DNA from: Chitinispirillum alkaliphilum
Lineage (GTDB): Bacteria > Fibrobacterota > Chitinivibrionia > Chitinivibrionales > Chitinispirillaceae
Direction of reading: 5' to 3'
NCBI GenBank assembly: GCA_001045525.1
Contig: LDWW01000001.1
Location: 310,001 to 374,000 of the forward strand
DNA: 64,000 nucleotides
In this document: piece by piece, positions 1-64,000 of the stretch
How the letters are laid out: each line of letters begins with the position of its first letter
Position numbering within the stretch: the first letter of the stretch is position 1
Translations under genes and position numbers: made by a program
Notes under the pieces: model-generated
The model's database searches: none
Seen by the model: only the letters and a program-made list of their open reading frames with translations
What the model was told of the DNA's origin: nothing

Positions 1-1595
1 TGGGTATATGCCTTCAAACCCAGAGCTGCAGGTGAGACAAGCAGCAGTACAAAACAGATGAATATAATCAGGTTAATCGCTTTTCTTGCCCTTTTTTCGC
101 CCACTATGGTTATAAGAGTTTCTCTGCCCATAATCCTGTCCCCTTCGATATCTCTTAAATCAAAGATCAGAGCTCTGAGGTAGCCCAGAACAAATATCCA
201 GACAAAGGAACCCAAGGCGGCAAATCTTAAATCAAAATTATCCTCTATAGCATGGGGAAGAAATGTCAGAACAGTAGCCCAGGCAAGGGCTACAAAGAGA
301 TCCCGTGAGGTGGGGATGTCTTTCAATTTCTTATAGGAGATGAGTTTTCTGAGCCCCCTGGGTACTATTGTAAGGTGATATGCAGAGCCAAGCAGAGTAG
401 AGAAGAGCATCAGGTACAGTGCACTTCTGCTCACAAAAGTACTTATCAGCAGAACTGTGGCTATGCTGGCAGCAGACAACATCAGAACAAGCCGCTTGTG
501 CGCATTATAAAAGTGATACCTTGAAATCCCAAGATGCTGTGTGGATTCGATACAGGTGAGGCTGTTCCACAAATACATTGAGAGAAAATAGAAAAAGGAG
601 AGCGCAGCTCCCTGCAAACTGAAACTGTAGCCCTGAAGAGTACAGGAGACAAAGTAGATAGCGATTGCTCCCAGGGATACGAAAATGTTGAAATTGGCGA
701 AAATGTCAAACAGGTGGAGGCTGATATTTGGAATGTTTTTTTTTTGGGTCTGATTCATGAACTGAAGATAGTCATTTACTCTTTTTATCATCCAGTTGGG
801 CGTTGAGGCACCGGCTGTGATACCGACCACTTTGCAGTGAGAAATTGAATCCCAGTCAATCTCTTTTTCTGTTTCTACTGCAAGAGTAAAGGTGCCGCTG
901 TTCTGAGCGATTTTCGCCAGTCTTTGTGTATTTGCGCTGTTTTTACCTCCGACTACGATTAGAGCATCGACCATACCAGCCAACTTTTCTGTTTCAGCCT
1001 GACGCTGATCGGTGGCAGAGCAGATCGTCTTTTTAACCACAACTTCAGAGTCCTTGTACTTTTTCCCGATCCGCTTGGCTACTTCGTCAAAGTGGGTGCG
1101 GTCGTAGGTGGTTTGGGAAACAAGGCAGATCTTCTCCATCGGGGGAAGTTTTTCCACATCTCTTACATCCCCGACAAGATATCCCTTTTCTCCCGCATAT
1201 CCCATCAGACCTATTACTTCAGCATGCCCTTCATCGCCCGTTATAACAATAGAGTATCCAAGATTTCTGTGTCGCGCAATTACCTTGTGAACTGTTTTAA
1301 CTTTGGGGCAGGTGCCGTCGATTATTTCATGTCCTGCATCGACATATTGGTGCTGGACGTCGGGAGCTACGCCATGAGCCCTGATCAGAATCGTTGACTG
1401 TTGGGTTGGGGGGGTATTTTCATCAATGGCAGTGATTCCCCGCTGTTTGAGCATATCGATGGTCTGTTTGTTGTGTATCAGGGGGCCGAGGGTATATATG
1501 TCATTGTTTTTTGAGCTTGTGCATTCAAGTGCCTGGTCGACGGCTCGTTTTACTCCCATGCAGAAGCCTGCGGTTTGTGCAATAATTATTTTCAT
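1..1595 (-). CDS. ispH: IspH (HMBPP reductase) fused to a UbiA-like prenyltransferase domain, partial
   Basis: The reading frame starts at ATG 1595 and stays open to the left edge (531 codons seen), so the C-terminus is missing. Residues 1-280 are IspH, the [4Fe-4S] enzyme that makes IPP and DMAPP in the last step of the MEP pathway. The three cluster cysteines are visible: C12 in GFCMG, C96 in GTCPKV and C192 in ICSATDQRQ. The family motifs RAHG, SQTTY and GASTPNW are also present. After about residue 290 the chain becomes a run of hydrophobic helices with a UbiA-like second motif, FDLRDIEGDRIMGRETL; this family transfers polyprenyl chains to aromatic or other acceptors in the membrane. I translated the junction codon by codon and found no stop. 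IspH fused to ribosomal protein S1 is known in Clostridia, but I do not recall a fusion to UbiA. The IspH call is secure. The UbiA call is good at family level, with unknown acceptor. Confidence 0.88.
   Translation of the reverse strand, partial: MKIIIAQTAGFCMGVKRAVDQALECTSSKNNDIYTLGPLIHNKQTIDMLKQRGITAIDENTPPTQQSTILIRAHGVAPDVQHQYVDAGHEIIDGTCPKVKTVHKVIARHRNLGYSIVITGDEGHAEVIGLMGYAGEKGYLVGDVRDVEKLPPMEKICLVSQTTYDRTHFDEVAKRIGKKYKDSEVVVKKTICSATDQRQAETEKLAGMVDALIVVGGKNSANTQRLAKIAQNSGTFTLAVETEKEIDWDSISHCKVVGITAGASTPNWMIKRVNDYLQFMNQTQKKNIPNISLHLFDIFANFNIFVSLGAIAIYFVSCTLQGYSFSLQGAALSFFYFLSMYLWNSLTCIESTQHLGISRYHFYNAHKRLVLMLSAASIATVLLISTFVSRSALYLMLFSTLLGSAYHLTIVPRGLRKLISYKKLKDIPTSRDLFVALAWATVLTFLPHAIEDNFDLRFAALGSFVWIFVLGYLRALIFDLRDIEGDRIMGRETLITIVGEKRARKAINLIIFICFVLLLVSPAALGLKAYT
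736..745 (-). other. A10 homopolymer at the IspH/UbiA domain junction
   Basis: The coding strand has ten consecutive A residues around codons 284-287, exactly where the IspH domain ends and the membrane domain begins. Long A tracts can cause RNA polymerase slippage. One extra A would put a TGA about a dozen codons downstream and release a nearly free IspH. One fewer A would enter another frame that stays open to about position 482. Slippage itself is inference. Confidence 0.5.
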
Positions 1596-1824
1596 GACAG
1601 GAACTTATCACTCCGGGTTTTAGAATCGTAATTAGAAAAGGTGTACCGCTTTAACGTCCATAACAACAAATCTGTGCACCGTTTGGTAATATAAAATAGC
1701 AGGCTTACGGAAAAATTCAAAAATTTTATAGCTGCTGCCGGAAAAACTTTAAAATAATTGATTTCACTTTCCGGTAAGTGTGTTCGTTATATAAAGTTGA
1801 GTAATCTTCACCAGAGATTAATAT
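1596..1824. other. Intergenic region between divergent ispH and ABC transporter genes
   Basis: This AT-rich spacer must hold the start regions of both divergent genes. I see no convincing -35/-10 pair with standard spacing, no RNA gene and no strong hairpin. Confidence 0.4.
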
Positions 1825-2718
1825 ATGGTTTTAAAAATAGAGCATCTTTCAAAAACATTTGGCCAAACCGCTGTTTTAAGGAATATTGAGCTGCTGCTTC
1901 AGGAGCAAACCGTCTATGGACTTGTGGGGCTCAATGGAGCGGGGAAAACCACTCTGATCAGGGTAATCCTGGGGTTGCTGGAAAAGGATGCTGGGGAAAT
2001 CTCTGTTTTGGGGTATGCGCCATGGAAACACAGTCCCGGTCTTTACAGAAGAATGGGTGTGGTGCTTGAAAATGATGGTTTTTTTGGCAACATGAGTGTA
2101 AGGGATAACCTGAAGATATTTGCCTCCGCCAAAGGTATAAAATGGAAAGATGCGCAAAGCTACCTTGATCAGTACTGGTCCGGTACAGAAATCTACACTA
2201 CTGAAAAGAAAGTCAAATTTCTTTCGCGGGGGCAGAAGGTGCAGTGTGGTTTGTGCAGGGCTTTTTTAGGCTGGCCGGGATTGTGCGTGTTTGATGAACC
2301 AGCGGCAAGTCTGGATGTAACAGCCTATGAACATCTGAAAATGATGGTTCGGGAGGCCAAAAGTCGGGGAGCCGCTGTAATCATCAGCTCCCATCAGCTT
2401 GAGACCATAGATGACCTTTGTGACAGAGTCGGGATTCTCAGAAATGGTGAGATAGAGGAGTTAAGCTCCGTTTCTGAAAAAAAACAGGGCTGGGTTATAG
2501 CTTCCGACAGCTGCGCTGCGGTGGGGGAGATATTAAGTGCCAATGGTGCTCAACGGGTGGGGTTCTCTGATGGCTACTGGAGACTTACCGTAGAAGATTC
2601 AGAGACACAGATACCCCGTTTTGTCAGTGAACTTGTGAAAGCAGGGTATCAGATCCGTGAAGTAAGTCCGGAGAAAAGGGAATTTTCTGATTCCATAAGG
2701 AACATCTATAACAGTTAG
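1825..2718 (+). CDS. ABC transporter ATP-binding protein
   Basis: This 297-residue nucleotide-binding subunit would power a transporter together with the downstream membrane gene. Walker A (GLNGAGKTT) lies at about 35-43, the signature LSRGQ at 133-137, Walker B CVFDEP near 154-159 and the switch histidine H190 in SSHQ. The Q-loop position appears to carry E (VVLENDGFF), which is common in CcmA/drug-export-type ATPases. About 70 residues follow the ATPase core and may be a regulatory tail. The single small permease downstream suggests an ABC-2 type exporter, as for antibiotics, polysaccharide or NatA-like substrates. The substrate cannot be read from sequence. Confidence 0.9.
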   Translation: MVLKIEHLSKTFGQTAVLRNIELLLQEQTVYGLVGLNGAGKTTLIRVILGLLEKDAGEISVLGYAPWKHSPGLYRRMGVVLENDGFFGNMSVRDNLKIFASAKGIKWKDAQSYLDQYWSGTEIYTTEKKVKFLSRGQKVQCGLCRAFLGWPGLCVFDEPAASLDVTAYEHLKMMVREAKSRGAAVIISSHQLETIDDLCDRVGILRNGEIEELSSVSEKKQGWVIASDSCAAVGEILSANGAQRVGFSDGYWRLTVEDSETQIPRFVSELVKAGYQIREVSPEKREFSDSIRNIYNS

Positions 2719-2833
2719 TTTATCCCGGTTGGAATGGTGCTGACCAAAAAAACGGTTTCAGGAAGTACAATAAGAGCCATGCAGCTGCACAATTGCTCTG
2801 TGATGGTTTTGAATCCTTAACGTTGGAGGAGAT

Positions 2834-3490
2834 TTGACAGGGCTGTCTACAATGCTCAGAAAAGAGTTTAAAAGTTTTGCGGGAAGCGACAGGGGGGTTT
2901 TTGCCGTATACGCAATACTTATCGTGGTATGGAGTTTTCTTCTGGCATCGGGTGATAGTTCTCTTTCCGGAGGACCGTTTCTTTTTATATTCTTCTCTGC
3001 AATAATAACCGCAAATTTTTCCAATACAGTTTTTATCTCCGAACGGATGAACGGGTCACTTGAGATCCTTATAACTTCCGGGCTCTCAAGAAATTCAGTT
3101 TTGTTTGGTAAACTTCTGTTCACAGTGGTTATGACAACGCTTATTGGACTTGCCTGTGCTGCGCTTTCTCTTTTGTGGAGCACCCTCTTGATTGATTATC
3201 ATTTCCTGAGTTTCAGGTTTTCAGACCTTCTTCTCTATACTTCTGCAACAGTTCTCAATGCTGCCGGAAGCGCCTATTTTTCGGTTCGTTTGAGTAGTCC
3301 CCGACTTTTGCATTTTGTTAACCTGTTCATTCTTGGGATCATAATTACACTCTATTCGATAATCTCTTACTTTTACTCACCGGGTGTATGGCTTTTGCTT
3401 CTCCTGCTCTTACTTCCAGCGCTATGGTTTGTGTTGCTTGCTCAAAAGCAATTTGCAGGAGAGAGGATAATCCAGCCTGTTATTCTTTAA
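2834..3490 (+). CDS. ABC-2 type membrane permease
   Basis: This 218-residue hydrophobic protein has about six membrane segments, beginning near residue 24 (VYAILIVVWSFLLA), and the ABC-2 style stretch ISERMNGSLEILITSGLSR, which resembles the coupling helix region of such permeases. I chose the TTG start at 2834 because GGAGG at 2825-2829 lies at proper distance; the first ATG (2852) is too far from it. It follows the ATPase gene by 115 bp and is probably its membrane partner. It is short for this family, so it likely works as a dimer. Its last 11 bp overlap the end of the convergent gene at 3480. Confidence 0.82.
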   Translation: MTGLSTMLRKEFKSFAGSDRGVFAVYAILIVVWSFLLASGDSSLSGGPFLFIFFSAIITANFSNTVFISERMNGSLEILITSGLSRNSVLFGKLLFTVVMTTLIGLACAALSLLWSTLLIDYHFLSFRFSDLLLYTSATVLNAAGSAYFSVRLSSPRLLHFVNLFILGIIITLYSIISYFYSPGVWLLLLLLLLPALWFVLLAQKQFAGERIIQPVIL

Positions 3491-4631
3491 CCTGCCGGGG
3501 TTCTGTGATTGCAGAGGCTATGCGGAGGTTTATGCTGTCAACCTGCACTCTTAAGAAATGTGACGGTTTTCTGATGAAATTGACTACCGATTTGATTGAT
3601 CTCTTTTTTCCAACTCCACTTATTGTTTCAGGAAAAAGCTCCAGAGCAATTATTCCAGCATCGAGAGTGGAACTTTTATGCGGAAATGCTCTTCCGATCA
3701 AACTGAAAAACAGATCATGAAACCTGAATTTCCGGAATATGTGAGTCGCTTCAAGCCAGGCCCATAAACGGAGCCACTGTACTGCAGTTTTCTGCAAACC
3801 CTCAATTGTCAGAAACGGAACAGCATCGAGACTGGTCCCGTAGGAAAAGATGAGATGAATAAATCCTGTAAAGAGGAATATCCAGTAAAATTTCAGCGGA
3901 AATAGAATTGTGCGCCAGTTCCAGTTATCAATTTTCAGGCAGATGATGCTGATAACAGCAACCGCTGAAAGCAAAATCAGGTAATCAGTGGTAAAAAGCA
4001 GAGCAATGCTGACTGTCAACATCAGGGTGGCTGCCAGTTTGTCTCTCAGACATGTTTTGGAAATCTTTCGGTTTATCTTTGGTGTGTCATCATTCTCTGA
4101 AATGTCGGGATCTGGCAGAATTCTTATAAACACCGGAACCAGTGCTCCTACCATACTACCCAGTATCATAGCGGCAATAATCATGAACGGAAGCTGATAA
4201 AAAATCCTGAAATTTCTTGCCATAAAAAGGTACACAACCCCAAGCTGGCCAAGGTTATGAAAGAGTGCGCCAACCATACCAAGTCCCACGGTCCCGAGAT
4301 GGTTTCTCTTACCCAAAATACTCCAGAGAATTCCCATCGCGCAGGTAGAAAGTACTCCTCCCCCCAATCCCAGAGAGAGGGTAAGAAGTGAAAAGCCAAA
4401 ATAGAATCCGGATATCCACACACGTAAAACAGTGAACAGAACAGCATCAGTCGTGCCGTACTTGATTATCCAGATCATGGTTATGACATTAGAGAGCCCG
4501 GGTTTTAGCCAGGGAAGAAATGGCAGACGGGGGAATGCAAGTTCAAGTGCATTGATTGCTATGGCGAGCAGAAGCCAGCTGGTTTTGGTTGCTAACTGCG
4601 AATTTTGTTTCGGCTCAGTAAGTGATTGCAT
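3480..4631 (-). CDS. Gx transporter (heptaprenyl diphosphate synthase component I-like) fused to an EcfT-like membrane domain
   Basis: This is a 383-residue membrane protein. Residues 1-180 match the Gx transporter/Hpre_diP_synt_I family: LPFLPWLKPGLSNVITM, then glycine-rich helices with TLSLGLGGGVLS and GALFHNLGQLGVVYL. These proteins resemble substrate-binding (S) components of ECF transporters and usually sit beside a NusG-domain-II protein, as here. Residues 195-370 look like an EcfT/CbiQ transmembrane component: an LRDKLAATLML opening, four helices, then a GLQKTAVQWLRLWAWLEATH stretch. An S-like and a T-like part in one chain is unusual, and no ECF ATPase gene lies next to it. It overlaps the upstream NusG-II gene by 17 bp, so the two are probably translated together. 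The first half is firm; the EcfT assignment is by pattern only. Confidence 0.72.
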   Translation of the reverse strand: MQSLTEPKQNSQLATKTSWLLLAIAINALELAFPRLPFLPWLKPGLSNVITMIWIIKYGTTDAVLFTVLRVWISGFYFGFSLLTLSLGLGGGVLSTCAMGILWSILGKRNHLGTVGLGMVGALFHNLGQLGVVYLFMARNFRIFYQLPFMIIAAMILGSMVGALVPVFIRILPDPDISENDDTPKINRKISKTCLRDKLAATLMLTVSIALLFTTDYLILLSAVAVISIICLKIDNWNWRTILFPLKFYWIFLFTGFIHLIFSYGTSLDAVPFLTIEGLQKTAVQWLRLWAWLEATHIFRKFRFHDLFFSLIGRAFPHKSSTLDAGIIALELFPETISGVGKKRSIKSVVNFIRKPSHFLRVQVDSINLRIASAITEPRQVKE

Positions 4632-5004
4632 CTATCTGCTCGTTATCTCCGGATGAATGAATCTGAACAAGAAGACGATTGGGGACACATATAAGCTGCT
4701 CGTATGAACGGTGAATGTAACCGGATCGTCTGCAAATCTGGTGAGGACAGTTAACCGAATTTATCCAGGTTTTGCCTTCAGAGATGGATATGCCAACAGG
4801 ACCGTTTTCTCCGTTAACCAAAACATGGGCATCTTCATTGAGCGGATATCGGGCAATGACTCTGTTGTCTCTGAATATGACTACAAGCTCAGGGTGGGAA
4901 GATTGCAGCATGGGCCATATAAGAACCGCTCCCGTAAGGAGAATCGCTGCAACCAGGAAATCCCCGGCACGCAGATGTTTTACATTCTGAAGGTCTGTTT
5001 TCAC
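4615..5004 (-). CDS. NusG domain II-containing protein
   Basis: This 129-residue protein has one N-terminal membrane anchor (about residues 14-32, FLVAAILLTGAVLIWPML), then a small extracytoplasmic beta domain. The features VINGENGP-like (VLVNGENGPVGISI), NCPHQICRRSG and ICVPNRLLVQI are hallmarks of the NusG_II family (PF07009). In established genomes this family pairs with Gx transporters and often with Rnf or ApbE genes. Here the partner overlaps downstream. The start is GTG 5004, with no strong ribosome-binding site. The role is unknown; a redox or substrate-capture function with the transporter is inference. Confidence 0.8.
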   Translation of the reverse strand: MKTDLQNVKHLRAGDFLVAAILLTGAVLIWPMLQSSHPELVVIFRDNRVIARYPLNEDAHVLVNGENGPVGISISEGKTWINSVNCPHQICRRSGYIHRSYEQLICVPNRLLVQIHSSGDNEQIDAITY

Positions 5005-5037
5005 AATCTGTTCACAGGCGAAAATGGGTGGTGTCGC

Positions 5038-5883
5038 TCAATACCTGACTACGGTTTTGGCAAAGTATTTATGATTGCGTACTCCCAGTTTCACAGAAAC
5101 AGGAAGGGAATAATCTTCCCAGCATCTGTATAGTGAGGGTTCACACTGTTTGATTTCCAGAAAGGCAACACGGTAGATACTGGGGCTCTGTTCTGTTTTG
5201 GATATAAAATGCTCGGTGAGAATTTCTGCCTTGTGGCGCACCCGTGTGTTGACCGAATCTGCAGGAAAATGGTATGATTCCAGTTCGTACTTGTTCAGTA
5301 CCCCGTTTCTGTCGAAGTAAAATGTGCCTCTGAAATAGCCTTCACCTATAGGAATGGAGTCGACCCGGTAGAAAAGTCCCCGGTTTTCTATGCTGCTGTG
5401 AGGTATTCTTGATATGAGCCATTCAAAACTTTTTCGGGAGATTCTACCAGGTATGTCATAAAAGTCGATAGGGCTTTGTTCCAGTGCCGCAAGTTCTTCC
5501 ATAACTGTAAGGGAATCCCTTTCTGCAGTTTCTTTCTTTTTGCGAATAGCCTCGATTTTCCCCTCTGTGGTTAATGTGTTTTCGATTTCCCTTTGATGCC
5601 AATTTACGACTTCGCAGGGACGTATATCTTTTGGGTTCAGGTCTGTATCGCTGAGAAATCTCATTTTTATCTCAGGGAAAGAGTCAGAATGAACTATGCT
5701 GTCTACGCTGTTTTTCCATTCAAGTATGACAGCAAGCGGTGTTGAGGTACTGTGACCTGTACAGAGGTGGTAGTCTTCTCTGATTCTCTGCTCGAGAGTG
5801 TCAAGTAACGTGTGCTCAGAATCCAGGTTGTTTGATATGCATACACTTACAGTGAACAGTATGGTAAGAAAAATTTTTGACAT
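5038..5883 (-). CDS. Secreted protein of unknown function
   Basis: I place the start at ATG 5883, giving 281 residues. It begins with a signal sequence (MSKIFLTILFTVSVC), whose cysteine might be a poor lipobox. A longer open frame exists upstream to 6336, but that part lies antisense-free in another frame of the neighbouring gene and reads as low-complexity shadow. The mature chain is rich in charged residues and has a central coiled-coil-like stretch (IEAIRKKKETAERDSLTVMEEL, around residue 125). I do not recognise a domain. It begins 4 bp after the end of the upstream gene, so it belongs to the MoxR-like ATPase operon. Confidence 0.7.
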   Translation of the reverse strand: MSKIFLTILFTVSVCISNNLDSEHTLLDTLEQRIREDYHLCTGHSTSTPLAVILEWKNSVDSIVHSDSFPEIKMRFLSDTDLNPKDIRPCEVVNWHQREIENTLTTEGKIEAIRKKKETAERDSLTVMEELAALEQSPIDFYDIPGRISRKSFEWLISRIPHSSIENRGLFYRVDSIPIGEGYFRGTFYFDRNGVLNKYELESYHFPADSVNTRVRHKAEILTEHFISKTEQSPSIYRVAFLEIKQCEPSLYRCWEDYSLPVSVKLGVRNHKYFAKTVVRY

Positions 5884-5887
5884 TGGT

Positions 5888-7711
5888 TCAATCTCCGATA
5901 AATCCAGAAGCCCAGCTTCTGACCTCTTTGCCGTTGAGGATATGAAATCTTCGCAGCCTCCTGAGGGTTTCGTTTGAGAATGTTGATAGTGGCAGCCACA
6001 CAAGTTTCTTGTTGTGTTTTGCCGCAAGATTGCAGATCTCCAGCCCCGGTCTTTTTGATGCCACATATGCCACTGCTTTCTCTTTGCTGAACAACAGGGC
6101 TCCTGCCGTAAGTTGATATGCGCAGCTTTTGTTTGATCTGCCGAAAAGTTCAAAGGCACTGGGAATAGATCTTGGGGGAAAAAGCAGTGATAAACCCCCG
6201 TATGTGCACCGGGCAATACCTGGTCCCAGTATATCTTCAAATGGGTCTGAGGCAAAAAATGTAAGAGTGGACTCCTGATCGTGCTCTGCATACCAGACTG
6301 TGCGGTGAGGATATCTCTCATCATGATCCTCATCAAATATTATTACCACCGTATCCAACTTACCTCTTACGGGTGGAATCTCCTTTATATAGATATCACC
6401 GGTATGCCAGTTGCGAAGTGTTTCTCTGATGTCTATTCCGTCTTTCACCGAACAGGTGAATTTTTCCGATTTGCAGAAGTTTTCATTTAAAACACGTAAT
6501 GCCTTTTTTCTCAGATGTGTATTGAATGTCTCTATTCTGATATCTTCAGGTTCATGGGAGCACATCCCGTGTGGGTTCCAGGTATAACGGTACTTTCTGT
6601 TTCTTACAAGAGCTGGATCGGGTTTGATTGAAAGTTTTTTCCACTGCAGGTCGATATCACGAAAAAGGTTTATGGCCTCAAAGGTTTGCCTCTCCTGATG
6701 ATTTCCCGAAATTGACAGTGAAACTTTATCTATCCCGGCATTCATCACCATACCCTCTTTTTCAAAAGGAAGGAATGGGTAGTACCGTGCACTTTGCAGA
6801 ATTTTAAGACCATAGGAGTTTCCCCCCACTCCTTTAGCCGCTTCAACTATATCGGGAAGTGACGGGGTAAATCTTCCGTCCGTCACTGTGAGATTGCGAA
6901 GAAATGTGAGAGCGCTTTGGATGCGTACAGGGGAGAGCTGAACGATGGAATCCTCTTCCATGTAGTCGGTACGTGTTTCGCGGAACAGATCTTTAATGAC
7001 CTCTGTAGAATCTATGGGATTGCTGAATAGGTCCAGTCGCTCCATTTCGCTTTTACCTGCAATAAAAGGAAGTTCTCCGAGAGCAAAATAGAGATGGTCG
7101 GGATTAATTATTCTGCTAATGATTTCAGGGGTAAAATCTGTGTCAAACCGGAGATTATATGTTTTTTCCTGATCAAAATGTTTAATAACAGAAGCATATC
7201 TTCGGAAGTGAACCAGTGCCAGAATGTTTTTCTCTGATGCCCTGAGATGGTGAAGCTTGTGAGCGATATGGGTTGAAGCGATATCATCATTGGAGTCGCT
7301 CTGTGCCAGTCCTGCAGCATTAAGGCAGAGAGTTGAGTAGATGTCAAAACCTAAACTTTTCATCGCATACTCATCGGGCAGAGAGCGCAGGGGAGAGGGA
7401 CGGAAAAGTTCGGGGCTTCCGATGCAGTGAAAGGGTATTCTTCTTTGTCGTGCCTGACGGACAGCTTCTACAGCAGCATCGCAGGGGTCAATGGGAAGGT
7501 AATACAACAAATCCTCAAACCCCTTTGCTACAAGAGCAGAAATAATAGGAAGCTTGTCAACAGCTTCGCCGATTTCATTCTGGAAAACAGCTGGTATGTC
7601 TACAGCTACACAGTCAAACTTTTCATTTGAGAAAAGTTCCCGGATATGATGGGCAAAGGCGATCTTTCCATGAAGAATGGGTAGAATCTTTATAGATGGT
7701 GTTAGTTTCAC
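5888..7711 (-). CDS. Unknown 607-residue protein partnered with a MoxR-like ATPase
   Basis: I chose GTG 7711 as start: it lies 1 bp after the ATPase stop and has AGAGGA about 8 bases upstream, while the earlier ATG would overlap the ATPase gene. I do not recognise the family with certainty. The N-terminal 220 residues have a pattern seen in the TraB/GumN-EreA/ChaN fold superfamily: an LPILHG opening, a DCVAVDIP strand, RIPFHCIGSPE, and later LALVHFRRYASVI. This recalls the DUF5682-type partners of MoxR ATPases, but that is an inference from motifs. The C-terminal half (VVIIFDEDHDERYPHRTVWY and after) is unrecognised. There is no signal peptide or membrane segment, so it is probably cytoplasmic and works with the ATPase. 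Confidence 0.72.
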   Translation of the reverse strand: MKLTPSIKILPILHGKIAFAHHIRELFSNEKFDCVAVDIPAVFQNEIGEAVDKLPIISALVAKGFEDLLYYLPIDPCDAAVEAVRQARQRRIPFHCIGSPELFRPSPLRSLPDEYAMKSLGFDIYSTLCLNAAGLAQSDSNDDIASTHIAHKLHHLRASEKNILALVHFRRYASVIKHFDQEKTYNLRFDTDFTPEIISRIINPDHLYFALGELPFIAGKSEMERLDLFSNPIDSTEVIKDLFRETRTDYMEEDSIVQLSPVRIQSALTFLRNLTVTDGRFTPSLPDIVEAAKGVGGNSYGLKILQSARYYPFLPFEKEGMVMNAGIDKVSLSISGNHQERQTFEAINLFRDIDLQWKKLSIKPDPALVRNRKYRYTWNPHGMCSHEPEDIRIETFNTHLRKKALRVLNENFCKSEKFTCSVKDGIDIRETLRNWHTGDIYIKEIPPVRGKLDTVVIIFDEDHDERYPHRTVWYAEHDQESTLTFFASDPFEDILGPGIARCTYGGLSLLFPPRSIPSAFELFGRSNKSCAYQLTAGALLFSKEKAVAYVASKRPGLEICNLAAKHNKKLVWLPLSTFSNETLRRLRRFHILNGKEVRSWASGFIGD

Positions 7712-7712
7712 A

Positions 7713-8636
7713 TCAGAAATCCTCTTGTGAATCCGGGTTAAGATCGTCCTCATCGGGAAAGAACAGGTCGCCAAGATTCATGGCCGGGAGGTGATCATTT
7801 TTTCTCCGCTCTGCAAGTTTTTCCAGGTCAAGGGCCTCTTCTCCAAGAATCTGGGCTAAAGCACTTCTGAAAAGAGACTCTGTATCTGCAGTCTGGTCAC
7901 TTTGGCGCAGCTTCAATGTGTACCGCATGGTGTTGATTCCATCACGTATGGAGTAGGGCAGATCCAGTTTATGCGCAGACTGAAGATATTCAACGCACAT
8001 CTCCAGAACTTCTTCGCTGCTGAATGGAATATTATAGGATAGAATCCTAAGCTCATCCTGGCGGTTTGGGAACGGGATCTGAATACCCGGCTGCAGTCTT
8101 GACATGATATAGTCGGGGATTTCAAATGTAGAGGAGTCTTCATTCATGGTGATCGCTGCCCTGAAATCCCTGTGTGCAGATATGGTTATCCCAGCCACAA
8201 GGGATTCTGCTGTTCGGCGATGGTCAAAAAGACCAGCCAGTGAAGCCCAGGACTTTTCAGACATCCTGTTTCCTTCGTCAAGAATAGCAACGCCTCCGGT
8301 TAATGCTGCACTCAACAACGGACTTGCATGATAGGAAATATGTCCCTGATCCGAAAGTACCGGGGACACAAGAAGATCTTCCGGGCGTGTATCGGATGTA
8401 CACTGCATTATGTATACCGGTTTCTGAAGCTGTTGGGCGGCAGCCATGGCAAGTGTTGTTTTTCCAATACCGGGATGACCGATTATACGCGGCGTCAAAG
8501 GAAGATCATTTTGGTCGATCACAAGCCAGCAGGCAAGCAATTGCCTTAATGGCTCACTCTGACCTATCCACTCCACAGTCGATGCCACTGGATGAGAGAG
8601 CAGTAGTTTTACATTGTCAATGGTTATGTGTTCCAT
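7713..8636 (-). CDS. MoxR-like AAA+ ATPase
   Basis: This 307-residue AAA+ protein has Walker A GHPGIGKTT at 53-61, Walker B GGVAILDEGNR at about 114-124, and a sensor-1 strand AAITMNED near 160, followed by a PDYIMSRLQPG stretch with a candidate arginine finger. This is the AAA_5/MoxR layout; such ATPases act as remodelling chaperones, usually with a VWA-domain partner. No VWA gene is present here. Instead the next gene encodes an unknown protein starting 1 bp later. It is the first gene of a five-gene minus-strand operon. The C-terminal tail is acidic (FFPDEDDLNPDSQEDF). Confidence 0.88.
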   Translation of the reverse strand: MEHITIDNVKLLLSHPVASTVEWIGQSEPLRQLLACWLVIDQNDLPLTPRIIGHPGIGKTTLAMAAAQQLQKPVYIMQCTSDTRPEDLLVSPVLSDQGHISYHASPLLSAALTGGVAILDEGNRMSEKSWASLAGLFDHRRTAESLVAGITISAHRDFRAAITMNEDSSTFEIPDYIMSRLQPGIQIPFPNRQDELRILSYNIPFSSEEVLEMCVEYLQSAHKLDLPYSIRDGINTMRYTLKLRQSDQTADTESLFRSALAQILGEEALDLEKLAERRKNDHLPAMNLGDLFFPDEDDLNPDSQEDF

Positions 8637-8828
8637 AAATTCTCTGAATCTTTCCTGTTGGTATTCTATATAATTTTATATTCCGGCAGCTATATATCCA
8701 AATAGAAGAAAATACGAAATAGTAACGGGGAAAATCTAATCACAGTGAGTTTTTCTCTGCATTGAAAATAGCTAAACCAATATTCTCAGAGAAACATCAG
8801 GATAAAAGGGGGAGACTCAGTTTTGTTG
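8637..8828. other. Upstream region of the MoxR-like operon
   Basis: AT-rich leader between the ATPase start and the DUF2225 terminator. Reading leftwards, an AT-rich element (TATAAAATTATA, near 8670-8681) could be part of a -10 region, but no well-spaced -35 box is clear. No gene is seen. Confidence 0.35.
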
Positions 8829-8869
8829 AAAAAGCCGGGGTGTAGGAATTAAATGTCCCACATCCCGGC
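8829..8869 (-). terminator. Rho-independent terminator after the DUF2225 gene
   Basis: An inverted repeat pairs 8834-8846 with 8857-8869 (12 of 13 positions pair, one of them G-U) around a 10-base loop. On the minus strand it is followed by five T (complement of A 8829-8833). It lies 9 bp after the stop of the DUF2225 gene. Confidence 0.8.
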
Positions 8870-8877
8870 CAGGAAAA

Positions 8878-9840
8878 TTATTTGAACAGATCCGGATCAT
8901 CGCGCTCTTCCCATAAAAATTTTGCCCTGTCATTCCATCTGTCTATCGCCGTGGTGTTTAGTTTGGGATTTTCTCTCATCTCTTCCAGTCTGGTGTTTTT
9001 GAGATTGGTAAAAACGCCAATGTAGGAGTGGGCCTTTTTAGACTCGTTCAACCGTAGACAGAGTGCTACAATAAGGTAAATCGTTTGCAGCTCCAACTCT
9101 TCTGAAGGGCAGTTTGACGTCCTGAACGCTTCACCAAAGTAACCCAATGCCTCTTTCAGTATGTCGGTATCATCGATATGGTTGTCCTGCATTATCTTGG
9201 CAACTCTGAGTGCATAGGAGCCGAGTTTGAAATATGAGTAGGGTTGCTCATGCCAGCTTTCAGCTTTGGCCCTTGACATGGCAAGTTTATAACTGTCGAT
9301 AGATGCTTCGAAGTTACGTGGTCTGTTGAAGTAACTTGTAAAATCGCTCACCGGGCTAAGCTGCGCTTTTCTTTCACCGGTTCGTTCCTGTATGGACATG
9401 ATTATATGGCTTGATAGCTGGCTTTTTACTTCGCCTGGCCCTGAGAGCTGCTTCTTTATGAAATCTTTTTTGTCGGGAGATGCAAAAAGACATCTGGGGC
9501 ATACTGTTACCGCTAAGAGTGAGTAGTCAACCGTCTCGTAATTCATAGTTCCTTCATAGGAGGGAACAAGGAAGCGGTTTTGGACTACCTGTTGAGTTTT
9601 GGCGCGAAGCTCATATCCAGTTATCTTGTCCTGATTGCAGACTGGACATTTAACTGTGATTTCATAGATCGGGTCGTTTTCTCTGTTGGGTAAGCTGTCA
9701 CTGGCTCTGTTCTTTTTTACCGCCTTGATTTTTTTTATATCTATTACAGGACCATACCGTCGCAGGTAGTCATTGACCATGTTAGGGTCATTTAGCAGAG
9801 CCAGAAGTCTTCTTTTCACTTCCACAACATCAATACTCAT
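8878..9840 (-). CDS. DUF2225 family protein (zinc-ribbon plus TPR-like)
   Basis: The start is ATG 9840, preceded by GGAGGGG eight bases upstream; the open frame reaches further but without a ribosome site. The 320-residue protein carries two CxxC pairs (KCPVCN near residue 70 and VCPRCLF near 117) that could bind a metal, then helical TPR-like repeats (SYFKLGSYALRVAKIM, ILKEALGYFGEAFRT). This is the DUF2225 layout (PF09986), found in Firmicutes, spirochaetes and Fibrobacterota, with no known function. It has its own promoter, points away from rex, and shares the upstream region with two Rex operators, so Rex control is possible but unproven. Confidence 0.85.
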   Translation of the reverse strand: MSIDVVEVKRRLLALLNDPNMVNDYLRRYGPVIDIKKIKAVKKNRASDSLPNRENDPIYEITVKCPVCNQDKITGYELRAKTQQVVQNRFLVPSYEGTMNYETVDYSLLAVTVCPRCLFASPDKKDFIKKQLSGPGEVKSQLSSHIIMSIQERTGERKAQLSPVSDFTSYFNRPRNFEASIDSYKLAMSRAKAESWHEQPYSYFKLGSYALRVAKIMQDNHIDDTDILKEALGYFGEAFRTSNCPSEELELQTIYLIVALCLRLNESKKAHSYIGVFTNLKNTRLEEMRENPKLNTTAIDRWNDRAKFLWEERDDPDLFK

Positions 9841-9882
9841 ATGGCAAACCCCTCCTGGGAGACTGAGACACGGATAAGTTTT

Positions 9883-9911
9883 ATTATGCACTAAAAAGGT
9901 GATACAGTCAA
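9883..9911 (-). promoter_or_regulatory. Sigma70-type promoter for the DUF2225 gene
   Basis: On the minus strand TTGACT (9911-9906) and CATAAT (9888-9883) are separated by exactly 17 bp, about 40 bp upstream of the ATG at 9840. Confidence 0.75.
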
Positions 9912-9939
9912 GAGGAGAGGTGAAATTTCTGGGGATGGG

Positions 9940-9957
9940 TTGTGAAATAAATCACAA
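9940..9957. promoter_or_regulatory. Rex operator 1
   Basis: TTGTGAAATAAATCACAA matches the Rex consensus TTGTGAA-N4-TTCACAA at 13 of 14 fixed positions. It lies between rex and the divergent DUF2225 gene, about 29 bp upstream of the DUF2225 -35 box and 46 bp upstream of the rex -35 box. Confidence 0.8.
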
Positions 9958-10003
9958 GTTGTGCTGTTTTGTTTGCTGCGCTTCGATCCTGCTAAAAAAA
10001 GGC

Positions 10004-10032
10004 TTGCCAAAACAGCTAAGAGAAGCTATATT
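10004..10032 (+). promoter_or_regulatory. Sigma70-type promoter of the rex-serC-serA operon
   Basis: TTGCCA (10004-10009) and TATATT (10027-10032) are spaced by 17 bp. The expected transcription start, about 10039, falls inside Rex operator 2. Confidence 0.78.
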
Positions 10033-10035
10033 GAA

Positions 10036-10053
10036 TTGTGAAAACTTTCACAG
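10036..10053. promoter_or_regulatory. Rex operator 2 over the rex transcription start
   Basis: TTGTGAAAACTTTCACAG matches the Rex consensus at 13 of 14 fixed positions. It begins 3 bp after the -10 box and ends just before the rex ribosome-binding site, a standard position for repression. It implies that Rex represses its own operon when the NADH/NAD+ ratio is low. Confidence 0.85.
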
Positions 10054-10060
10054 GAGGGTT

Positions 10061-10696
10061 ATGTCTCACTCAATTCCGCTTCCCGCAGTTTCAAGACTCT
10101 GTTCTCTTTATCAGATTTTGGGTGATTTGGAGAGCAAGGGTGTAAGCAGACTGTCTTCCGGTGCACTTGGTGAGATGCTTGGGGTAGGAGCGCCTAATCT
10201 TAGAAAAGATATAAGCTACCTTGGGGAAAGCACAAGTGTGGGAGGTGGATATGAGATATCCAGATTAAGGGAACTGATATCCCGTAAGTTAGGGCTCAAC
10301 AGCGGAAGAAAAACCTGTATAGCAGGGCTTGGACGCTTAGGCAGTGCAATAATGCAGCATTGCAGAACGGAACGGGAGTTTGATATAAAAGCTGGTTTTG
10401 ACTCTAATATTAACCTTATAGAGACGATGAGCGCTCCGGTTGCGGTATTCCCTTCCTATGAGATGGTAGATGTAATCAGGGGTAAGGGTATCGAGCTGGG
10501 GATTCTTACGGTACCAGCTTCCGGAGCTCAGGAGTGTGCCGAGAACATGGTGAAGGGTGGAATCAGGGGTATAATTAATTTCACCCCTGTTGTATTAAGA
10601 ATGCCGCAGGAAATTTTAGTTCGCAATATAGATCTAACGGGTGAGTTCAGGGCGCTTTCAGCGCTTATGTTTCTCAACAGGCAGTCTAACGTTTAG
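10061..10696 (+). CDS. rex: Redox-sensing transcriptional repressor Rex
   Basis: The start is ATG 10061 behind AGGAGGG, giving 211 residues, the usual Rex length; the longer open frame upstream contains the promoter and operator and is not coding. The N-terminal winged helix is visible (IPLPAVSRLCSLYQIL, then LGVGAPNLRKDISYLGE). A Rossmann domain follows with CIAGLGRLGSA at about 87-97, which binds NADH or NAD+. Rex leaves DNA when NADH is high. It is the first gene of an operon with serC and serA (22 bp to serC). Two perfect-looking operators lie upstream. Confidence 0.95.
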   Translation: MSHSIPLPAVSRLCSLYQILGDLESKGVSRLSSGALGEMLGVGAPNLRKDISYLGESTSVGGGYEISRLRELISRKLGLNSGRKTCIAGLGRLGSAIMQHCRTEREFDIKAGFDSNINLIETMSAPVAVFPSYEMVDVIRGKGIELGILTVPASGAQECAENMVKGGIRGIINFTPVVLRMPQEILVRNIDLTGEFRALSALMFLNRQSNV

Positions 10697-10717
10697 TTGC
10701 ATTTAGGAGGTATTTGT

Positions 10718-11800
10718 ATGGGCAGAGTGTATAATTTTTCAGCAGGACCTTCAACGCTTCCCGAGGAAGTTCTTAAAAAGGCCGCATCTGAGATGCTTGA
10801 TTACAAGGGGTGTGGGATGTCGGTGATGGAAATGAGTCACAGGTCCTCTGCATACATGGAAATTATCACAGACGCTGAGAAACATTTGCGTGATCTGATG
10901 AATATACCTGATAACTACAAGGTTCTGTTCCTTCAGGGTGGAGCTTCAACCCAGTTTGCAATGGTACCGCTCAACCTTATGGGTAAGGCTCGCAAGGCTG
11001 ATTATGTGAACACTGGCATGTGGTCAAAAAAGGCAATAGCGGAGGGTAAGAAGTATGGTGAGATAAGGACGGTGGCTTCTTCCGATGATAAGAACTTCAG
11101 CTATATCCCAGAGCTTAAAGCTGAGATGTTTGATCAGGAAGCTGCGTATGTTCATATTACACCAAACAACACTATTTTTGGCACCAAATTCAGCTCTGTG
11201 CCTCAGACAGGGGATGTTCCCGTTGTGGCTGATATGTCCTCATGCATACTTTCAGAGCAGTATGATGTATCTCGCTTTGGAATTATTTACGCCGGTGCAC
11301 AGAAAAATATCGGTCCTGCAGGTGTAACGGTGGTGATAATCAGGGATGATCTTCTGGATCAGAGAATGGAAGTGGTACCTTCCATGTTGAATTACCAGAT
11401 ACATGCAGAGAATGGGTCTATGTACAACACACCTCCTTGCTACCCGATATATATCGCGAAGCTGGTTTTTGAGTGGCTCAAGGAACAGGGCGGGGTTGAG
11501 GTTATGCAGAAGAAAAATGAAGAGAAAGCAAAAGTTCTCTATGATTTTCTCGATAACTCAAAGCTGTTTAGTGCCACAGTTGCACCTGAGTTCCGTTCAC
11601 TTATGAACGTTCCTTTTGTTCTGCCCAATGACGAGCTCAATGCCGCTTTTATTAAAGAAGCTGCCGGGGCAAAGTTTGTAAATCTTAAGGGACACCGTTC
11701 TGTTGGTGGTATGAGAGCAAGTATATATAACGCAATGCCTGCGGAAGGGGTGGTTGCACTTGTTGAGTTTATGAAGGAATTTGAAAAAAAGAACAGCTGA
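10718..11800 (+). CDS. serC: Phosphoserine aminotransferase
   Basis: The start is ATG 10718 with AGGAGG seven bases upstream; 360 residues, normal for SerC. It converts 3-phosphohydroxypyruvate and glutamate to phosphoserine and 2-oxoglutarate with pyridoxal phosphate. Seen: the opening [19 protein letters not shown], the phosphate-binding [12 protein letters not shown], and the PLP lysine in [12 protein letters not shown]. The next gene is serA, so two of the three serine synthesis steps are co-transcribed with Rex. Confidence 0.97.
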
Positions 11801-11829
11801 TAAACTTACCCTAAACAAGGACTATCGAC

Positions 11830-13017
11830 ATGTACAAGATTCAGACACTTAATAAAATCAGCCATTTGGGCCTGGAGCTTTTTCCCAGAGATAACTATGA
11901 GATCGCCTCTGAAATAATTAATCCCGATTCAATCATTCTCAGAAGTTTCAATATGCACGAGTTTGATATCAACACCAGTGTAAAAGCGATATCCCGTGCC
12001 GGTGCTGGTGTGAACAATATTCCCGTAGACAAATGCACAGAAAAGGGTGTAGTTGTTTTTAACACTCCGGGAGCAAACGCCAACGGAGTTAAGGAATTGG
12101 TGCTTGCAGGTATGCTGATGTCTTCAAGGCGCCTTGTTCCCGGTATTCAGTGGGCCAGGGGGCTGGTCGGAAAAGGGGATCAGGTTCCAAAGCTGGTTGA
12201 AAAGGGCAAAAGTGATTTTGCAGGTCCGGAAATCAGGGGAAAGAAACTGGGTATAGTTGGTCTTGGTGCAATCGGGGTGATGGTTGCAAATGATGCTGTG
12301 GAGCTTGGTATGCAGGTCATCGGATATGACCCGTTTATCTCTATTGAAGCTGCCTGGGGGCTTTCAAGAAGTGTTAAAAGAGCAAAAGGCCTTGAGAGTC
12401 TGCTTGCTGAGTGTGATTATGTTTCACTTCATGTCCCTCTCAATGACAAAACAAAAGGTATGCTCAATAAGGAGCGCTTTGCAATAATGAAAAAGGGAGT
12501 GCGGCTGTTGAATTTCGCACGCGGAGGCCTTGTCAACAACAATGATGTCATTGCAGCCCTTAATGAAGGAACCGTTGCAGCTTATGTGACAGATTTCCCC
12601 GATGAACAGCTCCTTAAGCAGGAAAATGTGATACCTTTTCCTCACCTGGGCGCTTCAACTCCGGAAGCTGAAGATAATTGTGCGGTTATGGCAGTAAATC
12701 AGCTAAGAGAATATCTGGAGTGTGGGAATATTAAAAATTCGGTTAATTTTCCCAATTGTGAGATTGCCTATAGTGGTAATACCCGTCTTGTTATTGCAAA
12801 CAAGAATGTTCCAAATATGGTTGGTCAGATTACCACTCTTTTGGCAAATGAGAAAATAAATATCGCCGATATGATCAATAAGCACAGAGGAGAACTGGCT
12901 TACAACATTATCGATATTGAAGGTTCTGCGAACAATGACATTCTTGACAAAATAAAGAAAATCGAAGGCGTCCTAATGGCTCGTCTGATTGAAGCACAGC
13001 CTGATAACAGGTGTTAA
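11830..13017 (+). CDS. serA: D-3-phosphoglycerate dehydrogenase
   Basis: This 395-residue enzyme performs the first step of serine synthesis, oxidising 3-phosphoglycerate with NAD+. Seen: the NAD motif GIVGLGAIG near 142-150, the catalytic arginine region NFARGG, the catalytic histidine in PFPHLGAST, and a C-terminal ACT domain (about 320-395, RLVIANKNVPNMVGQITTLL) that usually senses serine. It lacks the extra intervening domain of the long SerA form. It lies 29 bp after serC. Because the reaction makes NADH, control by the NADH sensor Rex from the same operon makes metabolic sense; that link is inference. Confidence 0.96.
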   Translation: MYKIQTLNKISHLGLELFPRDNYEIASEIINPDSIILRSFNMHEFDINTSVKAISRAGAGVNNIPVDKCTEKGVVVFNTPGANANGVKELVLAGMLMSSRRLVPGIQWARGLVGKGDQVPKLVEKGKSDFAGPEIRGKKLGIVGLGAIGVMVANDAVELGMQVIGYDPFISIEAAWGLSRSVKRAKGLESLLAECDYVSLHVPLNDKTKGMLNKERFAIMKKGVRLLNFARGGLVNNNDVIAALNEGTVAAYVTDFPDEQLLKQENVIPFPHLGASTPEAEDNCAVMAVNQLREYLECGNIKNSVNFPNCEIAYSGNTRLVIANKNVPNMVGQITTLLANEKINIADMINKHRGELAYNIIDIEGSANNDILDKIKKIEGVLMARLIEAQPDNRC

Positions 13018-13031
13018 ATCTGCAACGTTTG

Positions 13032-13069
13032 AAAGGTGAGAGGGACTTACAACTCTCTCACCTTTTTTT
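13032..13069 (+). terminator. Rho-independent terminator after serA
   Basis: AAGGTGAGAG (13033-13042) pairs with CTCTCACCTT (13055-13064) and is followed by a T run to 13069. It lies between the convergent serA and trpD genes. Confidence 0.9.
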
Positions 13070-13076
13070 GTTTACC

Positions 13077-14096
13077 TCATGTCCTGAAACTATTACTAAC
13101 CTCTATAAGCTGCTTTAGTTTTTGTATTGCCGCTTTTGAATCTATCGAATCTGCCGCCAACCTTATCCCCTGTTTCGCTTCATCACACATCCCTGCAGCG
13201 CAGAGTGCAAAAGCTGCATTCAATACTACAATATCCCTTGCAGCTCCTTTTTTCCCGTTCAGAATATCTCTGATTATCTGCGCGTTGGTATCAGCTTCAC
13301 CGCCTCTGAGTTTATCATTTGATACCCGTTCAAATCCAAATTGTTCAGGACAAATAGTATACGTTTTGATTTGGTGATCGTTGAGTTCTGATACCTGTGT
13401 CGGTCCGGAAAGAGAAATTTCGTCCATGGAATCGTTCCCGTGGACAACAAATGCACGTGTTGAACCCATGTTTTTGAGAACTGAGGCCATAGTGTGGGTG
13501 AGATGGGGGGCAAAGACTCCAAGGAGCTGTCTTGAAGCAAGGGCTGGATTTGTCATGGGGCCAAGTATATTGAAAATTGTGCGCACGCCTATTTCTTTTC
13601 TGGCCTCAGCCGCATACTTCATCGCTTTGTGAAGAGTTGGAGCGAACAGAAAACCTATCCCTACTTCTTCCAGACAGGTTTTCATCTGCTCATGGTTGAT
13701 CAGAATATTTACACCAAGAGCTTCCAGTACATCCGCACTTCCGCTTCTGCTTGAAACCGAACGGTTACCGTGTTTTGCAACCAGAGCTCCTGCACCAGCT
13801 GCCACAAGAGCGGCTGCGGTTGAGATGTTGAATGTATTGGTTCCGTCCCCGCCGGTCCCGCAGGTGTCAACGATATTCTGATCTGTCTGGGGGGTGATGA
13901 GGGTTACTTTCTCCCTCATGACCTGAGCTGCTGCGGTTATCTCTTCGACTGATTCCCCTTTCATACGAAGTGCCACAATGAATGCTGCGGTCTGTGCGTT
14001 TGTGGACTCACCATCCATGATGGCAGTGAAAGCCTCTTTGGCTTCATGGGGGTTCAGGTCGTTTCCTGATATGACTGTTTGTATGGCCTGGCGCAT
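13077..14096 (-). CDS. trpD: Anthranilate phosphoribosyltransferase
   Basis: This 339-residue enzyme joins anthranilate to PRPP in tryptophan synthesis. The family motifs are present: DTCGTGGDGTNTFNIST (PRPP binding) near 78-94, KHGNRSVSSRSGSADVLEALG, and NILGPMTNPA. Length and start (ATG 14096) are normal. It stands alone; no other trp gene is in the window, so the pathway genes are scattered or elsewhere. Confidence 0.97.
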   Translation of the reverse strand: MRQAIQTVISGNDLNPHEAKEAFTAIMDGESTNAQTAAFIVALRMKGESVEEITAAAQVMREKVTLITPQTDQNIVDTCGTGGDGTNTFNISTAAALVAAGAGALVAKHGNRSVSSRSGSADVLEALGVNILINHEQMKTCLEEVGIGFLFAPTLHKAMKYAAEARKEIGVRTIFNILGPMTNPALASRQLLGVFAPHLTHTMASVLKNMGSTRAFVVHGNDSMDEISLSGPTQVSELNDHQIKTYTICPEQFGFERVSNDKLRGGEADTNAQIIRDILNGKKGAARDIVVLNAAFALCAAGMCDEAKQGIRLAADSIDSKAAIQKLKQLIEVSNSFRT

Positions 14097-14171
14097 CTAA
14101 ACTCCGTTTTCGGTGGACTATTCGGTCACAATATTATATAATAGGTAAAAAAAATAATTATGACAGACCTG

Positions 14172-14206
14172 GTTCACCAAAAAAAAATCACACACTTATG
14201 GTGAAC
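14172..14206. repeat. Inverted repeat upstream of engB
   Basis: GTTCACC (14172-14178) and GGTGAAC (14200-14206) are perfect inverted repeats around an A-rich 21-base centre, in the spacer between divergent trpD and engB. It may be an operator or weak hairpin. The rest of the 184-bp spacer shows nothing firm. Confidence 0.4.
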
Positions 14207-14280
14207 TATCAAAATCATTATCATGATCAGGAGAATTTATTCTATTTATTCTCTGAGGCATAGAGTAATTTAGAGGATCC

Positions 14281-14904
14281 ATGAGTAAAGAAGAGCTTAA
14301 AAGAACCCCCAAGGCAGTGTTTGTTTGTTCATCGGCACATTTTAAAGATATGCCCGAGTCCGATGATCTGGAGTATGCCATTGTAGGCCGCTCCAATGTC
14401 GGAAAATCCTCCTTTATTAACCACGTTCTGGAATCAGGGTCAATAGCCCGCACCTCCAAAAAACCGGGTAAAACAACTCTTGCAAATTTTTACCGGCTCG
14501 AGGACAACACGGTATGGGTGGATTTGCCAGGGTACGGGTATGCCCGCGCACCGATTAAAGAGAAGCAGCGCTGGAGTCGGCTTATTGGGGATTACTGCAG
14601 TAAGCGGAAAAATCTCGTGGGGCTGATCTGGCTTCTGGACATAAGACACCCGGGCAATAAGGTGGATTGTGAAGCGTGGAATTGGCTGTATGAGTTGGAT
14701 ATTCCGGTATTTCCGGTGCTCACCAAAAGTGACAAACTCTCCAAAAGCAACGAGATGAAAAGTGTCGCTGAATATAAGAGAAAGTTTGGATTCACTGTCG
14801 AACCAGTCCGTTACTCTGTTATGAAACACTCCTCAAGGGAAAACTTCTGGGATAACTTCCGCAGATGGAGAGAGAGTGTTACTGCCGGGAGTGGGGATGC
14901 TTAG
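14281..14904 (+). CDS. engB: Ribosome biogenesis GTPase YihA/EngB
   Basis: This 207-residue GTPase of the YihA/YsxC/EngB family is needed for assembly of the large ribosomal subunit. Seen: G1 GRSNVGKSS near 36-44, the family stretch TSKKPGKTT, G3 DLPGYGYA and G4 TKSDK. The start ATG 14281 follows AGAGGA. Its last 8 bp overlap the mlaE start, so it is transcribed with the Mla genes. Confidence 0.95.
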   Translation: MSKEELKRTPKAVFVCSSAHFKDMPESDDLEYAIVGRSNVGKSSFINHVLESGSIARTSKKPGKTTLANFYRLEDNTVWVDLPGYGYARAPIKEKQRWSRLIGDYCSKRKNLVGLIWLLDIRHPGNKVDCEAWNWLYELDIPVFPVLTKSDKLSKSNEMKSVAEYKRKFGFTVEPVRYSVMKHSSRENFWDNFRRWRESVTAGSGDA

Positions 14905-15697
14905 CCGTTTGGTGGCTTTTATTAACTATCTTGGCAAGTCCGGCATGGAGATGGTTGATGATGTTGTTGGTATGGCAGGCTTGCTTTTTGATACTCTGTG
15001 TGCTGCAGCAGGAACCGCGAAAAATCTCAATGCCTCATTTTCGAATCAGATGTCCAGGCAAATCCTCTACACCGGTGTTGAGGCGTTTTGGCTTGTGGGA
15101 ATAATTGCCTTTTTAGCCGGAAACACTATAATACTTCAGGCGATGAACAACATGCCGCTGTTTGGTGTAACTGAATACTTCGGTAATATTCTGGTTATTG
15201 CGGTGGTAAGGGAGTTGGGGCCTTTTTTTACGGCGCTGGTTGTTATCGGAAGATCGGGAGCCGCATTGGCTGCTCATATTGGAAACATGCGGGTCTCAAG
15301 GGAGATCGCTGCCCTTGAGGTGATGGGGGTGGATCCGGTTAACTATTTGGTTTTCCCGGGACTTGTGGGTATGATTGGGTCCATGATTTGTCTTAACATT
15401 TACTTCGATCTCATTGCCATAATCGGGGGATTGGTTGTGGCGAAAGTGACCGTGGATGTGCCGTTTTTGTTATTCATGGGAAAAGTGCTGGAAGCGCTGA
15501 CCACTGTCGATGTCCTTGTTTCACTGGGTAAAAGCGTTGTGTTCGGTACCATAATTGCCATAGTGAGCTGTCACTATGGGTTTAAGGTTAAAAATATTCG
15601 GGGAGTGCCTCAGGCTTCGATCAGGGCCGTAGTCACTTCCATGACTCTGATTATTGTCCTGAACATACTCGTTACCATTGGTTATTATGCCTATTGA
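14897..15697 (+). CDS. mlaE: MlaE family ABC permease (lipid transport)
   Basis: I chose ATG 14897, which overlaps the engB stop; a GTG at 14876 would add seven residues. The 266-residue permease has about five membrane helices and the MlaE signature region: VVRELGPFFTALVVIGRSGAALAAHIGNMRVSREIAALEVMG split over residues about 95-136. With the next two genes it forms the inner-membrane core (MlaFED) that moves phospholipid between inner and outer membranes, evidence for a Gram-negative envelope. Confidence 0.93.
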   Translation: MLSRLVAFINYLGKSGMEMVDDVVGMAGLLFDTLCAAAGTAKNLNASFSNQMSRQILYTGVEAFWLVGIIAFLAGNTIILQAMNNMPLFGVTEYFGNILVIAVVRELGPFFTALVVIGRSGAALAAHIGNMRVSREIAALEVMGVDPVNYLVFPGLVGMIGSMICLNIYFDLIAIIGGLVVAKVTVDVPFLLFMGKVLEALTTVDVLVSLGKSVVFGTIIAIVSCHYGFKVKNIRGVPQASIRAVVTSMTLIIVLNILVTIGYYAY

Positions 15698-16391
15698 ACT
15701 GCAGATCCAGAATATGGCATTCCAGTATGATGGGGTGTATCTGTTTAGAGATGTAAGTTTTACAGTAAAGCCGGGTGATGTGGTGATAATCTCCGGTAGA
15801 AGCGGGCATGGGAAAAGTACCCTGCTTGAGTTGTGTGCTGCTCTTCGACACCCTTTCTCGGGCAGGGTTCTGTGGAATGGGAAAAACATTGAAGAGTTTT
15901 CTAAACGGGAAATTCTTCTGATGAGAAGATCCATGGGCTATGTATTTCAATCCCATGCACTGATCTCAAATCATACGGTTTTTGACAATATAGCCCTGCC
16001 GTTGCGATCCGTAGGTGGTTTTCCAAACTCCTTCATAGAACGGGAAGTTAAGCGGTATCTGAGGGAATTCGGTATTGAGGGTATTGAAAGGGTGTACCCT
16101 GAGGTGCTATCTTCCGGACAGCTCAAAGCTGTTGCAGTTGCAAGGGCTCTTATAAGTAAGCCGCGGATTCTTTTCCTTGATGAGCCACTCAGTGGGGTGG
16201 ATCCCCTGACTGCTCAGGATATCTTGAAAGTTTTATATTCCTGCTGGGAAATTGAAAGAATGTCTGTAATTCTGATCGCTCACAATCTAAATGTGTGGAA
16301 TGGGGAAAATGTACGGAAATTTCTTCTCAATGCAGGGAAACTGGAAAACGCGCAAAACTATGCCCGAATAGATCGGGAATACAATCTGTAA
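15687..16391 (+). CDS. mlaF: MlaF-like ABC ATPase
   Basis: The start ATG 15687 overlaps the mlaE end by 11 bp; 234 residues. Walker A is GRSGHGKST, the signature is LSSGQ, Walker B LFLDEP and the switch histidine is in IAHNL. The glycine usually found before the lysine triplet is kept, though H replaces the common A or C. It is the energy subunit for the MlaE permease. No long C-terminal MlaB-binding tail is seen, and no mlaB gene is present. Confidence 0.9.
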   Translation: MPIELQIQNMAFQYDGVYLFRDVSFTVKPGDVVIISGRSGHGKSTLLELCAALRHPFSGRVLWNGKNIEEFSKREILLMRRSMGYVFQSHALISNHTVFDNIALPLRSVGGFPNSFIEREVKRYLREFGIEGIERVYPEVLSSGQLKAVAVARALISKPRILFLDEPLSGVDPLTAQDILKVLYSCWEIERMSVILIAHNLNVWNGENVRKFLLNAGKLENAQNYARIDREYNL

Positions 16392-16405
16392 AATAGAGAA
16401 TTTTT

Positions 16406-17323
16406 ATGTTAAACAAAAAGAGACGAACTGTTTCAGACGATCCGTTTGTGAGAAGGCACAGAACATTTTTTGTAGGTCTGTTTCTGCTGATCCCGTTGAT
16501 TGTCATACCTGCGGTGGTGGGCTACACGTTTTTTAAAAGCCAGTTTCTTGGGCGGGATGTGACTCTTTATGCTGTGTACGATAACAGCTACGGGCTTAGC
16601 AGAGGAAACAGGGTCACCATTTCAGGCACCACCATTGGTCATGTCCAGGATATACAACTTCTCAGGGAACGCTTTGTGGTTGTGATGCTCAGAGTCAAAC
16701 CCCAGTATCAGCACCTTATAAGGAAAGACACCAAGGCACTTCTCAAACAGATGAATTTTGTGGTAGGTGACTGGGAAATAGAGCTCACGGGGGGCAGTAG
16801 TGGCGTGGAAGTGGTTAAGGATTCTGACACGCTTCAATCTGAATATCCCCTTAGAATAGACAGAACTATAGAACAGATTACGGAGATGGTCAGTGTTGCC
16901 GGGCAGATTTTGCATCTGGTTCTCTCCGGTGAGGGAATGGTGGGACGCCTTTTAACAGAGGAAACTCTTTACCATGAATTCCAGCAGTTGGTTCGGGGGT
17001 ACACCGGGCTCTCTGATGAGGCAAAAAGGAGTTTAGAAGGTGTTGATACCCTGCTTCAAACTCTTGATTTGGCTGCAAGGGGGGGACTGGAGCTGATAGA
17101 CTCCATTCCCGAGGTTATCGGGTTGGTTAAACAGACTCTGGAAGAGACCCGGGAGCTTGTGGGCAATGTGGCTGAGTTATCCCAAACGGCTCCTGACATT
17201 GCTAAACGTCTGGAGGATAATCTGGAAGAGGCAGAGCTTATTATGCAGGGGCTTCAGAGAAACTGGCTTCTTAGAAGGATAATAGGTGAACAGCCAGACC
17301 CCTTACTGATTGATTATCCTTGA
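16406..17323 (+). CDS. mlaD: MlaD-like MCE domain protein
   Basis: This 305-residue protein has one N-terminal membrane anchor (about 22-43, FFVGLFLLIPLIVIPAVVGYTFF) and then an MCE domain (about 50-130, LYAVYDNSYGLSRGNRVTISG and GHVQDIQLL). A long helical C-terminal part follows, longer than the E. coli MlaD tail. MCE proteins form periplasmic hexamers that carry lipid to the outer membrane. It lies 14 bp after mlaF. Confidence 0.9.
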   Translation: MLNKKRRTVSDDPFVRRHRTFFVGLFLLIPLIVIPAVVGYTFFKSQFLGRDVTLYAVYDNSYGLSRGNRVTISGTTIGHVQDIQLLRERFVVVMLRVKPQYQHLIRKDTKALLKQMNFVVGDWEIELTGGSSGVEVVKDSDTLQSEYPLRIDRTIEQITEMVSVAGQILHLVLSGEGMVGRLLTEETLYHEFQQLVRGYTGLSDEAKRSLEGVDTLLQTLDLAARGGLELIDSIPEVIGLVKQTLEETRELVGNVAELSQTAPDIAKRLEDNLEEAELIMQGLQRNWLLRRIIGEQPDPLLIDYP

Positions 17324-17334
17324 GGTAAATAAAA

Positions 17335-18156
17335 ATGAGACAGGTAATTTTAATCATCATTTCGATAGTTCTGGGCTGTGGCCCCCGGAGTGGTGGCCGT
17401 AGTACTTTTGTGCAGAGTGGTTATGGGCAGCGGGCGTATGCTTCATTTGTATCCGGGAACTATCTCGAGGCCCTTGATCTGTATCGAAGGAGCTACGATC
17501 AGGCAAGGAGAGCAGATCTGCCCCGCAGGGCGGTTCATGACCGGTTCAATATGGGAAGAGTGTTTTATGAGTTAAGTAAGCTGGACAGTGCGATTGCTGT
17601 TTTTAATCAGGTGCACAGGGAAATGGTGCATCTTGAACAATTTACTTTTGCATCGAGGGCCGCGGCATTTGTGGCACTCTGTTATGCTCATCTGGGAAAA
17701 AGTGACAGTGCCGACCATTGGCATCAAAACTATAGAGAATACAGCGAATTGTCTGACCCCGTTTTCGGGGAGATGATTGCTGCACGGCTAAGCTGGATAA
17801 TGCATAAGAACAGTGCTGCATATGAGGTATTTGATAAAATCGCCGATCTGCACCGAAGACAAAAAAATTATTCTGCGCTTGCAAGAACCCTCTTTTACAT
17901 GGCTGAGATAAGGTTTGAACAGGGGAAGCTGGAAGAGGTAGAGTTGAAATTGCGGGAGTCTCTCAATGTATTGAATAAAGTTGATGAGAGTTTCTGGCGA
18001 TGGAACGTTTTGTTGTCTTTAGCAGCTCTTTATTTTTGCCAGGGTGACCCGGGGAGTGGCAGCCACTATTATTACAGAGCTGCCAGATGTCTGCCAAGTG
18101 GTCTGGAGATCCCCGGGAAAGATCAGTTACTTCATTGTGGCTGGTTGTACCGGTAG
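17335..18156 (+). CDS. TPR-containing lipoprotein
   Basis: This 273-residue protein starts with a short signal and lipobox (ISIVLGC, cysteine near residue 15), so it is probably lipid-anchored. Helical repeats of TPR type follow: AYASFVSGNYLEALDLYRRSY, AVHDRFNMGRVFYELSKLDSAI and later ALARTLFYMAEIRFEQGKLEE in separate stretches. It starts 11 bp after mlaD and is the last gene of this operon. A role as an outer-membrane or periplasmic partner of the Mla complex is inferred from position only. Confidence 0.8.
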   Translation: MRQVILIIISIVLGCGPRSGGRSTFVQSGYGQRAYASFVSGNYLEALDLYRRSYDQARRADLPRRAVHDRFNMGRVFYELSKLDSAIAVFNQVHREMVHLEQFTFASRAAAFVALCYAHLGKSDSADHWHQNYREYSELSDPVFGEMIAARLSWIMHKNSAAYEVFDKIADLHRRQKNYSALARTLFYMAEIRFEQGKLEEVELKLRESLNVLNKVDESFWRWNVLLSLAALYFCQGDPGSGSHYYYRAARCLPSGLEIPGKDQLLHCGWLYR

Positions 18157-18168
18157 CAGCGGGAGATA

Positions 18169-18627
18169 TCAGGCCACTGCTTTGTGGAGCTTAGGTTGTC
18201 TTGTTCTGAGCTGCTCTTTTGCAATTTTCTTCTCATTTCTTTTTAGCGTATCAAGAATTTCCCTGAATTTCTTCTCTATTATTGCGGCTCCTTCATTTAG
18301 ATGTTCATTGTCGATTATGTGCATAAATGAGCTTGGGTTGATAGTGGAGATGACCGTTTTACCCTCTTTTTCAAAAACTGCAATATTGCATGGCAGAACC
18401 AGCCCGAAGTGCTCCTCTTTTTTCAGTGCCTTGTATGCAAGCGGCAGATTTGCTACGCTCAGTATAAGGTAGCGTCCATATTTCACACCAAGGGTTTCTC
18501 TGAAAGCTTTATTGATTTTGCAGGAAGAGAGAATATCAAACCCCTTTTTTTGCAATTCTTTTATCAGTCCTGAAAGTATTACATCAAATGATACTTCGAA
18601 ATATTGTACAATGCCGTATTTAGCCAT
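18169..18627 (-). CDS. DUF302 family protein
   Basis: I place the start at ATG 18627 (GGGGG upstream), giving 152 residues. The open frame runs on to 19134, but that part is antisense to the next gene. The sequence has the DUF302 pattern: MAKYGIVQYFEVSFDVILSG, then KKGFDILSSCKIN, LGVKYGRYLILSVANLPLAYKALK, LPCNIAVFEKEGKTVIS. DUF302 proteins are small, often linked to oxidative or metal stress genes; no reaction is known. A charged C-terminal tail of about 25 residues is added. It is divergent from the DJ-1/encapsulin genes. Confidence 0.85.
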   Translation of the reverse strand: MAKYGIVQYFEVSFDVILSGLIKELQKKGFDILSSCKINKAFRETLGVKYGRYLILSVANLPLAYKALKKEEHFGLVLPCNIAVFEKEGKTVISTINPSSFMHIIDNEHLNEGAAIIEKKFREILDTLKRNEKKIAKEQLRTRQPKLHKAVA

Positions 18628-18822
18628 AATTTTACCCCCGTTAACCAGTGATGAAGAGATATTAAGTTGTGTCTTTGTGCTCACCTGTAACAAAAACCGT
18701 GCCAGCCCAAAAAGCTCGTTTTCAGGCTGTTTTTTCTCTATTTGGAACAGTTTTTGCCTCTTGTTTTCTCCGAATCGAGAAAAGTAGAAAAAAATTATCA
18801 AAATCCGGAGCAGGAGGGGAAA

Positions 18823-19347
18823 ATGGCAACCATCGCAGTGCTTGTTGATAATCTCTTTGAGGATGTGGAGTATGATGCTCCTGTGGAGGCTTTTAAAAAC
18901 CGGGGGCATAAGGTTGTGGTGCTTGGACTTAAGAAGGGGGCTCTTCTCAGGGGAAAAAAGGGGGAAAAGGAGGTAAGGGTTGACATGGAGGTCGGCTCGG
19001 CTGATCCTAACTCTTTCGATGCACTTTTTGTTCCCGGGGGGTATTCTCCCGATCGGCTCAGGGCACATAATGAGCCTGTTATTTTCACCCGGGCCTTCTT
19101 TGATACCTCCAAACCGATTTTCCTCATCTGTCATGCGCCTCAGCTCCTCATCTCAGCCCGGCTGCTTGGGGGCAGGAAGATAACGGGGTGGAAATCAATA
19201 AAGCAGGATATTAAAAATGCGGGAGCGGAGTTTATCGACTCCCCCGTTGTGGTTGATGAAAACCTCATCTCTTCAAGGGGGCCGGCAGATATGTCACGTT
19301 TCATAGAGACAACGCTGGAAATGCTGGATAAACAGGACATAGGGTAA
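18823..19347 (+). CDS. DJ-1/PfpI family protein
   Basis: The start is ATG 18823 with GGAGGGG upstream; 174 residues, typical of the family. Seen: FEDVEYDAP near residue 12-20 with the conserved acidic residue, FVPGGYSPD near 69, and the nucleophile elbow ICHAPQLL with C103-H104. Members act as glyoxalases, chaperones or proteases in stress; which one applies here is unknown. It leads an operon with the encapsulated ferritin (55 bp gap) and encapsulin, so a role in oxidative stress is plausible. Confidence 0.92.
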   Translation: MATIAVLVDNLFEDVEYDAPVEAFKNRGHKVVVLGLKKGALLRGKKGEKEVRVDMEVGSADPNSFDALFVPGGYSPDRLRAHNEPVIFTRAFFDTSKPIFLICHAPQLLISARLLGGRKITGWKSIKQDIKNAGAEFIDSPVVVDENLISSRGPADMSRFIETTLEMLDKQDIG

Positions 19348-19402
19348 GCTTTTTCTAATTAAATACAACTTTTCCGTGCTAAACCAAATAGAGGAGGATT
19401 TG

Positions 19403-19759
19403 ATGGCTGAATTTGTTAATCCCTTTTCAGGTGTGGTACCAGGGCGAAAACTCACAGACAGAGAACTTGCAAGGGCATTGCGTCTTTCACTCACTGCCGA
19501 ACAGGAAGCGATTCACCTCTATGAGGCTTTGGCTGATGCGACCGATAACAAACTTGCCGCTGTTGTTCTTCAGGATATTGCTGATGAGGAGCGGGTCCAT
19601 GCCGGAGAGTTTCAGCGTCTTCTGGAGTTGTTGTTAAGCGACGAAAAGGAGCTTATGGAGAAGGGAAGTGAGGAGGTAGAGGAGATGCGCCAGGAGGTGC
19701 AGGGTAGTGGAACCTCAGAGGGGGGGAAGATCAAAACTGTTGGTAATCTGAAAAAATAA
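19403..19759 (+). CDS. Encapsulated ferritin-like protein (encapsulin cargo)
   Basis: The start is ATG 19403 behind GAGGAGG; 118 residues. It is a two-helix ferritin-like subunit with two ExxH patterns (E35/H38 in TAEQEAIHLYE and E63/H66 in DEERVHAGEF), the ferroxidase ligands known from encapsulated ferritin (EncFtn), which oxidises Fe2+ inside an encapsulin shell. The C-terminal tail, after an acidic linker, ends in KTVGNLKK, resembling known encapsulin targeting peptides such as TVGSL-type motifs. The shell gene begins 11 bp later. Confidence 0.93.
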   Translation: MAEFVNPFSGVVPGRKLTDRELARALRLSLTAEQEAIHLYEALADATDNKLAAVVLQDIADEERVHAGEFQRLLELLLSDEKELMEKGSEEVEEMRQEVQGSGTSEGGKIKTVGNLKK

Positions 19760-19770
19760 GGGGGAGATTT

Positions 19771-20586
19771 ATGGGTGAATATCTAAACAGAGATGACGCT
19801 CCTTTTGGGGATGAGGTTTGGGACACAATCGACAAAACTGTTGTATCCGTTGCCTCCAATGCTATGGCGGGAAGAAAATTGCTCAATGTAGAGGGGCCCT
19901 ATGGGCTGGGGATGAAAAGTGTTTCTTTAAGGGATGAGCTGATAGAGGGGGATGAGGACGAGTTATCGGTATGGAGTTCCCGGTCAATTCCCCTCGCTAT
20001 GATTTCCAGCAGCTTTAAAATCGATGGCAGGGATTTGGGGCACTATACCCGGGATGGTGTTTTGTTTGATATGAGAGAGGTGGTTTCAAGTACCCTGGAG
20101 TGTGCGAGGAAAGAGGATGAGCTTATTTTCAAGGGCTCAGAAGCGCTTGGGGTAAAGGGGTTGATGAACACACCGGGTGCATTGAGTTCGGAGCTGAAAC
20201 CATGGAGAAACATCGGGGATCCGGCTGAATCTATTGCCCTGGCTGTGGAGAAACTTGACAAGGCTGGCTTTCAGGGACCCTATAGCATGGCACTGGCTCC
20301 CTCTCTCTACAATCGTCTCTTCAGACGTTACCCGGGTGAGGAGGTGCTTGAAATAGAACATCTGAGTGCATTGGTGAGTGATGGGATTTTCAAGAGTTCT
20401 GTATTGAGTGAAGGGGGGGTATTGGTTGCTTCCGGAGCGATGTATGGTTCTGTTGTTCTTGGTCAGGATCTCCTTACTGCCTTTGAAGGACCTTCCGGCA
20501 GAAGTTATGTATTTGTGCTTTCGGAATCTGTCGCTTTGAGGGTTAATGTGCCTCAGGCCATATGTGCATTGAAGCCTGCCGGATAA
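19771..20586 (+). CDS. Encapsulin nanocompartment shell protein (family 1)
   Basis: This 271-residue protein is the HK97-fold shell protein once called linocin M18. Seen: MGEYLNRDDAPFGDEVWDTID at the start, the VEGPYGLGMKSVSL stretch, EDELIFKGSEALGVKGLMN, and the conserved end FVLSESVALRVNVPQAICAL. It assembles into a closed protein cage; the upstream ferritin is its expected cargo, so the pair would store iron and limit oxidative damage. The start ATG 19771 follows GGGGGAG. Confidence 0.96.
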   Translation: MGEYLNRDDAPFGDEVWDTIDKTVVSVASNAMAGRKLLNVEGPYGLGMKSVSLRDELIEGDEDELSVWSSRSIPLAMISSSFKIDGRDLGHYTRDGVLFDMREVVSSTLECARKEDELIFKGSEALGVKGLMNTPGALSSELKPWRNIGDPAESIALAVEKLDKAGFQGPYSMALAPSLYNRLFRRYPGEEVLEIEHLSALVSDGIFKSSVLSEGGVLVASGAMYGSVVLGQDLLTAFEGPSGRSYVFVLSESVALRVNVPQAICALKPAG

Positions 20587-20951
20587 AAAAACAGGGGTGA
20601 TTGTGCAGGGGCGGATCGTCTGCCGGGTTTGGCATGAAAATGACAAGAGCGAATCTTTCACAAGCCCGTTTCCGAAAAAGATATAAATTTATTGCTCCCG
20701 TGATAAAAAACAGATCCGCCCGAACTCATCCGCAGCTTTGTGCACAGCAATATTTAATTGGCTCTTAATGGATATCAGCCCCGGAATACAGGGTAAGTCT
20801 TGTTTGGGGGCTGAAATTTTGTTTTTCTTCCCCGTCTTGAGATCCTGCTTTCACCTTTTTTTCCAAACTGGCGGCACGGATATTGATTCTTCTTTAAAAG
20901 TGGCACGATTCTTTGGTGGGCAGATGCATCGTTTATCGATTGGCATGGTTT
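20587..20951. other. Structured 365-bp spacer between encapsulin and primase genes
   Basis: Two features stand out. GGGCGGATC (20609-20617) and GATCCGCCC (20713-20721) are perfect inverted repeats about 95 bases apart. A second hairpin lies at 20776-20813. No plausible small ORF with a ribosome site and no recognisable RNA family is seen. Confidence 0.5.
20776..20813 (+). terminator. Hairpin, possible terminator of the encapsulin operon
   Basis: CAGCCCC (20776-20782) pairs with GGGGCTG (20807-20813), followed by AAATTTTGTTTTTC. The T run starts three bases after the stem, so termination is likely but not textbook. Confidence 0.5.
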
Positions 20952-22409
20952 ATGAACATTGGGGACTACTATAGCAGCACACATGTCCGTCGCAGGATGA
21001 AGGAATTTCTGGGGGGGGGTGAGAGTGGGGAGTTCACCGCCCGTTTCATAACCAGGTGTGATTCTCTCAGGCATGGCAAGGCACTGGGGCCGAAGATGCC
21101 CGGGGAGCTTGAGGATTTTCTCTCTCTGGGTTTGGATGTAAGTCGTTCTCTTTGGGACAGTGAGTCACTTTTGGTGCATCTGGATATAGAGTATGTAAAT
21201 TTTGACTTTCCCGCAGAGCCTTATCTTGATCCAGACCGAAGTTTTCACCTGCAAAGACCTTCAGAAAATGCCACCGAGAAGTTTCTCCTACCCTACGGCA
21301 TATCCCCTCTTCATCTGCTGAGTGGCAGGGGACATCACTTTGCCTGGCGTATTGAGAGGGGGTCTGCAGCTTACCGTCAGCTCTGTGAGATAGGGCATTT
21401 GCCCCTCCATCTTGAGAAACGTTACCAGGCGTTGTCAGAAGATCCTCTGCTTGGGGGTATTGACAGCGAATTGGGGGGGGCATATTGTGGTCTGGGTTTG
21501 GTTATGGAGTACATTGCCTGTGGTATAAGTGACCGGGCAAACCCTCAAACCTCAATCCCCGTTGAACTCACAGCGGTGGAAGTCCCTCCTCAGCAGAGGG
21601 GGCGGGAGGTTGTCTCCATAGACATCTCAGAGTACGGAGATCAGCTCAACACAAGAGCTGTGCGAATGCCTTTCAGTTTGTATCTCAAACCGTGGTGTCG
21701 CCAGGGTATAATGAGTGATGAGATACGGGGGAGAATACCTCTGATGGTCTCGGTGCCGCTTGTGGGGATGAGTTGTACAGAGGGGATATGGGTAATGAGG
21801 GATCTTGAGAAGGCTTCAGAGCTAGCGTGTGAAGTTTCGATGTATATCCCCGATTTCTCAGATCATATGCTAAAGCTTATCGGTGACTATATATCCAGTG
21901 AAACTGCGCAGTTTCACAGCTGGTATTACTCCCAGGAGCAGATCGAATCAGACCGGTGGAATTCAACTTACGATACCTTACCCTTTGATATCCTTCCTCC
22001 CTGTGCTGCGCATATTCTCCAATACCCCAACGACCTTCTTCTCAGACCCAGTGGCATTCAGTTGGTTGTCCGGGTGTTACTCTCTTTGGGGTGGCATCCA
22101 AGACAGATTGCGGGATTGATCCGTTCGAAATATGAGCGCAATTACGGGTGGGGCAATGAGTGGTATTATTATGATGCCGCTACACGGGCAGACTTTTATA
22201 CCCGACTCTTTTCCGGTCAGGTTGTGAGCAGGAGGGATAATCTGAAACTCTTTACGTGCAAATCTGTGAAGGATTGCCGGTATTGTTTTTCTCAAAACAG
22301 TAACTGTGATCTGTGTGACTACAGAAAATCTCTTTTAGAAAGGGTTAAACATGAGCGATTGGCCAGTAGGCCTGTCAACAGGTTGTTTTTACCGAATGAG
22401 CATTTTTGA
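20952..22409 (+). CDS. Archaeal/eukaryotic-type primase (AEP): PriS-like catalytic part with PriL-like cysteine domain
   Basis: I chose ATG 20952; its N-terminus (DYYSSTHVRRRMKEFL, then EFTARFITRC) resembles that of PriS. The 485-residue chain shows the three AEP motifs: acidic pair D78/E80 in LLVHLDIEY; SGRGHH at 124-129, the counterpart of SGRRGVH; and D224 in VSIDISEYG, followed by RAVRMPFSLYLKP, the counterpart of the PriS motif around R-x-PFSLH-K-T. The last 150 residues resemble the iron-sulfur domain of PriL: LPPC with C351, a helical stretch ending NYGWG, then C436, C442, C445, C452 and C455. AEPs make primers or act as PrimPol-type polymerases; bacteria normally use DnaG, so this is an extra enzyme for repair, bypass or defence. 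No helicase or nuclease gene is next to it. A GTG/TTG-type earlier start (20913) is possible. The AEP call rests on motifs only. Confidence 0.8.
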   Translation: MNIGDYYSSTHVRRRMKEFLGGGESGEFTARFITRCDSLRHGKALGPKMPGELEDFLSLGLDVSRSLWDSESLLVHLDIEYVNFDFPAEPYLDPDRSFHLQRPSENATEKFLLPYGISPLHLLSGRGHHFAWRIERGSAAYRQLCEIGHLPLHLEKRYQALSEDPLLGGIDSELGGAYCGLGLVMEYIACGISDRANPQTSIPVELTAVEVPPQQRGREVVSIDISEYGDQLNTRAVRMPFSLYLKPWCRQGIMSDEIRGRIPLMVSVPLVGMSCTEGIWVMRDLEKASELACEVSMYIPDFSDHMLKLIGDYISSETAQFHSWYYSQEQIESDRWNSTYDTLPFDILPPCAAHILQYPNDLLLRPSGIQLVVRVLLSLGWHPRQIAGLIRSKYERNYGWGNEWYYYDAATRADFYTRLFSGQVVSRRDNLKLFTCKSVKDCRYCFSQNSNCDLCDYRKSLLERVKHERLASRPVNRLFLPNEHF

Positions 22410-23226
22410 TTGTCTCGAGATGATCAGAAGTGCCGGATTCAGGATGGTGGAAGTTTGTTCCTCTCCAATGCATCTTGATTACCACGACATAGAGGCTGTA
22501 CGAAGGGCTTCTCAGAGGATGAATGAACTTGGTATGGAGCCCTATTCCTTCCACGCCCCTTTTGTAGATGTGGATATCTCCTCTCTTGACAGCAGAGTAA
22601 GGGAGGTTTCACAGCGTGAGATATTGGTTGCGGCTGAGGCTGCGGCTGTTTTTGGAGTCAGGCATTTTGTGATTCACCCCGGTCCCGATGTCTCATTGAC
22701 ATTTTCCGTTGAGGAGAAATACCAGAGGCTCAAAAACGCCTCCGCTGTTCTTGATAATGTAGCACGCAGATGCCAGCAGTTAGGGGTCGGGCTGGTGCTT
22801 GAAAATATGCTGCCGCACCTTCCCTTTGGCAGTCCAAGTGACATGATGTGGATTTTGGGAGAAATGGAAAACCTCAATATCTGTATTTGTCTGGACACCG
22901 GACATGCTGCTTTGTCTGGAGATATCTACAACATTATGTACAAACTGACCGGCCATCTTAGAATTATCCATGCTAATGATAACGGGGGAGCGGGTGATGA
23001 CCATCTTCCACCAGGAAAAGGTGTTATCGATTGGAAAAAAGTGCTCTACGAACTGGGTGAAACAGAATTCCATGGGGGAATGATACTGGAGTTATCCGGG
23101 GCGGATACTGATCCTTATGAAACCCTTGAAAAAGCAAGGCAGGCAAGCTTATACATAAGAAAAATATGCAAGGAAATGTACTTGTCCAGACCACCCTCGG
23201 TCGAAGTACCCAATGTAAATGAGTGA
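22351..23226 (+). CDS. Sugar phosphate isomerase/epimerase-like TIM-barrel protein
   Basis: This 291-residue protein is of the xylose isomerase-like/AP endonuclease family 2 TIM barrel. Seen: VGLSTGCFY at strand 1, FHAPFVDVD, FVIHPGPD, LVLENMLPH, CLDTGHA, IIHANDN and MILELSG, which supply the metal-binding H/E/D residues at the strand ends. It could be a sugar isomerase, an epimerase or, less likely, an endonuclease IV relative. The start ATG 22351 lies 59 bp inside the primase gene; the first conserved strand begins at residue 6, so a later start is unlikely. Confidence 0.88.
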   Translation: MSDWPVGLSTGCFYRMSIFDCLEMIRSAGFRMVEVCSSPMHLDYHDIEAVRRASQRMNELGMEPYSFHAPFVDVDISSLDSRVREVSQREILVAAEAAAVFGVRHFVIHPGPDVSLTFSVEEKYQRLKNASAVLDNVARRCQQLGVGLVLENMLPHLPFGSPSDMMWILGEMENLNICICLDTGHAALSGDIYNIMYKLTGHLRIIHANDNGGAGDDHLPPGKGVIDWKKVLYELGETEFHGGMILELSGADTDPYETLEKARQASLYIRKICKEMYLSRPPSVEVPNVNE

Positions 23227-23231
23227 TGGGT

Positions 23232-23247
23232 GTTTTTCGCGAAAAAC
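23232..23247. repeat. Perfect 16-bp palindrome between convergent genes
   Basis: GTTTTTCGCGAAAAAC is self-complementary. It lies 6 bp after the isomerase-like stop and could act as a hairpin with a CGCG loop for termination, or as a protein-binding site. A second weak GGGG/CCCC pairing spans 23250-23300. Confidence 0.5.
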
Positions 23248-23322
23248 TTCCCCCTATGGGCCAGCTCTGTAAGGGTCTGCTGACCTGCTGAGGGGAAAGA
23301 TAATCTTCGCAAAGAAATTTGT

Positions 23323-24678
23323 TTACACTGTTTCAATCTCCTTAAAAATCATTTCAGCCAACTCTTCGGCCTGCTGCTCTGTTTTCGCTTCAGCGAAACA
23401 CCTTATTATTGGTTCGGTGTTTGAAGCTCTCAGGTGAACCCATCCATACTCACGTGTTATTTTCAGACCTTCGAGAAGGTTTGTGTTTTCTGATTGAAAC
23501 CGTGTTGTTAATTTTTCGATCAGCTCCTGAGGGTTGGTAGAATCTGTGGGTATTTTCTTCTTTACTATAGGGTAGACAGGCCACATGCTTTTTAGCTCTG
23601 AAATACTCTTGCCTGTCTGGGCCATTAGTTCCAGAATCAGCGCCATTGCAGTCAGTCCGTCTCTGACTGTAGAAATGGCAGGGTAGATTACTCCTCCATT
23701 TCCCTCGCCTCCAATCATGCTGCAGTGCTTTTCCATCCCTTCCACCACATTGGCTTCACCGATTTTCGTTCTTATAACCTTGTTTCCGAATTTCCTCCCC
23801 ACATCCTCTATTAGCATAGATGTAGAGAGGTTTGTTACAACCGGGGATTTTTTCTTTTCCAAAACATTTTGGAGGGCAAAAACAAGGGTCATCTCTTCTG
23901 ATATGTCTTCACCGTTTTCCCCCATAGTTGCTAATCTGTCGGCATCGGGGTCAAATACAAATCCGGCATGAAGGTCGGAGTTGTTGCAGAGCAGTTGGCG
24001 AAGATCTCCCAGGTGTTCCGGTCTTGGTTCAGGGTTATGAACAAAGTCCCCATCCAGTTTGTTATGTACTCCCACCCACTCGACAGATAGTTGGTTTAGG
24101 AGTTGTGGGAAAACTGCTCCTGCTGCTCCGTTAATGGAGTCCACAGCGATTTTGAGATTTTTCGATGCTATAAGGGGGACATTTACCTGTGAGATGATTT
24201 TTCTGATATGGATGTAGGAGGCATCCACAGTCTCTTCCGGAGTGTCCTGGTATTTTGCAAAATCGGATTCTTTGGGTATTTGTGTGGATTTAAACTCCTG
24301 GTATATTTCTTCGCATTCTGATGCCCGGAAGAGTCTGCCGCTTGAGTGGACCATTTTATAGCCGTTGTATTGGTTGGGGTTGTGGCTTGCGGTGATAATG
24401 ATCCCACCTGAGGCTTTCAGTGCGGAAACTGCAACACAGGTTGTGGGGGTAGGTGCGATCCCTATGTCGATTGGTTTTCCTCCTGCTGCACGGATTCCTC
24501 TGCATGCTGCTTTCATAAATCTTTCACCTGATGGACGGGTGTCTCTACCTATTATAATAGAGCCACCGTTAGCTAATCGTGTTTGGATGTATGCAATGGA
24601 GGACACAAAATGGTCATCAATAGTCTTATCTACTATTCCCCGTATTCCGGAAACTGACATTATGGGTAATTCTCTCAT
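23323..24678 (-). CDS. glmM: Phosphoglucosamine mutase, archaeal-type
   Basis: The start is ATG 24678 with GGAG upstream; 451 residues. It converts glucosamine-6-phosphate to glucosamine-1-phosphate for UDP-GlcNAc, the cell wall precursor. Seen: SVSGIRGIV at the N-terminus, the phosphoserine loop TASHNP near 94-99, the metal loop DPDADR and the sugar loop GGEGNGGVIYP. That last loop reads GEQSGH in the common bacterial GlmM; GEGNGG is typical of archaeal phosphoglucosamine mutases. A phosphomannomutase role cannot be excluded. Confidence 0.85.
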   Translation of the reverse strand: MRELPIMSVSGIRGIVDKTIDDHFVSSIAYIQTRLANGGSIIIGRDTRPSGERFMKAACRGIRAAGGKPIDIGIAPTPTTCVAVSALKASGGIIITASHNPNQYNGYKMVHSSGRLFRASECEEIYQEFKSTQIPKESDFAKYQDTPEETVDASYIHIRKIISQVNVPLIASKNLKIAVDSINGAAGAVFPQLLNQLSVEWVGVHNKLDGDFVHNPEPRPEHLGDLRQLLCNNSDLHAGFVFDPDADRLATMGENGEDISEEMTLVFALQNVLEKKKSPVVTNLSTSMLIEDVGRKFGNKVIRTKIGEANVVEGMEKHCSMIGGEGNGGVIYPAISTVRDGLTAMALILELMAQTGKSISELKSMWPVYPIVKKKIPTDSTNPQELIEKLTTRFQSENTNLLEGLKITREYGWVHLRASNTEPIIRCFAEAKTEQQAEELAEMIFKEIETV

Positions 24679-24871
24679 GATTAGATTCTCCTTTTTGGGC
24701 GGCATAGTATGTGCTTTTCAGTAAAATAAATGATTCAGTTCTGCTGGTGGAGAGTTTAGTTGGATTTGCAAAATCCCAGTCCTCCAGTCTAATTGGATCT
24801 TAGCATAATTAATCCGGGTACAACAGCTCATTGCGGTAAAAATGCGCTAAAGAGAACCAAGAGGTATGCAA
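24679..24871. other. Intergenic region upstream of glmM
   Basis: Divergent spacer; no clear promoter pair, RNA or hairpin recognised. Confidence 0.3.
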
Positions 24872-25327
24872 ATGGAAGCTGGAATAATATGGTCCTTATA
24901 TGCTTTTCTTGTCCTTTTTTCTTTGCTGCTGATAGCTGCAGTTCTCAGGGGTATGCCCTGGTTTGCTGAGTGTGAGTTCTCCAGAGAAGTTAGAGAGTTT
25001 AACTGTGGAAATCTTAAACGTTTAAAACAAAGCCCATCTCCACTCAGTGGAACTGAGGATTTTATGCTAAAAATAGATAACCTGGAAAAGATGGTTTTCA
25101 ACTTGAATAATTCAATTTCTGATCAGCAAAAACTTATCGATAAACTTATCAGAGACGGTGGGGCACAGAACCTCCAAATACACACCCTCGGAAGAGAAAT
25201 GGAACAACTAAGCACAAGTTATTGCACGGTTATCAAGGAAAACCTTGCTCTGAAAGCTCAGCTAAGTAAAAAAACATCCGCTATTGAAGAGATAATTGTT
25301 CAGCCTGTGGAGTTTTTCAAGGCTTAA
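24872..25327 (+). CDS. Small membrane-anchored coiled-coil protein, unknown
   Basis: About 151 residues. ATG 24872 is preferred because GAGG lies seven bases upstream; ATG 24866 is too close to it. The N-terminus is a membrane segment (IIWSLYAFLVLFSLLLIAAVL) and the rest is charged and helical with likely coiled coil (about 75-140, LKIDNLEKMVFNLNNSISDQ and on). I do not recognise it. It stands directly before the dcw cluster but is separated by about 270 bp and the mraZ promoter. A cell envelope or division role is only suggested by position. Confidence 0.6.
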   Translation: MEAGIIWSLYAFLVLFSLLLIAAVLRGMPWFAECEFSREVREFNCGNLKRLKQSPSPLSGTEDFMLKIDNLEKMVFNLNNSISDQQKLIDKLIRDGGAQNLQIHTLGREMEQLSTSYCTVIKENLALKAQLSKKTSAIEEIIVQPVEFFKA

Positions 25328-25525
25328 TGTTTGGCTCTTTTAAGTTTTTTTTTGCTCGTTTTCGCACTAACAAACTGATTTTTAAGTGATCTCCTCATCT
25401 GGATATTTGATCTTTTAACAGATACCTCTTCTCATAGCTATATCCTGATTTTTTCCCTGTTCCCATGTCATAAAAACTTTTAATCACAGTTTAACTTTTA
25501 AATTTTTTGTCGGGGTAAAAAAACC

Positions 25526-25554
25526 TTGACATAAATGGCTATATAAAGTATTCT
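25526..25554 (+). promoter_or_regulatory. Sigma70-type promoter of the dcw cluster
   Basis: A perfect TTGACA (25526-25531), 17-bp spacer and TATTCT (25549-25554). The expected start, about 25561, lies at the first MraZ box. The 200 bp further upstream (25328-25525) hold only AT-rich sequence. Confidence 0.85.
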
Positions 25555-25556
25555 AA

Positions 25557-25601
25557 GGGGGAATAGTAGGTAATTGTGGGTAATGGTGGGGAAGAGTGGA
25601 T
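25557..25601 (+). promoter_or_regulatory. MraZ operator: five boxes at 10-bp intervals
   Basis: Known MraZ sites are TGGGN repeats separated by five bases. Here the boxes GGGGG (25557), TAGGT (25567), TGGGT (25577), TGGGG (25587) and TGGAT (25597) stand in exact 10-bp register; the two central ones are perfect. They cover the transcription start, the ribosome-binding region and the mraZ start codon, so MraZ would repress its own cluster. Confidence 0.8.
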
Positions 25602-26055
25602 GACCAGTTTTCGTGGAAGCTTCGATTATTCCATTGATGCTAAAGGAAGAGTCAATATTCCGGCTAAATTCCGGAAAGGGCTCAATCCCCAGGCATGCGA
25701 TACATTTGTTATTGTTCGCGGGCCAACCAATTGCCTCAGAGCCTACCCACAGGATTTATGGGATATTTATGAAAAGGAGATCGCTTCTCGTCCGGAAACA
25801 CGCCACACCCTGCGCCACAAACGTCTATTATTCAGTCTTCTCACAGATTCCAAACTCGATTCCCAGGGCCGTATCACTCTTACTAATAAGCAGCTGGCAG
25901 TTGCCGGGATAACCAAGGATGTCACTCTGGTCGGTCAGGCAAACTACATAGAGATTTGGGACAGCAACACATATGTGGAGTATCTGGCAAGTGAGGATGA
26001 TTTTGATGATATGTTTTTTGAATCAGTAGAAGCGGGGCTGACCCGTGAGTCGTGA
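25600..26055 (+). CDS. mraZ: Transcriptional regulator MraZ
   Basis: The start is ATG 25600; 151 residues, normal size. Two SpoVT/AbrB-like halves are visible, with FRGSFDYSIDAKGRVNIPAKFR at the start and KLDSQGRITLTNKQLAVAG near 95, each carrying the DxxGR motif that contacts DNA. MraZ forms a ring and represses the dcw promoter. It is the first gene of the cluster and its stop overlaps rsmH. Confidence 0.95.
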   Translation: MTSFRGSFDYSIDAKGRVNIPAKFRKGLNPQACDTFVIVRGPTNCLRAYPQDLWDIYEKEIASRPETRHTLRHKRLLFSLLTDSKLDSQGRITLTNKQLAVAGITKDVTLVGQANYIEIWDSNTYVEYLASEDDFDDMFFESVEAGLTRES

Positions 26056-26989
26056 GGATTATCATGTGCCTGTTTTGCTTGAGGAGGTGCTTGATCTGCT
26101 CAATATCAGGGAGACTGGTACATATGTGGATTGTACACTCGGTGGTGGAGGGCATTTTTGGGCAATTGCATCAAGGCTCTCTGAAGGTGCAACTCTGGTA
26201 GGAGTTGACAGGGATGAGGATGCAGTCGATCTTAACAGGAAAAGAATTGGCTCACATTCATTTAGTATAGTGATCAGTCGGTGCCGGTTTTCTCAGTTTG
26301 ATACTGTGCTTAAGGAGAATGGTATCGGCAGGGTAGATGGGTTTGTGTTGGATCTGGGGGTGTCGTCGCATCAGATAGATGAACCAGAGCGGGGGTTTTC
26401 CTATATGCAGGATTCGGTACTGGATATGAGGATGGACAGGGAGAGTGGGGTTTCGGCAAAAGAGCTTTTGCTCAGGAGTTCACAGGATGAGCTTGCTGAT
26501 ATTCTGGGGCGGTTTGGAGAAATAAGGAATCCGTCCAGGATGGCCCGTGCACTTAAAGAGTGGCTTACGCACAGCACTCTTGATACCTCACGGGACATTC
26601 AGGAGTGTATAAAAAAAGAGTATGGACCGCATGTTAAATATAAAGTGCTTTCAAAGCTTTTTCAGGCTTTGCGTATAGCGGTAAACAGGGAGCTTGAGGA
26701 GCTGAAAATGTTTCTTGAGAAAAGTTTGAAATTTCTGGCTCCCGGAGGGCGTTTGGCGGTAATATCATATCATTCATTAGAGGACAGAATTGTTAAGGAG
26801 TTTATCAGGGCAAATGAGGGACGCTGTGAATGTCCGTCAGATCTGCCGGTTTGTGTTTGTGATAAACCACCGTTGCTTAAGCGGGTTAATCGGAAAGTAG
26901 TTGTGCCTGGGGATGAGGAGTTGAAAACAAACCCCCGCTCCAGGAGTGCTCGTCTGAGGGTTGTTTCCAGAACTTCACTGGAGGGTTGA
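26045..26989 (+). CDS. rsmH: 16S rRNA m4C1402 methyltransferase RsmH (MraW)
   Basis: This 314-residue enzyme methylates N4 of C1402 in 16S rRNA using SAM. Seen: YHVPVLLEEVLDLL, the SAM motif VDCTLGGGGH near 28-37, LDLGVSSHQID, ERGFSYMQDSVLDMRMD and ISYHSLEDRIVK. The GTG start at 26045 overlaps mraZ by 11 bp, the usual arrangement. Confidence 0.96.
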   Translation: MSREDYHVPVLLEEVLDLLNIRETGTYVDCTLGGGGHFWAIASRLSEGATLVGVDRDEDAVDLNRKRIGSHSFSIVISRCRFSQFDTVLKENGIGRVDGFVLDLGVSSHQIDEPERGFSYMQDSVLDMRMDRESGVSAKELLLRSSQDELADILGRFGEIRNPSRMARALKEWLTHSTLDTSRDIQECIKKEYGPHVKYKVLSKLFQALRIAVNRELEELKMFLEKSLKFLAPGGRLAVISYHSLEDRIVKEFIRANEGRCECPSDLPVCVCDKPPLLKRVNRKVVVPGDEELKTNPRSRSARLRVVSRTSLEG

Positions 26990-27387
26990 TGAGCAGGAAA
27001 AAGTCTTCTGTAAATAATGTATCTGCGGTGTTTAAGATGCGCCATATGTTAATTATGGTGTCATTGCTCTCAGTTGTGCTGGCAGTACCTTTTATTATGG
27101 TATGGAAACAGGCATATATCAATACATCGTCACTGAGGATAGATGCGATGTCAGATACTCTTTCTGTTCTGAACCGGGAAATTGCTTATTTGAGGTTGCA
27201 GTGTGAGCACCTGGCTTCAAACAGAAGGATTGAAACTATTGCACGTGATGCTCTGGGACTTGAATATCCAGAATCGCATCAGATAATACTCTTGCCGGTT
27301 AATACTGGCAGAAAAAACACACTGCATTCAATCGGTTCTTTTTTCTCCGGTATATGGGCCGGAACACAAGTTAGTGAGGAATTGTGA
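26989..27387 (+). CDS. ftsL: FtsL-like division protein
   Basis: This 132-residue protein has a single membrane segment (about 21-42, LIMVSLLSVVLAVPFIMVW) and a short coiled coil with a leucine-zipper-like repeat (LRIDAMSDTLSVLNREIAYL), ending in a conserved-looking IARDALGLEYPE stretch typical of FtsL/DivIC. It is placed between rsmH and ftsI as usual, with ATGA overlap of the rsmH stop. Sequence similarity in this family is low, so the call leans on layout. Confidence 0.8.
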   Translation: MSRKKSSVNNVSAVFKMRHMLIMVSLLSVVLAVPFIMVWKQAYINTSSLRIDAMSDTLSVLNREIAYLRLQCEHLASNRRIETIARDALGLEYPESHQIILLPVNTGRKNTLHSIGSFFSGIWAGTQVSEEL

Positions 27388-29321
27388 ATCAGTTTAAAGT
27401 AAGGCTGATTTTTGTATGCGTTCTGTTCACTCTGCTTGGCCTTGTAATGGTCAGCAGGTTATTTGCCATACAGATTCTTGAAGGGGAAAGATACGCAATG
27501 CGCAGTCGTGCCCAGGCTCAGCAGCGCAGGGAGCTTATAGCCAGAAGGGGTGCGATAAAGGATAGAAACGGAAGGGTGTTGGCCGCCAGCACGCAGGACC
27601 GTTTATCTGTAAATATGAATGTGCTTGGTGCAGAAAGCGATGAATTGACCACGGTCAGTCGTATTTATCCAAACGGCGATGTCGCAGGTCCGCTTCTTGG
27701 TTATATCGGCAGAGATGGCTACGGATTAGCAGGAGTTGAGTTTTCTTTTGATTATTACCTCAGGGGGGAGAATGGGTGGACAATAATCCACAGGGATGGT
27801 CATAATCATTCTTACCGCAAAATAGGCTTGCCGGAAAAGGAACCGGTGGATGGATCCGATGTTTACCTGACAATTGATCTTGAGATTCAGAAAACGGTGC
27901 AATCAGTTCTGAGTCAAACTGTCAGTGAGCTTAATGCAAAGGGTGGAATGGCTATAGTAATAGATCCCCGGAGTGGTAAAATACTGGCTATGGTAAATGA
28001 ACCCTCATTCAATCCAAACCTTCCATCAAGGTATCCCCTTTCATCGAGGAAAAATCGCTGTCTTGGAGTTATTTACGAACCAGGTTCTACATTTAAGGTC
28101 GTTACTGCGGCAGCCGCTCTTCAGGAAGGGCTGATAACGGCGCAGGATACAATAGATGGGAACCAGGGAGTTTACCGTATACATAATGAGGTGATTCGGG
28201 ATATTGTACCAAGGGGAAAGATCACTTTTGCAGAAGCAATGAGTTATTCAAGCAATGTCTGTTTTGCAAAGACTGCGAATATGCTTGGTAATGAGAGGTT
28301 TTTCCGTTATGCAAAAAACTTTGGGATGGGAGTAAGAACCGGGGTTGATCTGCCGGGGGAAGAGGAAGGGATACTTCACCCTGTAAGGTCGTGGTCTGGA
28401 AGAACACGGGCTACCATGGCAATAGGGTATGAAGTTTCAGCAACATTATTACAGATGATGATGCCGTTTGCATCTGTGGCTAACGGGGGAATTCTTGTGA
28501 CCCCTATGATCTATGAGAGGGTTGTGGCTCATGATGGCAGTGAAGTTAAAACCGCCCGGTATAAGCCGGTCAGGCGTGTCGTAAGTGAAGAGGTTTCAAG
28601 GGAACTTCGTGATATGCTTAGAAAGGCTGTGGTGGAGGGAACGGGGAGAAATGCAGATGTCCCCGGGATATCAGTTGCCGGCAAGACCGGAACCAGTCGC
28701 AAAAGTGGTATCGGGGGGTATGCGGAGAACCTGTATTGGTCATCATTTATCGGATTTGCACCTGCGGATGACCCGGTATTGCTTTGTGGGATAGTGATTG
28801 ATGAACCTGGTGGTGGTGAGATGGGAGGAGCAGCAGCAGCCCCCGCTTTCAGGAAAATTATGACTCAGATAATCAGTAATCCGAGGCTTGACTATGCAAG
28901 AAAAATACTTCGTCATCCGGTAATTTCTGAAGATGAAAAAAATCAGCCCTTCAGGGTGGGTGAGTATGTGGGGGCTTCAATCGAATCTGTTAAAGCAGAT
29001 TTAGACAAGACAGAGGTTTCTGTTTTGGTTATAGGCACCGGAGATTATGTAAGGTATCAGAGTCCGGCAGCGGGCAGCCTGATAGAGAGAGACGGTGAAG
29101 TGATACTTTTTGTAAACAGAGTGGCTGAAGAGGAACCTTCGGAAAAACTTGTACCAAATCTTGTCGGCAGGGATATGCGGGATGCATTCAATGTGCTGAA
29201 CCTAAAAGGAATAAACAGTGTAGTTGTGGGAGGTGGCAGGGTAAAGAGGCAGGTCCCTGCTCCTGGTGCATTTTTTGGTGAAAATCAGGCATGCACTCTT
29301 TTTTGTGCCTTTGAGAGATGA
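27384..29321 (+). CDS. ftsI: Septal peptidoglycan transpeptidase FtsI (class B PBP) with PASTA domain
   Basis: 645 residues. One membrane segment near 7-27; a dimerisation region; and the transpeptidase domain with all three catalytic motifs: S235-TFK, SSN at 289-291 and KTG at 434-436. The C-terminal part (about 525-645) contains PASTA-type repeats (ESVKADLDKTEVSVLVIG and VPNLVGRDMRDAFNVLNLKG), more common in Gram-positive PBPs but also found in several Gram-negative phyla. It crosslinks septal wall with FtsW. The GTG start at 27384 overlaps the ftsL stop. Confidence 0.95.
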   Translation: MNQFKVRLIFVCVLFTLLGLVMVSRLFAIQILEGERYAMRSRAQAQQRRELIARRGAIKDRNGRVLAASTQDRLSVNMNVLGAESDELTTVSRIYPNGDVAGPLLGYIGRDGYGLAGVEFSFDYYLRGENGWTIIHRDGHNHSYRKIGLPEKEPVDGSDVYLTIDLEIQKTVQSVLSQTVSELNAKGGMAIVIDPRSGKILAMVNEPSFNPNLPSRYPLSSRKNRCLGVIYEPGSTFKVVTAAAALQEGLITAQDTIDGNQGVYRIHNEVIRDIVPRGKITFAEAMSYSSNVCFAKTANMLGNERFFRYAKNFGMGVRTGVDLPGEEEGILHPVRSWSGRTRATMAIGYEVSATLLQMMMPFASVANGGILVTPMIYERVVAHDGSEVKTARYKPVRRVVSEEVSRELRDMLRKAVVEGTGRNADVPGISVAGKTGTSRKSGIGGYAENLYWSSFIGFAPADDPVLLCGIVIDEPGGGEMGGAAAAPAFRKIMTQIISNPRLDYARKILRHPVISEDEKNQPFRVGEYVGASIESVKADLDKTEVSVLVIGTGDYVRYQSPAAGSLIERDGEVILFVNRVAEEEPSEKLVPNLVGRDMRDAFNVLNLKGINSVVVGGGRVKRQVPAPGAFFGENQACTLFCAFER

Positions 29322-29383
29322 GTATTTAATAAGGTAATTACCAAAGCGAAATGAGAATAAACCAAAAGAGTAGGATAATATAA

Positions 29384-30874
29384 ATGTTACTGTCAGAATT
29401 GATGAAAAAGGCCGGGATTGAAGTTTTAAGCTGTGGCTCGGATACAGATCCTCTTATACAGGGAATTGCATATGATTCGCGTATTGTGAAAAAAGGCGAT
29501 CTTTTCATCTCGATTCCGGGGCTGAAAGTTAACGGAGATCAGTTTATAGAGAAAGCTGTTGAAGCAGGGGCAGTGGCGGTTTTTTCCGAAAACCCGCAAT
29601 CCGGCATTGGTGTCCCCTGGTTTCAGATAAAGAACACCAGACTTTCACTGGGCAGACTGGCTGAATCGTTCTGGGATATTGATCAGAATTCTCTTGTCAA
29701 TGTCGGGATTACCGGAACAAACGGGAAAACAACAACTTCCTATTTCTATAAACATTTGATGGATCAGTTGGTTGGATCTTCTGTTTCATGGATGTTTGGA
29801 ACTGTTGAGTCTTATCTTGGGGAAACGGTATTGGATTCAACCCATACTACACCAGAATCAATCAATGTATTTCGACAGATTGGGACTGCTTCCAAACCGC
29901 CGCGTTCTATTGTTATGGAGGTTTCCTCCCATGCGCTCTCACTGAGCAGAGTCAGTGGGATGAAATACGATATCGCTGTATGGACAAATCTCACCCAGGA
30001 TCATCTCGATTTCCACGGCACTATGGAGGAGTATTATAAAGCAAAAAAGCTTCTCTTTACAGATTATCTTAAGAAAAACGGAACTGCCATTGTTAATATA
30101 GATGATCAGTGGGGTAAGCGGTTGAACCAGGAGTTGTCCGGAGCTGTTAAAATTGTGACATACGGAAAAAGCAAAAATGCAGATGTTCGGGTCACGGATT
30201 CGAAATGTGATTGGAGCGGATGTTCTGTTGAGCTTGAATATAAATCTGAAAATTTTAAATTCCACTCTCCGCTTAAAGGGCACTTCAATGTGTATAACAT
30301 GGTTGCAATGGTTGCCGGGGCGTTTGCATTATCGATAGACAGTCAGAAAGTGCAGAGTGCTTTTTCATCCCTGAACAGGGTTCCGGGCAGGATGGATAAG
30401 GTGCCGGTGGATGCTCCGTTTGTGGCTATTGTAGATTATGCCCACACCCCGGATGCGTTGGTGAATGTGCTGCGGGCAGCACGTTCTCTCACTTCCGGAG
30501 AGCTGATTTGTGTGTTTGGATGTGGCGGGGACCGTGACAAAAGCAAAAGGCCCATAATGGCTCAGGCTGTTACCAGCAACTGTGATGAGGCCATAGTGAC
30601 TTCCGATAATCCCAGAAGTGAAAAACCCGATTCAATCATTGCTCATATTGTAAAGGGCGTTCCTCTGGATTTCCCCCACCTGGTTATCTCTGATCGCAGG
30701 GAAGCAATAGAGTGTGCAATAAAGAGGGCTAAAGCGGGTGATTGTATTGTCATCGCAGGAAAAGGGCATGAGGAGTATCAGGAGGTAAACGGTGTGAGGC
30801 ATCATTTCAGTGATATCGAAACAGTTCAGGAAATTTTTGAAAAATTAGACAAAAATAATACGGGTGATAAATGA
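29384..30874 (+). CDS. murE: UDP-MurNAc-Ala-Glu:meso-diaminopimelate ligase
   Basis: This 496-residue Mur ligase adds the third amino acid to the wall precursor. ATP loop GITGTNGKTTT lies at about 108-118; the central motif with THTTPES and the C-terminal VDYAHTPDAL are present. The substrate motif reads DNPR (SDNPRSEKP), which selects meso-diaminopimelate rather than lysine. A 62-bp gap precedes it; the start is ATG 29384. Confidence 0.96.
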   Translation: MLLSELMKKAGIEVLSCGSDTDPLIQGIAYDSRIVKKGDLFISIPGLKVNGDQFIEKAVEAGAVAVFSENPQSGIGVPWFQIKNTRLSLGRLAESFWDIDQNSLVNVGITGTNGKTTTSYFYKHLMDQLVGSSVSWMFGTVESYLGETVLDSTHTTPESINVFRQIGTASKPPRSIVMEVSSHALSLSRVSGMKYDIAVWTNLTQDHLDFHGTMEEYYKAKKLLFTDYLKKNGTAIVNIDDQWGKRLNQELSGAVKIVTYGKSKNADVRVTDSKCDWSGCSVELEYKSENFKFHSPLKGHFNVYNMVAMVAGAFALSIDSQKVQSAFSSLNRVPGRMDKVPVDAPFVAIVDYAHTPDALVNVLRAARSLTSGELICVFGCGGDRDKSKRPIMAQAVTSNCDEAIVTSDNPRSEKPDSIIAHIVKGVPLDFPHLVISDRREAIECAIKRAKAGDCIVIAGKGHEEYQEVNGVRHHFSDIETVQEIFEKLDKNNTGDK

Positions 30875-32262
30875 GTTCTAAATCAAACACATCTCTCACA
30901 TTAGGTACTCTTGTCGATTGGGGAAGAGGTTACTCTGAGATGTCTGATTCTATGTGTTCAAAAAAGGTCGGCACAGTCTGGAATGATTCCAGGAAAGTCA
31001 CCAGGGGTGATGTGTTTGCAGCGTTCCGTACAGAATGTAATGACGGACACAAATTTGTAAAGGCTGCATTTGATAATGGAGCCGTAGCTGCGATAGTCGA
31101 TAAAAAGGGAGTAAAGGATGTTGCAGAAACTCTCAGAAATAAGTGTATCGTTGTAAATGACACACTTAAGGGCGTACAGCGCATGGCTGCCCGTTATAGA
31201 AAAGAGATGGGACTACTGGTTATAGGGATAACCGGTTCAAATGGTAAAACTACAACCAGAGCTTTTATCTCTTCAGTGCTGAGGAATGTTATCAAGGTAG
31301 GGGAAACATATACAAACTGGAACAACCATATTGGTGTGCCTCTGAGCCTTTTGCGCTTTGAGGGCGATGAGTGGGCCGGAGTTATAGAGATGGGGGCTAA
31401 TCACGAAAACGAAATTCGCCCCTTGAGTAAACTTGTAAAGCCCGATATAGCGGTGATATCAAATATCGGATATGCGCATGTGGGATTATTCGGTTCCTTG
31501 GAGAAAACTACAAAAGCCAAGTTTGAAATATCTGAGGGCTTGAGCCGTGACGGTTTTATGCTTCTCAACGGAGATGATGCAAGACTGGTGAAGGGTGCTG
31601 CTGAGCGGGGATTGAAGAGTGTGTTTTACGGCACATCACCTCGTTGTGATATCAGAGTCAGAGATGTAAATGTGTGCCCCGAGACAGGTATTACCTTTAC
31701 TGTTGATGGTCAGGAATACCTTTTGAGAATGCCGGGTCGTCATTTTATCTATTGTGTGCTTCCGGCAATATATATCGCAAAGCGCTGCAGAGTTCCTGAT
31801 GAGGTTATAAGGGATGCGATTGCAGATCTTGAGCCTGTTTCTTTGCGGGGCATGGTTAAAGAGAAAAATGATGTCCGGTTTATTGTTGACTGCTACAATG
31901 CAAATCCGGGGTCTATGGATTCTGCTATCGCCTACATGCGAGATATTACAGAAAGTACCGGTAACAGAGTGGCTGTAGTAGGGGATATGCTTGAACTTGG
32001 AGTTTACAGCAAAAGACTTCATAAGAGACTTGGCAGTCGACTGGCGAAAGCTGATTTAAAAATTATCGTTGCGGTTGGGGAGTTTGCTGAAGATGTCATA
32101 GAAGGAGCCAGAAAGGAAGGCTTTCCTGTAAAGAGAATTTTCGGGGCGAAGAATGCAGATGGAGCGCTGGAGGTTTTGAAAAACTCTCTGAAAGGTGGAG
32201 AGACTATACTCTTGAAAGGTTCAAGAAGTATTGGGCTGGAGAAAGTGTACGAGGGATATTGA
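30871..32262 (+). CDS. murF: UDP-MurNAc-tripeptide:D-Ala-D-Ala ligase
   Basis: This 463-residue enzyme completes the UDP-MurNAc-pentapeptide. Seen: the ATP loop GITGSNGKTTTRAFI near 122-136, NWNNHIGVPLSLL, EMGANHENEI and the C-terminal DCYNANPGSMDSA. It overlaps murE by 4 bp. The next gene is murD, so mraY is not in its usual place. Confidence 0.96.
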   Translation: MSSKSNTSLTLGTLVDWGRGYSEMSDSMCSKKVGTVWNDSRKVTRGDVFAAFRTECNDGHKFVKAAFDNGAVAAIVDKKGVKDVAETLRNKCIVVNDTLKGVQRMAARYRKEMGLLVIGITGSNGKTTTRAFISSVLRNVIKVGETYTNWNNHIGVPLSLLRFEGDEWAGVIEMGANHENEIRPLSKLVKPDIAVISNIGYAHVGLFGSLEKTTKAKFEISEGLSRDGFMLLNGDDARLVKGAAERGLKSVFYGTSPRCDIRVRDVNVCPETGITFTVDGQEYLLRMPGRHFIYCVLPAIYIAKRCRVPDEVIRDAIADLEPVSLRGMVKEKNDVRFIVDCYNANPGSMDSAIAYMRDITESTGNRVAVVGDMLELGVYSKRLHKRLGSRLAKADLKIIVAVGEFAEDVIEGARKEGFPVKRIFGAKNADGALEVLKNSLKGGETILLKGSRSIGLEKVYEGY

Positions 32263-32263
32263 T

Positions 32264-33661
32264 ATGAGAGAAAGGGAGTTTTTAACAGATCTGCATAATC
32301 ATCTGCCTCAAAAGGTAGCTGTGCTTGGAGCGGCGAGGAGTGGTATTGCTGCAGCCAGGTATTTCAGAGACCGAGGGGTACGTGTGCTGATTAGCGATAT
32401 CTGCGGTGAAGAGAAACTTTCTGTGACACTGAATGAAGCCAGACTCAATGATATAGAACGTGAAGCTTTGGGGCATAGTGAACGGGTTCTGAATTGTGAT
32501 CTTATTATCCTCTCACCGGGGATCAGGTCTGAGCTTGACATATTGAACAAAGCCCGTGATATAGGCATTCCTGTTTGGTCTGAAATTGAGCTTGGTTTCA
32601 GGGCTTCAAACGCAAATTTTCTTGCACTAACCGGATCCACCGGGAAAAGCACAACCGTTTCCATGCTCTCTTCTGTTCTTGAATGTTCCGGGAAAGAAAC
32701 GGTATTGGCCGGAAATATCGGTTTGCCTTTGATTGGTATTTCCCCCTCCCTTTCTCAAGAGACTTATGTGGTTGTCGAAGTGTCAAGTTTTCAGCTTGAA
32801 ACGATCGATACTTTCAGGCCAAAAGTATCCGCCATTCTTAATCTTATGAAAAATCACCTCGACAGATATGACTGTGAAGAGGATTACTATCAGGCCAAAA
32901 AGAGAATCGTTGAGAATCAGTCCGGGGACGATGTGGTGGTTCTCAATGCGGATGATCCCAAACTGAGGGAATGGTCTGAGCAGATAAAAAACAATATCAG
33001 TATTGTATGGTTTGGATTGGAGCCTTATGGTGAGGAGTGTTTTTATCTATCTGAGGGAAAAATAAAGTACAGGTCTGCCGGCAGAGAAGGGGAGATACTG
33101 AGACTTTCTGATATGAAACTCAAGGGTGAGCATAATCACCTCAATGCATGTGCTGCAGCCGCTATGGCATTTGTCTGCGGAATATTACCCGGTACCATAG
33201 AGAAAGGACTCAATTCTTTCCGTGGACTCTCCCACAGACTGGAATTTGTGGAAGAAATTAGTGGCGTGGGGTTCTATAATGATAGTAAAGCAACTACGGC
33301 GGAGTCGATAATCTGTGCTGTCAGGGCATTTGACACAGGGGTTCATCTGATCGCAGGTGGCCGCGATAAGGGGTGTGATTTTGACAGTGCAAGGGAAGCC
33401 GTGGGTGAGAATGTAAAAAGCATTGCTCTTATTGGTGAAGCATCGGAGAGGATCGCTAAATCCTGGAACGGTCTTGCTCCTATGGAGTGCTTTACAGATC
33501 TGGAGAGTGCTGTGGAGTACGCCTTCAAAAATGCATCCATATCAGAGCAGGTTGTGTTCTCGCCAGGGTGTTCAAGTTTTGATATGTTCAGGAATTTTGA
33601 ACAAAGGGGTGAGATGTTTCGCAAGGCTGTAAGGAATCTTTGTGGGGACAGGGTAAAATGA
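32264..33661 (+). CDS. murD: UDP-MurNAc-L-Ala:D-Glu ligase
   Basis: I chose ATG 32264, just after the murF stop; an earlier in-frame start at 32231 would overlap murF without a better ribosome site. 465 residues. Seen: VLGAARSGIAAARYF near 17-31 (N-terminal nucleotide-like fold), ATP loop LTGSTGKSTTVSML, LNLMKNHLDRY and YNDSKATTAES. It adds D-glutamate as the second peptide residue. Confidence 0.95.
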   Translation: MREREFLTDLHNHLPQKVAVLGAARSGIAAARYFRDRGVRVLISDICGEEKLSVTLNEARLNDIEREALGHSERVLNCDLIILSPGIRSELDILNKARDIGIPVWSEIELGFRASNANFLALTGSTGKSTTVSMLSSVLECSGKETVLAGNIGLPLIGISPSLSQETYVVVEVSSFQLETIDTFRPKVSAILNLMKNHLDRYDCEEDYYQAKKRIVENQSGDDVVVLNADDPKLREWSEQIKNNISIVWFGLEPYGEECFYLSEGKIKYRSAGREGEILRLSDMKLKGEHNHLNACAAAAMAFVCGILPGTIEKGLNSFRGLSHRLEFVEEISGVGFYNDSKATTAESIICAVRAFDTGVHLIAGGRDKGCDFDSAREAVGENVKSIALIGEASERIAKSWNGLAPMECFTDLESAVEYAFKNASISEQVVFSPGCSSFDMFRNFEQRGEMFRKAVRNLCGDRVK

Positions 33662-34818
33662 ACGGACGATTGGGAAAGATCGACATGGGATTGTTTGCAG
33701 CGATACTGTTTCTATTGGGTTTCGGTATTGTGCTTGTGTACAGTTCCTCTTTTGCTCTTGCACATCAGAGATTCGGAGGAGCTGATTTTTTTCTTTCCCG
33801 TCAGGCTTTCAGAGCTTTTCTTGCGATCCTTAGTCTTATGGTTTTTATAAATGTAGATTATCATTTTTTTGGAAAGATAAGCGGGATATTGTTTCTGGTG
33901 GCAGCCGGGATGTTGCTATATGTTCTGTTCCTTCCCGATAGTCATGCCATAAATGGAGCAAAACGTTGGATAACGTTCGGCTCGATAAGATTTCAGGTGT
34001 CTGATTTTGCACGTCTTGTGCTTATACTGTTTGTTGCCCGTAAATGTGAAGAAGCCGGACCGCAGATAAGGGAATGGAAATCGTTTCTTCAAAATTTCAT
34101 AAAAATTGCCATTATATGTGTGCTTGTTGTGCTTGGACCCGATTTTTCCAGCTCGGTGATCATTGGTAGTATTGGGCTGGCGATATTGTTTGTTTCGGGT
34201 GCAAAAATTTTTCACATAGCCGGATTGGCCGCATCAGCCTTACCATTAATGGTGCTTCTTGTAATGCGAACCCCTTACAGATTCAACAGGGTGATTGGGC
34301 ATATCAATATGAGTGGCAGAGATGAAGATTTGGGATATCAGGCATTCCAATCACTTGTGGGTCTTGGTAATGGGGGACTTTTTGGGGTAGGGCTTGGCAG
34401 AGGGGAGCAAAAGTATTTCTATCTTCCCGAACCCCACACCGATTTTGCTTTCTCCATTCTGGGTGAGGAGATCGGATTTCTGGGGGTAATGCTGATAATT
34501 TCTGTTTTTGTGTACATCATCTATAAAGGGATGAAAATCGCGATGCATGCTCCTGATAAAATGGGTCAGCTAATGGCTTTTGGTTTTACTTTTACCCTCG
34601 CCGTTTATCTTCTGATCCACACGTTTGTCAGTACTGCTCTTGTACCTACAACAGGAGTGCCAATGCCTTTCCTCAGTTATGGAGGAATGAGCCTGATATT
34701 TACAATGATGAGTATGGGGATACTTCTTAATATCTCCAGTCAGACAAAGATACCTGTTAAGGTTAAAGAGTCTCGAGCCGGTTTGAAGAGGGCCGGGAAG
34801 AGGACCAGGAATAAATGA
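33658..34818 (+). CDS. ftsW: Septal peptidoglycan polymerase FtsW (SEDS family)
   Basis: The start ATG 33658 overlaps the murD stop; 386 residues with about ten membrane helices. SEDS features: GIVLVYSSSFALA near the start, INGAKRWITFGSIRFQVSDFARL, GRDEDLGYQAFQSLVGLGNGGLFGVGLGRGEQKYFYLPEPHTDFAFSILGEEIG broken over 225-285, and the late VPTTGVPMPFLSYGG. It polymerises glycan strands at the septum with FtsI. The tail is basic. Confidence 0.95.
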   Translation: MNGRLGKIDMGLFAAILFLLGFGIVLVYSSSFALAHQRFGGADFFLSRQAFRAFLAILSLMVFINVDYHFFGKISGILFLVAAGMLLYVLFLPDSHAINGAKRWITFGSIRFQVSDFARLVLILFVARKCEEAGPQIREWKSFLQNFIKIAIICVLVVLGPDFSSSVIIGSIGLAILFVSGAKIFHIAGLAASALPLMVLLVMRTPYRFNRVIGHINMSGRDEDLGYQAFQSLVGLGNGGLFGVGLGRGEQKYFYLPEPHTDFAFSILGEEIGFLGVMLIISVFVYIIYKGMKIAMHAPDKMGQLMAFGFTFTLAVYLLIHTFVSTALVPTTGVPMPFLSYGGMSLIFTMMSMGILLNISSQTKIPVKVKESRAGLKRAGKRTRNK

Positions 34819-35921
34819 AAAAAACAAACAGTAATAAAAAAGCTTATCATATGATGCTGGTGTCCGCTGGCTTGAAGGGGTGTACTATGCCTGCGGTATC
34901 AGTGGTTTTAGAATTGCGTCGCAGGTGTACCAATGTCTCATTTGCCTGGGTTGGAAGTGGACATAAAGGTGAAAAAGAGGTGTGTAAAAAGTACAACATC
35001 TCTCATATTTTATTGGAATCTGTAAAGGTTAAAAAAGGTGAGGGACAGATACCTGGAATACGCTTTGTCGGAGAGCTTTACAGGTTCAATAAGATTATGA
35101 GTAAAGACAAGCCAAGCGCAATTCTTGCATTTGGAGGTCAGGAGTCAGCCCCCGTGCTGGCCGCTGCACGTCTGAAGAGGATTCCCTATTACCTGATGGA
35201 AAGCAATGCTGTTGCCGATCCGGTGAACAGGTTTTTTGCTTCCGGGGCAAAAAAAATCTTTCTTGGTCACTCCTCAATAAATCTTAATGTGCTGCATGGA
35301 ACAAAAGAGGTAACAGGTATTCCTGTTCGTCAGGTTGTAAAAGGCTATAATAAAACAGAATACCCTTCCGATTTTGACAGATCTAAAACCACTGTCCTTA
35401 TCTGTAATGGAGAAGGGTACTCCTCATCTTTTAACAGCTGTCTTATTGAAACCGTTAAAGAGTGGCTTGAAAATGGAATGCAGGTTGTATGGCAGACAGG
35501 AGTGAGGGATTATGGGGCCTTAACGGAGATGTTCAAAGGATACAGGACTCTTTTTCTGTTTTCTGAAGTAAAGGACCTCTATCCCTTCTATGCTGCTTCT
35601 AAAATTGTAGTTGGAAGAAGCGAACCGGATTTTCTGGCAGAAATAGCCTATTTCGGGTTGCCTTGTATGCTGATATCTTCACCATCTTCGGGAAACAATG
35701 TGCAGTGGCTCAATGCCGGACTTGTTCAGAACCAGGGCTGGGCAAGAAGATTTCAAGAGGGGCAGAATTGTGGGGAGCAGCTTTACAGCTCAGTTAAAGA
35801 GATCCTTCAAAACGAACAGGTGTTTGAAATGATGTGCAGAAAAGCTCTTGACAATGCTCCTATTAACGCTGTAAACCGAATATCGGAAGTTATAATTAAT
35901 GATCTGGGGATAAAAGCATGA
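34815..35921 (+). CDS. murG: Highly divergent MurG-like glycosyltransferase
   Basis: 368 residues, normal MurG size and position, with the expected two-domain GT-B outline, but most signature motifs are altered. The first glycine loop GGTGGH becomes AGLKGC (no histidine); HEQN becomes MESN; the second glycine loop GGSQGA becomes CNGEGYSS. The nucleotide-binding region R-S-G-x-x-x-x-x-E is partly kept as GRSEPDFLAEIAYFGLP with the key glutamate. MurG adds GlcNAc to lipid I. Either this is a lineage-specific active form or it has changed role. It overlaps both neighbours by 4 bp. Confidence 0.75.
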   Translation: MKKTNSNKKAYHMMLVSAGLKGCTMPAVSVVLELRRRCTNVSFAWVGSGHKGEKEVCKKYNISHILLESVKVKKGEGQIPGIRFVGELYRFNKIMSKDKPSAILAFGGQESAPVLAAARLKRIPYYLMESNAVADPVNRFFASGAKKIFLGHSSINLNVLHGTKEVTGIPVRQVVKGYNKTEYPSDFDRSKTTVLICNGEGYSSSFNSCLIETVKEWLENGMQVVWQTGVRDYGALTEMFKGYRTLFLFSEVKDLYPFYAASKIVVGRSEPDFLAEIAYFGLPCMLISSPSSGNNVQWLNAGLVQNQGWARRFQEGQNCGEQLYSSVKEILQNEQVFEMMCRKALDNAPINAVNRISEVIINDLGIKA

Positions 35922-37291
35922 AGCAGTTTAGAAAACAGATACACATGGTCGGTATTGGTGGTGCTGGAATGTGCCCCATTGCTGAGCTGCTGCATGAATC
36001 GGGACATATGGTTACCGGAAGTGATATGCAGAGAACAGAAGCAACCCAGAGACTTGAAGCTGCAGGTATAAAAATACAGTACGACCACACACCTCTACTT
36101 GCAAGAAGTGCGGATCTGCTTATTTATTCAAGTGCTGTAAAGACTGATAACCTGGAGAGAGTTTTCGCGGCTGAAAATGGTATTCCCGAGATGCGCAGGG
36201 CGGAGGTGCTTGGGGATTTGATGCGAAATCATTTCACCGTTTGTGTCTCCGGTACTCACGGTAAAACAACCACTACTTCTCTTATAGGGGCGCTGTTCTG
36301 TGATGCGGAAGAAAACCCAACCGTGCTTGTGGGCGGGATGCTTAGAAATACAGGTTCACATGCTGTTATTGGTAAAGGAAGGGTGATGATTGTGGAGGCC
36401 GATGAATATGACCGTTCATTTCTGGCCATGTATCCATCCATTGCAATAATCACCAATATTGAAGCAGATCATCTCGACTGTTACAATGACCTTGATGATA
36501 TCAAAAATACTTTTGTCCAGTTTACCGAAAGAGTACCTTTCTACGGAGCCGTTATTGCCTGTATAGATGATCCGGGAGTGCGGGATATTCTCCCCGGGAT
36601 CGAAAGAACTATTATTACCTACGGCCTTCAGGAAAATGCTGATTACCGGGCTGTAAATGTAAAGAGTGCAGATGCACAGTGTGTTTTTGATGTTTTGCAT
36701 AAAAACACCATGCTGGGTTCAATAAAACTAAACCTGCCGGGAATGCACAATCTCAGAAACGCTCTTGCATGTATTGCTTCCGGAATGGAAATGGGAATAG
36801 ATTTTGAAACCATTTATAAAACCCTGTCATCTTTTGAGGGTGTAAAGCGAAGATATGAAATACTGGGAACCTTTGGTGGAGTTACTGTGATTGACGACTA
36901 TGCTCATCATCCCGGAGAAATAAAAGCTACTCTTGAAGCCGCAATGAACGGAGGATATAAAAGAGTATTTGCTGTTTTTCAACCCCATTTGTATAGCAGA
37001 ACACGGGATTTCATGGATGGCTTTGTCTCAAGTCTTTCGTTGGCCGATAAGGTTCTGATTACCGACATATACAAAGCCAGAGAGTTGCCCATTGAAGGTG
37101 TTGATGCCTCGATGATCGCAAAGCGTCTTGAGGGTACCGGTCATGCATATGTTGATTTTTTCAAAAATAAGAGCACTATTATTTCTCATCTGAAAAATAA
37201 TGTGGAGCCTGGTGATGCGGTGGTGTTTATGGGTGCAGGGGATATATGTAAAACAGCTCTGAATTTCGCTAAGGAGCTTCGGGGTGAATAA
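35918..37291 (+). CDS. murC: UDP-MurNAc:L-alanine ligase
   Basis: 457 residues. It attaches L-Ala to UDP-MurNAc, the first peptide step. Seen: the N-terminal loop HMVGIGGAGMCPIAELL near 9-25, the ATP loop VSGTHGKTTTTSLIG near 109-123, EADEYDRSFL, and the C-terminal DDYAHHPGEIKATLEAA. It begins inside the end of murG with ATGA overlap. Confidence 0.96.
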   Translation: MKQFRKQIHMVGIGGAGMCPIAELLHESGHMVTGSDMQRTEATQRLEAAGIKIQYDHTPLLARSADLLIYSSAVKTDNLERVFAAENGIPEMRRAEVLGDLMRNHFTVCVSGTHGKTTTTSLIGALFCDAEENPTVLVGGMLRNTGSHAVIGKGRVMIVEADEYDRSFLAMYPSIAIITNIEADHLDCYNDLDDIKNTFVQFTERVPFYGAVIACIDDPGVRDILPGIERTIITYGLQENADYRAVNVKSADAQCVFDVLHKNTMLGSIKLNLPGMHNLRNALACIASGMEMGIDFETIYKTLSSFEGVKRRYEILGTFGGVTVIDDYAHHPGEIKATLEAAMNGGYKRVFAVFQPHLYSRTRDFMDGFVSSLSLADKVLITDIYKARELPIEGVDASMIAKRLEGTGHAYVDFFKNKSTIISHLKNNVEPGDAVVFMGAGDICKTALNFAKELRGE

Positions 37292-38093
37292 GCGAACAGG
37301 TGCAAACAGCAGAAAATCAGCTGCTAAAAAAAAACAATCACGTAATCGTGTTGCAAAAAAGGTCATTTCGGCAATTATGCTTGTGTCCTGTGTGATTGCT
37401 GTTCTTTATTTTGGGTGGCTGGGTGGCAGGGAACTTTATGTTTTTTCTGTTGAAGCGCTTGATTCATCGGATCTGCTTTCTGTTAAACAGGTGGAAATAA
37501 AAAACTCTACACCGGAGATGGAGAGAAAAATTGATTCAGTTATAGACACCTTGATAGAAGAAAAGATTTACAGAGTAAAACCCGGTAAGATCATCTCCGC
37601 ATTGGAAACTATTCCTGAAATCAGGGATGTAAAGGTAAGGAGAAGCTTACGGGGAAAGGTGACAATAACAATAAACAAAAGGACACCGTTTGTTCTTTTT
37701 CAGGCTGGTGAAATGTATCTGGCAGACAGAGAGGGCGTGGTTTACCCGGTTAAAACAGGTGTGTTCTATGAATACCCTGTTATTACAGGAAGTAAAATTG
37801 AAAATGGCAAAATATACAGTCGGGATTTGGAGTATGTACTGAATTTAATCGATTATGCAAAAAGAATGGACAAGGTTTTTTACAGACAGATTTCACAAAT
37901 TAATATGAGTGATTCAAATCAAATTTACTTCACTTTCTCATCTTCACCGGTGAAGTATATAGTTCCAAGAATCGGATTTGAATCACGCTTGGCCCATGCA
38001 GAGAAAATTCAACAAATGATTACAGAAGGATTATGGGATCCTGAAAGTGTGAACTTAAGTAGTCGCGATCTTGCTTTTTTGCGTTTAAATTAG
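37284..38093 (+). CDS. ftsQ: Division protein FtsQ (DivIB)
   Basis: 269 residues. A basic cytoplasmic tail, one membrane segment (about 27-46, VISAIMLVSCVIAVLYFGWL), then a POTRA-like domain (about 65-135: LSVKQVEIKN through IRDVKVRRSLRGKVTITINKRTPF) and the FtsQ beta domain. It scaffolds FtsL and FtsB at the septum. The GTG start at 37284 overlaps murC by 8 bp. Confidence 0.9.
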   Translation: MNKRTGANSRKSAAKKKQSRNRVAKKVISAIMLVSCVIAVLYFGWLGGRELYVFSVEALDSSDLLSVKQVEIKNSTPEMERKIDSVIDTLIEEKIYRVKPGKIISALETIPEIRDVKVRRSLRGKVTITINKRTPFVLFQAGEMYLADREGVVYPVKTGVFYEYPVITGSKIENGKIYSRDLEYVLNLIDYAKRMDKVFYRQISQINMSDSNQIYFTFSSSPVKYIVPRIGFESRLAHAEKIQQMITEGLWDPESVNLSSRDLAFLRLN

Positions 38094-38136
38094 AGGGATC
38101 TTTACGTAAATAAATGTGTGTGAAAGGAAGTAGGTT

Positions 38137-39372
38137 ATGAACGAGAATTTATTTGTAGGTCTGGACATCGGTACTACAAAGATTGCCTGCATCATCTCTG
38201 AGCGTGATTCAAGCGGGGCTTTGAAAATTATCGGGGTCGGTGTAAGTCCTTCAGATGGTTTGAGAAAAGGTGTGGTTGTAAATATAGATAAAACTGTTCG
38301 TTCTATTCAGAAAGCTGTGGAAGAAGCTGAACTTATGGCCGGGGTAGATGTTAACAGTGTGTGGGTGGGGATCGCAGGGGATCATATAAGGGCTATTAAT
38401 AGTAAAGGTGTGGTAGCGATTTCAAGGGATGATAATGAAATCTCACAGCTGGATGAGGACCGTGCAATAGATGCTGCAAAAGCGGTCTCTATACCTATGG
38501 ACAGAGAAATACTCCATGTGATTCCCCAGGAATATGTTGTTGACGATCAAAAGGGGATAAAAGATCCAAAGGGTATGTGCGGAGTAAGGCTGGAGACACA
38601 GGTACATATCATTACCGGGGCTATCACCAGTGCGCAGAATATAGATAAAAGTGTAAAGAAAGCTGGTCTGAGCGTAAGGGATCTTGTACTTGAACCGCTT
38701 GCATCCTGTTACTCGGTTCTTGAAAAGGATGAAAAGGAGCTGGGAGTAGCGCTTATCGATATGGGTGGGGGCACAACAGATATCGCGATATATTTTGATG
38801 AGAGCATTCGTCACACAGCGGTGGTTGGTCTGGGCGGGAAAAATGTTACCAGTGATATTGCAATAGGAATCCGCACACCAATTGACAGAGCTGAGGAGAT
38901 AAAGAAACAGTACGGATGCTGCTATGCGCCTTTTGTAAAATCCAATGAGTTTATCAGCGTTCCCGGAGTTGGCGGCAGGGAGCAAAGAGAAGTATCCAAA
39001 GCAGTGCTTGCATCCATTATTGAACCCAGAATGGAGGAGATCCTCTCTCTTGCTCTAAGAGAGATAAAGAGGACAGAATACAGTGATATGCTTGGTGCCG
39101 GTATTGTCCTTACTGGTGGAGGGTCACTTATGGAGGGGGTTCAGGAACTCGCAGAGAAGGTCTTTGATATGCCGGTTAAACTGGGTGTACCAAGTGGGTT
39201 CGGTGGTTTGACTGAAGCTGCCAAATCACCCATTCATGCAACAGGAGTGGGGCTGTGTATGTATGGAATGGAACAGGCTGGTGAGACGACTTCCGGAAAA
39301 AGTACGGGAGGAGAGGATAATTTTAAACAGATTTACGATAAAATGAAATCCTGGGTTAAGGATTTTTTCTGA
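38137..39372 (+). CDS. ftsA: Cell division protein FtsA
   Basis: 411 residues, actin-like. Seen: FVGLDIGTTKIACIISE near 6-22 (phosphate 1), the 1C domain HVIPQEYVVD, phosphate 2 ALIDMGGGTTDIAIY near 205-219, and the adenosine motif IVLTGGGSLMEGV. The C-terminus ends with a likely amphipathic helix (KMKSWVKDFF) that would tether FtsZ to the membrane. Start ATG 38137 with GGAAG upstream. Confidence 0.96.
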   Translation: MNENLFVGLDIGTTKIACIISERDSSGALKIIGVGVSPSDGLRKGVVVNIDKTVRSIQKAVEEAELMAGVDVNSVWVGIAGDHIRAINSKGVVAISRDDNEISQLDEDRAIDAAKAVSIPMDREILHVIPQEYVVDDQKGIKDPKGMCGVRLETQVHIITGAITSAQNIDKSVKKAGLSVRDLVLEPLASCYSVLEKDEKELGVALIDMGGGTTDIAIYFDESIRHTAVVGLGGKNVTSDIAIGIRTPIDRAEEIKKQYGCCYAPFVKSNEFISVPGVGGREQREVSKAVLASIIEPRMEEILSLALREIKRTEYSDMLGAGIVLTGGGSLMEGVQELAEKVFDMPVKLGVPSGFGGLTEAAKSPIHATGVGLCMYGMEQAGETTSGKSTGGEDNFKQIYDKMKSWVKDFF

Positions 39373-39432
39373 TTTGCATTATACAACTAAGTTTAAATTA
39401 TAAAAAAAAATCAATTTAAGGAGGGGGGCCTT

Positions 39433-40776
39433 ATGATGTTTAAGATGGAAGAGAACTTTGACACTGTTGCAAAAATGAAGGTGATTGGTGTCGGTGGAGC
39501 CGGTGGGAATGCTGTTAACAGAATGATCAGTGCCGGGTTGTCAGGTGTTGAGTTTATCTCTGTGAATACAGACGCTATGGCACTTGATAACAACCAGGCA
39601 GCACAGAGACTTCAGATCGGTGAAAGGGTAACCAAGGGTTTGGGAGCAGGTGCTAATCCCGATGTTGGGAAATTGGCAATGGAGGAGGATCGGGATAAAA
39701 TTGCGGCATTTCTTGAAGGTGCTGATATGGTTTTTATTACCGCTGGAATGGGTGGTGGAACAGGTACCGGAGGGGCACCGGTTGTTGCAGAAATCGCTCA
39801 GGAAATGGGAATACTTACTGTTGCAATAGTCACAAGACCCTTTCTGTTTGAGGGAAAGGTAAGGGATAAGAACGCAAACAGAGGGATCGATGAGCTTAGG
39901 AAAAATGTTGACACCATTATTATCATTCCCAACCAGAAACTTCTTACAATTGTCGAACGGACCACTTCCCTTATAGATGCTTTCAAGACGGCTGACGATG
40001 TACTCTATCAGGCTACAAAGGGAATATCTGATCTGATTTCTGTGCATGGTCTTGTTAATCTGGACTTCGCAGATGTGAAGACGATAATGAAGGAAATGGG
40101 TGATGCTCTTATGGGTACAGGATATGCCGAAGGTGAAAATCGTGCTGTTCTGGCCGCTGACAGTGCTATTAACAGTCCGTTGCTGGATGATATCTCTATT
40201 GCCGGTGCTAAGGGCATACTCATCAATATCACCGGTGGTGAGGATATGACTCTGTACGATGTGAGTGATGCAACTCAGACTGTATATGATGTTGTAGGGG
40301 AAGATTCTGATGTTAACATCATCTTCGGTGCTGTTACCGATCCTTCTCTTAACGGTCAGCTCAGGGTAACTGTGATTGCCACAGGGTTCAATGATGATGC
40401 AATTGAGAGGAAAAGACAGGATGCAAGTGCTCCGAAAATGTCTGTAAATCTACCAAAATCAAAATCAGAGCCAGAGAAAAAAGTTGAACAGCTTTCAATC
40501 TCTCTTCCACCGCGTGAAGAAAAACAGGAAATCAAAGCTCAACCGCTTTCTGTGGAGAATGCAGAAGCAGAAAACCAGGTCAAAAGCTCTGAAGCTGAAC
40601 AGAGAGAAGTCAATGAGGAAAGAGCTCCTAATACTTCTGGTATAGAAGTTCCCGCTTTTATGAAAAAAGAGAGCACAATGAAGGAAGCAAGAGTCTACGT
40701 ATCACGTGGAAGTGTAATCACCCAGTATGAAGATGATATGGATGTTCCTACATTTCTGAGAAAGCAGATGCAGTAG
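39433..40776 (+). CDS. ftsZ: Cell division GTPase FtsZ
   Basis: 447 residues. GTPase motifs: [15 protein letters not shown] near 18-32, the signature [14 protein letters not shown] near 105-118 and the T7 loop [12 protein letters not shown] charged linker of about 100 residues follows. The tail carries the conserved C-terminal peptide DVPTFLRKQ at the very end, plus a second, similar motif EVPAFMKKE about 35 residues earlier. The start is preceded by a strong AGGAGGGG. Confidence 0.97.
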
Positions 40777-40798
40777 TACAATATCTAAACACAAGAGC

Positions 40799-40831
40799 GC
40801 TGGTAGTGATCTTTAGATGATAACTACCAGC
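40799..40831 (+). terminator. Hairpin after ftsZ, possible terminator or leader element
   Basis: GCTGGTAGT (40799-40807) pairs perfectly with ACTACCAGC (40823-40831). No T run follows directly, so it could be a weak or Rho-dependent end of the dcw cluster, or a leader of the small gene at 40866. Confidence 0.5.
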
Positions 40832-40865
40832 CTTATGTTAAACTTTTACCTGGGGAGAGTCGGTA

Positions 40866-41057
40866 TTGAGTGAATGTGAACTTGAACTGATTCGCATGGC
40901 GCAGGGAAGACATCAAAAAATTTACCCCTGCAGCGACAAAAAAGATCTCAATGAGTGCTTTACAAGGCATGGTAACACCATACTTCTTTGGTATAACACA
41001 GAGGATATGAGCACCCATGTTATCCGTAAAAAATTAGGTGAAGTTGCAGAGAGCTGA
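40866..41057 (+). CDS. Small conserved-looking protein, unknown
   Basis: 63 residues from TTG 40866, with GGGGAGAG about eight bases upstream. It fills the space between ftsZ and hinT exactly, ending 2 bp before the convergent hinT stop. The sequence (for example KIYPCSDKKDLNECFTRHG and TILLWYNTEDMSTHVIRKK) has balanced composition with two cysteines and looks like a real small globular protein. I recognise no family. Confidence 0.5.
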   Translation: MSECELELIRMAQGRHQKIYPCSDKKDLNECFTRHGNTILLWYNTEDMSTHVIRKKLGEVAES

Positions 41058-41059
41058 AA

Positions 41060-41404
41060 TTATCCGGGAGGCCACTCCATTTTTCTTCCGCTGAGGATAT
41101 GAAAATGGATATGAAAGACGCTCTGGCCCGAATTCTCGCCGCAATTAAGAACTATTCTGTAGCCTTTTACCTCCAGCTCATGGGCGGTGATGAACTCAGA
41201 TATCGAAACCATCATCCCTTTAAGCAGATCATGATCTTCTGCTGGAATGTCCTGGATTGCGGCGTAATGTTTTTTGGGAATAGCGAGATAGTGCTCCGGA
41301 GCCTGCGGATCGATATCCTTGATAAACACAGCATGTTCGTTTTCATGAATTATACTTGTCGGGATCTCCTTATTGATAATTCTGCAAAACAGGCATGAAC
41401 TCAT
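41060..41404 (-). CDS. hinT: HIT family protein (HinT-like)
   Basis: 114 residues. The histidine triad HIHFHIL is at about 97-103, preceded by the family stretches CLFCRIINKEIPT and DIDPQAPEHYLAIPKKH. HinT-type enzymes hydrolyse adenosine 5'-phosphoramidates. The start ATG 41404 follows AAAGGAGG. Cys4 and Cys7 resemble the zinc pair of some HIT proteins. Confidence 0.95.
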   Translation of the reverse strand: MSSCLFCRIINKEIPTSIIHENEHAVFIKDIDPQAPEHYLAIPKKHYAAIQDIPAEDHDLLKGMMVSISEFITAHELEVKGYRIVLNCGENSGQSVFHIHFHILSGRKMEWPPG

Positions 41405-41466
41405 CTGTGACCTCCTTTGTTGTTGATAACACTTCTGAAACTCAAATTAATTCATTGGAGGTGCCA

Positions 41467-41613
41467 ATGTCGATAACCATAAAAATTGGATTGAACAGCT
41501 TGATGCCACTCCACAGAGCGGCCATGTATAAGGTGGACAGGGTAGGTTGTTTGCCATATACATCAATCAAAGGGAAAGTGCAAAACTGGAAAATCCAGAA
41601 TCATACAATATAG
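41467..41613 (+). CDS. Possible 48-residue ORF
   Basis: ATG 41467 has GGAGG six bases upstream, the only argument for it. The peptide (MSITIKIGLNSLMPLHRAA and on) has no recognisable feature. The 264-bp spacer 41405-41668 otherwise shows nothing. Confidence 0.2.
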   Translation: MSITIKIGLNSLMPLHRAAMYKVDRVGCLPYTSIKGKVQNWKIQNHTI

Positions 41614-41668
41614 TTAAACTGTATTACAAATTGCCTTTTATGTCATTCGGGAACTATTTTCAAAAACA

Positions 41669-42118
41669 ATGAAAACGATCGCAAGAAACAAAAAAGCGTT
41701 CCACGATTACGATATACTGGAGAAGGTTGAAGCTGGTATCGTTCTGAGTGGATCTGAGGTTAAATCTATTCGTCAGGGTAAAATTAACCTGTTGGACAGC
41801 TATGCCCAGTGCTCCCGTGGAGAGCTGTATATAATCCATTTGCATATAAGCCCCTATGGTCAGAGCGGCATGTACACACCTGACCCATACAGAAGGCGTA
41901 AACTGCTGTTGCATAAAAAGCAGATTGAACATCTATGCAGTGAGGTTGAACGAAAACAGCTTACATTGATTCCTTTGTCTGTGTATTTCAAGGACCAGTA
42001 TGTTAAGTTGCAGCTGGGGCTGTGCAGAGGTCGTAAAAAATATGATAAACGGCAGAAGATTGCAGAGCAGGAGTCAAAGAGAAGAATTTCACAACTGGTA
42101 AAGCGCAGTCGTACATGA
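41669..42118 (+). CDS. smpB: SsrA-binding protein SmpB
   Basis: 149 residues, normal size. Seen: IARNKKAFHDYDILEKVEAGIVLSGSEVKS with the GxSEVKS motif, YAQCSRGELYIIHLHISPY, and a basic C-terminal tail KRRISQLVKRS-like needed for decoding-site function. With tmRNA it rescues stalled ribosomes; no tmRNA gene was recognised nearby. It overlaps the next gene by ATGA. Confidence 0.95.
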   Translation: MKTIARNKKAFHDYDILEKVEAGIVLSGSEVKSIRQGKINLLDSYAQCSRGELYIIHLHISPYGQSGMYTPDPYRRRKLLLHKKQIEHLCSEVERKQLTLIPLSVYFKDQYVKLQLGLCRGRKKYDKRQKIAEQESKRRISQLVKRSRT

Positions 42119-43596
42119 ACACTACATATCTGTTGAAATTTATTATGCTTTTGCATATGGTCTTTGCTTTGGGCCTGTTTGCAGGTGTTACTATAAAGCA
42201 CATGCCGCATGATTCAAGCCTAACCATTCCTTCTATCGACAGATCTGAAACAAAATGGGTTTCTATCCCTGATTTCGCCTCTCAGTTAGGATATAGCTGG
42301 AGGTGGAATTTTTTTACCCAGAACCTCACACTAAACAATAACAGCCAAAGAGTTGTATTCTCTCAAAATACAAAATTCTACAGAGTCGGTTCAGAACTGC
42401 TTCAGATACCTGTTGCACCCATACGCAAGGGGGGGACAGTTTATCTGCCCCTGAATCTTCTAGTCGACATATTTCAGAATGATTTGTTTATCGGAACAAT
42501 CTCCTGGCAGGAGGGGGGTAGTGAACTGATTATCAGACACGATGTAAAAAGTGTTAAATCAATAATCAGTGAGGACAGGGAAAGTGAAACACTTGTTACC
42601 ATTTCTCTCTCTGACTCCTCAGAATATGCATTTTCCTATGTCTATCCAAGGCTTGTAGTAACACTGCAGGGGGTGAGGGCTGATGCTGGAGAGCTTCAGG
42701 GAGAAGGACAGGGTGCTGTAGATTCTATTCTTGTACAGCAGCATGAACACTACGCAGAAATTGCATTTATATTAAATAAACGAGTAAAGAAGCCGCAATT
42801 TCAGTATAAAAGTGGCCCTGGATCACTGCAGTTTTCACTAATTCCTGTATCTGATCTTCCTCCGACAATTACAGAGGTGGAGATTCAGGAACTCAGGAGA
42901 ATCGTGATCGATCCCGGTCATGGAGGAAGGGATCCGGGGGCAATCGGTCCCACTGGAGTGATGGAGAAAGATGTAGCACTGGGGTTGTCTCTGGCACTGA
43001 GGGACAAGCTTCAAAGCGAAGGTTTTGAGGTATTTATGACCAGGGATACTGATGTTTTTATTCCTTTGCGGGACCGCACTCAGTTTGCTAACGATAAAAG
43101 GGCAGATCTTTTTATCAGCATCCACGCCAATTCTATTGGTGGATCTCAGGCCCGCAGAGACAATATCAGAGGTTATAAGACATATTTTCTTTCTCAGGCC
43201 AGAAATGAGCATGAGCGACTTGCTGCCATGAGGGAAAATGCGGTAATAGAGTTGGAGGATAAACCCCAGGGGTATGATTTTCTTCAGAGTGTACTGATTG
43301 ATCTGGCGGGCAACGAATATCTCAGGCAAAGTCAGGAGTTCTGCATTATTATAGATCAGGTGATGTCAAATGGTCCCATAAGCAACCGGATATCTAAACT
43401 CCATCTTGGGGTAGGGCAGGCGAATTTCTGGGTGCTTAACGGAGCATATATGCCTTCAGTTCTGTTTGAAGCGGGATTTATTTCAAATCCCCGCGAGGAG
43501 CAATTACTGAAGTGCAGTGAATTCCAAAAAGAGATGGCTTCAGCATTAACCCAGGCCGTCTTACAATTTAAACATCAGCTAGAGACCGGATTATGA
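42115..43596 (+). CDS. N-acetylmuramoyl-L-alanine amidase (AmiC-like)
   Basis: 493 residues. The N-terminus has a membrane/signal segment (about 5-24). The first half includes a copper-amine-oxidase-N-like or AMIN-like region (about 40-240). The Amidase_3 domain (about 260-490) shows the zinc ligands and catalytic residue: VIDPGHGGRDPGA, MEKDVAL, FISIHAN and VLFEAGFISN. It cleaves the bond between MurNAc and the stem peptide, likely during septum splitting. It overlaps smpB and murI by 4 bp each. Confidence 0.92.
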   Translation: MNTTYLLKFIMLLHMVFALGLFAGVTIKHMPHDSSLTIPSIDRSETKWVSIPDFASQLGYSWRWNFFTQNLTLNNNSQRVVFSQNTKFYRVGSELLQIPVAPIRKGGTVYLPLNLLVDIFQNDLFIGTISWQEGGSELIIRHDVKSVKSIISEDRESETLVTISLSDSSEYAFSYVYPRLVVTLQGVRADAGELQGEGQGAVDSILVQQHEHYAEIAFILNKRVKKPQFQYKSGPGSLQFSLIPVSDLPPTITEVEIQELRRIVIDPGHGGRDPGAIGPTGVMEKDVALGLSLALRDKLQSEGFEVFMTRDTDVFIPLRDRTQFANDKRADLFISIHANSIGGSQARRDNIRGYKTYFLSQARNEHERLAAMRENAVIELEDKPQGYDFLQSVLIDLAGNEYLRQSQEFCIIIDQVMSNGPISNRISKLHLGVGQANFWVLNGAYMPSVLFEAGFISNPREEQLLKCSEFQKEMASALTQAVLQFKHQLETGL

Positions 43597-44417
43597 GTGA
43601 TACAAGGCCGATCGGAATCTTTGATTCCGGTTTGGGTGGACTTACTGTCGTAAAAGAGATTAACCGGCTTATGCCCGGTGAGAGGGTCGTTTATCTGGGT
43701 GATACTGCAAGGTGTCCCTATGGTGGGAGATCAGATGAAGCGATTATGCAATTTGGTCTTCAGGATGCAAAATTCCTACTTAAACAGGATATTAAACTAC
43801 TTGTTGTTGCCTGCAACACAGTCTCTTCTGTTGCACTTGAGTATCTTGAGCAGCAGATAAAGGAGATACCGGTGATCGGGGTGGTTTTGCCCGGTGCAAG
43901 AGCTGCTGTTTTGAGGACCGCCGACAGAAAAATCGGAGTAATTGGAACCACTGCTACCATACGCACCAACTCCTATACCAATGCAATTCATTGCGTTGAT
44001 CGGGGAGTAAAAGTGTATGGTAAATCCTGCCCGCTTTTCGTTCCACTTGTAGAGGAGGGACTTTTTGACAGTGATATCTCCCGGCTTGTGGCTCAGCACT
44101 ATCTTTACGATATGATTGATCTTGGTGTGGATTGTCTTATTCTTGGCTGCACACATTATCCGCTTCTCATGGAGGTGATTCAGGGGACTGTCGGAACAAG
44201 AATGCAGCTTCTTGACAGTGCATTATGGACTGCAAAGGAAGCACAGGATATCCTCACCGCCCTGAACGCTCTTGCACCAAATGATAACAGCGGGCTCCAA
44301 AACAGCCGCTTTATGGTTTCTGATCTGACCTCTAATTTCGAGATTCTTGCAGAGTCCTTTCTGGGTCAGGCACTCCCAGGCCTTGAAAGAATCACCTTGG
44401 AGGAACTTACACAATGA
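43593..44417 (+). CDS. murI: Glutamate racemase
   Basis: 274 residues. Makes D-glutamate for MurD. Seen: GIFDSGLGGLTV near 7-18, catalytic cysteine in VVACNTVS, and the second cysteine in LGCTHYPLL. The start ATG 43593 overlaps the amidase stop. Confidence 0.96.
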   Translation: MSDTRPIGIFDSGLGGLTVVKEINRLMPGERVVYLGDTARCPYGGRSDEAIMQFGLQDAKFLLKQDIKLLVVACNTVSSVALEYLEQQIKEIPVIGVVLPGARAAVLRTADRKIGVIGTTATIRTNSYTNAIHCVDRGVKVYGKSCPLFVPLVEEGLFDSDISRLVAQHYLYDMIDLGVDCLILGCTHYPLLMEVIQGTVGTRMQLLDSALWTAKEAQDILTALNALAPNDNSGLQNSRFMVSDLTSNFEILAESFLGQALPGLERITLEELTQ

Positions 44418-44577
44418 TAAAGCAGAATTGCTTGTCACATATATTTGTCACAGACATAGAGATTATGCGACCACCATTAAGATGGGAGCAGGTCCGCCCT
44501 CCTGACCCCTTAGCCCTTCGCAAATCATAAAAACAGACTAAACTTAAAAAACAGACTAATTAGAAAAGGGGTATAGA

Positions 44578-45327
44578 ATGTCAGGACATTCCAAATGGGC
44601 TACAATAAAAAGAGCTAAAGGTAAAGCTGATGCGGCAAAAGGAAAGCTTTTCAACAGACTTATAAGGGAAATTACTATCGCAGCAAGAATGGGTGGAGGG
44701 GATCCGGAATCAAATCCGCGCCTGAGATCTGCAATAAGCAGTGCCAGAGCTGCAAATATGCCCAACAAAAATGTTGAAACTGCGGTTCAGAAGGGAACCG
44801 GGCAGCTTGAAGGTGTCTCATATGAGGAGATAACATTTGAAGGATATGGACCAGGTGGGGTTGCAGTAATGGTAGAGTCGATGACTGACAATCGTAACCG
44901 CACTGTGGCTGAGGTCAGGCATGCACTCTCAAAGAGCGGAGGAAATCTGGGGCAGTCAAATTCTGTAGCCTGGATGTTCAAAGCCAAAGGGATAATCAGA
45001 GTGAGCAAGGATGCAATGGATGAAGATGCACTGATGGAGCTTGTTCTTGAAGCTGGTGCGGAGGATATGAGTCTTGATGGGGATGAATATGAGATCAGTA
45101 CCACTTCAGAGGCTTTTGATGATGTTAGAGATGCTCTTCTCAATGCAAACATAGAACCCGTATCCGCCGAAAGAACAAAGGTCGCGGAAAATCCGGTGAA
45201 AGTGGAAGGTGATACAGCTGCAAAGGTTTTAAGGCTGATTGAGATGCTTGATGAGCTCGATGATACTCAGAATGTGTATGCTGCCTTTGAGATCAGTGAT
45301 GATGAGCTGGAGAAGCTGAGTGGCTGA
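44578..45327 (+). CDS. YebC/PmpR family protein
   Basis: 249 residues with the family opening SGHSKWATIKRAKGKADAAKGKLF split over 2-25, RSAISSARAANMPNKNVETAVQKGTG and ESMTDNRNRTVAEVRHALSKSGGNLG. Members act as transcription regulators and, in recent work, as translation factors that relieve ribosome stalls. It commonly precedes ruvC, as here. The 160 bp upstream (44418-44577) show no feature beyond AT-rich sequence. Confidence 0.96.
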   Translation: MSGHSKWATIKRAKGKADAAKGKLFNRLIREITIAARMGGGDPESNPRLRSAISSARAANMPNKNVETAVQKGTGQLEGVSYEEITFEGYGPGGVAVMVESMTDNRNRTVAEVRHALSKSGGNLGQSNSVAWMFKAKGIIRVSKDAMDEDALMELVLEAGAEDMSLDGDEYEISTTSEAFDDVRDALLNANIEPVSAERTKVAENPVKVEGDTAAKVLRLIEMLDELDDTQNVYAAFEISDDELEKLSG

Positions 45328-45408
45328 GAATTGCTCTGATTGGTAGCCACATTCTCTCTTTTAGCGAAAAAATGTACCTAAACTCTCTGACTCTAAGGTA
45401 ATCTGATT

Positions 45409-45954
45409 GTGATTATTTTCGGTATAGATCCCGGTACTGCTTGTACCGGTTACGGGGTTATCAAAGTGGTGAATAATTCTATCTCATGGGTTGACTCCGG
45501 AGTGGTTATGCCTGGAAGAACTGGTTTGGAGCTCTCGGAGCGTCTTGAGATCATTTATGACGGACTCCGGGAGAAGATGCTTGAGCATGAGCCCGACAGG
45601 GTCTGTATAGAAGAAGCCTTTTACGCCAAAAACGTTCACACCACACTCATTCTCGGACACGCAAGAGGTGTAGCCATGCTGGCAGCTTCAAAAACAGGGG
45701 CAACGGTACATGAATACTCTCCCCGGGAAATAAAAAAGATGGTGACTGGCAGTGGAAATGCCGCCAAGGAGCAGGTTGAGTATATGGTGAAAATGTTGAT
45801 ATCCCCCCCTTGTCTGCATTCAAAAAGTGATGCCTATGATGCACTTGCAATAGCTATTTGTGATTTTCACTGTAACAGACACAATCGTCTGATCGGTAAA
45901 TTCGCTCACCAAAAAATTAAACGGCATACAACTGTAAGGAAACGGTGCAGATGA
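45409..45954 (+). CDS. ruvC: Holliday junction resolvase RuvC
   Basis: 181 residues, GTG start at 45409. It cuts Holliday junctions. Seen: FGIDPGTACTGYGVI with D7, CIEEAFYAKNVHTTLILGHARGVAML with the second acidic residue, and the late KSDAYDALAIAICD acidic pair. It leads ruvA and ruvB. Confidence 0.96.
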   Translation: MIIFGIDPGTACTGYGVIKVVNNSISWVDSGVVMPGRTGLELSERLEIIYDGLREKMLEHEPDRVCIEEAFYAKNVHTTLILGHARGVAMLAASKTGATVHEYSPREIKKMVTGSGNAAKEQVEYMVKMLISPPCLHSKSDAYDALAIAICDFHCNRHNRLIGKFAHQKIKRHTTVRKRCR

Positions 45955-46571
45955 TTGAGTATATAAAAGGAATACTGGCTGAAAAAGAGATGATGCACGT
46001 TGCAGTGGAATGTGCTGGTGTGGGATATTCTATAAACATTCCTATCTCGACATTTGAAAATATCCCTGATCCCGGCATGGGGGTAAAGCTCTTTATCCAT
46101 TATCATATGCGTGAGGATGCGGTTAAACTGTATGGTTTCTTTACAAAACTGGAAAGGGAAATATTCCGCCATCTCATAGGTATAAGTAAAATCGGGCCCA
46201 AGGTAGCCGTTAGTATACTTTCGGGAGTGAGTGTAGAGGATCTTATCACAAGTGTCAACACCGCAGATTCCACCAGACTTGAAAAGGTTCCCGGAGTTGG
46301 TGCTAAAACTGCTCAGCGTCTGGTTATGGAGCTGAAAGGAAAACTGGGTGGGGTATCTTCCCTTTCTGCTCCTGCAGCTGCCCTCTCTTCCCCGAAGCAT
46401 TCAGCCTCCAAATCAGGTAACTTCTCTGCCAGGGAAGAGGCTTTTGCAGCAATGATCTCCCTGGGTTACAATGAAAAACAGGTCGGGCGTGCGTTTAGCA
46501 GGGTTGAAGAAGTAATAGAGGGTGATGCCATGGTTGAGGACTGGGTCAGAAAAGCGCTTCAGGTTATATAA
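45951..46571 (+). CDS. ruvA: Holliday junction DNA helicase subunit RuvA
   Basis: 206 residues from ATG 45951, overlapping ruvC by 4 bp; a GTG at 45945 is the alternative. Seen: MIEYIKGILAEKE, the helix-hairpin-helix ISKIGPKVAVSIL and VPGVGAKTAQRLVMELKGKL, and the C-terminal RuvB-binding domain AFAAMISLGYNEKQVGRAF. It binds the junction and guides branch migration. Confidence 0.96.
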   Translation: MIEYIKGILAEKEMMHVAVECAGVGYSINIPISTFENIPDPGMGVKLFIHYHMREDAVKLYGFFTKLEREIFRHLIGISKIGPKVAVSILSGVSVEDLITSVNTADSTRLEKVPGVGAKTAQRLVMELKGKLGGVSSLSAPAAALSSPKHSASKSGNFSAREEAFAAMISLGYNEKQVGRAFSRVEEVIEGDAMVEDWVRKALQVI

Positions 46572-46583
46572 AGGGAAAATTTC

Positions 46584-47645
46584 ATGAGTGATGATAATCA
46601 GGAAAGATTGATCTCAGGTAAGCATCATGACAATGATGAGGAGCAGTTTGATAATGCTCTGAGACCGGATCGGTTTTCCGACTTTATAGGGCAGGAAGCG
46701 ATCAAGGAGAATCTTGCAATATTCGTTGAAGCTGCAAGGAGAAGAGGGGAAGCTCTCGACCATGTTCTTTTCTGCGGTCCCCCGGGTTTGGGTAAAACCA
46801 CACTTTCAAGAATACTGGCTTCTGAGCTAGGGGTTTCTATTCATACCACATCTGGGCCGGTTCTGGAGAAAAAAGGTGATCTTGCAGGAAATCTCACCAA
46901 TCTGGAGCCCCGTGAGATCCTGTTCATCGATGAAATCCACAGGCTTAACAGGGTAGTGGAAGAGTCGCTTTATCCCGCCATGGAGGATTTCGTTTTTGAT
47001 ATTACAATAGGAGATGGTCCCGCTGCCAGATCAATCAGACTCGATATCAAACCCTTTACACTTGTTGGTGCCACAACCAGGGCCGGGATGCTGACCTCTC
47101 CGATGCATGCACGGTTTGGATATGTGTGCCGCTTAAACTACTACACCCATCAGGAACTGCAGAAAGTGATCCTCAGGTCATCGGCCATACTGGGAGTTGA
47201 GTGTGACAAAAAGGCGGCTTTGGAATTGGGCAAAAGGGCAAGGGGCACACCGAGGGTTGCAAACAGGCTTCTGAGACGATGCAGGGATGTGGCCGAAGTG
47301 AAGGGAAATGGAAAGGTAACTGTTGAAGTGGTGAACAAGACACTAAAGTTACTTGGGATAGATGAGTCGGGACTCGATGAGATGGACAGGAGTATTCTTC
47401 TGGGCATAATGGATCACTACGGAGGAGGCCCCGTCGGGCTAAATACTCTCTCTGTGGTTGTGGCTGAAGAGCCCGACACGATAGAGGAGGTATATGAGCC
47501 GTTTCTGATCCAGTCAGGGTTTCTTAAAAGAACACCGCGGGGTAGGGAAGTAACGGCAAAATGTTTTCAGTACTTTAACAGGTTGCCTCCTCTCAGAGCT
47601 GCTCAACCTGATCTCTTTGATCAAACTAACCTTAGAGGAGAGTAG
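46584..47645 (+). CDS. ruvB: Holliday junction DNA helicase ATPase RuvB
   Basis: 353 residues. Seen: [19 protein letters not shown], Walker [11 protein letters not shown], Walker [10 protein letters not shown], sensor [19 protein letters not shown] and the winged-helix end [20 protein letters not shown]. It is the hexameric motor of RuvAB. An N-terminal acidic tail of about 25 residues precedes the conserved part. Confidence 0.97.
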
Positions 47646-47647
47646 AG

Positions 47648-47866
47648 ATGAACTGGTTGGAAACCGGACGTTTTCTTGTGTTGGCTGGCACGGTTATTGT
47701 AATAATCGGTTTAGTGTTTATGGTGTCAGATAAGTTGCCTCTTGGCAGATTGCCTGGAGATATCCAGTTTGGTAATGGCAGGTTCAGGCTCTATTTACCA
47801 ATTGCCACTTCTGTTCTTTTAAGTATTGTGTTAACGGTTATTTTGAACTTTTTCTCCCGAAAGTAA
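47648..47866 (+). CDS. DUF2905 family small membrane protein
   Basis: 72 residues with two membrane segments and the family pattern LGRLPGDIQFGNGRFRLYLPIATS between them. DUF2905 genes often follow ruvB; the function is unknown. It begins 2 bp after the ruvB stop, so it is part of the operon. Confidence 0.92.
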   Translation: MNWLETGRFLVLAGTVIVIIGLVFMVSDKLPLGRLPGDIQFGNGRFRLYLPIATSVLLSIVLTVILNFFSRK

Positions 47867-47885
47867 ACTCAAAGGTAGGTGTCCT

Positions 47886-48158
47886 GTGAAAAGGTTTCGC
47901 ATTGCTGTTAAAGGCAGGGTTCAGGGAGTCGGGTATCGCTTTTTTGTCGTTGAGGCAGCTCAAACTCTTGGACTGAGCGGATGGGCTCGCAATCATCATG
48001 ATGGTTCTGTGAGGCTGGAGGTTCAGGGGGATGAAGCAAAACTGGATAAATTCTGTGAAATGCTTCGTGAAGGGCCACCTCTGGCAAGAGTGACAAATCT
48101 GGATATAGAACAAATCACCCCTTCTGAATCACAAACAGATTTCCACATTAAATACTGA
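47886..48158 (+). CDS. acyP: Acylphosphatase
   Basis: 90 residues, GTG start. The active loop GRVQGVGYRFF with the catalytic arginine, and GWARNHHDGSVRLEVQGDE with the conserved asparagine, match acylphosphatase, which hydrolyses acyl phosphates such as acetyl phosphate. Complete and normal length. Confidence 0.95.
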   Translation: MKRFRIAVKGRVQGVGYRFFVVEAAQTLGLSGWARNHHDGSVRLEVQGDEAKLDKFCEMLREGPPLARVTNLDIEQITPSESQTDFHIKY

Positions 48159-48203
48159 AAACACCCGAACCCCCACTGTGCCCTTAACACTCTCCCAAAA
48201 AAC

Positions 48204-48494
48204 CTATTTATTCCAAACGTGCTTTATGGTTGCAAATGGGTTGTGAAAAATCATCCGGGGTCCTGAAAACTTCATTACCTTGCGTATGCGCGATCTCATA
48301 TCTGGTTTGAAACAGTGGATTTTGCAATTTCTGCATGCCGGTTTATTGTCTCCAAATTTGCATGCACTGAGGCGTTGTTTTGAATATTCCAACAGCTCAC
48401 TGCATTCATCACATAGACTGTTGGCGGAATGGTTGGATTTACAAAAGATTGAGATCATTTGCTCTGCTGTTTTTATCTCATTTACAATTTTCAT
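48204..48494 (-). CDS. YgbA-like (nitrous oxide-stimulated promoter family) protein
   Basis: 96 residues with many conserved cysteines and histidines: ISIFCKSNH, LCDECSELLEYSKQRLSACKFGDNKPACRNCKIHCFKPDMRSRI in broken stretches, and VMKFSGPRMIFHNP. This is the pattern of the YgbA/NO-stimulated promoter family (PF11756), linked in other bacteria to nitrosative stress. The cysteine set suggests a metal site. It stands between convergent acyP and the phosphatase gene. Confidence 0.85.
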   Translation of the reverse strand: MKIVNEIKTAEQMISIFCKSNHSANSLCDECSELLEYSKQRLSACKFGDNKPACRNCKIHCFKPDMRSRIRKVMKFSGPRMIFHNPFATIKHVWNK

Positions 48495-48515
48495 TTCCTG
48501 ACAACTCGTTTAGGG

Positions 48516-49346
48516 TTATAAGGGAATCTTATGAATCAGGACATCCCTGTCATCAAAGGTACAGAACGTTTTGATGCCCTGTTTTGTGAGATATTCAAAC
48601 ATTTCGCTGAACATATAACCAACTGCTTTGGGTTCATGAGCATCAGAGCCGATTGTTATACCTGTGTTTCTCCTTGCAATCTCTTCTGTCATAAAGGAAA
48701 ACGGTCTTATGTTGCTGATTTTATTCTGAAATTCCCCAATAAATCCATTGACATTAATTTCCATAAGTGTGGGGGAGTTAGCTGCTGTCTCTACGGTTTT
48801 CTTTATATTCTGATAGATCTGCTGGCTGTATTCAACGGGCCAGGGTATATACCGCCATATAAAGTCAAGATGAGCAAGTACCCGAAAAATGCCACATTTC
48901 AGAGCATCATTGGCAGCACTGAAGTATTCTGTATAAATAGGTAAGGGATCCCTGTCCTTGTATTGGTAGAGGTGTTTTGGGCCAATACCTGGCAGGCTGT
49001 GAATGGAGCATATTGTGTAATCGAGCGGAAAACGTGTCATGATTTCTGAGGCGGTTTCTTCGGCACCTTTAATGTAATCTATCTCAAGACCGATTTTGAC
49101 CGTGATCTGATCCTTGTATTTTTCTTTCATCTTACTGAGAGTGTCAAAATATTCGGGCAGATCATGGTCCTTTATCCCCCAGTCCCAGTGTTTTTTTCTC
49201 TGAGATTTGGACAGGTAATAACGTCCGAGATGATCGGTGAATCCGATTTCATCCAGTCCGATGGAAACAGCCCTTTCGATATACTCGTGTATCTCCCCCC
49301 GGGCATGTCCACAGTAAGAAGTGTGCACATGATAGTCGGCTACCAA
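48516..49346 (-). CDS. PHP-family histidinol phosphatase-like
   Basis: 276 residues. The PHP metal motifs are present: DYHVHTSYCGHA at the start, FTDHLG near 37, an EIDYI strand, CSIHSLPG, LAHLDFI and the end ITIGSDAHEPKAVG. This is the HisK-type histidinol phosphatase family of histidine synthesis, but PHP phosphatases with other substrates look alike. It lies 15 bp after purB on the same strand, so the two may be co-transcribed. Confidence 0.88.
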   Translation of the reverse strand: MVADYHVHTSYCGHARGEIHEYIERAVSIGLDEIGFTDHLGRYYLSKSQRKKHWDWGIKDHDLPEYFDTLSKMKEKYKDQITVKIGLEIDYIKGAEETASEIMTRFPLDYTICSIHSLPGIGPKHLYQYKDRDPLPIYTEYFSAANDALKCGIFRVLAHLDFIWRYIPWPVEYSQQIYQNIKKTVETAANSPTLMEINVNGFIGEFQNKISNIRPFSFMTEEIARRNTGITIGSDAHEPKAVGYMFSEMFEYLTKQGIKTFCTFDDRDVLIHKIPL

Positions 49347-49361
49347 ATTACCCGATCCTTT

Positions 49362-50807
49362 TTAAACATTGAGGTTCTCTTTGTCGATGTGACCATATTT
49401 TTTGGATTTTTCAAGAAGCGGATCTATGTACTGTTCAAGAAATTCTCCAACCTGCTGAGGTGCTCTTCCCACGAATTCAGTAACATTCAGGAGGTCTGAA
49501 AGTTCCTCCTTTGTCATCCCGAAACTCTCATCTGAAGAGATTCTGTCGAGAAGATCATTCTTTTCTCCCTGCAATTTCACTTTCTTTCCGGCTTCCATTG
49601 AATGGAGGCGAATCTTCTCATGGATTTCCTGTCTGTCACCACCCTTTTTAACCGCAGCCATAATGATATTTTCTGTAGCCATGAACGGAAGCTCCTCTTC
49701 AATGTGTCTGGCAATAACTTTTGGGTATACAACCAGACCGTCTGAGACATTGGCCGCAATAATGAGTGATGCATCAGCAGCAAGGAATGTCTCCGGTATT
49801 GACAGACGCTTGTTTGCCGAGTCATCCAGGGTTCTTTCAAACCACTGCTCTGCGGCAGTCATAGCGGGGGAGAGTGAACTTGACATAATGAATCTGCACA
49901 GTGCGGTGAGGCGTTCAGAACGCATCGGGTTGCGTTTGTAGGCCATGGCTGAAGAGCCGATCTGACTTTTCTCAAAGGGCTCTTCTATCTCTTTGAGATT
50001 TTGTAACAGACGAATGTCATTGGCCATTTTATGCAGTGACTGAGCAAGGCCGGAGAGTGTGGCTGTAGCCTGGGAGTCGATTTTTCGGGTGTAGGTTTGA
50101 CCCGTTACAGGGAGAAGATTTCTGAAACCCATTTTTTCCGCTACCATTCGGTCCAGCTCTTTTACCTTTTTGTGATCCCCTTCAAAGAGTGCAAGAAAGC
50201 TTGCCTGTGTTCCGGTTGTACCCTTAACCCCTCTGAAAGGAAGAGTGGATTCAAATTGCTCCATGGCTTCGAAATCCATAAGCAGATCGTAGAGCCACAA
50301 ACAGGCTCTCTTACCTACGGTAGTGAGCTGAGCGGGCTGAAAGTGAGTGAAGCCAAGGGTGGGCTGTTCAGCATAGTCCGATGCAAAGGAGCGCAGGGTT
50401 GAAACAACCTGTATGAGTCTCTTAAGTAATAATCTCATCCCTTCCCGGATCTGAATAAGATCGGTGTTGTCCCCTACAAAAGCACTGGTGGCTCCAAGGT
50501 GAATGATCGGTTTGGCTTTGGGGCATAGTTCGGAAAATGTATGGATGTGAGCCATAACATCATGGCGTGTCTGCTTTTCAAACCTTTTGGCTGTTTGGAA
50601 ATCTATATTCTCTAAATTCTCTCTCATCTCATTGATCTGTTCCTCTGTGACAGGGAGGCCAAGTTCTTTTTGACTCTCTGCGAGGGCAACCCATAACTTT
50701 CTCCAGGTGCTGAATTTAAACTGAGGTGAGAAGATGTAGGAAATCTCTTTGCTTGCATAACGTTCGAGCAGCGGGTTGCTATACATGTGCGATGACTGGG
50801 GGCTCAT
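49362..50807 (-). CDS. purB: Adenylosuccinate lyase, animal-type clade
   Basis: 481 residues. Catalyses two fumarate-releasing steps of purine synthesis (SAICAR and adenylosuccinate). Seen: [17 protein letters not shown] opening, the [10 protein letters not shown] region, [16 protein letters not shown] with the histidine, and the signature loop [16 protein letters not shown]. That loop and the long chain match the human ADSL-like group rather than the shorter Bacillus type. The start ATG 50807 follows GGAG. The 166 bp upstream (50808-50973) show nothing clear. Confidence 0.95.
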
Positions 50808-50973
50808 ATCTATTCTCCAGAGAAGAGGGTATTGGGAACGGGTTCCACTTTAAAGGCTTTAAATTATGAAAACTGCAGTCTGATAATATAGTTTTTGAAA
50901 GAGATTTACACCAAAGGACTCATTCAATTGTGGGTTTAAGTTTCACTTTAAAAGATAAACAAGGTTAGAACGT

Positions 50974-51876
50974 GTGCAGTTTTACAACTCTTACAGATCA
51001 TATCTAAAGCGCCGTTTCGGAGGGCCTGTTTTGAAAGTGGCTCTCAACGGAGGGTTTTCATGTCCAAATCGTGATGGATCAAAAAGCTCTGGCGGGTGTA
51101 CGTTTTGCGATAACAGATCTTTCAGCACTGCAGTCCTCTCGTCGGAATCGGTGGTCAACCAGTTTACCAGTGCAATCCACCGATCCTCTAAGCGCTTTCG
51201 GCACTACCTTCCCTATCTTCAACCCTACTCCAACACTTATGGAAGTGTAAGACAGCTTGAACAAATGTATGAGCCTCTGATAAATGTACCCGGATCAGTA
51301 GGTCTGGCTATAGGTACCCGTCCCGATTGTTTCAATGAGGAGATATATCAGTATCTTGGGGAACTTTCGAAGAGGAGCTATTTGTCTGTGGAGCTTGGGC
51401 TTCAGAGCGGTCATGACTCTGTTCTGCAAAAAGTGAACAGGGGACACAGTGTGGATCAGTTTGTATATGCCGCAGAACGTCTCAGCTCTTATGGGATAGA
51501 AGTTGTGGCTCATCTGATTCTGGGGCTCCCGGGCGAGAGTGGGGAGATGATGGAGCAGACTGCCAGGAAGATCGGATCAATGGATTCGGTTGCAGGGGTG
51601 AAAATCCATCAGTTAATGATTATTGCGGGTACAGAAATGGAGAAAAGTTTTCAAAGAGGTGAGATAGATCTGTTAAGTTTGGAGGAGTATACTGAGCAGT
51701 TGTGTCGTTTTCTCTGCAGTATCAATCCTCATCAGCATGTTCATCGCATTATGGCAGATTCCAAAGTTGAACTGGGACTTATTGCACCGCTCTGGAGTAC
51801 TGAGAAAACCGGTTCAATCTCCTACATTCATGAGTATATGAGAAAAACCGGTTTTGTTCAGGGATTCAGATCTTAA
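50974..51876 (+). CDS. Radical SAM protein (TIGR01212/YhcC family)
   Basis: 300 residues from GTG 50974. The family opening is clear: LKRRFGGPVLKVALNGGFSCPNRDG, then GGCTFCDNRSFS, giving the unusual wide-spaced cysteine triplet of this family for the [4Fe-4S] cluster. Later stretches IGTRPDCF, VELGLQSGHDSVL, HLILGLPGE and KIHQLMII also match. The function is unknown; a tRNA or small-molecule modification has been proposed for relatives. It overlaps the end of the convergent HDOD gene by 4 bp. Confidence 0.93.
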   Translation: MQFYNSYRSYLKRRFGGPVLKVALNGGFSCPNRDGSKSSGGCTFCDNRSFSTAVLSSESVVNQFTSAIHRSSKRFRHYLPYLQPYSNTYGSVRQLEQMYEPLINVPGSVGLAIGTRPDCFNEEIYQYLGELSKRSYLSVELGLQSGHDSVLQKVNRGHSVDQFVYAAERLSSYGIEVVAHLILGLPGESGEMMEQTARKIGSMDSVAGVKIHQLMIIAGTEMEKSFQRGEIDLLSLEEYTEQLCRFLCSINPHQHVHRIMADSKVELGLIAPLWSTEKTGSISYIHEYMRKTGFVQGFRS

Positions 51877-52754
51877 TTACCTGATGCGATATCGATATAT
51901 ACAGCCGATTTTTCAAGCTCATGAGGCAGATCGTTTTTGATATCCTCAATTTCTTCACTTGAAAGATTCAGCTTTTTCAGTGCTTCGGCGTTTATGTCCG
52001 GGGTAACAAATTCGGGGTTCATGCTCAGCCCGGTTTCGTAGCATATCCAGTCAGCCAGGTGGCAAAGAGCTATTATCTCACTGTATTGATTTTCATCCAT
52101 GGGGGTATGATGCTTTATAATGGGCATCTCTATCTCATTGGGTAATCCCCAGCCGGATATGAGTAGCCTGGAGATGTCTGTGTGAGTGTAGCCGAGGGTT
52201 TTCTGTTCTGCTTTCCAGGCAGGGATTTTCTCTTTTTGTGCCACTTGTAGTGCGGTGTGAAAATCTTCATGCAGATACTGCTCCATCACCACTTTTCCTA
52301 TGTCATGCAGAAGCCCTGCACAGAACGCCTCGTCGGGATCAAAAAGAACCCGGTTTTGAATTTTTATTGCAAGCATTTTTGCTGCAAGCCCACAGCAAAG
52401 CGAGTGAGCCCAGAAAGCCTTTCTGTTGAACAGGGCAGATGATGCCCGGTTTTCTTCCGGAAACATATCGAAAACTGTAAGGCTAAGCACCATGGTGTGT
52501 ATTACTTTAAACCCAAGTATTACGATTGCATTATTGATGCTTGTTATAGACTTTGGGATCCCATAAAATGCACTGTTTGCCAAACGAAGTATTTTGGCGC
52601 TGAGGGATAAATCCTGAGACACCAATTCTGCCACATCTGCCGATGATGTCCTGGGATCATTTATAATTCTCATAAGATGAGATGCTACCTGGGGCAAAGT
52701 AGGCAAATTAGCGATATTTTTAATTCTGTCATGAACTTCAACATCAGTATTCAT
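51873..52754 (-). CDS. HDOD domain protein
   Basis: 293 residues. The HDOD domain (about 15-210) begins NIANLPTLPQVASHLMRIINDP, has LSAKILRLANSAFYG, and retains an HD pair in GLLHDIGKVV. HDOD proteins act in signalling, often with cyclic di-GMP or histidine kinases, and affect motility or DNA stress responses. The C-terminal 60 residues are less typical. Start ATG 52754. Confidence 0.92.
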   Translation of the reverse strand: MNTDVEVHDRIKNIANLPTLPQVASHLMRIINDPRTSSADVAELVSQDLSLSAKILRLANSAFYGIPKSITSINNAIVILGFKVIHTMVLSLTVFDMFPEENRASSALFNRKAFWAHSLCCGLAAKMLAIKIQNRVLFDPDEAFCAGLLHDIGKVVMEQYLHEDFHTALQVAQKEKIPAWKAEQKTLGYTHTDISRLLISGWGLPNEIEMPIIKHHTPMDENQYSEIIALCHLADWICYETGLSMNPEFVTPDINAEALKKLNLSSEEIEDIKNDLPHELEKSAVYIDIASGN

Positions 52755-53104
52755 TCAGTGTATCCTTTTAAAGTAGGCTTCAGAAATTACAGGGAGTATA
52801 CCGTAATTATAAATAGGTTGTAATCATTTTTAAAGTGAAAAGTGTCGCTGTTTCTCAAATCCACGGGATATAGGGGGAGGAGAATTTTTTGCCCTGTGGA
52901 TATGTTCCAGAGAACCCGCAGGGAATGGTATTTACCTTCTTTTTGTCGGTATGTTTACCCAAATGCGTGATATATGGTATTGGTTGCGGCTAAGTCTTTG
53001 GCATATTCCGGCACTGCTGATTTTTACCTCAGTAATTTGGAGATCTGCGCCTTGAATCCTGAGCATCAGAATATCACAAACACTCAACAACACTCTTAAA
53101 TTCA
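52755..53104. other. Gap of 350 bp between HDOD and secreted-protein genes
   Basis: Holds the HDOD upstream region and the end region of the 53105 gene. An imperfect inverted repeat (TCCACGGG near 52859 with CCCTGTGGA near 52893-52901) is present. No gene, RNA or clear promoter is seen. Confidence 0.3.
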
Positions 53105-54196
53105 TTAATTCTCAAAGTACTTCTCCCCTTGTGCGTTATCGTTTATGTAGGAATAAATAACTTCAAAAAATCCATTAACCTTAACCCTGACAGTTCCACC
53201 TTTTGGAAAAGTACCGATATCCTCAGCCGCAACGGCAATAATCTCACCAGGTTCTCCGTGAGTAAAGTCCCACCATTTTGCTTGCGGTAATGTAAAATGG
53301 AGATTATCGGCTTTACCAAGTTTTCCGGTTTCTGCGATATGTGCAAACTGTGCTGTTGTATAAGAACAGATCACCGCACGAGCTTCCTGTACCATATCTC
53401 TTTTTGAATATTCAGGTGTTTTGTATTCTTCTGCTGTGTTTAGTTTAACATCACTGACTTTTATAACTGCCTTTAGTTTACCACTTTGAAATGATGTTTT
53501 CAAAATATCAAAATTGATCCCGAAATTATTTATCAGCTCCTGCTCTAAATGCCTTTTTAACTCAATTGCGCCCGCGCTGTCTGTTTCAATCTGATTATAC
53601 CTGTGGAGCATAACTTGCAGCTCCTTTAGCTCATCAGGTCGGAAAAACTGGTCAATTGCACCAAAGTTAATGACAGTTTTATGTTGAAGACGCATTCCGT
53701 ATCCAATTTCACGGTAATCCAGAAAGTCAATTGATGGTGAAGGGGAGAATGTTGTTCTTCTGATGTCAAAGGTTTCCTGATCTATATATATAGTCCAGTC
53801 ATCTTGGACTGAATACAGAATGTGCATTTCTCTTTCGTCAATAGTTTCTGTGCCGGTGTATTCGAAAGTCTGTTTCAGAGTTTCAGAATGCTCTTCATTG
53901 TATATTTTGATATTGAGTGCTTTTACATATTCTTTATAAAAATCTGAGAATATTTCTTTTGTGTGTATTGTGTCGACACGAAAATCAGTTCCTTTGTTAC
54001 TTTCGTGCTTTGTTAGTTTAGTATTCATAAAGTTTGTAATTATAACTATGTTATCTGTATTTTCTGTAATTTGGCCAAATCTTGTCTGCATTCCCTGAAT
54101 AATCTCATCTATACTGATTTTTTCAGCGGAAAGCGAAGCGGTTGCTGTTAGTATCACTGTTATAGCCAGTATGGCACAGGCACATATCTTTTTCAT
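53105..54196 (-). CDS. Secreted protein of unknown function
   Basis: 363 residues. A clear signal peptide (ILAITVILTATASLSA, cleavage near residue 24) directs it to the periplasm or outside. The middle (WTIYIDQETFDIRRTTFSP) recalls LolA-like or outer-membrane lipoprotein-sorting folds, but similarity is weak. A later basic-beta stretch ends in GGTVRVKVNGFFEVIYSY. I do not recognise a family. Both this gene and the next look more AT-rich than the core genes around them. Confidence 0.75.
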   Translation of the reverse strand: MKKICACAILAITVILTATASLSAEKISIDEIIQGMQTRFGQITENTDNIVIITNFMNTKLTKHESNKGTDFRVDTIHTKEIFSDFYKEYVKALNIKIYNEEHSETLKQTFEYTGTETIDEREMHILYSVQDDWTIYIDQETFDIRRTTFSPSPSIDFLDYREIGYGMRLQHKTVINFGAIDQFFRPDELKELQVMLHRYNQIETDSAGAIELKRHLEQELINNFGINFDILKTSFQSGKLKAVIKVSDVKLNTAEEYKTPEYSKRDMVQEARAVICSYTTAQFAHIAETGKLGKADNLHFTLPQAKWWDFTHGEPGEIIAVAAEDIGTFPKGGTVRVKVNGFFEVIYSYINDNAQGEKYFEN

Positions 54197-54476
54197 ACAG
54201 TCTCTCTTTTTGGGGTTGATTGGGCAAAATAAGAAATGTTGAAAATGATTTACGAAAGCACAGTATATTCCATTTTTTTTCTCGATTTATTCGGGCAAGA
54301 CTGAATTATTAACAGGCAAGTTGCCCGTTTAGATTTGAGGGTACCCAGGTTTGGGCCAAAAGTTTTCTCTAATGGAAATCGGCTGTCTTTCGGTTTTGTT
54401 CACTTATGCTTGTCACCAGGAAGCTCAAACGTCCTTTTTTGCCAGAACTTCCCGGCGCTCAAAAGCTATGGATATT
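54197..54476. other. Spacer with a near-perfect palindrome at 54311-54329
   Basis: AACAGGCAAGTTGCCCGTT pairs at all but one position around a central G, like an operator. It lies between two minus-strand genes. No gene is seen in the rest. Confidence 0.35.
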
Positions 54477-57092
54477 TCAGTTCATAAACATGAAGGTGGA
54501 GGAGACGGTGTGTTTGTTTCCAGGTTCTTTGCTTCTTATAGTGTAAATGTATTTTCCATTTGCTCTTATAAAGCTATCCAGCGGAATTGAATTAATCCCG
54601 GCCCTTAAGTTGATATTTTTATTAACCAGCTTTCTTCCCTGGAGATTATAGACAGCAAAGTTTACATCCATTTCTTTTATACTTTCGATATTTAGTTGAT
54701 TCCCAAAAACAAATACCTGATTTATAAGCCTGTTGCGGTTATTTGACACATTCTCCCTAACAACGTTGTTTGCTTGATAGTTTTTCAGGTAAACAGAATG
54801 ATTCCCATAAGGAGCTTCGGGGAGTACTACATAGGAAGTTACACCAGTCTGTACAATCTCAACTTCCTGTCCGTTGAATAGTGCGGTGTCAAAAGTCCCA
54901 TCAACGACGATACTGTTTCCACTCATTGTTTTTCCTGTAAAATACATTGCAAGGTTATTGTTCCCATATTCTACATTTATGTCATTTATTTCATAGATTG
55001 AGTTTGCATTATCAGCATATTCATCGGGAAATACATATCCCAGATTTGGAAACTTCTCTTCATATCTTCTGAAAATATTGCTTAATCTTTTATAACTATC
55101 CAAATTTGCATCTGCAAGCACCGCTTCTGGATGTCCCCCAATGTGAGCCAGATGTCCGGTTTCCAGAACTCTTGTGAACTCATCCAGCGGTTCTTCATTT
55201 GGCACCAGATCTGCCCACCAGCACAGACTTACCATCCACAGCCGCTTCCCATCTTTTTGGACAAAGTACGAGGTGTAGTCGTCGCGCTTCATCGGATCCA
55301 AAAACACAACATCATGTTTTATAAGTTTATTAACGAGAGATGCAGTCCATCTGTTCCCCCCTGCTCTGAAAAATCTGAGTGATTTTTTTGTCAGCCCTAT
55401 ATCCTTCGTTTCATTGATTATTCGGGCAATGCGCAAACTGTCGCCATGGGGATCGAAATGTTGAAATTCCCAGCCGGGAAATGGTATATCTGGTCTGGAA
55501 AGCGCAGGAGTGTGCTGATACCCATGTGAGCCCAGGTGTACCCTGTCTTCCCAACCATACTTTAATGTGTTATTTTCTATTCTCTGAAGAAAATCAATGT
55601 ATTCAGGGGGGGCAAAAGTAACCACATGTTCCACTCCGCGTGCATCCGACCAGTGACGCCTTTCATCTGTATATAAGACCTGTGTTACATTATTTTCAAA
55701 CCCGCCGTTTCTTATCAGGTTTTCACCTGTTCTTTTATCGCGGAGATAAACAGAATCGAAAAATGCACGTCCCTTACCTTCTTGAATTCGCAGGAAAACT
55801 CGTAAAGTCGTATCTTTGGGTCCGGTTTTGAAGCGGTATCTGTAGTATGTCCACTCAGAACTTGATTCGATCCTCTCACCCACTGAAATCAAGTTGAAAT
55901 CAGGATAAGTGTAAACTTCTCCATATGCTCCATATCCTGTGATATTTTCTGTTTTAAGATAGTAACCAAACTCATACTCTGTATTTGGTTCACATGTGAT
56001 ATCCTGATACGCTCTTATGGTTTCTTCCTGCTCCAGATATAAAAGCATACTCCACTGTCCATCATACCTCTCAAGCGTGTCTCCAATAATGAAGGGTGAA
56101 TCTACAGTCCAATGCTCAAAGCTGCTTTTAGGCCGAAATAACATTCTGTTCATCATCAAAAGATAACCCATCTTCAAATTGGGATGCTCTTCCATAAGCC
56201 TTACCCAAAAATGATCATGCCGAACGTCCAGGGCATCGCGGGTAGTCATGTAATTCCAGTTGTCACGATTAGGTAGTTCATCCCAATACATGGTGATTGC
56301 CTGAGATTTACCATCTTTATGCTCATTAAAAGTGACAAGGGTGTTTATATGTTCCGGTGAATTCGGGTGTACTTCGATTCTTCTGTAAAGAGTGTCTGTG
56401 GTACCGAACGTAGATCCGATAGGCGGACTTGGGGGATAATGTAGACCTTCTATAAATTCTTCAATCGGCTTTATTGAGTGGAGCAGATCCAAATGATGTC
56501 TGTTATCTTTTCCGGAAAACCTCCAGGCCGAGTGAAACGGATTTCTAATCAAAAAGGTAACATCGTTGTTCTGATAAGTGAAAGTGGTAACGGGTTTACA
56601 GTAACTTGAAACATCTCTGGTATTACTGTTAAGATCCATAAATTCTTTTTCTGCACCAATTGCCCCAGTTTTTACATGCGAGGCTGAGGTGTTGATCGAA
56701 ACAGGAAGTCCATGGATAAATGTATACTCTGACTTGACCCACGCCTTAATATCCACCTGAACATGCGTTGGCATCCGTTTGTATGAGACTTCCACTTCCA
56801 AGGGCATTTTGGGATAATCTGACAACCTGACCTTTACTATTGAATCACTGTTGACTAAAACATCCCTGCTGCGAGGCTCTAAATTCCGGGGATTAATTGA
56901 AAACCAGGTCTCTCGAAGCTTTACATCGTTATTATTATCTGAAAATGATACTATACTCCCGAAATCCCGGGATGATGGATTCAGTTCAATAGACACACTA
57001 TAATTATTATTATCCAAAACACCGTAGTTCACGCTTGAGTGAGAGAATGATGATAACAACAAAATACAAAAAAACAGATATTTTACGTTCAT
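54477..57092 (-). CDS. Large secreted protein: NodB-like deacetylase fold, CBM-like region, T9SS-like C-terminal domain
   Basis: I chose ATG 57092 with GAGG six bases upstream (871 residues). A signal peptide (YLFFCILLLSSFSHSS) is followed by beta-rich N-terminal domains. Around residue 460-490 a carbohydrate-binding style segment ends in ENLIRNGGFE. A polysaccharide-deacetylase-like domain follows, with GSHGYQHT (metal motif) and FRAGGNRW (third NodB motif). The last 80 residues have the beta fold of type IX secretion sorting domains: VNFAVYNLQGRKLVNKNINL and NGKYIYTIRS. It is likely exported to the cell surface and acts on polysaccharide or peptidoglycan. The enzymatic call is by motif only. 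Confidence 0.75.
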   Translation of the reverse strand: MNVKYLFFCILLLSSFSHSSVNYGVLDNNNYSVSIELNPSSRDFGSIVSFSDNNNDVKLRETWFSINPRNLEPRSRDVLVNSDSIVKVRLSDYPKMPLEVEVSYKRMPTHVQVDIKAWVKSEYTFIHGLPVSINTSASHVKTGAIGAEKEFMDLNSNTRDVSSYCKPVTTFTYQNNDVTFLIRNPFHSAWRFSGKDNRHHLDLLHSIKPIEEFIEGLHYPPSPPIGSTFGTTDTLYRRIEVHPNSPEHINTLVTFNEHKDGKSQAITMYWDELPNRDNWNYMTTRDALDVRHDHFWVRLMEEHPNLKMGYLLMMNRMLFRPKSSFEHWTVDSPFIIGDTLERYDGQWSMLLYLEQEETIRAYQDITCEPNTEYEFGYYLKTENITGYGAYGEVYTYPDFNLISVGERIESSSEWTYYRYRFKTGPKDTTLRVFLRIQEGKGRAFFDSVYLRDKRTGENLIRNGGFENNVTQVLYTDERRHWSDARGVEHVVTFAPPEYIDFLQRIENNTLKYGWEDRVHLGSHGYQHTPALSRPDIPFPGWEFQHFDPHGDSLRIARIINETKDIGLTKKSLRFFRAGGNRWTASLVNKLIKHDVVFLDPMKRDDYTSYFVQKDGKRLWMVSLCWWADLVPNEEPLDEFTRVLETGHLAHIGGHPEAVLADANLDSYKRLSNIFRRYEEKFPNLGYVFPDEYADNANSIYEINDINVEYGNNNLAMYFTGKTMSGNSIVVDGTFDTALFNGQEVEIVQTGVTSYVVLPEAPYGNHSVYLKNYQANNVVRENVSNNRNRLINQVFVFGNQLNIESIKEMDVNFAVYNLQGRKLVNKNINLRAGINSIPLDSFIRANGKYIYTIRSKEPGNKHTVSSTFMFMN

Positions 57093-57680
57093 AACTAACC
57101 TCATGAGACCAATGTGAAAGTGATACCGGAGTTAGAACATTTAAGCATTTGGGTTAAGCGGTAATATAGTATAAATAATCTGTTGTTAACAATATGTATT
57201 ACAAATTGTCGTTTTGGGCGGGAAAAAAAATTTTTGTGACTTTGCAAGCAGTACCGGAAGTATTGGGGAGGAAAAGCTGAAATGCAGGAGTTTTGGCAAC
57301 TCTCCAAAGTACTAAATTATTGAGATTTACCGCATATGATCTTTGAGTCCTGCTGGAATTTTGGGGAGATCAATTGGCTCCGAGTACTGTCCTTCGGAGC
57401 ACCTTTATCTGGGTAGTTCTCTCAGGATGGGTTTTGTTAACATGTGAATGGTATGGGGATGGATGATTTTGGTGTCGGAGAAGTTGTAATGATACTTCCC
57501 GGGCACACTGCCTGAGTTAATTAGATGAGCCGGTTGACCTATTTGCTTGAAAAAGTGTAATAGCAATTGGGGCTACATTTAGCTCAACCCGGGCTCGGAA
57601 GAGAAGATGTTCTCAGGATAATTGCACGCTAATTGCTCATATCTTCTAATAACAGAAGTCAGGGACGGGCAAAGCACTAT
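57093..57680. other. Gap of 588 bp upstream of the kinase genes
   Basis: Divergent intergenic region. A hairpin GCTCCGA/TCGGAGC lies at 57377-57400 with no T run. An AT-rich stretch at 57160-57240 probably holds the promoter of the secreted-protein gene. No reliable ORF or RNA family is seen; a small regulatory RNA cannot be excluded. Confidence 0.35.
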
Positions 57681-60600
57681 ATGGAAAATTCCGGCGAAAA
57701 TCTTAGTTTTTACGCTGAAAGTATCACCAATACCGTTCGGGAGCCGTTTGTGGTTCTTGATGAGGATCTCAGGGTGGTATCAGCCAGCCGCGCGTTTTGC
57801 AGCCGCTTTGGGCTCACAGAAGAGAAAACAGCAGGCAGTCTTTTCTATGAACTGTGTGACGGCCGGTGGGATATCCCGGATCTGCACCGGTTATTTGAGC
57901 AGATGTTGCCAGGGAAGGAAAGTATTGAAGACTTTGAGCTGCGGTATCATTTCGGATATATCGATGAAAAAGTTTTGTTGCTTAATGTTCGGCGGGTCAG
58001 TCCCTATGGTGAGGGCAAGCCTGGGGTAATTCTTCTGGCCATTGAGGATATCAGTTCCCGGTCCGCTGATTTGAAGGAACTCAGGGAAAGGTCGGCCACA
58101 CTGGATGCTCTTCTGGAATTCATCCCCGAAGGAGTGATGATCACCGATACCAATCATGTGGTGAAAAGGGTTAGCAGATATATTGAAGAGATTTTCGATC
58201 TTCCTTCGGAAAAACTGCTTCAAACCGATGAGCCGGTACGTCTTGAACTGCTGGATCTGTACTGGCCCAATGGACATAGAATAGACCGTCCTGATGAGTT
58301 ACCGCTTTCCAAAGCCGCAGCCACCGGTAAAGAGTACACCGATTTCGAAGTCGTACTGAAGCGTGACGGGGTGACAAAATACCTTTCTGCCGCTGCAGCC
58401 CCTGTGAGGGACTCCAAGGGAAATATTATCGGTGCGGTTGGTGGCTGGCGTGATATTTCTGAATTGACTGCTGCTCGCAAGGATACCGAGCGCTCTCTGG
58501 CAGGCGCACTTCGTGACCATAGGCTTCTACAGCAAATCATAAATGAAGTTCCCGTAGGAATTGCGCTGCATGAGGGGCCGGAGTTTGTCACCACAGTGGT
58601 TAATCCCGGATACTATACCTTTGCATACGGCAGGGGAGATATCCTCAACAGGCCGGTTGCAGAAGTTTGGCCGGAAGTGGCCGACCAGATTATACCGCTT
58701 CTTGAGCATGTATACAAAACCGGCGAGCCGGTCCATGCAACTGATACTGAATTTACCGTAGAACGGGGGAAAGGTCCCGAAAAGGCCTGGTTCTCATTCA
58801 GCTATCTTCCGTTCAGGGGTGAGCAGGAGCGGATCACGGGGATACTTGTGTGGTCCTTTGAGACCACCGAGTACGTGCTTGCCAGGCAGGCTGCAGAGAG
58901 AGCTACGGAGCAGGCCCGGAGGCGCAGTGCTGAGCTGGGTGCGGTAATTGAGTCCATGCCCGATGCCGTCTATATTGGCACACCGGAAGGAATAACTCAG
59001 TGCAATACTCACGCTCTGCGCATGCTGGGCGCATCATCACTGGAGGATCTCCGGGCAAGCATGGGTGAATTAGCCGCAAAGTTCAATTTCAGATGGCCAG
59101 AGACTGGGCAGCAGCTTCGTGGGGATGAACTTCAGTTCGTACGGGCGCTAAAGGGGGAAACGGTAGTAGAGGAGGTGTTGGCCACAAACCAGGAGACCGG
59201 CGAGGATATATACATTCGCAGTGCGGAAGCCCCCATTTTGTACGCCGGGGAGATTATTGGTGCTGTGGCGGTCACCACTGATATAACGGATCGTAAACGC
59301 ATTGAGCAGACAATGCGCGAGAGTGAAGAAAAGTTTGCCAAATCATTTTACAACAGCCCCGGCATTCTGACACTCTCGAGTGTGGAAGATGGTACATACG
59401 AAGAAGTAAACGAAACGTTTTGTAGGGTTGTGGGTTACCCGCGCGGGGAGCTGATCGGTCATTCATCGATTGAGTTGGGGATTGTCACGCCTGAAATGCG
59501 GCAAAAGATAAAAAAACAAGCAGCTGAAAACGGGCGTGTATTTATGCAGGATATTCAAATCCGTGCTCGAAACGGGGAACTGCGCAATCTGGTTTACTCT
59601 GCAGAAGTAATTGAAATAAAAGGGAAGAGGTACTTTCTTGCATCCGCAATCGACATTACCGAACGCAAACGGGCCGAAGAAAATCTGCGCCAGAGTGAAT
59701 CGACTATCAATGCAATTCTCGATCTGCTACCGGTGGGAATAGTCATTGCAGACAAAAACGGGCGAATCACCCGCGACAACGCCGCCGCCCGGCAGATCTG
59801 GGGTGTTCCCCCTCAGACGGAATCCTGGGAGCAGTACGGCGGGTGGGTTGCCTGGTGGCCCGAGACAGGGAAGAGGATTAAAGCTGAGGAGTGGGCCATG
59901 TCACGGGCGCTGCGAAACGGGGAGGAAACACGCGATGAGCTTATTTTAAACAAAAAGTTCGGAAGCGATGAAAAACGGTATTTTTTAAATAATGTAGTAC
60001 CTCTGCGTGATGGCAACGGAAGAATTGTTGGTGGTCTGAATGCGATAGTAGATGTGACGGATCGGGTATCAACTCAAAAAGAACTGCGTGCAAGCGAAAG
60101 GAAGTTCAGGGCGGTCTTTGAGCAGGCAGGGGTAGGTATCGGTCGGGTCCGGTTTGATGATGCCAGGTGGATCGATGTAAATAATGCTTTCTGCACCATG
60201 CTTGATTACAGCGAAGAAGAGCTCAAGGCTACCCCGTGGCCACACATTACCCATCCCGAAGATGTCGATCTTGATCTGATTCCTTTCAGGCGAATGGCAA
60301 AGGGCGAACTTGACACCTATTCAGTTGAGAAAAGATTTATTCACAAACGGGGACACCTGGTCTGGGCACGACTTACGCTTTCGCTTGTGCGGGATGATGC
60401 GGGTAATCCTGATTATGAGGTGGCAATCATTGAAGATATCAGTGAACGCAAGAAGGTAGAAGAAGCTTTGCGCGCTAATGAGCGGCGGTATTCTGCCCTG
60501 TTCAACAACAAAACGTTCGGGGTTGCACACTGCAGAATAATTGTCAATGAACAGGGGAAACCTGTCGATTATTACGTTCTTCAGATAAATGATGCATATA

Positions 60601-62306
60601 CAGAAATTATTGGAGTAGAGAAGAAGGATATCGAGGGAAAGCTTTTAACCGAAGTTTTTCCAGGCATAGAAGATTTCTATTTTGATTTTATAGGAACCTA
60701 TGGGAGGGTAGCGCTTGAGGGAAGTGACATACAGTTCGAGGTCGACTTCGGTTATGCAAATAAATGGCTCAATGTATATGCATACAGACCTGTACACATG
60801 GAGTTTGTGGCAATATTTACCGATATCACCGAGCGCAAGAAGTCCGAAGAGGCGCTGAAAAGAAGTGAGGAACGGCTGCAGCGAGCATTATCCATTGAGA
60901 CTGTCGGTGTGCTTTTCTTTGATATGGAGAGCAATTTCACGGACGCAAACGATGCTTTTTTACGCATGATCGGCTGTGACCGGCAGCTTTTGGAGCGAGG
61001 TGAATTGAGATCAGATTGTGTGACTTTGCCGGAGCAGATGCCCCGGACCTGGCAGGCATTTGAGGAGTTAAAAGCAACAGGTCGGTTCACCCCGTATGAA
61101 AAGGAACTCATTCGCCCTGACGGGTCACGCTGGTGGGGGCTTTTTGCCGGAGCGCAGCTTAGTGAGAACGAAGCGGTGGAATTTATTATTGATGTCACCG
61201 AGCGTAAACACGCCGAGGAGGCATTCAAGCGGAGCGAGGAACGATGGAATCTTGCAATAGAAAACTTTGCCGAAGGCGCCATAATTGCAACCGAAGATGA
61301 GCAGGTGATATACTGGAACCCTGCTGCGCGGCAGATGCACGGTATTAAAACCGAACTTGAAAACATAGAACCGCTCGAAAAAACCCCTCTGACATTCGAG
61401 CTGTGGACGCCTAACGGCAGTCACCTGCTTGATTTGGACGAGTGGCCAATGCGCCGTATCAAACGGGGTGAGCCGGTCATAAATCTGGAGCTTATTCTTC
61501 GCAGGCCAGACCAGAAATGGCAAAAGATCGTTTCCTACTCAGGCTCCATGGTGCAGACTGCCAATGGTGATCGTCTTATATTTCTCTCAGTTTCCGATCT
61601 TACTGAGCTGCGAAAAGCAGAGCAGGAACTTCGTGGTACCATCCGCGACCTCGAGTCTTTCTCCTACTCCGTTTCCCACGACCTTCGCACACCTCTGAGT
61701 ACCATCAGAGGCTTTGTGACCATTTTGGCCGAAGACTATGCAGAGCTCCTTGATGAAGAGGGGCGCGATTACCTCGGTCGTATCGACAGTGGTGTCAGAA
61801 AGATGCAGCAGCTTATTGACGATATGCTAAACATGTCCCGGGTGGGCAGGCAGGAGATGAATCTTCAGGATGTGGACCTCAGCGCAATCGTGCGCGATTA
61901 CATGAAGGAATTAAGGAGCAGCGAGCCGGAACGGCAGGTGGATATTATTATTGAGGACAATGTGCATGCCAATGCAGATCCCCGCCTGATACATCTGGCA
62001 CTGGAAAACCTCCTGAGAAACGCCTGTAAATTTACATCCAAAAAAGAGGCCGCGCGCATTGAATTTGGCACGACCCAAAAAGACAACCAGACCGTCTATT
62101 ATGTGCGGGATAACGGAGTGGGGTTCGACATGCAGTTTGCAAGAAAGATTTTCGAACCTTTCAAACGGGTGCATGCGGAGCGGGAGTTTGGCGGAAGCGG
62201 TGTGGGTTTATCAATTGTACTGCGGGTGGTTGAGAGGCATGGGGGAAAGGTGTGGGCTGAAGGGGAGGTTGGAAAGGGTGCAACTTTTTATTTTATATTG
62301 GGATAA
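57681..62306 (+). CDS. Soluble sensor histidine kinase with about ten PAS domains
   Basis: I chose ATG 57681 (1541 residues); a TTG at 57633 would add 16. No signal peptide or membrane segment is seen, so it senses internal signals. I count about ten PAS/PAC units, many ending in DITERK-type linkers (for example VTTDITDRKR, SAIDITERKR, IEDISERKK, IFTDITERKK, IIDVTERKH). The kinase core follows: the phosphorylated histidine in SYSVSHDLRTPLSTIRGF, N-box LENLLRNACKF, G1 DNGVGFD and G2 GGSGVGLSI. No receiver domain or regulator gene is next to it. The eighth PAS domain is closely repeated in the next gene. Confidence 0.93.
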   Translation: MENSGENLSFYAESITNTVREPFVVLDEDLRVVSASRAFCSRFGLTEEKTAGSLFYELCDGRWDIPDLHRLFEQMLPGKESIEDFELRYHFGYIDEKVLLLNVRRVSPYGEGKPGVILLAIEDISSRSADLKELRERSATLDALLEFIPEGVMITDTNHVVKRVSRYIEEIFDLPSEKLLQTDEPVRLELLDLYWPNGHRIDRPDELPLSKAAATGKEYTDFEVVLKRDGVTKYLSAAAAPVRDSKGNIIGAVGGWRDISELTAARKDTERSLAGALRDHRLLQQIINEVPVGIALHEGPEFVTTVVNPGYYTFAYGRGDILNRPVAEVWPEVADQIIPLLEHVYKTGEPVHATDTEFTVERGKGPEKAWFSFSYLPFRGEQERITGILVWSFETTEYVLARQAAERATEQARRRSAELGAVIESMPDAVYIGTPEGITQCNTHALRMLGASSLEDLRASMGELAAKFNFRWPETGQQLRGDELQFVRALKGETVVEEVLATNQETGEDIYIRSAEAPILYAGEIIGAVAVTTDITDRKRIEQTMRESEEKFAKSFYNSPGILTLSSVEDGTYEEVNETFCRVVGYPRGELIGHSSIELGIVTPEMRQKIKKQAAENGRVFMQDIQIRARNGELRNLVYSAEVIEIKGKRYFLASAIDITERKRAEENLRQSESTINAILDLLPVGIVIADKNGRITRDNAAARQIWGVPPQTESWEQYGGWVAWWPETGKRIKAEEWAMSRALRNGEETRDELILNKKFGSDEKRYFLNNVVPLRDGNGRIVGGLNAIVDVTDRVSTQKELRASERKFRAVFEQAGVGIGRVRFDDARWIDVNNAFCTMLDYSEEELKATPWPHITHPEDVDLDLIPFRRMAKGELDTYSVEKRFIHKRGHLVWARLTLSLVRDDAGNPDYEVAIIEDISERKKVEEALRANERRYSALFNNKTFGVAHCRIIVNEQGKPVDYYVLQINDAYTEIIGVEKKDIEGKLLTEVFPGIEDFYFDFIGTYGRVALEGSDIQFEVDFGYANKWLNVYAYRPVHMEFVAIFTDITERKKSEEALKRSEERLQRALSIETVGVLFFDMESNFTDANDAFLRMIGCDRQLLERGELRSDCVTLPEQMPRTWQAFEELKATGRFTPYEKELIRPDGSRWWGLFAGAQLSENEAVEFIIDVTERKHAEEAFKRSEERWNLAIENFAEGAIIATEDEQVIYWNPAARQMHGIKTELENIEPLEKTPLTFELWTPNGSHLLDLDEWPMRRIKRGEPVINLELILRRPDQKWQKIVSYSGSMVQTANGDRLIFLSVSDLTELRKAEQELRGTIRDLESFSYSVSHDLRTPLSTIRGFVTILAEDYAELLDEEGRDYLGRIDSGVRKMQQLIDDMLNMSRVGRQEMNLQDVDLSAIVRDYMKELRSSEPERQVDIIIEDNVHANADPRLIHLALENLLRNACKFTSKKEAARIEFGTTQKDNQTVYYVRDNGVGFDMQFARKIFEPFKRVHAEREFGGSGVGLSIVLRVVERHGGKVWAEGEVGKGATFYFILG

Positions 62307-62342
62307 ATAAAGCTGCAGCCGGAAATTAAAATCAGGTATCGT

Positions 62343-64000
62343 ATGAAAAATGATGGCAACAAACCGACAAATGACTTCATCACAGAGCTTCTGCAAACCG
62401 CTAACAGTGTAATAATCCGCTGGAACAGCAATGGTAAGATTGTCTCCATAAATGATTTTGGTCTGCTTTTTTTTGGGTATACCGCCGATGAATTTATCGG
62501 CAAAAATATTATGGAAATCGTGCCCGGGGCTGAGGAACTCAGGGGGTGGGATCCTGAGGTTTTGGTGAAAGATATCCTTGTGCACCCGGAAAACCACACC
62601 ATAGTTTCAGGTGAAAACATCAGAAAAGATGGCCAGAAAGTTTGGGTTAACTGGTCCAATAAAGCCATCACAGATGAGCACGGGGCAATAAAGGAGATAC
62701 TTTCCATCGGCAATGATATCACGGCTCTCAAAAAAGCGAACTTCAGCTTCACAAGGCTAAACAGAAACTGCAAAATACCAGACAGTATCACCGATGGGCT
62801 CCTTGTGCTGGACATAAACTGGATCTGTACCGAATTCAGTAAAACCGGTGCGGAGATGCTCGGCATGCGCCGCGAAGATTTTATCGGAAAAAATATTTGG
62901 GATGTATTTCCGCATGCAGAAGGTACGATGTTCTACCAAGGATACCACCGTGCCATGCAGACCGGTAAACCGGTGCATTTTGAGGAGTATTATCCCGAAC
63001 CGCTGAATCAGTGGCTGGAGGTTCACTGCTATCCCAGTGAAGAGGGATTGACCGTTTACTTCAGGGATGTTACAGACCGCAAGCGTTCCGAGGAGGTGTT
63101 GCGCGACAGAGAACAGCGATACGAAAAACTGTTCAATAACAGAACTATTGGTATTGCGCACTGCCGCACTATCACCGACCAAAGCGGAAAGCCTGTCGAT
63201 TATGATATACTGGCCATAAATGATGCATATACAGAAATAACAGGAATAAAGAAGGAGGATATCGAGGGCAGAAGAGCGCGGGATGTTTTCCCCGGGATAG
63301 AAAACTATGCTTTCGATTATATCGGCAACTACGGCAAAATCGCACTGGAGGGTGGAGAGCTTTATTTCGAAACATTCTTCGAATCGCTTGAACAGTGGCT
63401 GGAGATATATGTCTATTGTCCGTTTCACGGTGAATTTGTCGCAATATTCACCGATATATCGAAAAGGAAAAAAGCTGAGATGGCGTTAGAGGAGAGCGAA
63501 AAAAAGTTAAAAGTTCTCAATGAAAATCTGGAAGATCTTGTCGTGAAGCGAACCGGGCAGGTCCGTGCGCTTTCCAAAGCACTGACTCTGGCCGAGCAGC
63601 GGGAGAGAAAAGGATTCTCCCGTATACTGCACGAAGACATTCAGCAAAAACTCTACGGTGTACGGATGCTTCTTAAGCAGCACCTCAGAGACCATCATAC
63701 CGAAACGGAAGCTGGTGACTGGGATGATATAAAGGAAGGAATTGATGTAATCGAAAGGGCACTAAGGAAAACCAAGGCTCTGTCGATAGAACTGAATCCG
63801 CCGGTGCTTGGTACGGAAGGGCTCGATGCAGCTCTTCAGTGGCTGGTGAACCATATGTATACTGCTTACGGTCTCGATATCGATCTGCGAATGCATGGGT
63901 CTGTTCAGGATATACGGCACAAATCGCAGCTTATGCTCACGCAGATGGTTCGTGAGTTGTTAAACAACGTGAGGCAGCATGCGGGAGTAATGCAGGCCCG
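62343..64000 (+). CDS. PAS sensor histidine kinase, NarL-type core, partial
   Basis: The frame opens at ATG 62343, 36 bp after the first kinase, and is open to the right edge (552 codons). Three PAS domains are seen, then a coiled segment and a HisKA_3-like helix with the likely phosphorylated histidine in SRILHEDIQQKLYGVRML, and the start of the ATPase domain (MVRELLNNVRQHAG, the N box). This differs from the HisKA type of its neighbour and usually pairs with a LuxR-type response regulator, which may lie beyond the edge. The third PAS domain is a close copy of PAS 8 of the upstream kinase. Confidence 0.9.
   Translation, partial: MKNDGNKPTNDFITELLQTANSVIIRWNSNGKIVSINDFGLLFFGYTADEFIGKNIMEIVPGAEELRGWDPEVLVKDILVHPENHTIVSGENIRKDGQKVWVNWSNKAITDEHGAIKEILSIGNDITALKKANFSFTRLNRNCKIPDSITDGLLVLDINWICTEFSKTGAEMLGMRREDFIGKNIWDVFPHAEGTMFYQGYHRAMQTGKPVHFEEYYPEPLNQWLEVHCYPSEEGLTVYFRDVTDRKRSEEVLRDREQRYEKLFNNRTIGIAHCRTITDQSGKPVDYDILAINDAYTEITGIKKEDIEGRRARDVFPGIENYAFDYIGNYGKIALEGGELYFETFFESLEQWLEIYVYCPFHGEFVAIFTDISKRKKAEMALEESEKKLKVLNENLEDLVVKRTGQVRALSKALTLAEQRERKGFSRILHEDIQQKLYGVRMLLKQHLRDHHTETEAGDWDDIKEGIDVIERALRKTKALSIELNPPVLGTEGLDAALQWLVNHMYTAYGLDIDLRMHGSVQDIRHKSQLMLTQMVRELLNNVRQHAGVMQA

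Follow-up and report, generated by a model that had tools for sequence, protein, structure and literature searches.

MoxR ATPases are generally held to work with a VWA cofactor, as in the ATPase plus VWA cofactor arrangements of CbbQ-CbbO and NorQ-NorD, and such pairs are usually read as chaperone or maturation systems. In E. coli, the gene for the DUF5682 protein YehM follows a MoxR gene and belongs to a set that also encodes VWA and SWIM proteins (YehL-YehM-YehP-YehQ). RavA and its dedicated cofactor ViaA share one operon, and the encoding of a VWA cofactor near the MoxR gene is a general, though not absolute, rule (PMC3893208); the MoxR-vWA ternary conflict systems (VMAP, iSTAND, FtsH) combine a vWA component with variable effector domains (PMC7159879).

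Here we describe a MoxR gene with a different partner in a window of 64,000 nucleotides from Chitinispirillum alkaliphilum. The portions available to us of the literature on MoxR, YehL/M/P/Q, SWIM/VWA, conflict systems and subfamilies, including PMC10910872, PMC7159879, PMC11834572 and PMC3893208, do not describe this pair, and our search for work on DUF5682/YehM retrieved no study.

The locus and its MoxR-type ATPase

The minus strand carries three consecutive genes. The first encodes the ATPase P0002 (7713..8636, 307 aa, ATG start) and the second the partner protein P0001 (5888..7711, 607 aa, GTG start). Since the ATPase stop codon ends at 7713 and the partner starts at 7711, the spacing is 1 bp; the preliminary description, which gave no strand, had likewise placed a 607-residue gene 1 bp after the MoxR gene, in agreement with the coordinates 8636-7713 and 7711-5888. 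That the partner is a real gene is indicated by 30 aligned relatives, which retain 34-73% identity. The third gene (P0003, 5038..5883, 281 aa, ATG start) begins 4 bp past the partner stop codon.

P0002 scored above the curated Pfam cut-offs for both AAA_5 (64.7 bits, cut-off 22, E 1.2e-17) and AAA_3 (31.8 bits, cut-off 27), and has intact Walker A (G53-T60) and Walker B (D120-E121) motifs, which upholds its earlier assignment as a MoxR-like ATPase. Each of these residues, and likewise N165 and S179-R180, which we take to be candidates for sensor 1 and the Arg finger, is shared by 97% or more of 70 homologues. Its nearest solved relatives in a PDB sequence search were midasin, CbbQ and NorQ, and its best NCBIfam match was GvpN (33.9 bits, far under the cut-off of 266.8). 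P0002 shares about 48-79% identity with orthologues adjoining partner genes and 26% with the best of seven other AAA_5 loci of its own genome that were compared, and we did not find a second match to this MoxR in that genome at E <= 1e-20. Judged by these comparisons, P0002 is assigned to a dedicated MoxR lineage.

As had been noted before, no VWA gene lies beside the pair: the next genes encode P0003, a NusG_II protein and an Hpre_diP_synt_I protein (Pfam). The own genome holds five VWA_2 (PF13519) matches, on contigs C2, C3, C7 and C20, and none on C1. Using the VWA_2 model, we found no match within 10 kb of the pair in any of 12 genomes, the nearest lying at distances of about 13.3 kb in G179 and 13.7 kb in G169, and VWA_2 genes were present elsewhere in all 12.

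Co-occurrence of the pair and its neighbours

Going by record names, the pair occurs in eight bacterial phyla. Among 167 Fibrobacterota genomes, strong partner matches were found in 42, this MoxR in 43 and both in 42; the corresponding figures among 119 Planctomycetota genomes were 18, 19 and 18, after discounting a nineteenth partner hit, whose position overlaps a DUF5682 gene at its N-terminal end. Thus, every partner-bearing genome of these samples also carried this MoxR (42/42 and 18/18), and the co-occurrence check that had been proposed gave strong support to a functional pair. The 18 Planctomycetota pairs were adjacent in 11 cases and apart in seven, with four of the latter separated by 0.39 to 4.5 Mb within a single contig, going by the contig numbering, and three divided across contigs. 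In 73 of 80 loci the MoxR gene lay less than 300 bp upstream of the partner, and in three more it was within 3.2 kb; of the other four, three had it elsewhere in the genome, and in one of these three it sits on the partner's own contig, about 7.8 kb upstream. We also observed individual departures from this pattern: a genome with the partner and no detected MoxR (G304, locus L106, where the contig ends 180 bp upstream), MoxR with no partner in two genomes (G191, and G023, where locus L180 holds no partner trace), and MoxR present as two pieces on two contigs (G273).

Pairwise distances of ATPase and partner were correlated (r = 0.96 over 70 loci, the largest of 500 permutations giving 0.13; 0.95 over 40 distant loci), although the genomes sampled are related and often drafts, and this correlation and much of the co-occurrence may arise from shared vertical inheritance. 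The partner gene was usually single-copy, with one genome (G154) holding an extra, partial partner-like copy that contains a stop codon. In viral contigs, eight stretches fitted a pattern for partner relatives and none was confirmed. The plasmid search returned one relative, from Neochlamydia, directly downstream of an AAA ATPase gene. Taken together, ATPase and partner are well supported as a dedicated pair, and their co-inheritance across distant phyla points to an unstudied two-protein machine.

The third gene fared differently. P0003 has a hydrophobic N-terminus and is probably secreted, and by its position it would be cotranscribed with the pair. The preliminary description had included a secreted protein in the operon; its place 4 bp after the partner held, but not its membership of the core, because among the 80 loci it was confined to the window's own group. 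P0003 is thus a lineage-specific accessory outside the cross-phylum module. When ORFs from 100 loci were clustered (L049-L068 plus L069-L148, partly from the same genomes), the 45 widest clusters gave no third gene conserved across phyla. Among the clusters listed, those that crossed phyla were the pair itself and ORFs overlapping it, by the coordinates of one representative each; the others stayed within one lineage or extended to a few loci beyond. A Pfam scan of 93 of 110 neighbouring ORFs at 31 of the 80 loci found no family with more than four members among the best 25 of 101 families. The 17 ORFs left aside were homologues of the third gene and of NusG_II, one ORF upstream at L069, those at L120 and L106, and a small number of shorter ORFs. 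Downstream neighbours in other phyla included MurJ, LigA, aminotransferases and an amidohydrolase. The pair might act as a chaperone that matures the secreted or membrane products of the downstream genes (third gene, NusG_II, Hpre_diP_synt_I), in keeping with the close packing of the genes in the window and a comparable arrangement at several Chitinispirillia loci; as the loci of other phyla yielded no copy of the third gene, we consider this very improbable.

The two halves of the partner protein

P0001 gave no match at E <= 1 in Pfam, NCBIfam or PADLOC and none at E <= 0.1 in PHROGs. Two matches among PDB sequences (E 1.1 and 1.6) were at chance level, a profile of the partner family matched no PDB sequence, and Foldseek of the full-length model against the PDB found nothing at E <= 0.001, an absence that excludes no fold. 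Hence, no known family with a settled and unrelated function emerged for the partner, which can be aligned end to end between phyla. Its earlier description as unknown holds for such searches with P0001, but this needs correcting for the N-terminal half, which is a remote relative of DUF5682/YehM.

The N-terminal half (residues 1-309, 6785..7711 on the minus strand) was delimited by hhalign, VIA-align and an AlphaFold2 model, in which a probable EreA/ChaN-like domain (about residues 1-183) is followed by a helical region (about 204-308). VIA-align related the domain to HopBA1 (5t09; Z 7.0, 137 aligned, 3.4 A), ChaN (2g5g; Z 6.6, 147 aligned, 4.4 A) and EreC (6xcs; Z 5.6, 152 aligned, 5.0 A), and with Q81BN2 included the scores span Z 5.3-7.0 over 137-152 residues; these are middling values, as the best Z for models with no clear match is typically 7-8. 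The top rows were a subunit of Tetrahymena complex IV (Z 8.8-9.5). In line with the TraB/EreA-ChaN-like fold proposed from motifs, the half is probably EreA/ChaN-like (TIKI/TraB superfamily).

By profile comparison, the N-terminal half is placed as a remote homologue of the N-terminal half of DUF5682 (PF18934; E. coli YehM): hhalign aligned residues 3-297 with it at probability 97 (E 9.1e-11), and the partner profile A2 matched a DUF5682 gene at its N-terminal end (E 9.9e-6). P0001 itself had no hit to the PF18934 HMM at E <= 1, and so no score above the gathering cut-off, and the HMM matched one of 33 partner-family members (best E 0.024). YehM residues H11, E35 and H202 are invariant in all eight aligned DUF5682 sequences. 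By the hhalign equivalences, of which the third is less certain, the first is retained (H14, His in 32/33 members), and the other two are lost in the partner family: position 38 is acidic in just 8/33, and position 171 is His in 4/33, with the neighbouring 168 His in 9/33.

The C-terminal half (residues 310-607, 5888..6784 on the minus strand) remained unrecognised, as before, with no Pfam family and no homology to the C-terminal half of DUF5682 (hhalign probability 0.4). It is better conserved than the N-terminal half; residues 381-450 rank first among six partner blocks, and C384, D390, E394, D424, D427, R429, E476, H477, E480, Y504, R587, H590 and R598 are invariant.

These comparisons bear on whether the pair is a reduced and diverged YehL-YehM-YehP-YehQ system that keeps the YehLMPQ job, with the VWA and SWIM roles supplied elsewhere or lost. 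The homologous N-terminal halves, the place of both partners directly downstream of a MoxR gene and the VWA_2 genes elsewhere in 12/12 genomes would fit such an origin. On the other side, the C-terminal halves are unrelated, P0002 has no significant BLASTP match to E. coli YehL, and DUF5682 was found in none of the 167 genomes of the window's phylum. Moreover, five genomes (G185, G208, G255, G273 and G178) carry both partner and DUF5682, which argues that the two systems are separate. We therefore regard this origin as rather unlikely. The shared half suggests that the EreA/ChaN-like part is the one that goes with MoxR.

Structural comparison of the C-terminal half pointed weakly to RNase H-like folds. 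The best VIA score of its model was weak (Z 4.8, 114 aligned, 4.4 A), and most of the 50 rows, in which a few proteins often recur, are proteins assigned to this type of fold (RuvX, RNase H, integrase, PIWI, Prp8, creatinase N-domain). The DSSP order of strands and helices, considered as order and not as pairing, fits such a fold. Foldseek against the PDB gave nothing at E <= 0.001 and a comparison with viral predicted structures no usable match, neither absence excluding a fold; the Foldseek list was led by chains of short-Argonaute systems at E 0.12 or worse, and the subunit concerned may not be Argonaute. Parts of the full-length AlphaFold2 model, some inside the conserved stretch, have pLDDT below 50 (368-378, 380-382, 413-428 and 438-448), which is not the case in the separate C-terminal model. 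A concealed VWA domain was also considered: inspection of the alignment by eye revealed no conserved DxSxS-type motif, the hallmark sought for such domains, nor does the succession of secondary-structure elements suggest VWA.

On an McrBC-like plan, the RNase H-like half would cut or bind nucleic acid and the MoxR ring would load or activate it, consistent with the fold likenesses above and with an acid after the first strand (D in 25 and E in 8 of 33 members). The scores are all weak, however, and the catalytic acid set of RNase H-like nucleases is incomplete, the second canonical acid not being evident. The usually single-copy gene, with no confirmed viral relative and no PADLOC match, is also unlike most defence nucleases, and such an AAA+-driven nucleic-acid enzyme seems unlikely to us.

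A proposed machine and its relation to described systems

We give about an even chance to the pair being an obligate two-component AAA+ remodelling machine, in which the partner, related to DUF5682, takes the place of the VWA cofactor and itself bears the working site. The ATPase, presumably a hexamer, would spend ATP to remodel or reset the partner or a client held by it; direct contact between the two proteins, and the direction of remodelling, are inferred. Given the loss of two of the three signature residues of DUF5682, the N-terminal half would most likely be a docking or scaffold domain. The C-terminal half, perhaps RNase H-like, would provide the working site through its invariant acidic, His, Arg and Cys set, and this site may be catalytic or bind metal, nucleotide or nucleic acid. 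More tentatively, and with less than an even chance, the C-terminal half may constitute a novel catalytic domain, with the pair forming a class of VWA-independent MoxR machines that activates or resets that enzyme.

A MoxR lineage has been kept with a non-VWA partner across phyla, even when the genes separate. With one ATPase and one partner, it is a simple system for asking what the ATPase acts on, and DUF5682/YehM gains a link to a second MoxR context.

Compared with YehL-YehM-YehP-YehQ (MoxR, DUF5682, VWA and SWIM), the window shares the MoxR gene directly upstream and a homologous N-terminal half, but its partner differs in the C-terminal half, falls under the DUF5682 cut-off and has lost two of three signature residues, its MoxR is not closely related, and no VWA or SWIM gene follows. 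P0002 is, among solved structures, nearest by sequence to midasin and to the ATPases of CbbQ-CbbO and NorQ-NorD (CGN subfamily), whereas its cofactor has no VWA match and no Rubisco or NO reductase gene was seen nearby. The MoxR-vWA ternary conflict systems too join a MoxR ATPase to another conserved protein; the present pair, in contrast, has no close VWA_2 match and a partner alignable over its full length. RavA-ViaA follows the same operon plan, with ViaA, a VWA protein, in the place taken here by a non-VWA partner.

The gene pair and its neighbourhood

The window is located on contig C1 of a 4.43-Mb draft genome. On its minus strand, the gene for the MoxR-type ATPase P0002 (8636–7713) is the first of a run in which the gene for its 607-residue partner, P0001 (7711–5888), follows 1 bp downstream, and that for a probably secreted third protein of 281 residues (5883–5038) lies 4 bp after the partner gene. 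The gene coordinates and intergenic gaps in the preliminary description were correct. A DUF2225 gene (8878–9891, minus strand) is found upstream of the pair, and a scan of 93 ORFs neighbouring the pair showed DUF2225 in 4 of them. The third gene, a NusG_II gene and then a Hpre_diP_synt_I gene make up a run (3480–5883, minus strand), and several Chitinispirillia loci also have this run after the pair. The third protein is present in 15 of 21 genomes (its own and those of near relatives) and, among 80 partner loci, only at those of the window's own group; no Pfam family was matched by it or by four homologues. ORF clustering of the loci and a Pfam scan of the neighbours did not reveal a third gene conserved across phyla, and the genes next downstream of the pair include MurJ, LigA, aminotransferases and an amidohydrolase. 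At the Tautonia sociabilis locus L131, a 211-residue ORF without a Pfam match (7292–7924) lies between ATPase and partner. None of the 12 genomes examined has a VWA_2 match closer than 10 kb to the pair, though all 12 carry VWA_2 genes elsewhere.

P0002 scored above the Pfam cut-offs for AAA_5 and AAA_3, its best sequence matches among solved structures were midasin, CbbQ and NorQ, and 70 homologues show conservation of its Walker A and Walker B motifs and of other motif residues. Its own genome holds 26 AAA_5 matches; in an identity comparison of eight loci, P0002 included, the best of the other seven reached 26%, and no second match to P0002 was found at E 1e-20. Orthologues adjoining partner genes show about 48–79% identity. 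P0002 belongs to a separate MoxR lineage.

Distribution and co-occurrence of the pair

No curated family in Pfam, NCBIfam, PADLOC or PHROGs matched P0001. Partner matches were obtained in 43 of 167 Fibrobacterota genomes, 42 of them strong; the 43rd (G053, 54 residues, E 8e-4) was left uncounted. Genome contigs were also scanned, yielding 535 confirmed relatives; the 80 best, kept for analysis, belong by record names to Fibrobacterota, Nitrospinota, Nitrospirota, Planctomycetota, Gemmatimonadota, Latescibacterota and Omnitrophota. Among 148 Nitrospirota genomes, a profile of 33 members detected the partner in 23; among 119 Planctomycetota genomes it did so in 18, a count that excludes one match (G292) overlapping a DUF5682 gene. 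Chlamydiota are an eighth phylum, through the sole plasmid relative found (L185, Neochlamydia sp. S13 plasmid pS13, 4090–6803), where a partner gene (27% identity), annotated as 'hypothetical protein', begins 5 bp after an AAA ATPase gene whose identity to P0002 is 56%. No viral relatives were confirmed. There is usually one copy per genome; two loci (L112 and L118) come from one Nitrospinaceae assembly. Genome G154 carries an additional, incomplete partner-like copy (L066, C48:41556–42191) with one internal TGA stop and no MoxR gene clustered there.

The preliminary description had proposed checking co-occurrence in genomes, and this bore out the pairing. In Fibrobacterota, the partner is found in 42 genomes, the ATPase in 43 and both in 42; in Planctomycetota, the figures are 18, 19 and 18 (Fisher tests, 8e-39 and 2e-20, descriptive values as the genomes are related). 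Two genomes have an ATPase without a detectable partner gene, G023 (L180, 1490–2434), where no trace of the partner was found, and G191 (C151:8865–9770). The ATPase is adjacent to the partner in 73 of the 80 best loci, near it in three (327, 1477 and 3180 bp) and not found near it in four: in G183 it lies on the partner's contig, about 7.8 kb upstream, in G303 on another contig and in G168 at the end of a contig, where the gene is partial; in G304, whose contig ends 180 bp upstream of the partner, it was not detected. Among the 18 Planctomycetota genomes, the genes are adjacent in 11, with 23 to 202 bp between matches, and not adjacent in seven, being far apart on the same contig as numbered in four (0.39 Mb in G232, 2.6 Mb in G208, 3.0 Mb in G289 and 4.5 Mb in G253) and split over different draft contigs in G255, G271 and G273, the last with its ATPase in two pieces. 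That both genes are retained even without linkage is the strongest indication of joint action, although the genomes concerned may represent one lineage. Protein distances of ATPase and partner correlate at 0.96 (70 loci), as expected for co-inheritance.

The two halves of the partner

In profile comparison, the N-terminal half matched a profile of eight DUF5682 sequences, E. coli YehM among them, over residues 3–297 (probability 97, E 9e-11), whereas the C-terminal half, a useful control, gave a probability of 0.4 against the same profile. In VIA-align searches, the AlphaFold2 model of the partner (mean pLDDT 82.7) matched a Tetrahymena complex IV subunit (Z 8.8–9.5) and, mainly over residues 1–186, HopBA1, ChaN and the erythromycin esterase EreC (Z 5.6–7.0). 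As these scores are middling, the fold call for this half rests on them and on the DUF5682 homology together. Three signature residues, H11, E35 and H202, do not vary among the eight DUF5682 sequences. Across 33 partner sequences, the H11 equivalent is conserved in 32, the E35 position is acidic in 8 and the H202 position is His in 4. From these residues we infer that whatever active site DUF5682 may possess has been lost from the N-terminal half of the partner.

The C-terminal half contains residues 381–450, where conservation is highest among six blocks compared (mean majority fraction 0.75, versus 0.50 for residues 1–200), and within this half C384, D390, E394, D424, D427, R429, W473, E476, H477, E480, S481, T482, Y504, R587, H590 and R598 are invariant in all 33 sequences. 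Modelled alone from 53 sequences (pLDDT 86.5), it forms a run of strands followed by alternating helices and strands. Foldseek returned no match for this model at E ≤ 0.001, and the best VIA-align Z, 4.8, is below the level typical for unmatched models. Most chains in the VIA-align list are of kinds we take to be RNase H-like, a hint that the modelled half might have such a fold.

Proposed mechanism and relation to known systems

In the most probable interpretation, ATPase and partner make up a two-part AAA+ machine, with the partner serving as docking factor and effector alike. The ATPase would contact the partner physically and drive remodelling with ATP, and the C-terminal half of the partner would provide the working site. 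The established parts of this mechanism are the conservation, the homology of the N-terminal half, the near-perfect co-occurrence and the intact ATPase motifs.

The literature consulted presents MoxR proteins as chaperone-like, acting with VWA cofactors (PMC3893208), or as switches of vWA-centred conflict systems (PMC7159879); the passages concerned make no mention of the pair. DUF5682 matches at Planctomycetota loci L155, L158, L161, L162 and L163 lie in frames of 1137–1296 codons, longer than the 727-position model; these may be open frames only, since for L158 at least a start codon opens a normal frame of 786 aa.

Finally, the pair resembles yehL and yehM of E. coli, where the gene row is yehL (MoxR), yehM (DUF5682), yehP (VWA) and yehQ (SWIM). 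Unlike in that row, counterparts of yehP and yehQ are absent after the pair, and neither the HMM score nor the C-terminal half nor the signature residues place the partner in DUF5682. Five genomes (G185, G208, G255, G273 and G178) carry both the partner and DUF5682, so the two are parallel systems.

Follow-up and report, generated by a model that had tools for sequence, protein, structure and literature searches.

A chromosomal bacterial Prim-Pol with a PriL-like C-terminal domain and an overlapping endonuclease-IV-type TIM-barrel gene: a candidate DNA repair pair

A published survey found PriL almost solely with replicative primases and its PriCT-type relatives solely on mobile elements, which also carry nearly all bacterial AEPs of the PrimPol-PV1 group (PMC5862659). 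In yeast PriL, four cysteines of the C-terminal domain (CTD) bind a [4Fe-4S] cluster, whereas archaeal PriL retains no more than a short linker bearing the last two ligands (PMC2852410). PolpTN2 of the Thermococcus plasmid pTN2 (L092:10248-12998) combines a PriS-like part and a PriL-like four-cysteine region in a single chain (PMC3973330). Fusions of this kind are already known from archaeal plasmids. Prim-PolC acts alongside base-excision-repair enzymes, binding short gaps and filling them (PMC5663958). Here we describe an AEP from a bacterial chromosome that is best explained, with a probability of about 0.52, as an excision or gap-repair Prim-Pol acting with an endonuclease-IV-type partner, and not as a replicative primase.

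The gene was found in the window, that is, the whole stretch of 64,000 nucleotides of Chitinispirillum alkaliphilum DNA (contig LDWW01000001.1) that was analysed and in which all positions are counted. The features of the gene and of its partner were as follows.

20952..22409, + strand: AEP/Prim-Pol gene; ATG start, shared by the orthologues; 485 aa by translation
20952..21836, + strand: predicted AEP catalytic domain, residues 1-295; from the AlphaFold model and VIA-align Z scores to AEPs
21183..21191, + strand: AEP motif I, D78-I-E80; D78 and E80 in 59/59 homologues
21321..21338, + strand: AEP motif II, SGRGHH, residues 124-129; G125 and G127 in 59/59, H129 in 58/59
21621..21689, + strand: AEP motif III region, D224 to K246 (SIDISEYGD...RMPFSLYLK); D224, R235 and K246 in 59/59
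21837..22361, + strand: probable PriL-CTD-like helical domain at the C-terminus, residues 296-470; sub-threshold PF04104 match, all-helical model
22002..22004, + strand: C351, first conserved cysteine (LPPC); in 47/59, lost jointly with the other three
22257..22307, + strand: C436, C445 and C452, conserved cysteines 2-4; about four joint losses on the tree
22351..22409, + strand: overlap of the AEP and TIM reading frames, 59 nt; overlap or near contact in nearly all loci
22351..23226, + strand: candidate endonuclease-IV-type TIM-barrel partner, 291 aa; PF01261, 2.5e-34

The homologues start at the ATG at 20952, not at a TTG further upstream that would lengthen the reading frame to 20913. Compared with the closest orthologue, the gene had a dN of 0.32 with saturated dS, indicating purifying selection. 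No Pfam or NCBIfam model matched the protein even at E 10, no PADLOC or PHROG model matched it at E 1, and searches of PDB sequences with the whole protein or either half, by single sequence and by profile, returned no related chain. By sequence, the protein lies outside every modelled family tried. The motifs originally read from the translation were all in place (DIE at 78-80, SGRGHH at 124-129, D224, RMPFSLYLKP from 238 and LPPC at 348-351), and the PriS-like start at the N-terminus (YY...EFLGG) was conserved in homologues. Eight residues, D78, E80, E186, D224, R235, P240, Y244 and K246, were invariant in 59 homologues and H129 was retained in 58 of them, so the AEP motifs are not chance matches. 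The archaeal PriS of Methanosphaera reads SGRGYH at the position of SGRGHH.

The AlphaFold2 model of the protein, predicted from an alignment of 59 sequences, had a mean pLDDT of 93.1 and a pTM of 0.93. VIA-align superposed the N-terminal 300 residues of the model on AEPs, and the best match was M. smegmatis Prim-PolC (Z 16.4, rmsd 3.7, 246 aligned) in the structure 6sa0, a complex with 2-nt gapped DNA. The LigD polymerase domains followed at Z 14.4-15.3, a CRISPR-associated Prim-Pol at 12.6, and yeast and Pyrococcus PriS at about 12 (11.7 for P. horikoshii PriS); the top matches, from Z 16.4 down to 8, were all AEPs. Foldseek alone was weak (best E 0.018), and a search of predicted viral structures yielded weak matches only, several of them phage primases. 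By hhalign, PriS came out top among 258 proteins compared with the core profile, at a weak score; LigD was not recovered. PF01896 (PriS), applied to seven genomes at E 10, matched LigD or noise and left the AEP gene unmatched. The predicted structure and the conserved residues support an AEP core with an intact active site, as had been anticipated from the three AEP motifs, and the fold is nearest to the bacterial repair Prim-Pols, with PriS behind.

The likeness to Prim-PolC and the LigD polymerase domain covers the AEP fold (best Z), the chromosomal location and the presence of base-excision-repair and often end-joining genes in the same genomes. The protein differs from them in its additional PriL-like cysteine domain, in its partner, which is an endonuclease-IV-like TIM barrel and not an ATP-dependent ligase, and in its response to PF21686 (LigD_Prim-Pol), which at E 10 matched the LigD of the genome but not the AEP gene. 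With PriS-PriL it shares all AEP motifs, the SGRG-H form of motif II, the PriS-like start and a spacing of the last three cysteines near that of archaeal PriL. In contrast to PriS-PriL, it is one chain without the PriL N-terminal domain, scores below the cut-offs of PF01896 and PF04104, and occurs in a host with DnaG (E 6.5e-37). Since the host genome encodes its own DnaG and has a separate LigD/Ku locus, the AEP serves neither as replicative primase nor as end-joining polymerase. The description of the chain as the replicative primase of archaea with its two halves joined is not supported, in view of DnaG, of the repair Prim-Pols as closest folds and of the fusion already known in PolpTN2.

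Residues 296-470 formed an all-helical, high-confidence part of the model. The cysteine cluster of five that had been noticed near the C-terminus (C436, C442, C445, C452 and C455) is indeed there, but only C436, C445 and C452 are conserved, together with C351, while C442 and C455 vary among the 59 homologues. The conserved set has the spacing C-x84-C-x8-C-x6-C. In 12 of the 59 homologues (L033, L034, L038, L039, L043, L045-L048, L056, L060 and L065) the whole set is missing and the remaining tail is kept. On a tree built without the columns of those cysteines, presence of the set required at least four changes, two of them forced by well supported branches. The four cysteines were lost as a block, as expected of one shared metal site, and in most lineages this site probably holds a [4Fe-4S] cluster.

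The case for homology with PriL was assembled from several comparisons. Two archaeal PriL sequences, a chain of PDB 9f26 and the PriL of a Methanosphaera plasmid, read FPPC and then C-x10-C-x5-C, compared with LPPC and then C-x8-C-x6-C in the AEP tail. PF04104 (PriL) scored 12.4 bits on the tail, against a gathering score of 22.4. In a six-frame search of five AEP-bearing bacterial genomes with this model, the AEP tail was the top match in three (E 0.047-0.585). When only the tails were scanned, PF04104 was the family matched by most members (4 of 46, best E 0.0011), and its matches shared a consistent register. An hhalign comparison of the tail with archaeal PriL aligned only the LPPC motif; among 258 proteins, PolpTN2 ranked 3 and two PriLs ranked 8 and 9, with unrelated proteins higher. 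PriL was absent from the VIA-align matches listed for the full AEP model, which carries no weight against PriL homology. The resemblance to PriL that the original prediction had pointed out thus stands in the cysteine spacing and in the best genome-wide PF04104 matches of three genomes, but the scores are sub-threshold. Because PF04104 stayed below its cut-off and hhalign was limited to LPPC, homology of this PriL-CTD-like tail with PriL is probable, not proven. The Methanosphaera plasmid (L114; NZ_CP118754.1, 174 kb) was seen to carry its own overlapping priL-priS pair.

PolpTN2 is the known protein that also has a PriS-like and a PriL-like four-cysteine region in one chain. It differs in being plasmid-borne, in its length of 923 aa, in having PriCT-1 and winged-helix domains in addition, and in the loss of the motif II histidine (PMC5862659, PMC3973330), whereas the AEP gene is chromosomal and H129 is kept in all but one homologue. 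Of the PrimPol-PV1/PolpTN2 traits, a relaxed motif II histidine is missing from the AEP, and a mobile-element home was not seen in the phage, plasmid and viral-contig records searched.

For a PriL-like domain, de novo priming would be a role no less fitting than the filling of gaps, which counts against the gap-filling reading, and repriming on single-stranded DNA is the main rival within repair. The AEP would then, as PrimPol does, prime past lesions or at stalled forks by means of the PriL-like domain, and the TIM partner would remove blocked or misplaced primer ends. This agrees with the presence of the C-terminal domain in all lineages, the cysteine-less ones included, and with the priming of DNA by PolpTN2 (PMC3973330). 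The closest folds, however, are gap-filling Prim-Pols, and the fixed partner is of the endonuclease IV type typical of excision repair, not a helicase or SSB. We regard repriming as rather unlikely, and a gap-filling role, by analogy with Prim-PolC, would be the best reading for the Prim-Pol.

The downstream TIM-barrel gene mentioned in the original prediction overlaps the AEP gene as described, by 59 nt, and is itself conserved. Of the 79 loci with contig sequence beyond the AEP gene, 78 had a TIM homologue directly downstream. The usual overlap was 4, 8 or 59 nt. In one locus (L018) the TIM gene was present only as a broken copy, and in another (L059:2486-4759) the AEP and the TIM barrel were fused in a single reading frame of 758 aa. 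Both the TIM subfamily and the AEP occurred in the identical 10 of 61 related genomes. The perfect co-occurrence and the fusion imply a joint function of the two proteins.

The TIM protein was modelled with a pLDDT of 94.7. MJ1311 (3wqo) was its top match by structure and by sequence, with Z 33.2, followed by D-tagatose epimerases at about 29-30. Nine residues were invariant in 48 of 48 members of the subfamily (H68, H109, E151, D182, H185, H207, D216, H218 and E247), and they aligned one-to-one with M. tuberculosis endonuclease IV (5zhz), at positions that we take to be the metal ligands of its trinuclear site. An epimerase in the same alignment was without residues matching H68, H109, D216 and H218. 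The NCBIfam model nfo (TIGR00587; cut-off 129.65 bits) gave a score of 26.5 bits, and the best NCBIfam match was CbiR (NF041277; 1.2e-12, 47.9 bits against a cut-off of 105); since both fell below cut-off, the protein was assigned to neither. It shares the TIM barrel and the nine aligned ligands with endonuclease IV (Nfo) and differs from it as a separate subfamily below the nfo cut-off. It likewise belongs to the same superfamily as CbiR and the MJ1311-like TIM barrels, and differs from CbiR in its score and its surroundings, where no cobamide family was among the 25 commonest neighbour families. The nine invariant ligands, four of them missing in the epimerase, favour an endonuclease-IV-type phosphodiesterase. 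As a separate observation, MJ1311 (3wqo) and TTHB071 (3ayt), filed as epimerase-like or uncharacterised, show the endonuclease-IV-type ligand pattern in alignments, and what they do may be worth revisiting.

That the closest TIM structures are sugar-epimerase-like and the best NCBIfam match is CbiR is evidence against the repair reading. The same two facts are in favour of a small-molecule role, in which the TIM protein would be a sugar isomerase or a CbiR-like cofactor phosphodiesterase and the AEP would have been co-opted to synthesise or alter a nucleotide product instead of repairing DNA. We consider such a role improbable: the nine endonuclease IV ligands are invariant, the aligned epimerase does not have four of them, and the neighbouring genes encode uracil-DNA glycosylase, Ku, Nfo and Fpg and do not form sugar or cobamide operons.

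The AEP gene was present at 80 loci in named genomes of about nine phyla by record title, including Fibrobacterota, Verrucomicrobiota, Planctomycetota, Desulfobacterota/Thermodesulfobacteriota, Myxococcota ('Deltaproteobacteria'), Omnitrophota, Acidobacteriota, Gemmatimonadota and Hydrogenedentota. Most of the loci are from metagenome bins, for which the taxon in the title may be mistaken; one (L028) is from an isolate, Verrucomicrobium sp. BvORR106. Within the related genomes the gene was found in 10 of 61, and within the phylum in 10 of 168, so that most relatives do not have it. No AEP relative was detected in the viral contigs, phage records and plasmid records searched, which places the gene on chromosomes and not on phages or plasmids. 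The gene could instead encode the replication primase of a mobile element or be left over from one, since mobile elements carry most of the bacterial AEPs that have PriCT or PriL-like domains (PMC5862659), but with no relatives in those records, no helicase partner, and neighbours that vary while the pair persists, this origin is extremely unlikely.

The neighbours of the pair varied freely between genomes while the pair itself stayed. The commonest Pfam families among 128 close neighbours were UspA (7 members) and Hsp20 (6). Among 126 distant neighbours, the 25 families listed included UspA and not Hsp20; because UspA was also common at 4.5-8 kb, it marks a stress island and not the AEP gene alone. 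Repair genes appeared sporadically, namely Nfo (L021), Fpg (L027 and L032), NAD ligase (L032 and L056) and HhH proteins. In a Desulfobacteraceae bin (L019:2996-7093), a uracil-DNA glycosylase gene (PF03167, 2.3e-9) took the place of the TIM gene, two Ku genes lay divergently upstream of the AEP gene, and a search of that genome revealed no TIM homologue; this locus is especially informative in favour of repair. Within the family of the window, Ku was present in 7 of 7 AEP-positive genomes versus 1 of 17 AEP-negative genomes (Fisher 2e-5, kinship ignored). At the order level, the AEP occurred without Ku in three genomes (G027, G033 and G036), and it is thus not dependent on Ku. The repair neighbours, the closeness of UspA and Hsp20 and the association with Ku within the family speak for the repair reading; the sporadic nature of the repair neighbours, the wider spread of UspA and the occurrence without Ku count against it.

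The patchy spread within the phylum, and the presence of AEPs in some CRISPR contexts (PMC8211822), would be in keeping with an anti-phage defence module made of an AEP and a nuclease. PADLOC models, however, left the AEP unmatched and gave no more than a trivial match (0.0038) to the TIM protein, few defence genes were among the 128 close neighbours, and the surroundings of the pair consisted of stress and housekeeping genes. We therefore hold a defence role to be very unlikely.

Upstream of the AEP gene, at 18742-20586, the window contains a small group of oxidative and iron stress genes: a DJ-1/PfpI gene, then a ferritin-like cargo gene of the EncB family (NF058679, 2.7e-30) and then the shell gene of a Family 1 encapsulin (NF041155, 1.2e-66). 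Encapsulin and cargo recurred in one of the 80 other AEP loci (L012:2789-3975), where they lie some 4 kb away from the AEP gene and are not adjacent to it, and a link between encapsulin and the AEP was rejected. The encapsulin setting given earlier was correct as to the genes and incidental as a context; of the neighbours, the TIM gene is the informative one.

The preferred explanation remains repair by the Prim-Pol and its partner, in which the translation of an AEP polymerase core with a PriL-CTD-like domain is coupled to that of a metallo-phosphodiesterase of the endonuclease IV type. In stressed or non-dividing cells, the TIM enzyme would cut an abasic site or trim a blocked 3' end, the C-terminal domain of the Prim-Pol would hold the template or the 5' side, the Prim-Pol would fill the short gap with rNTPs or dNTPs, and a housekeeping ligase would close the nick. 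The computation shows the AEP fold with its intact active site, the conserved set of cysteines, the near-obligate partnership of the two genes, the endonuclease IV ligand set, the chromosomal location and the coexistence with DnaG and LigD/Ku. We infer the DNA-repair function of the pair, and the DNA substrate, the order of the steps, the metal and type of cluster and the timing to stress are put forward in the same spirit. A broader and more tentative proposal, to which we give somewhat less than even odds, is a hitherto undescribed chromosomal two-protein repair system of about nine phyla, in which an AEP with an iron-sulfur PriL-like domain would prime or fill at breaks made by an obligate endonuclease-IV-like partner; the cluster would tune activity under oxidative stress, and repeated losses would have removed it from some lineages.

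With its PriL-like cysteine domain, its constant partner of the endonuclease IV type and its place on bacterial chromosomes, the AEP departs from the rule of the survey (PMC5862659). In the open-access literature, we found no description of a chromosomal bacterial AEP with such an architecture or of its TIM partner. The cysteine-bearing and cysteine-less one-chain enzymes are a natural set with which to ask about the role of the iron-sulfur site in primases, which has long been debated. The data suggest that the AEP-TIM pair of about nine phyla is a DNA repair pair for times of stress. If the repair reading is true, it would mean an extra repair route in Verrucomicrobiota, Planctomycetota and Fibrobacterota, lineages whose DNA repair is little studied.
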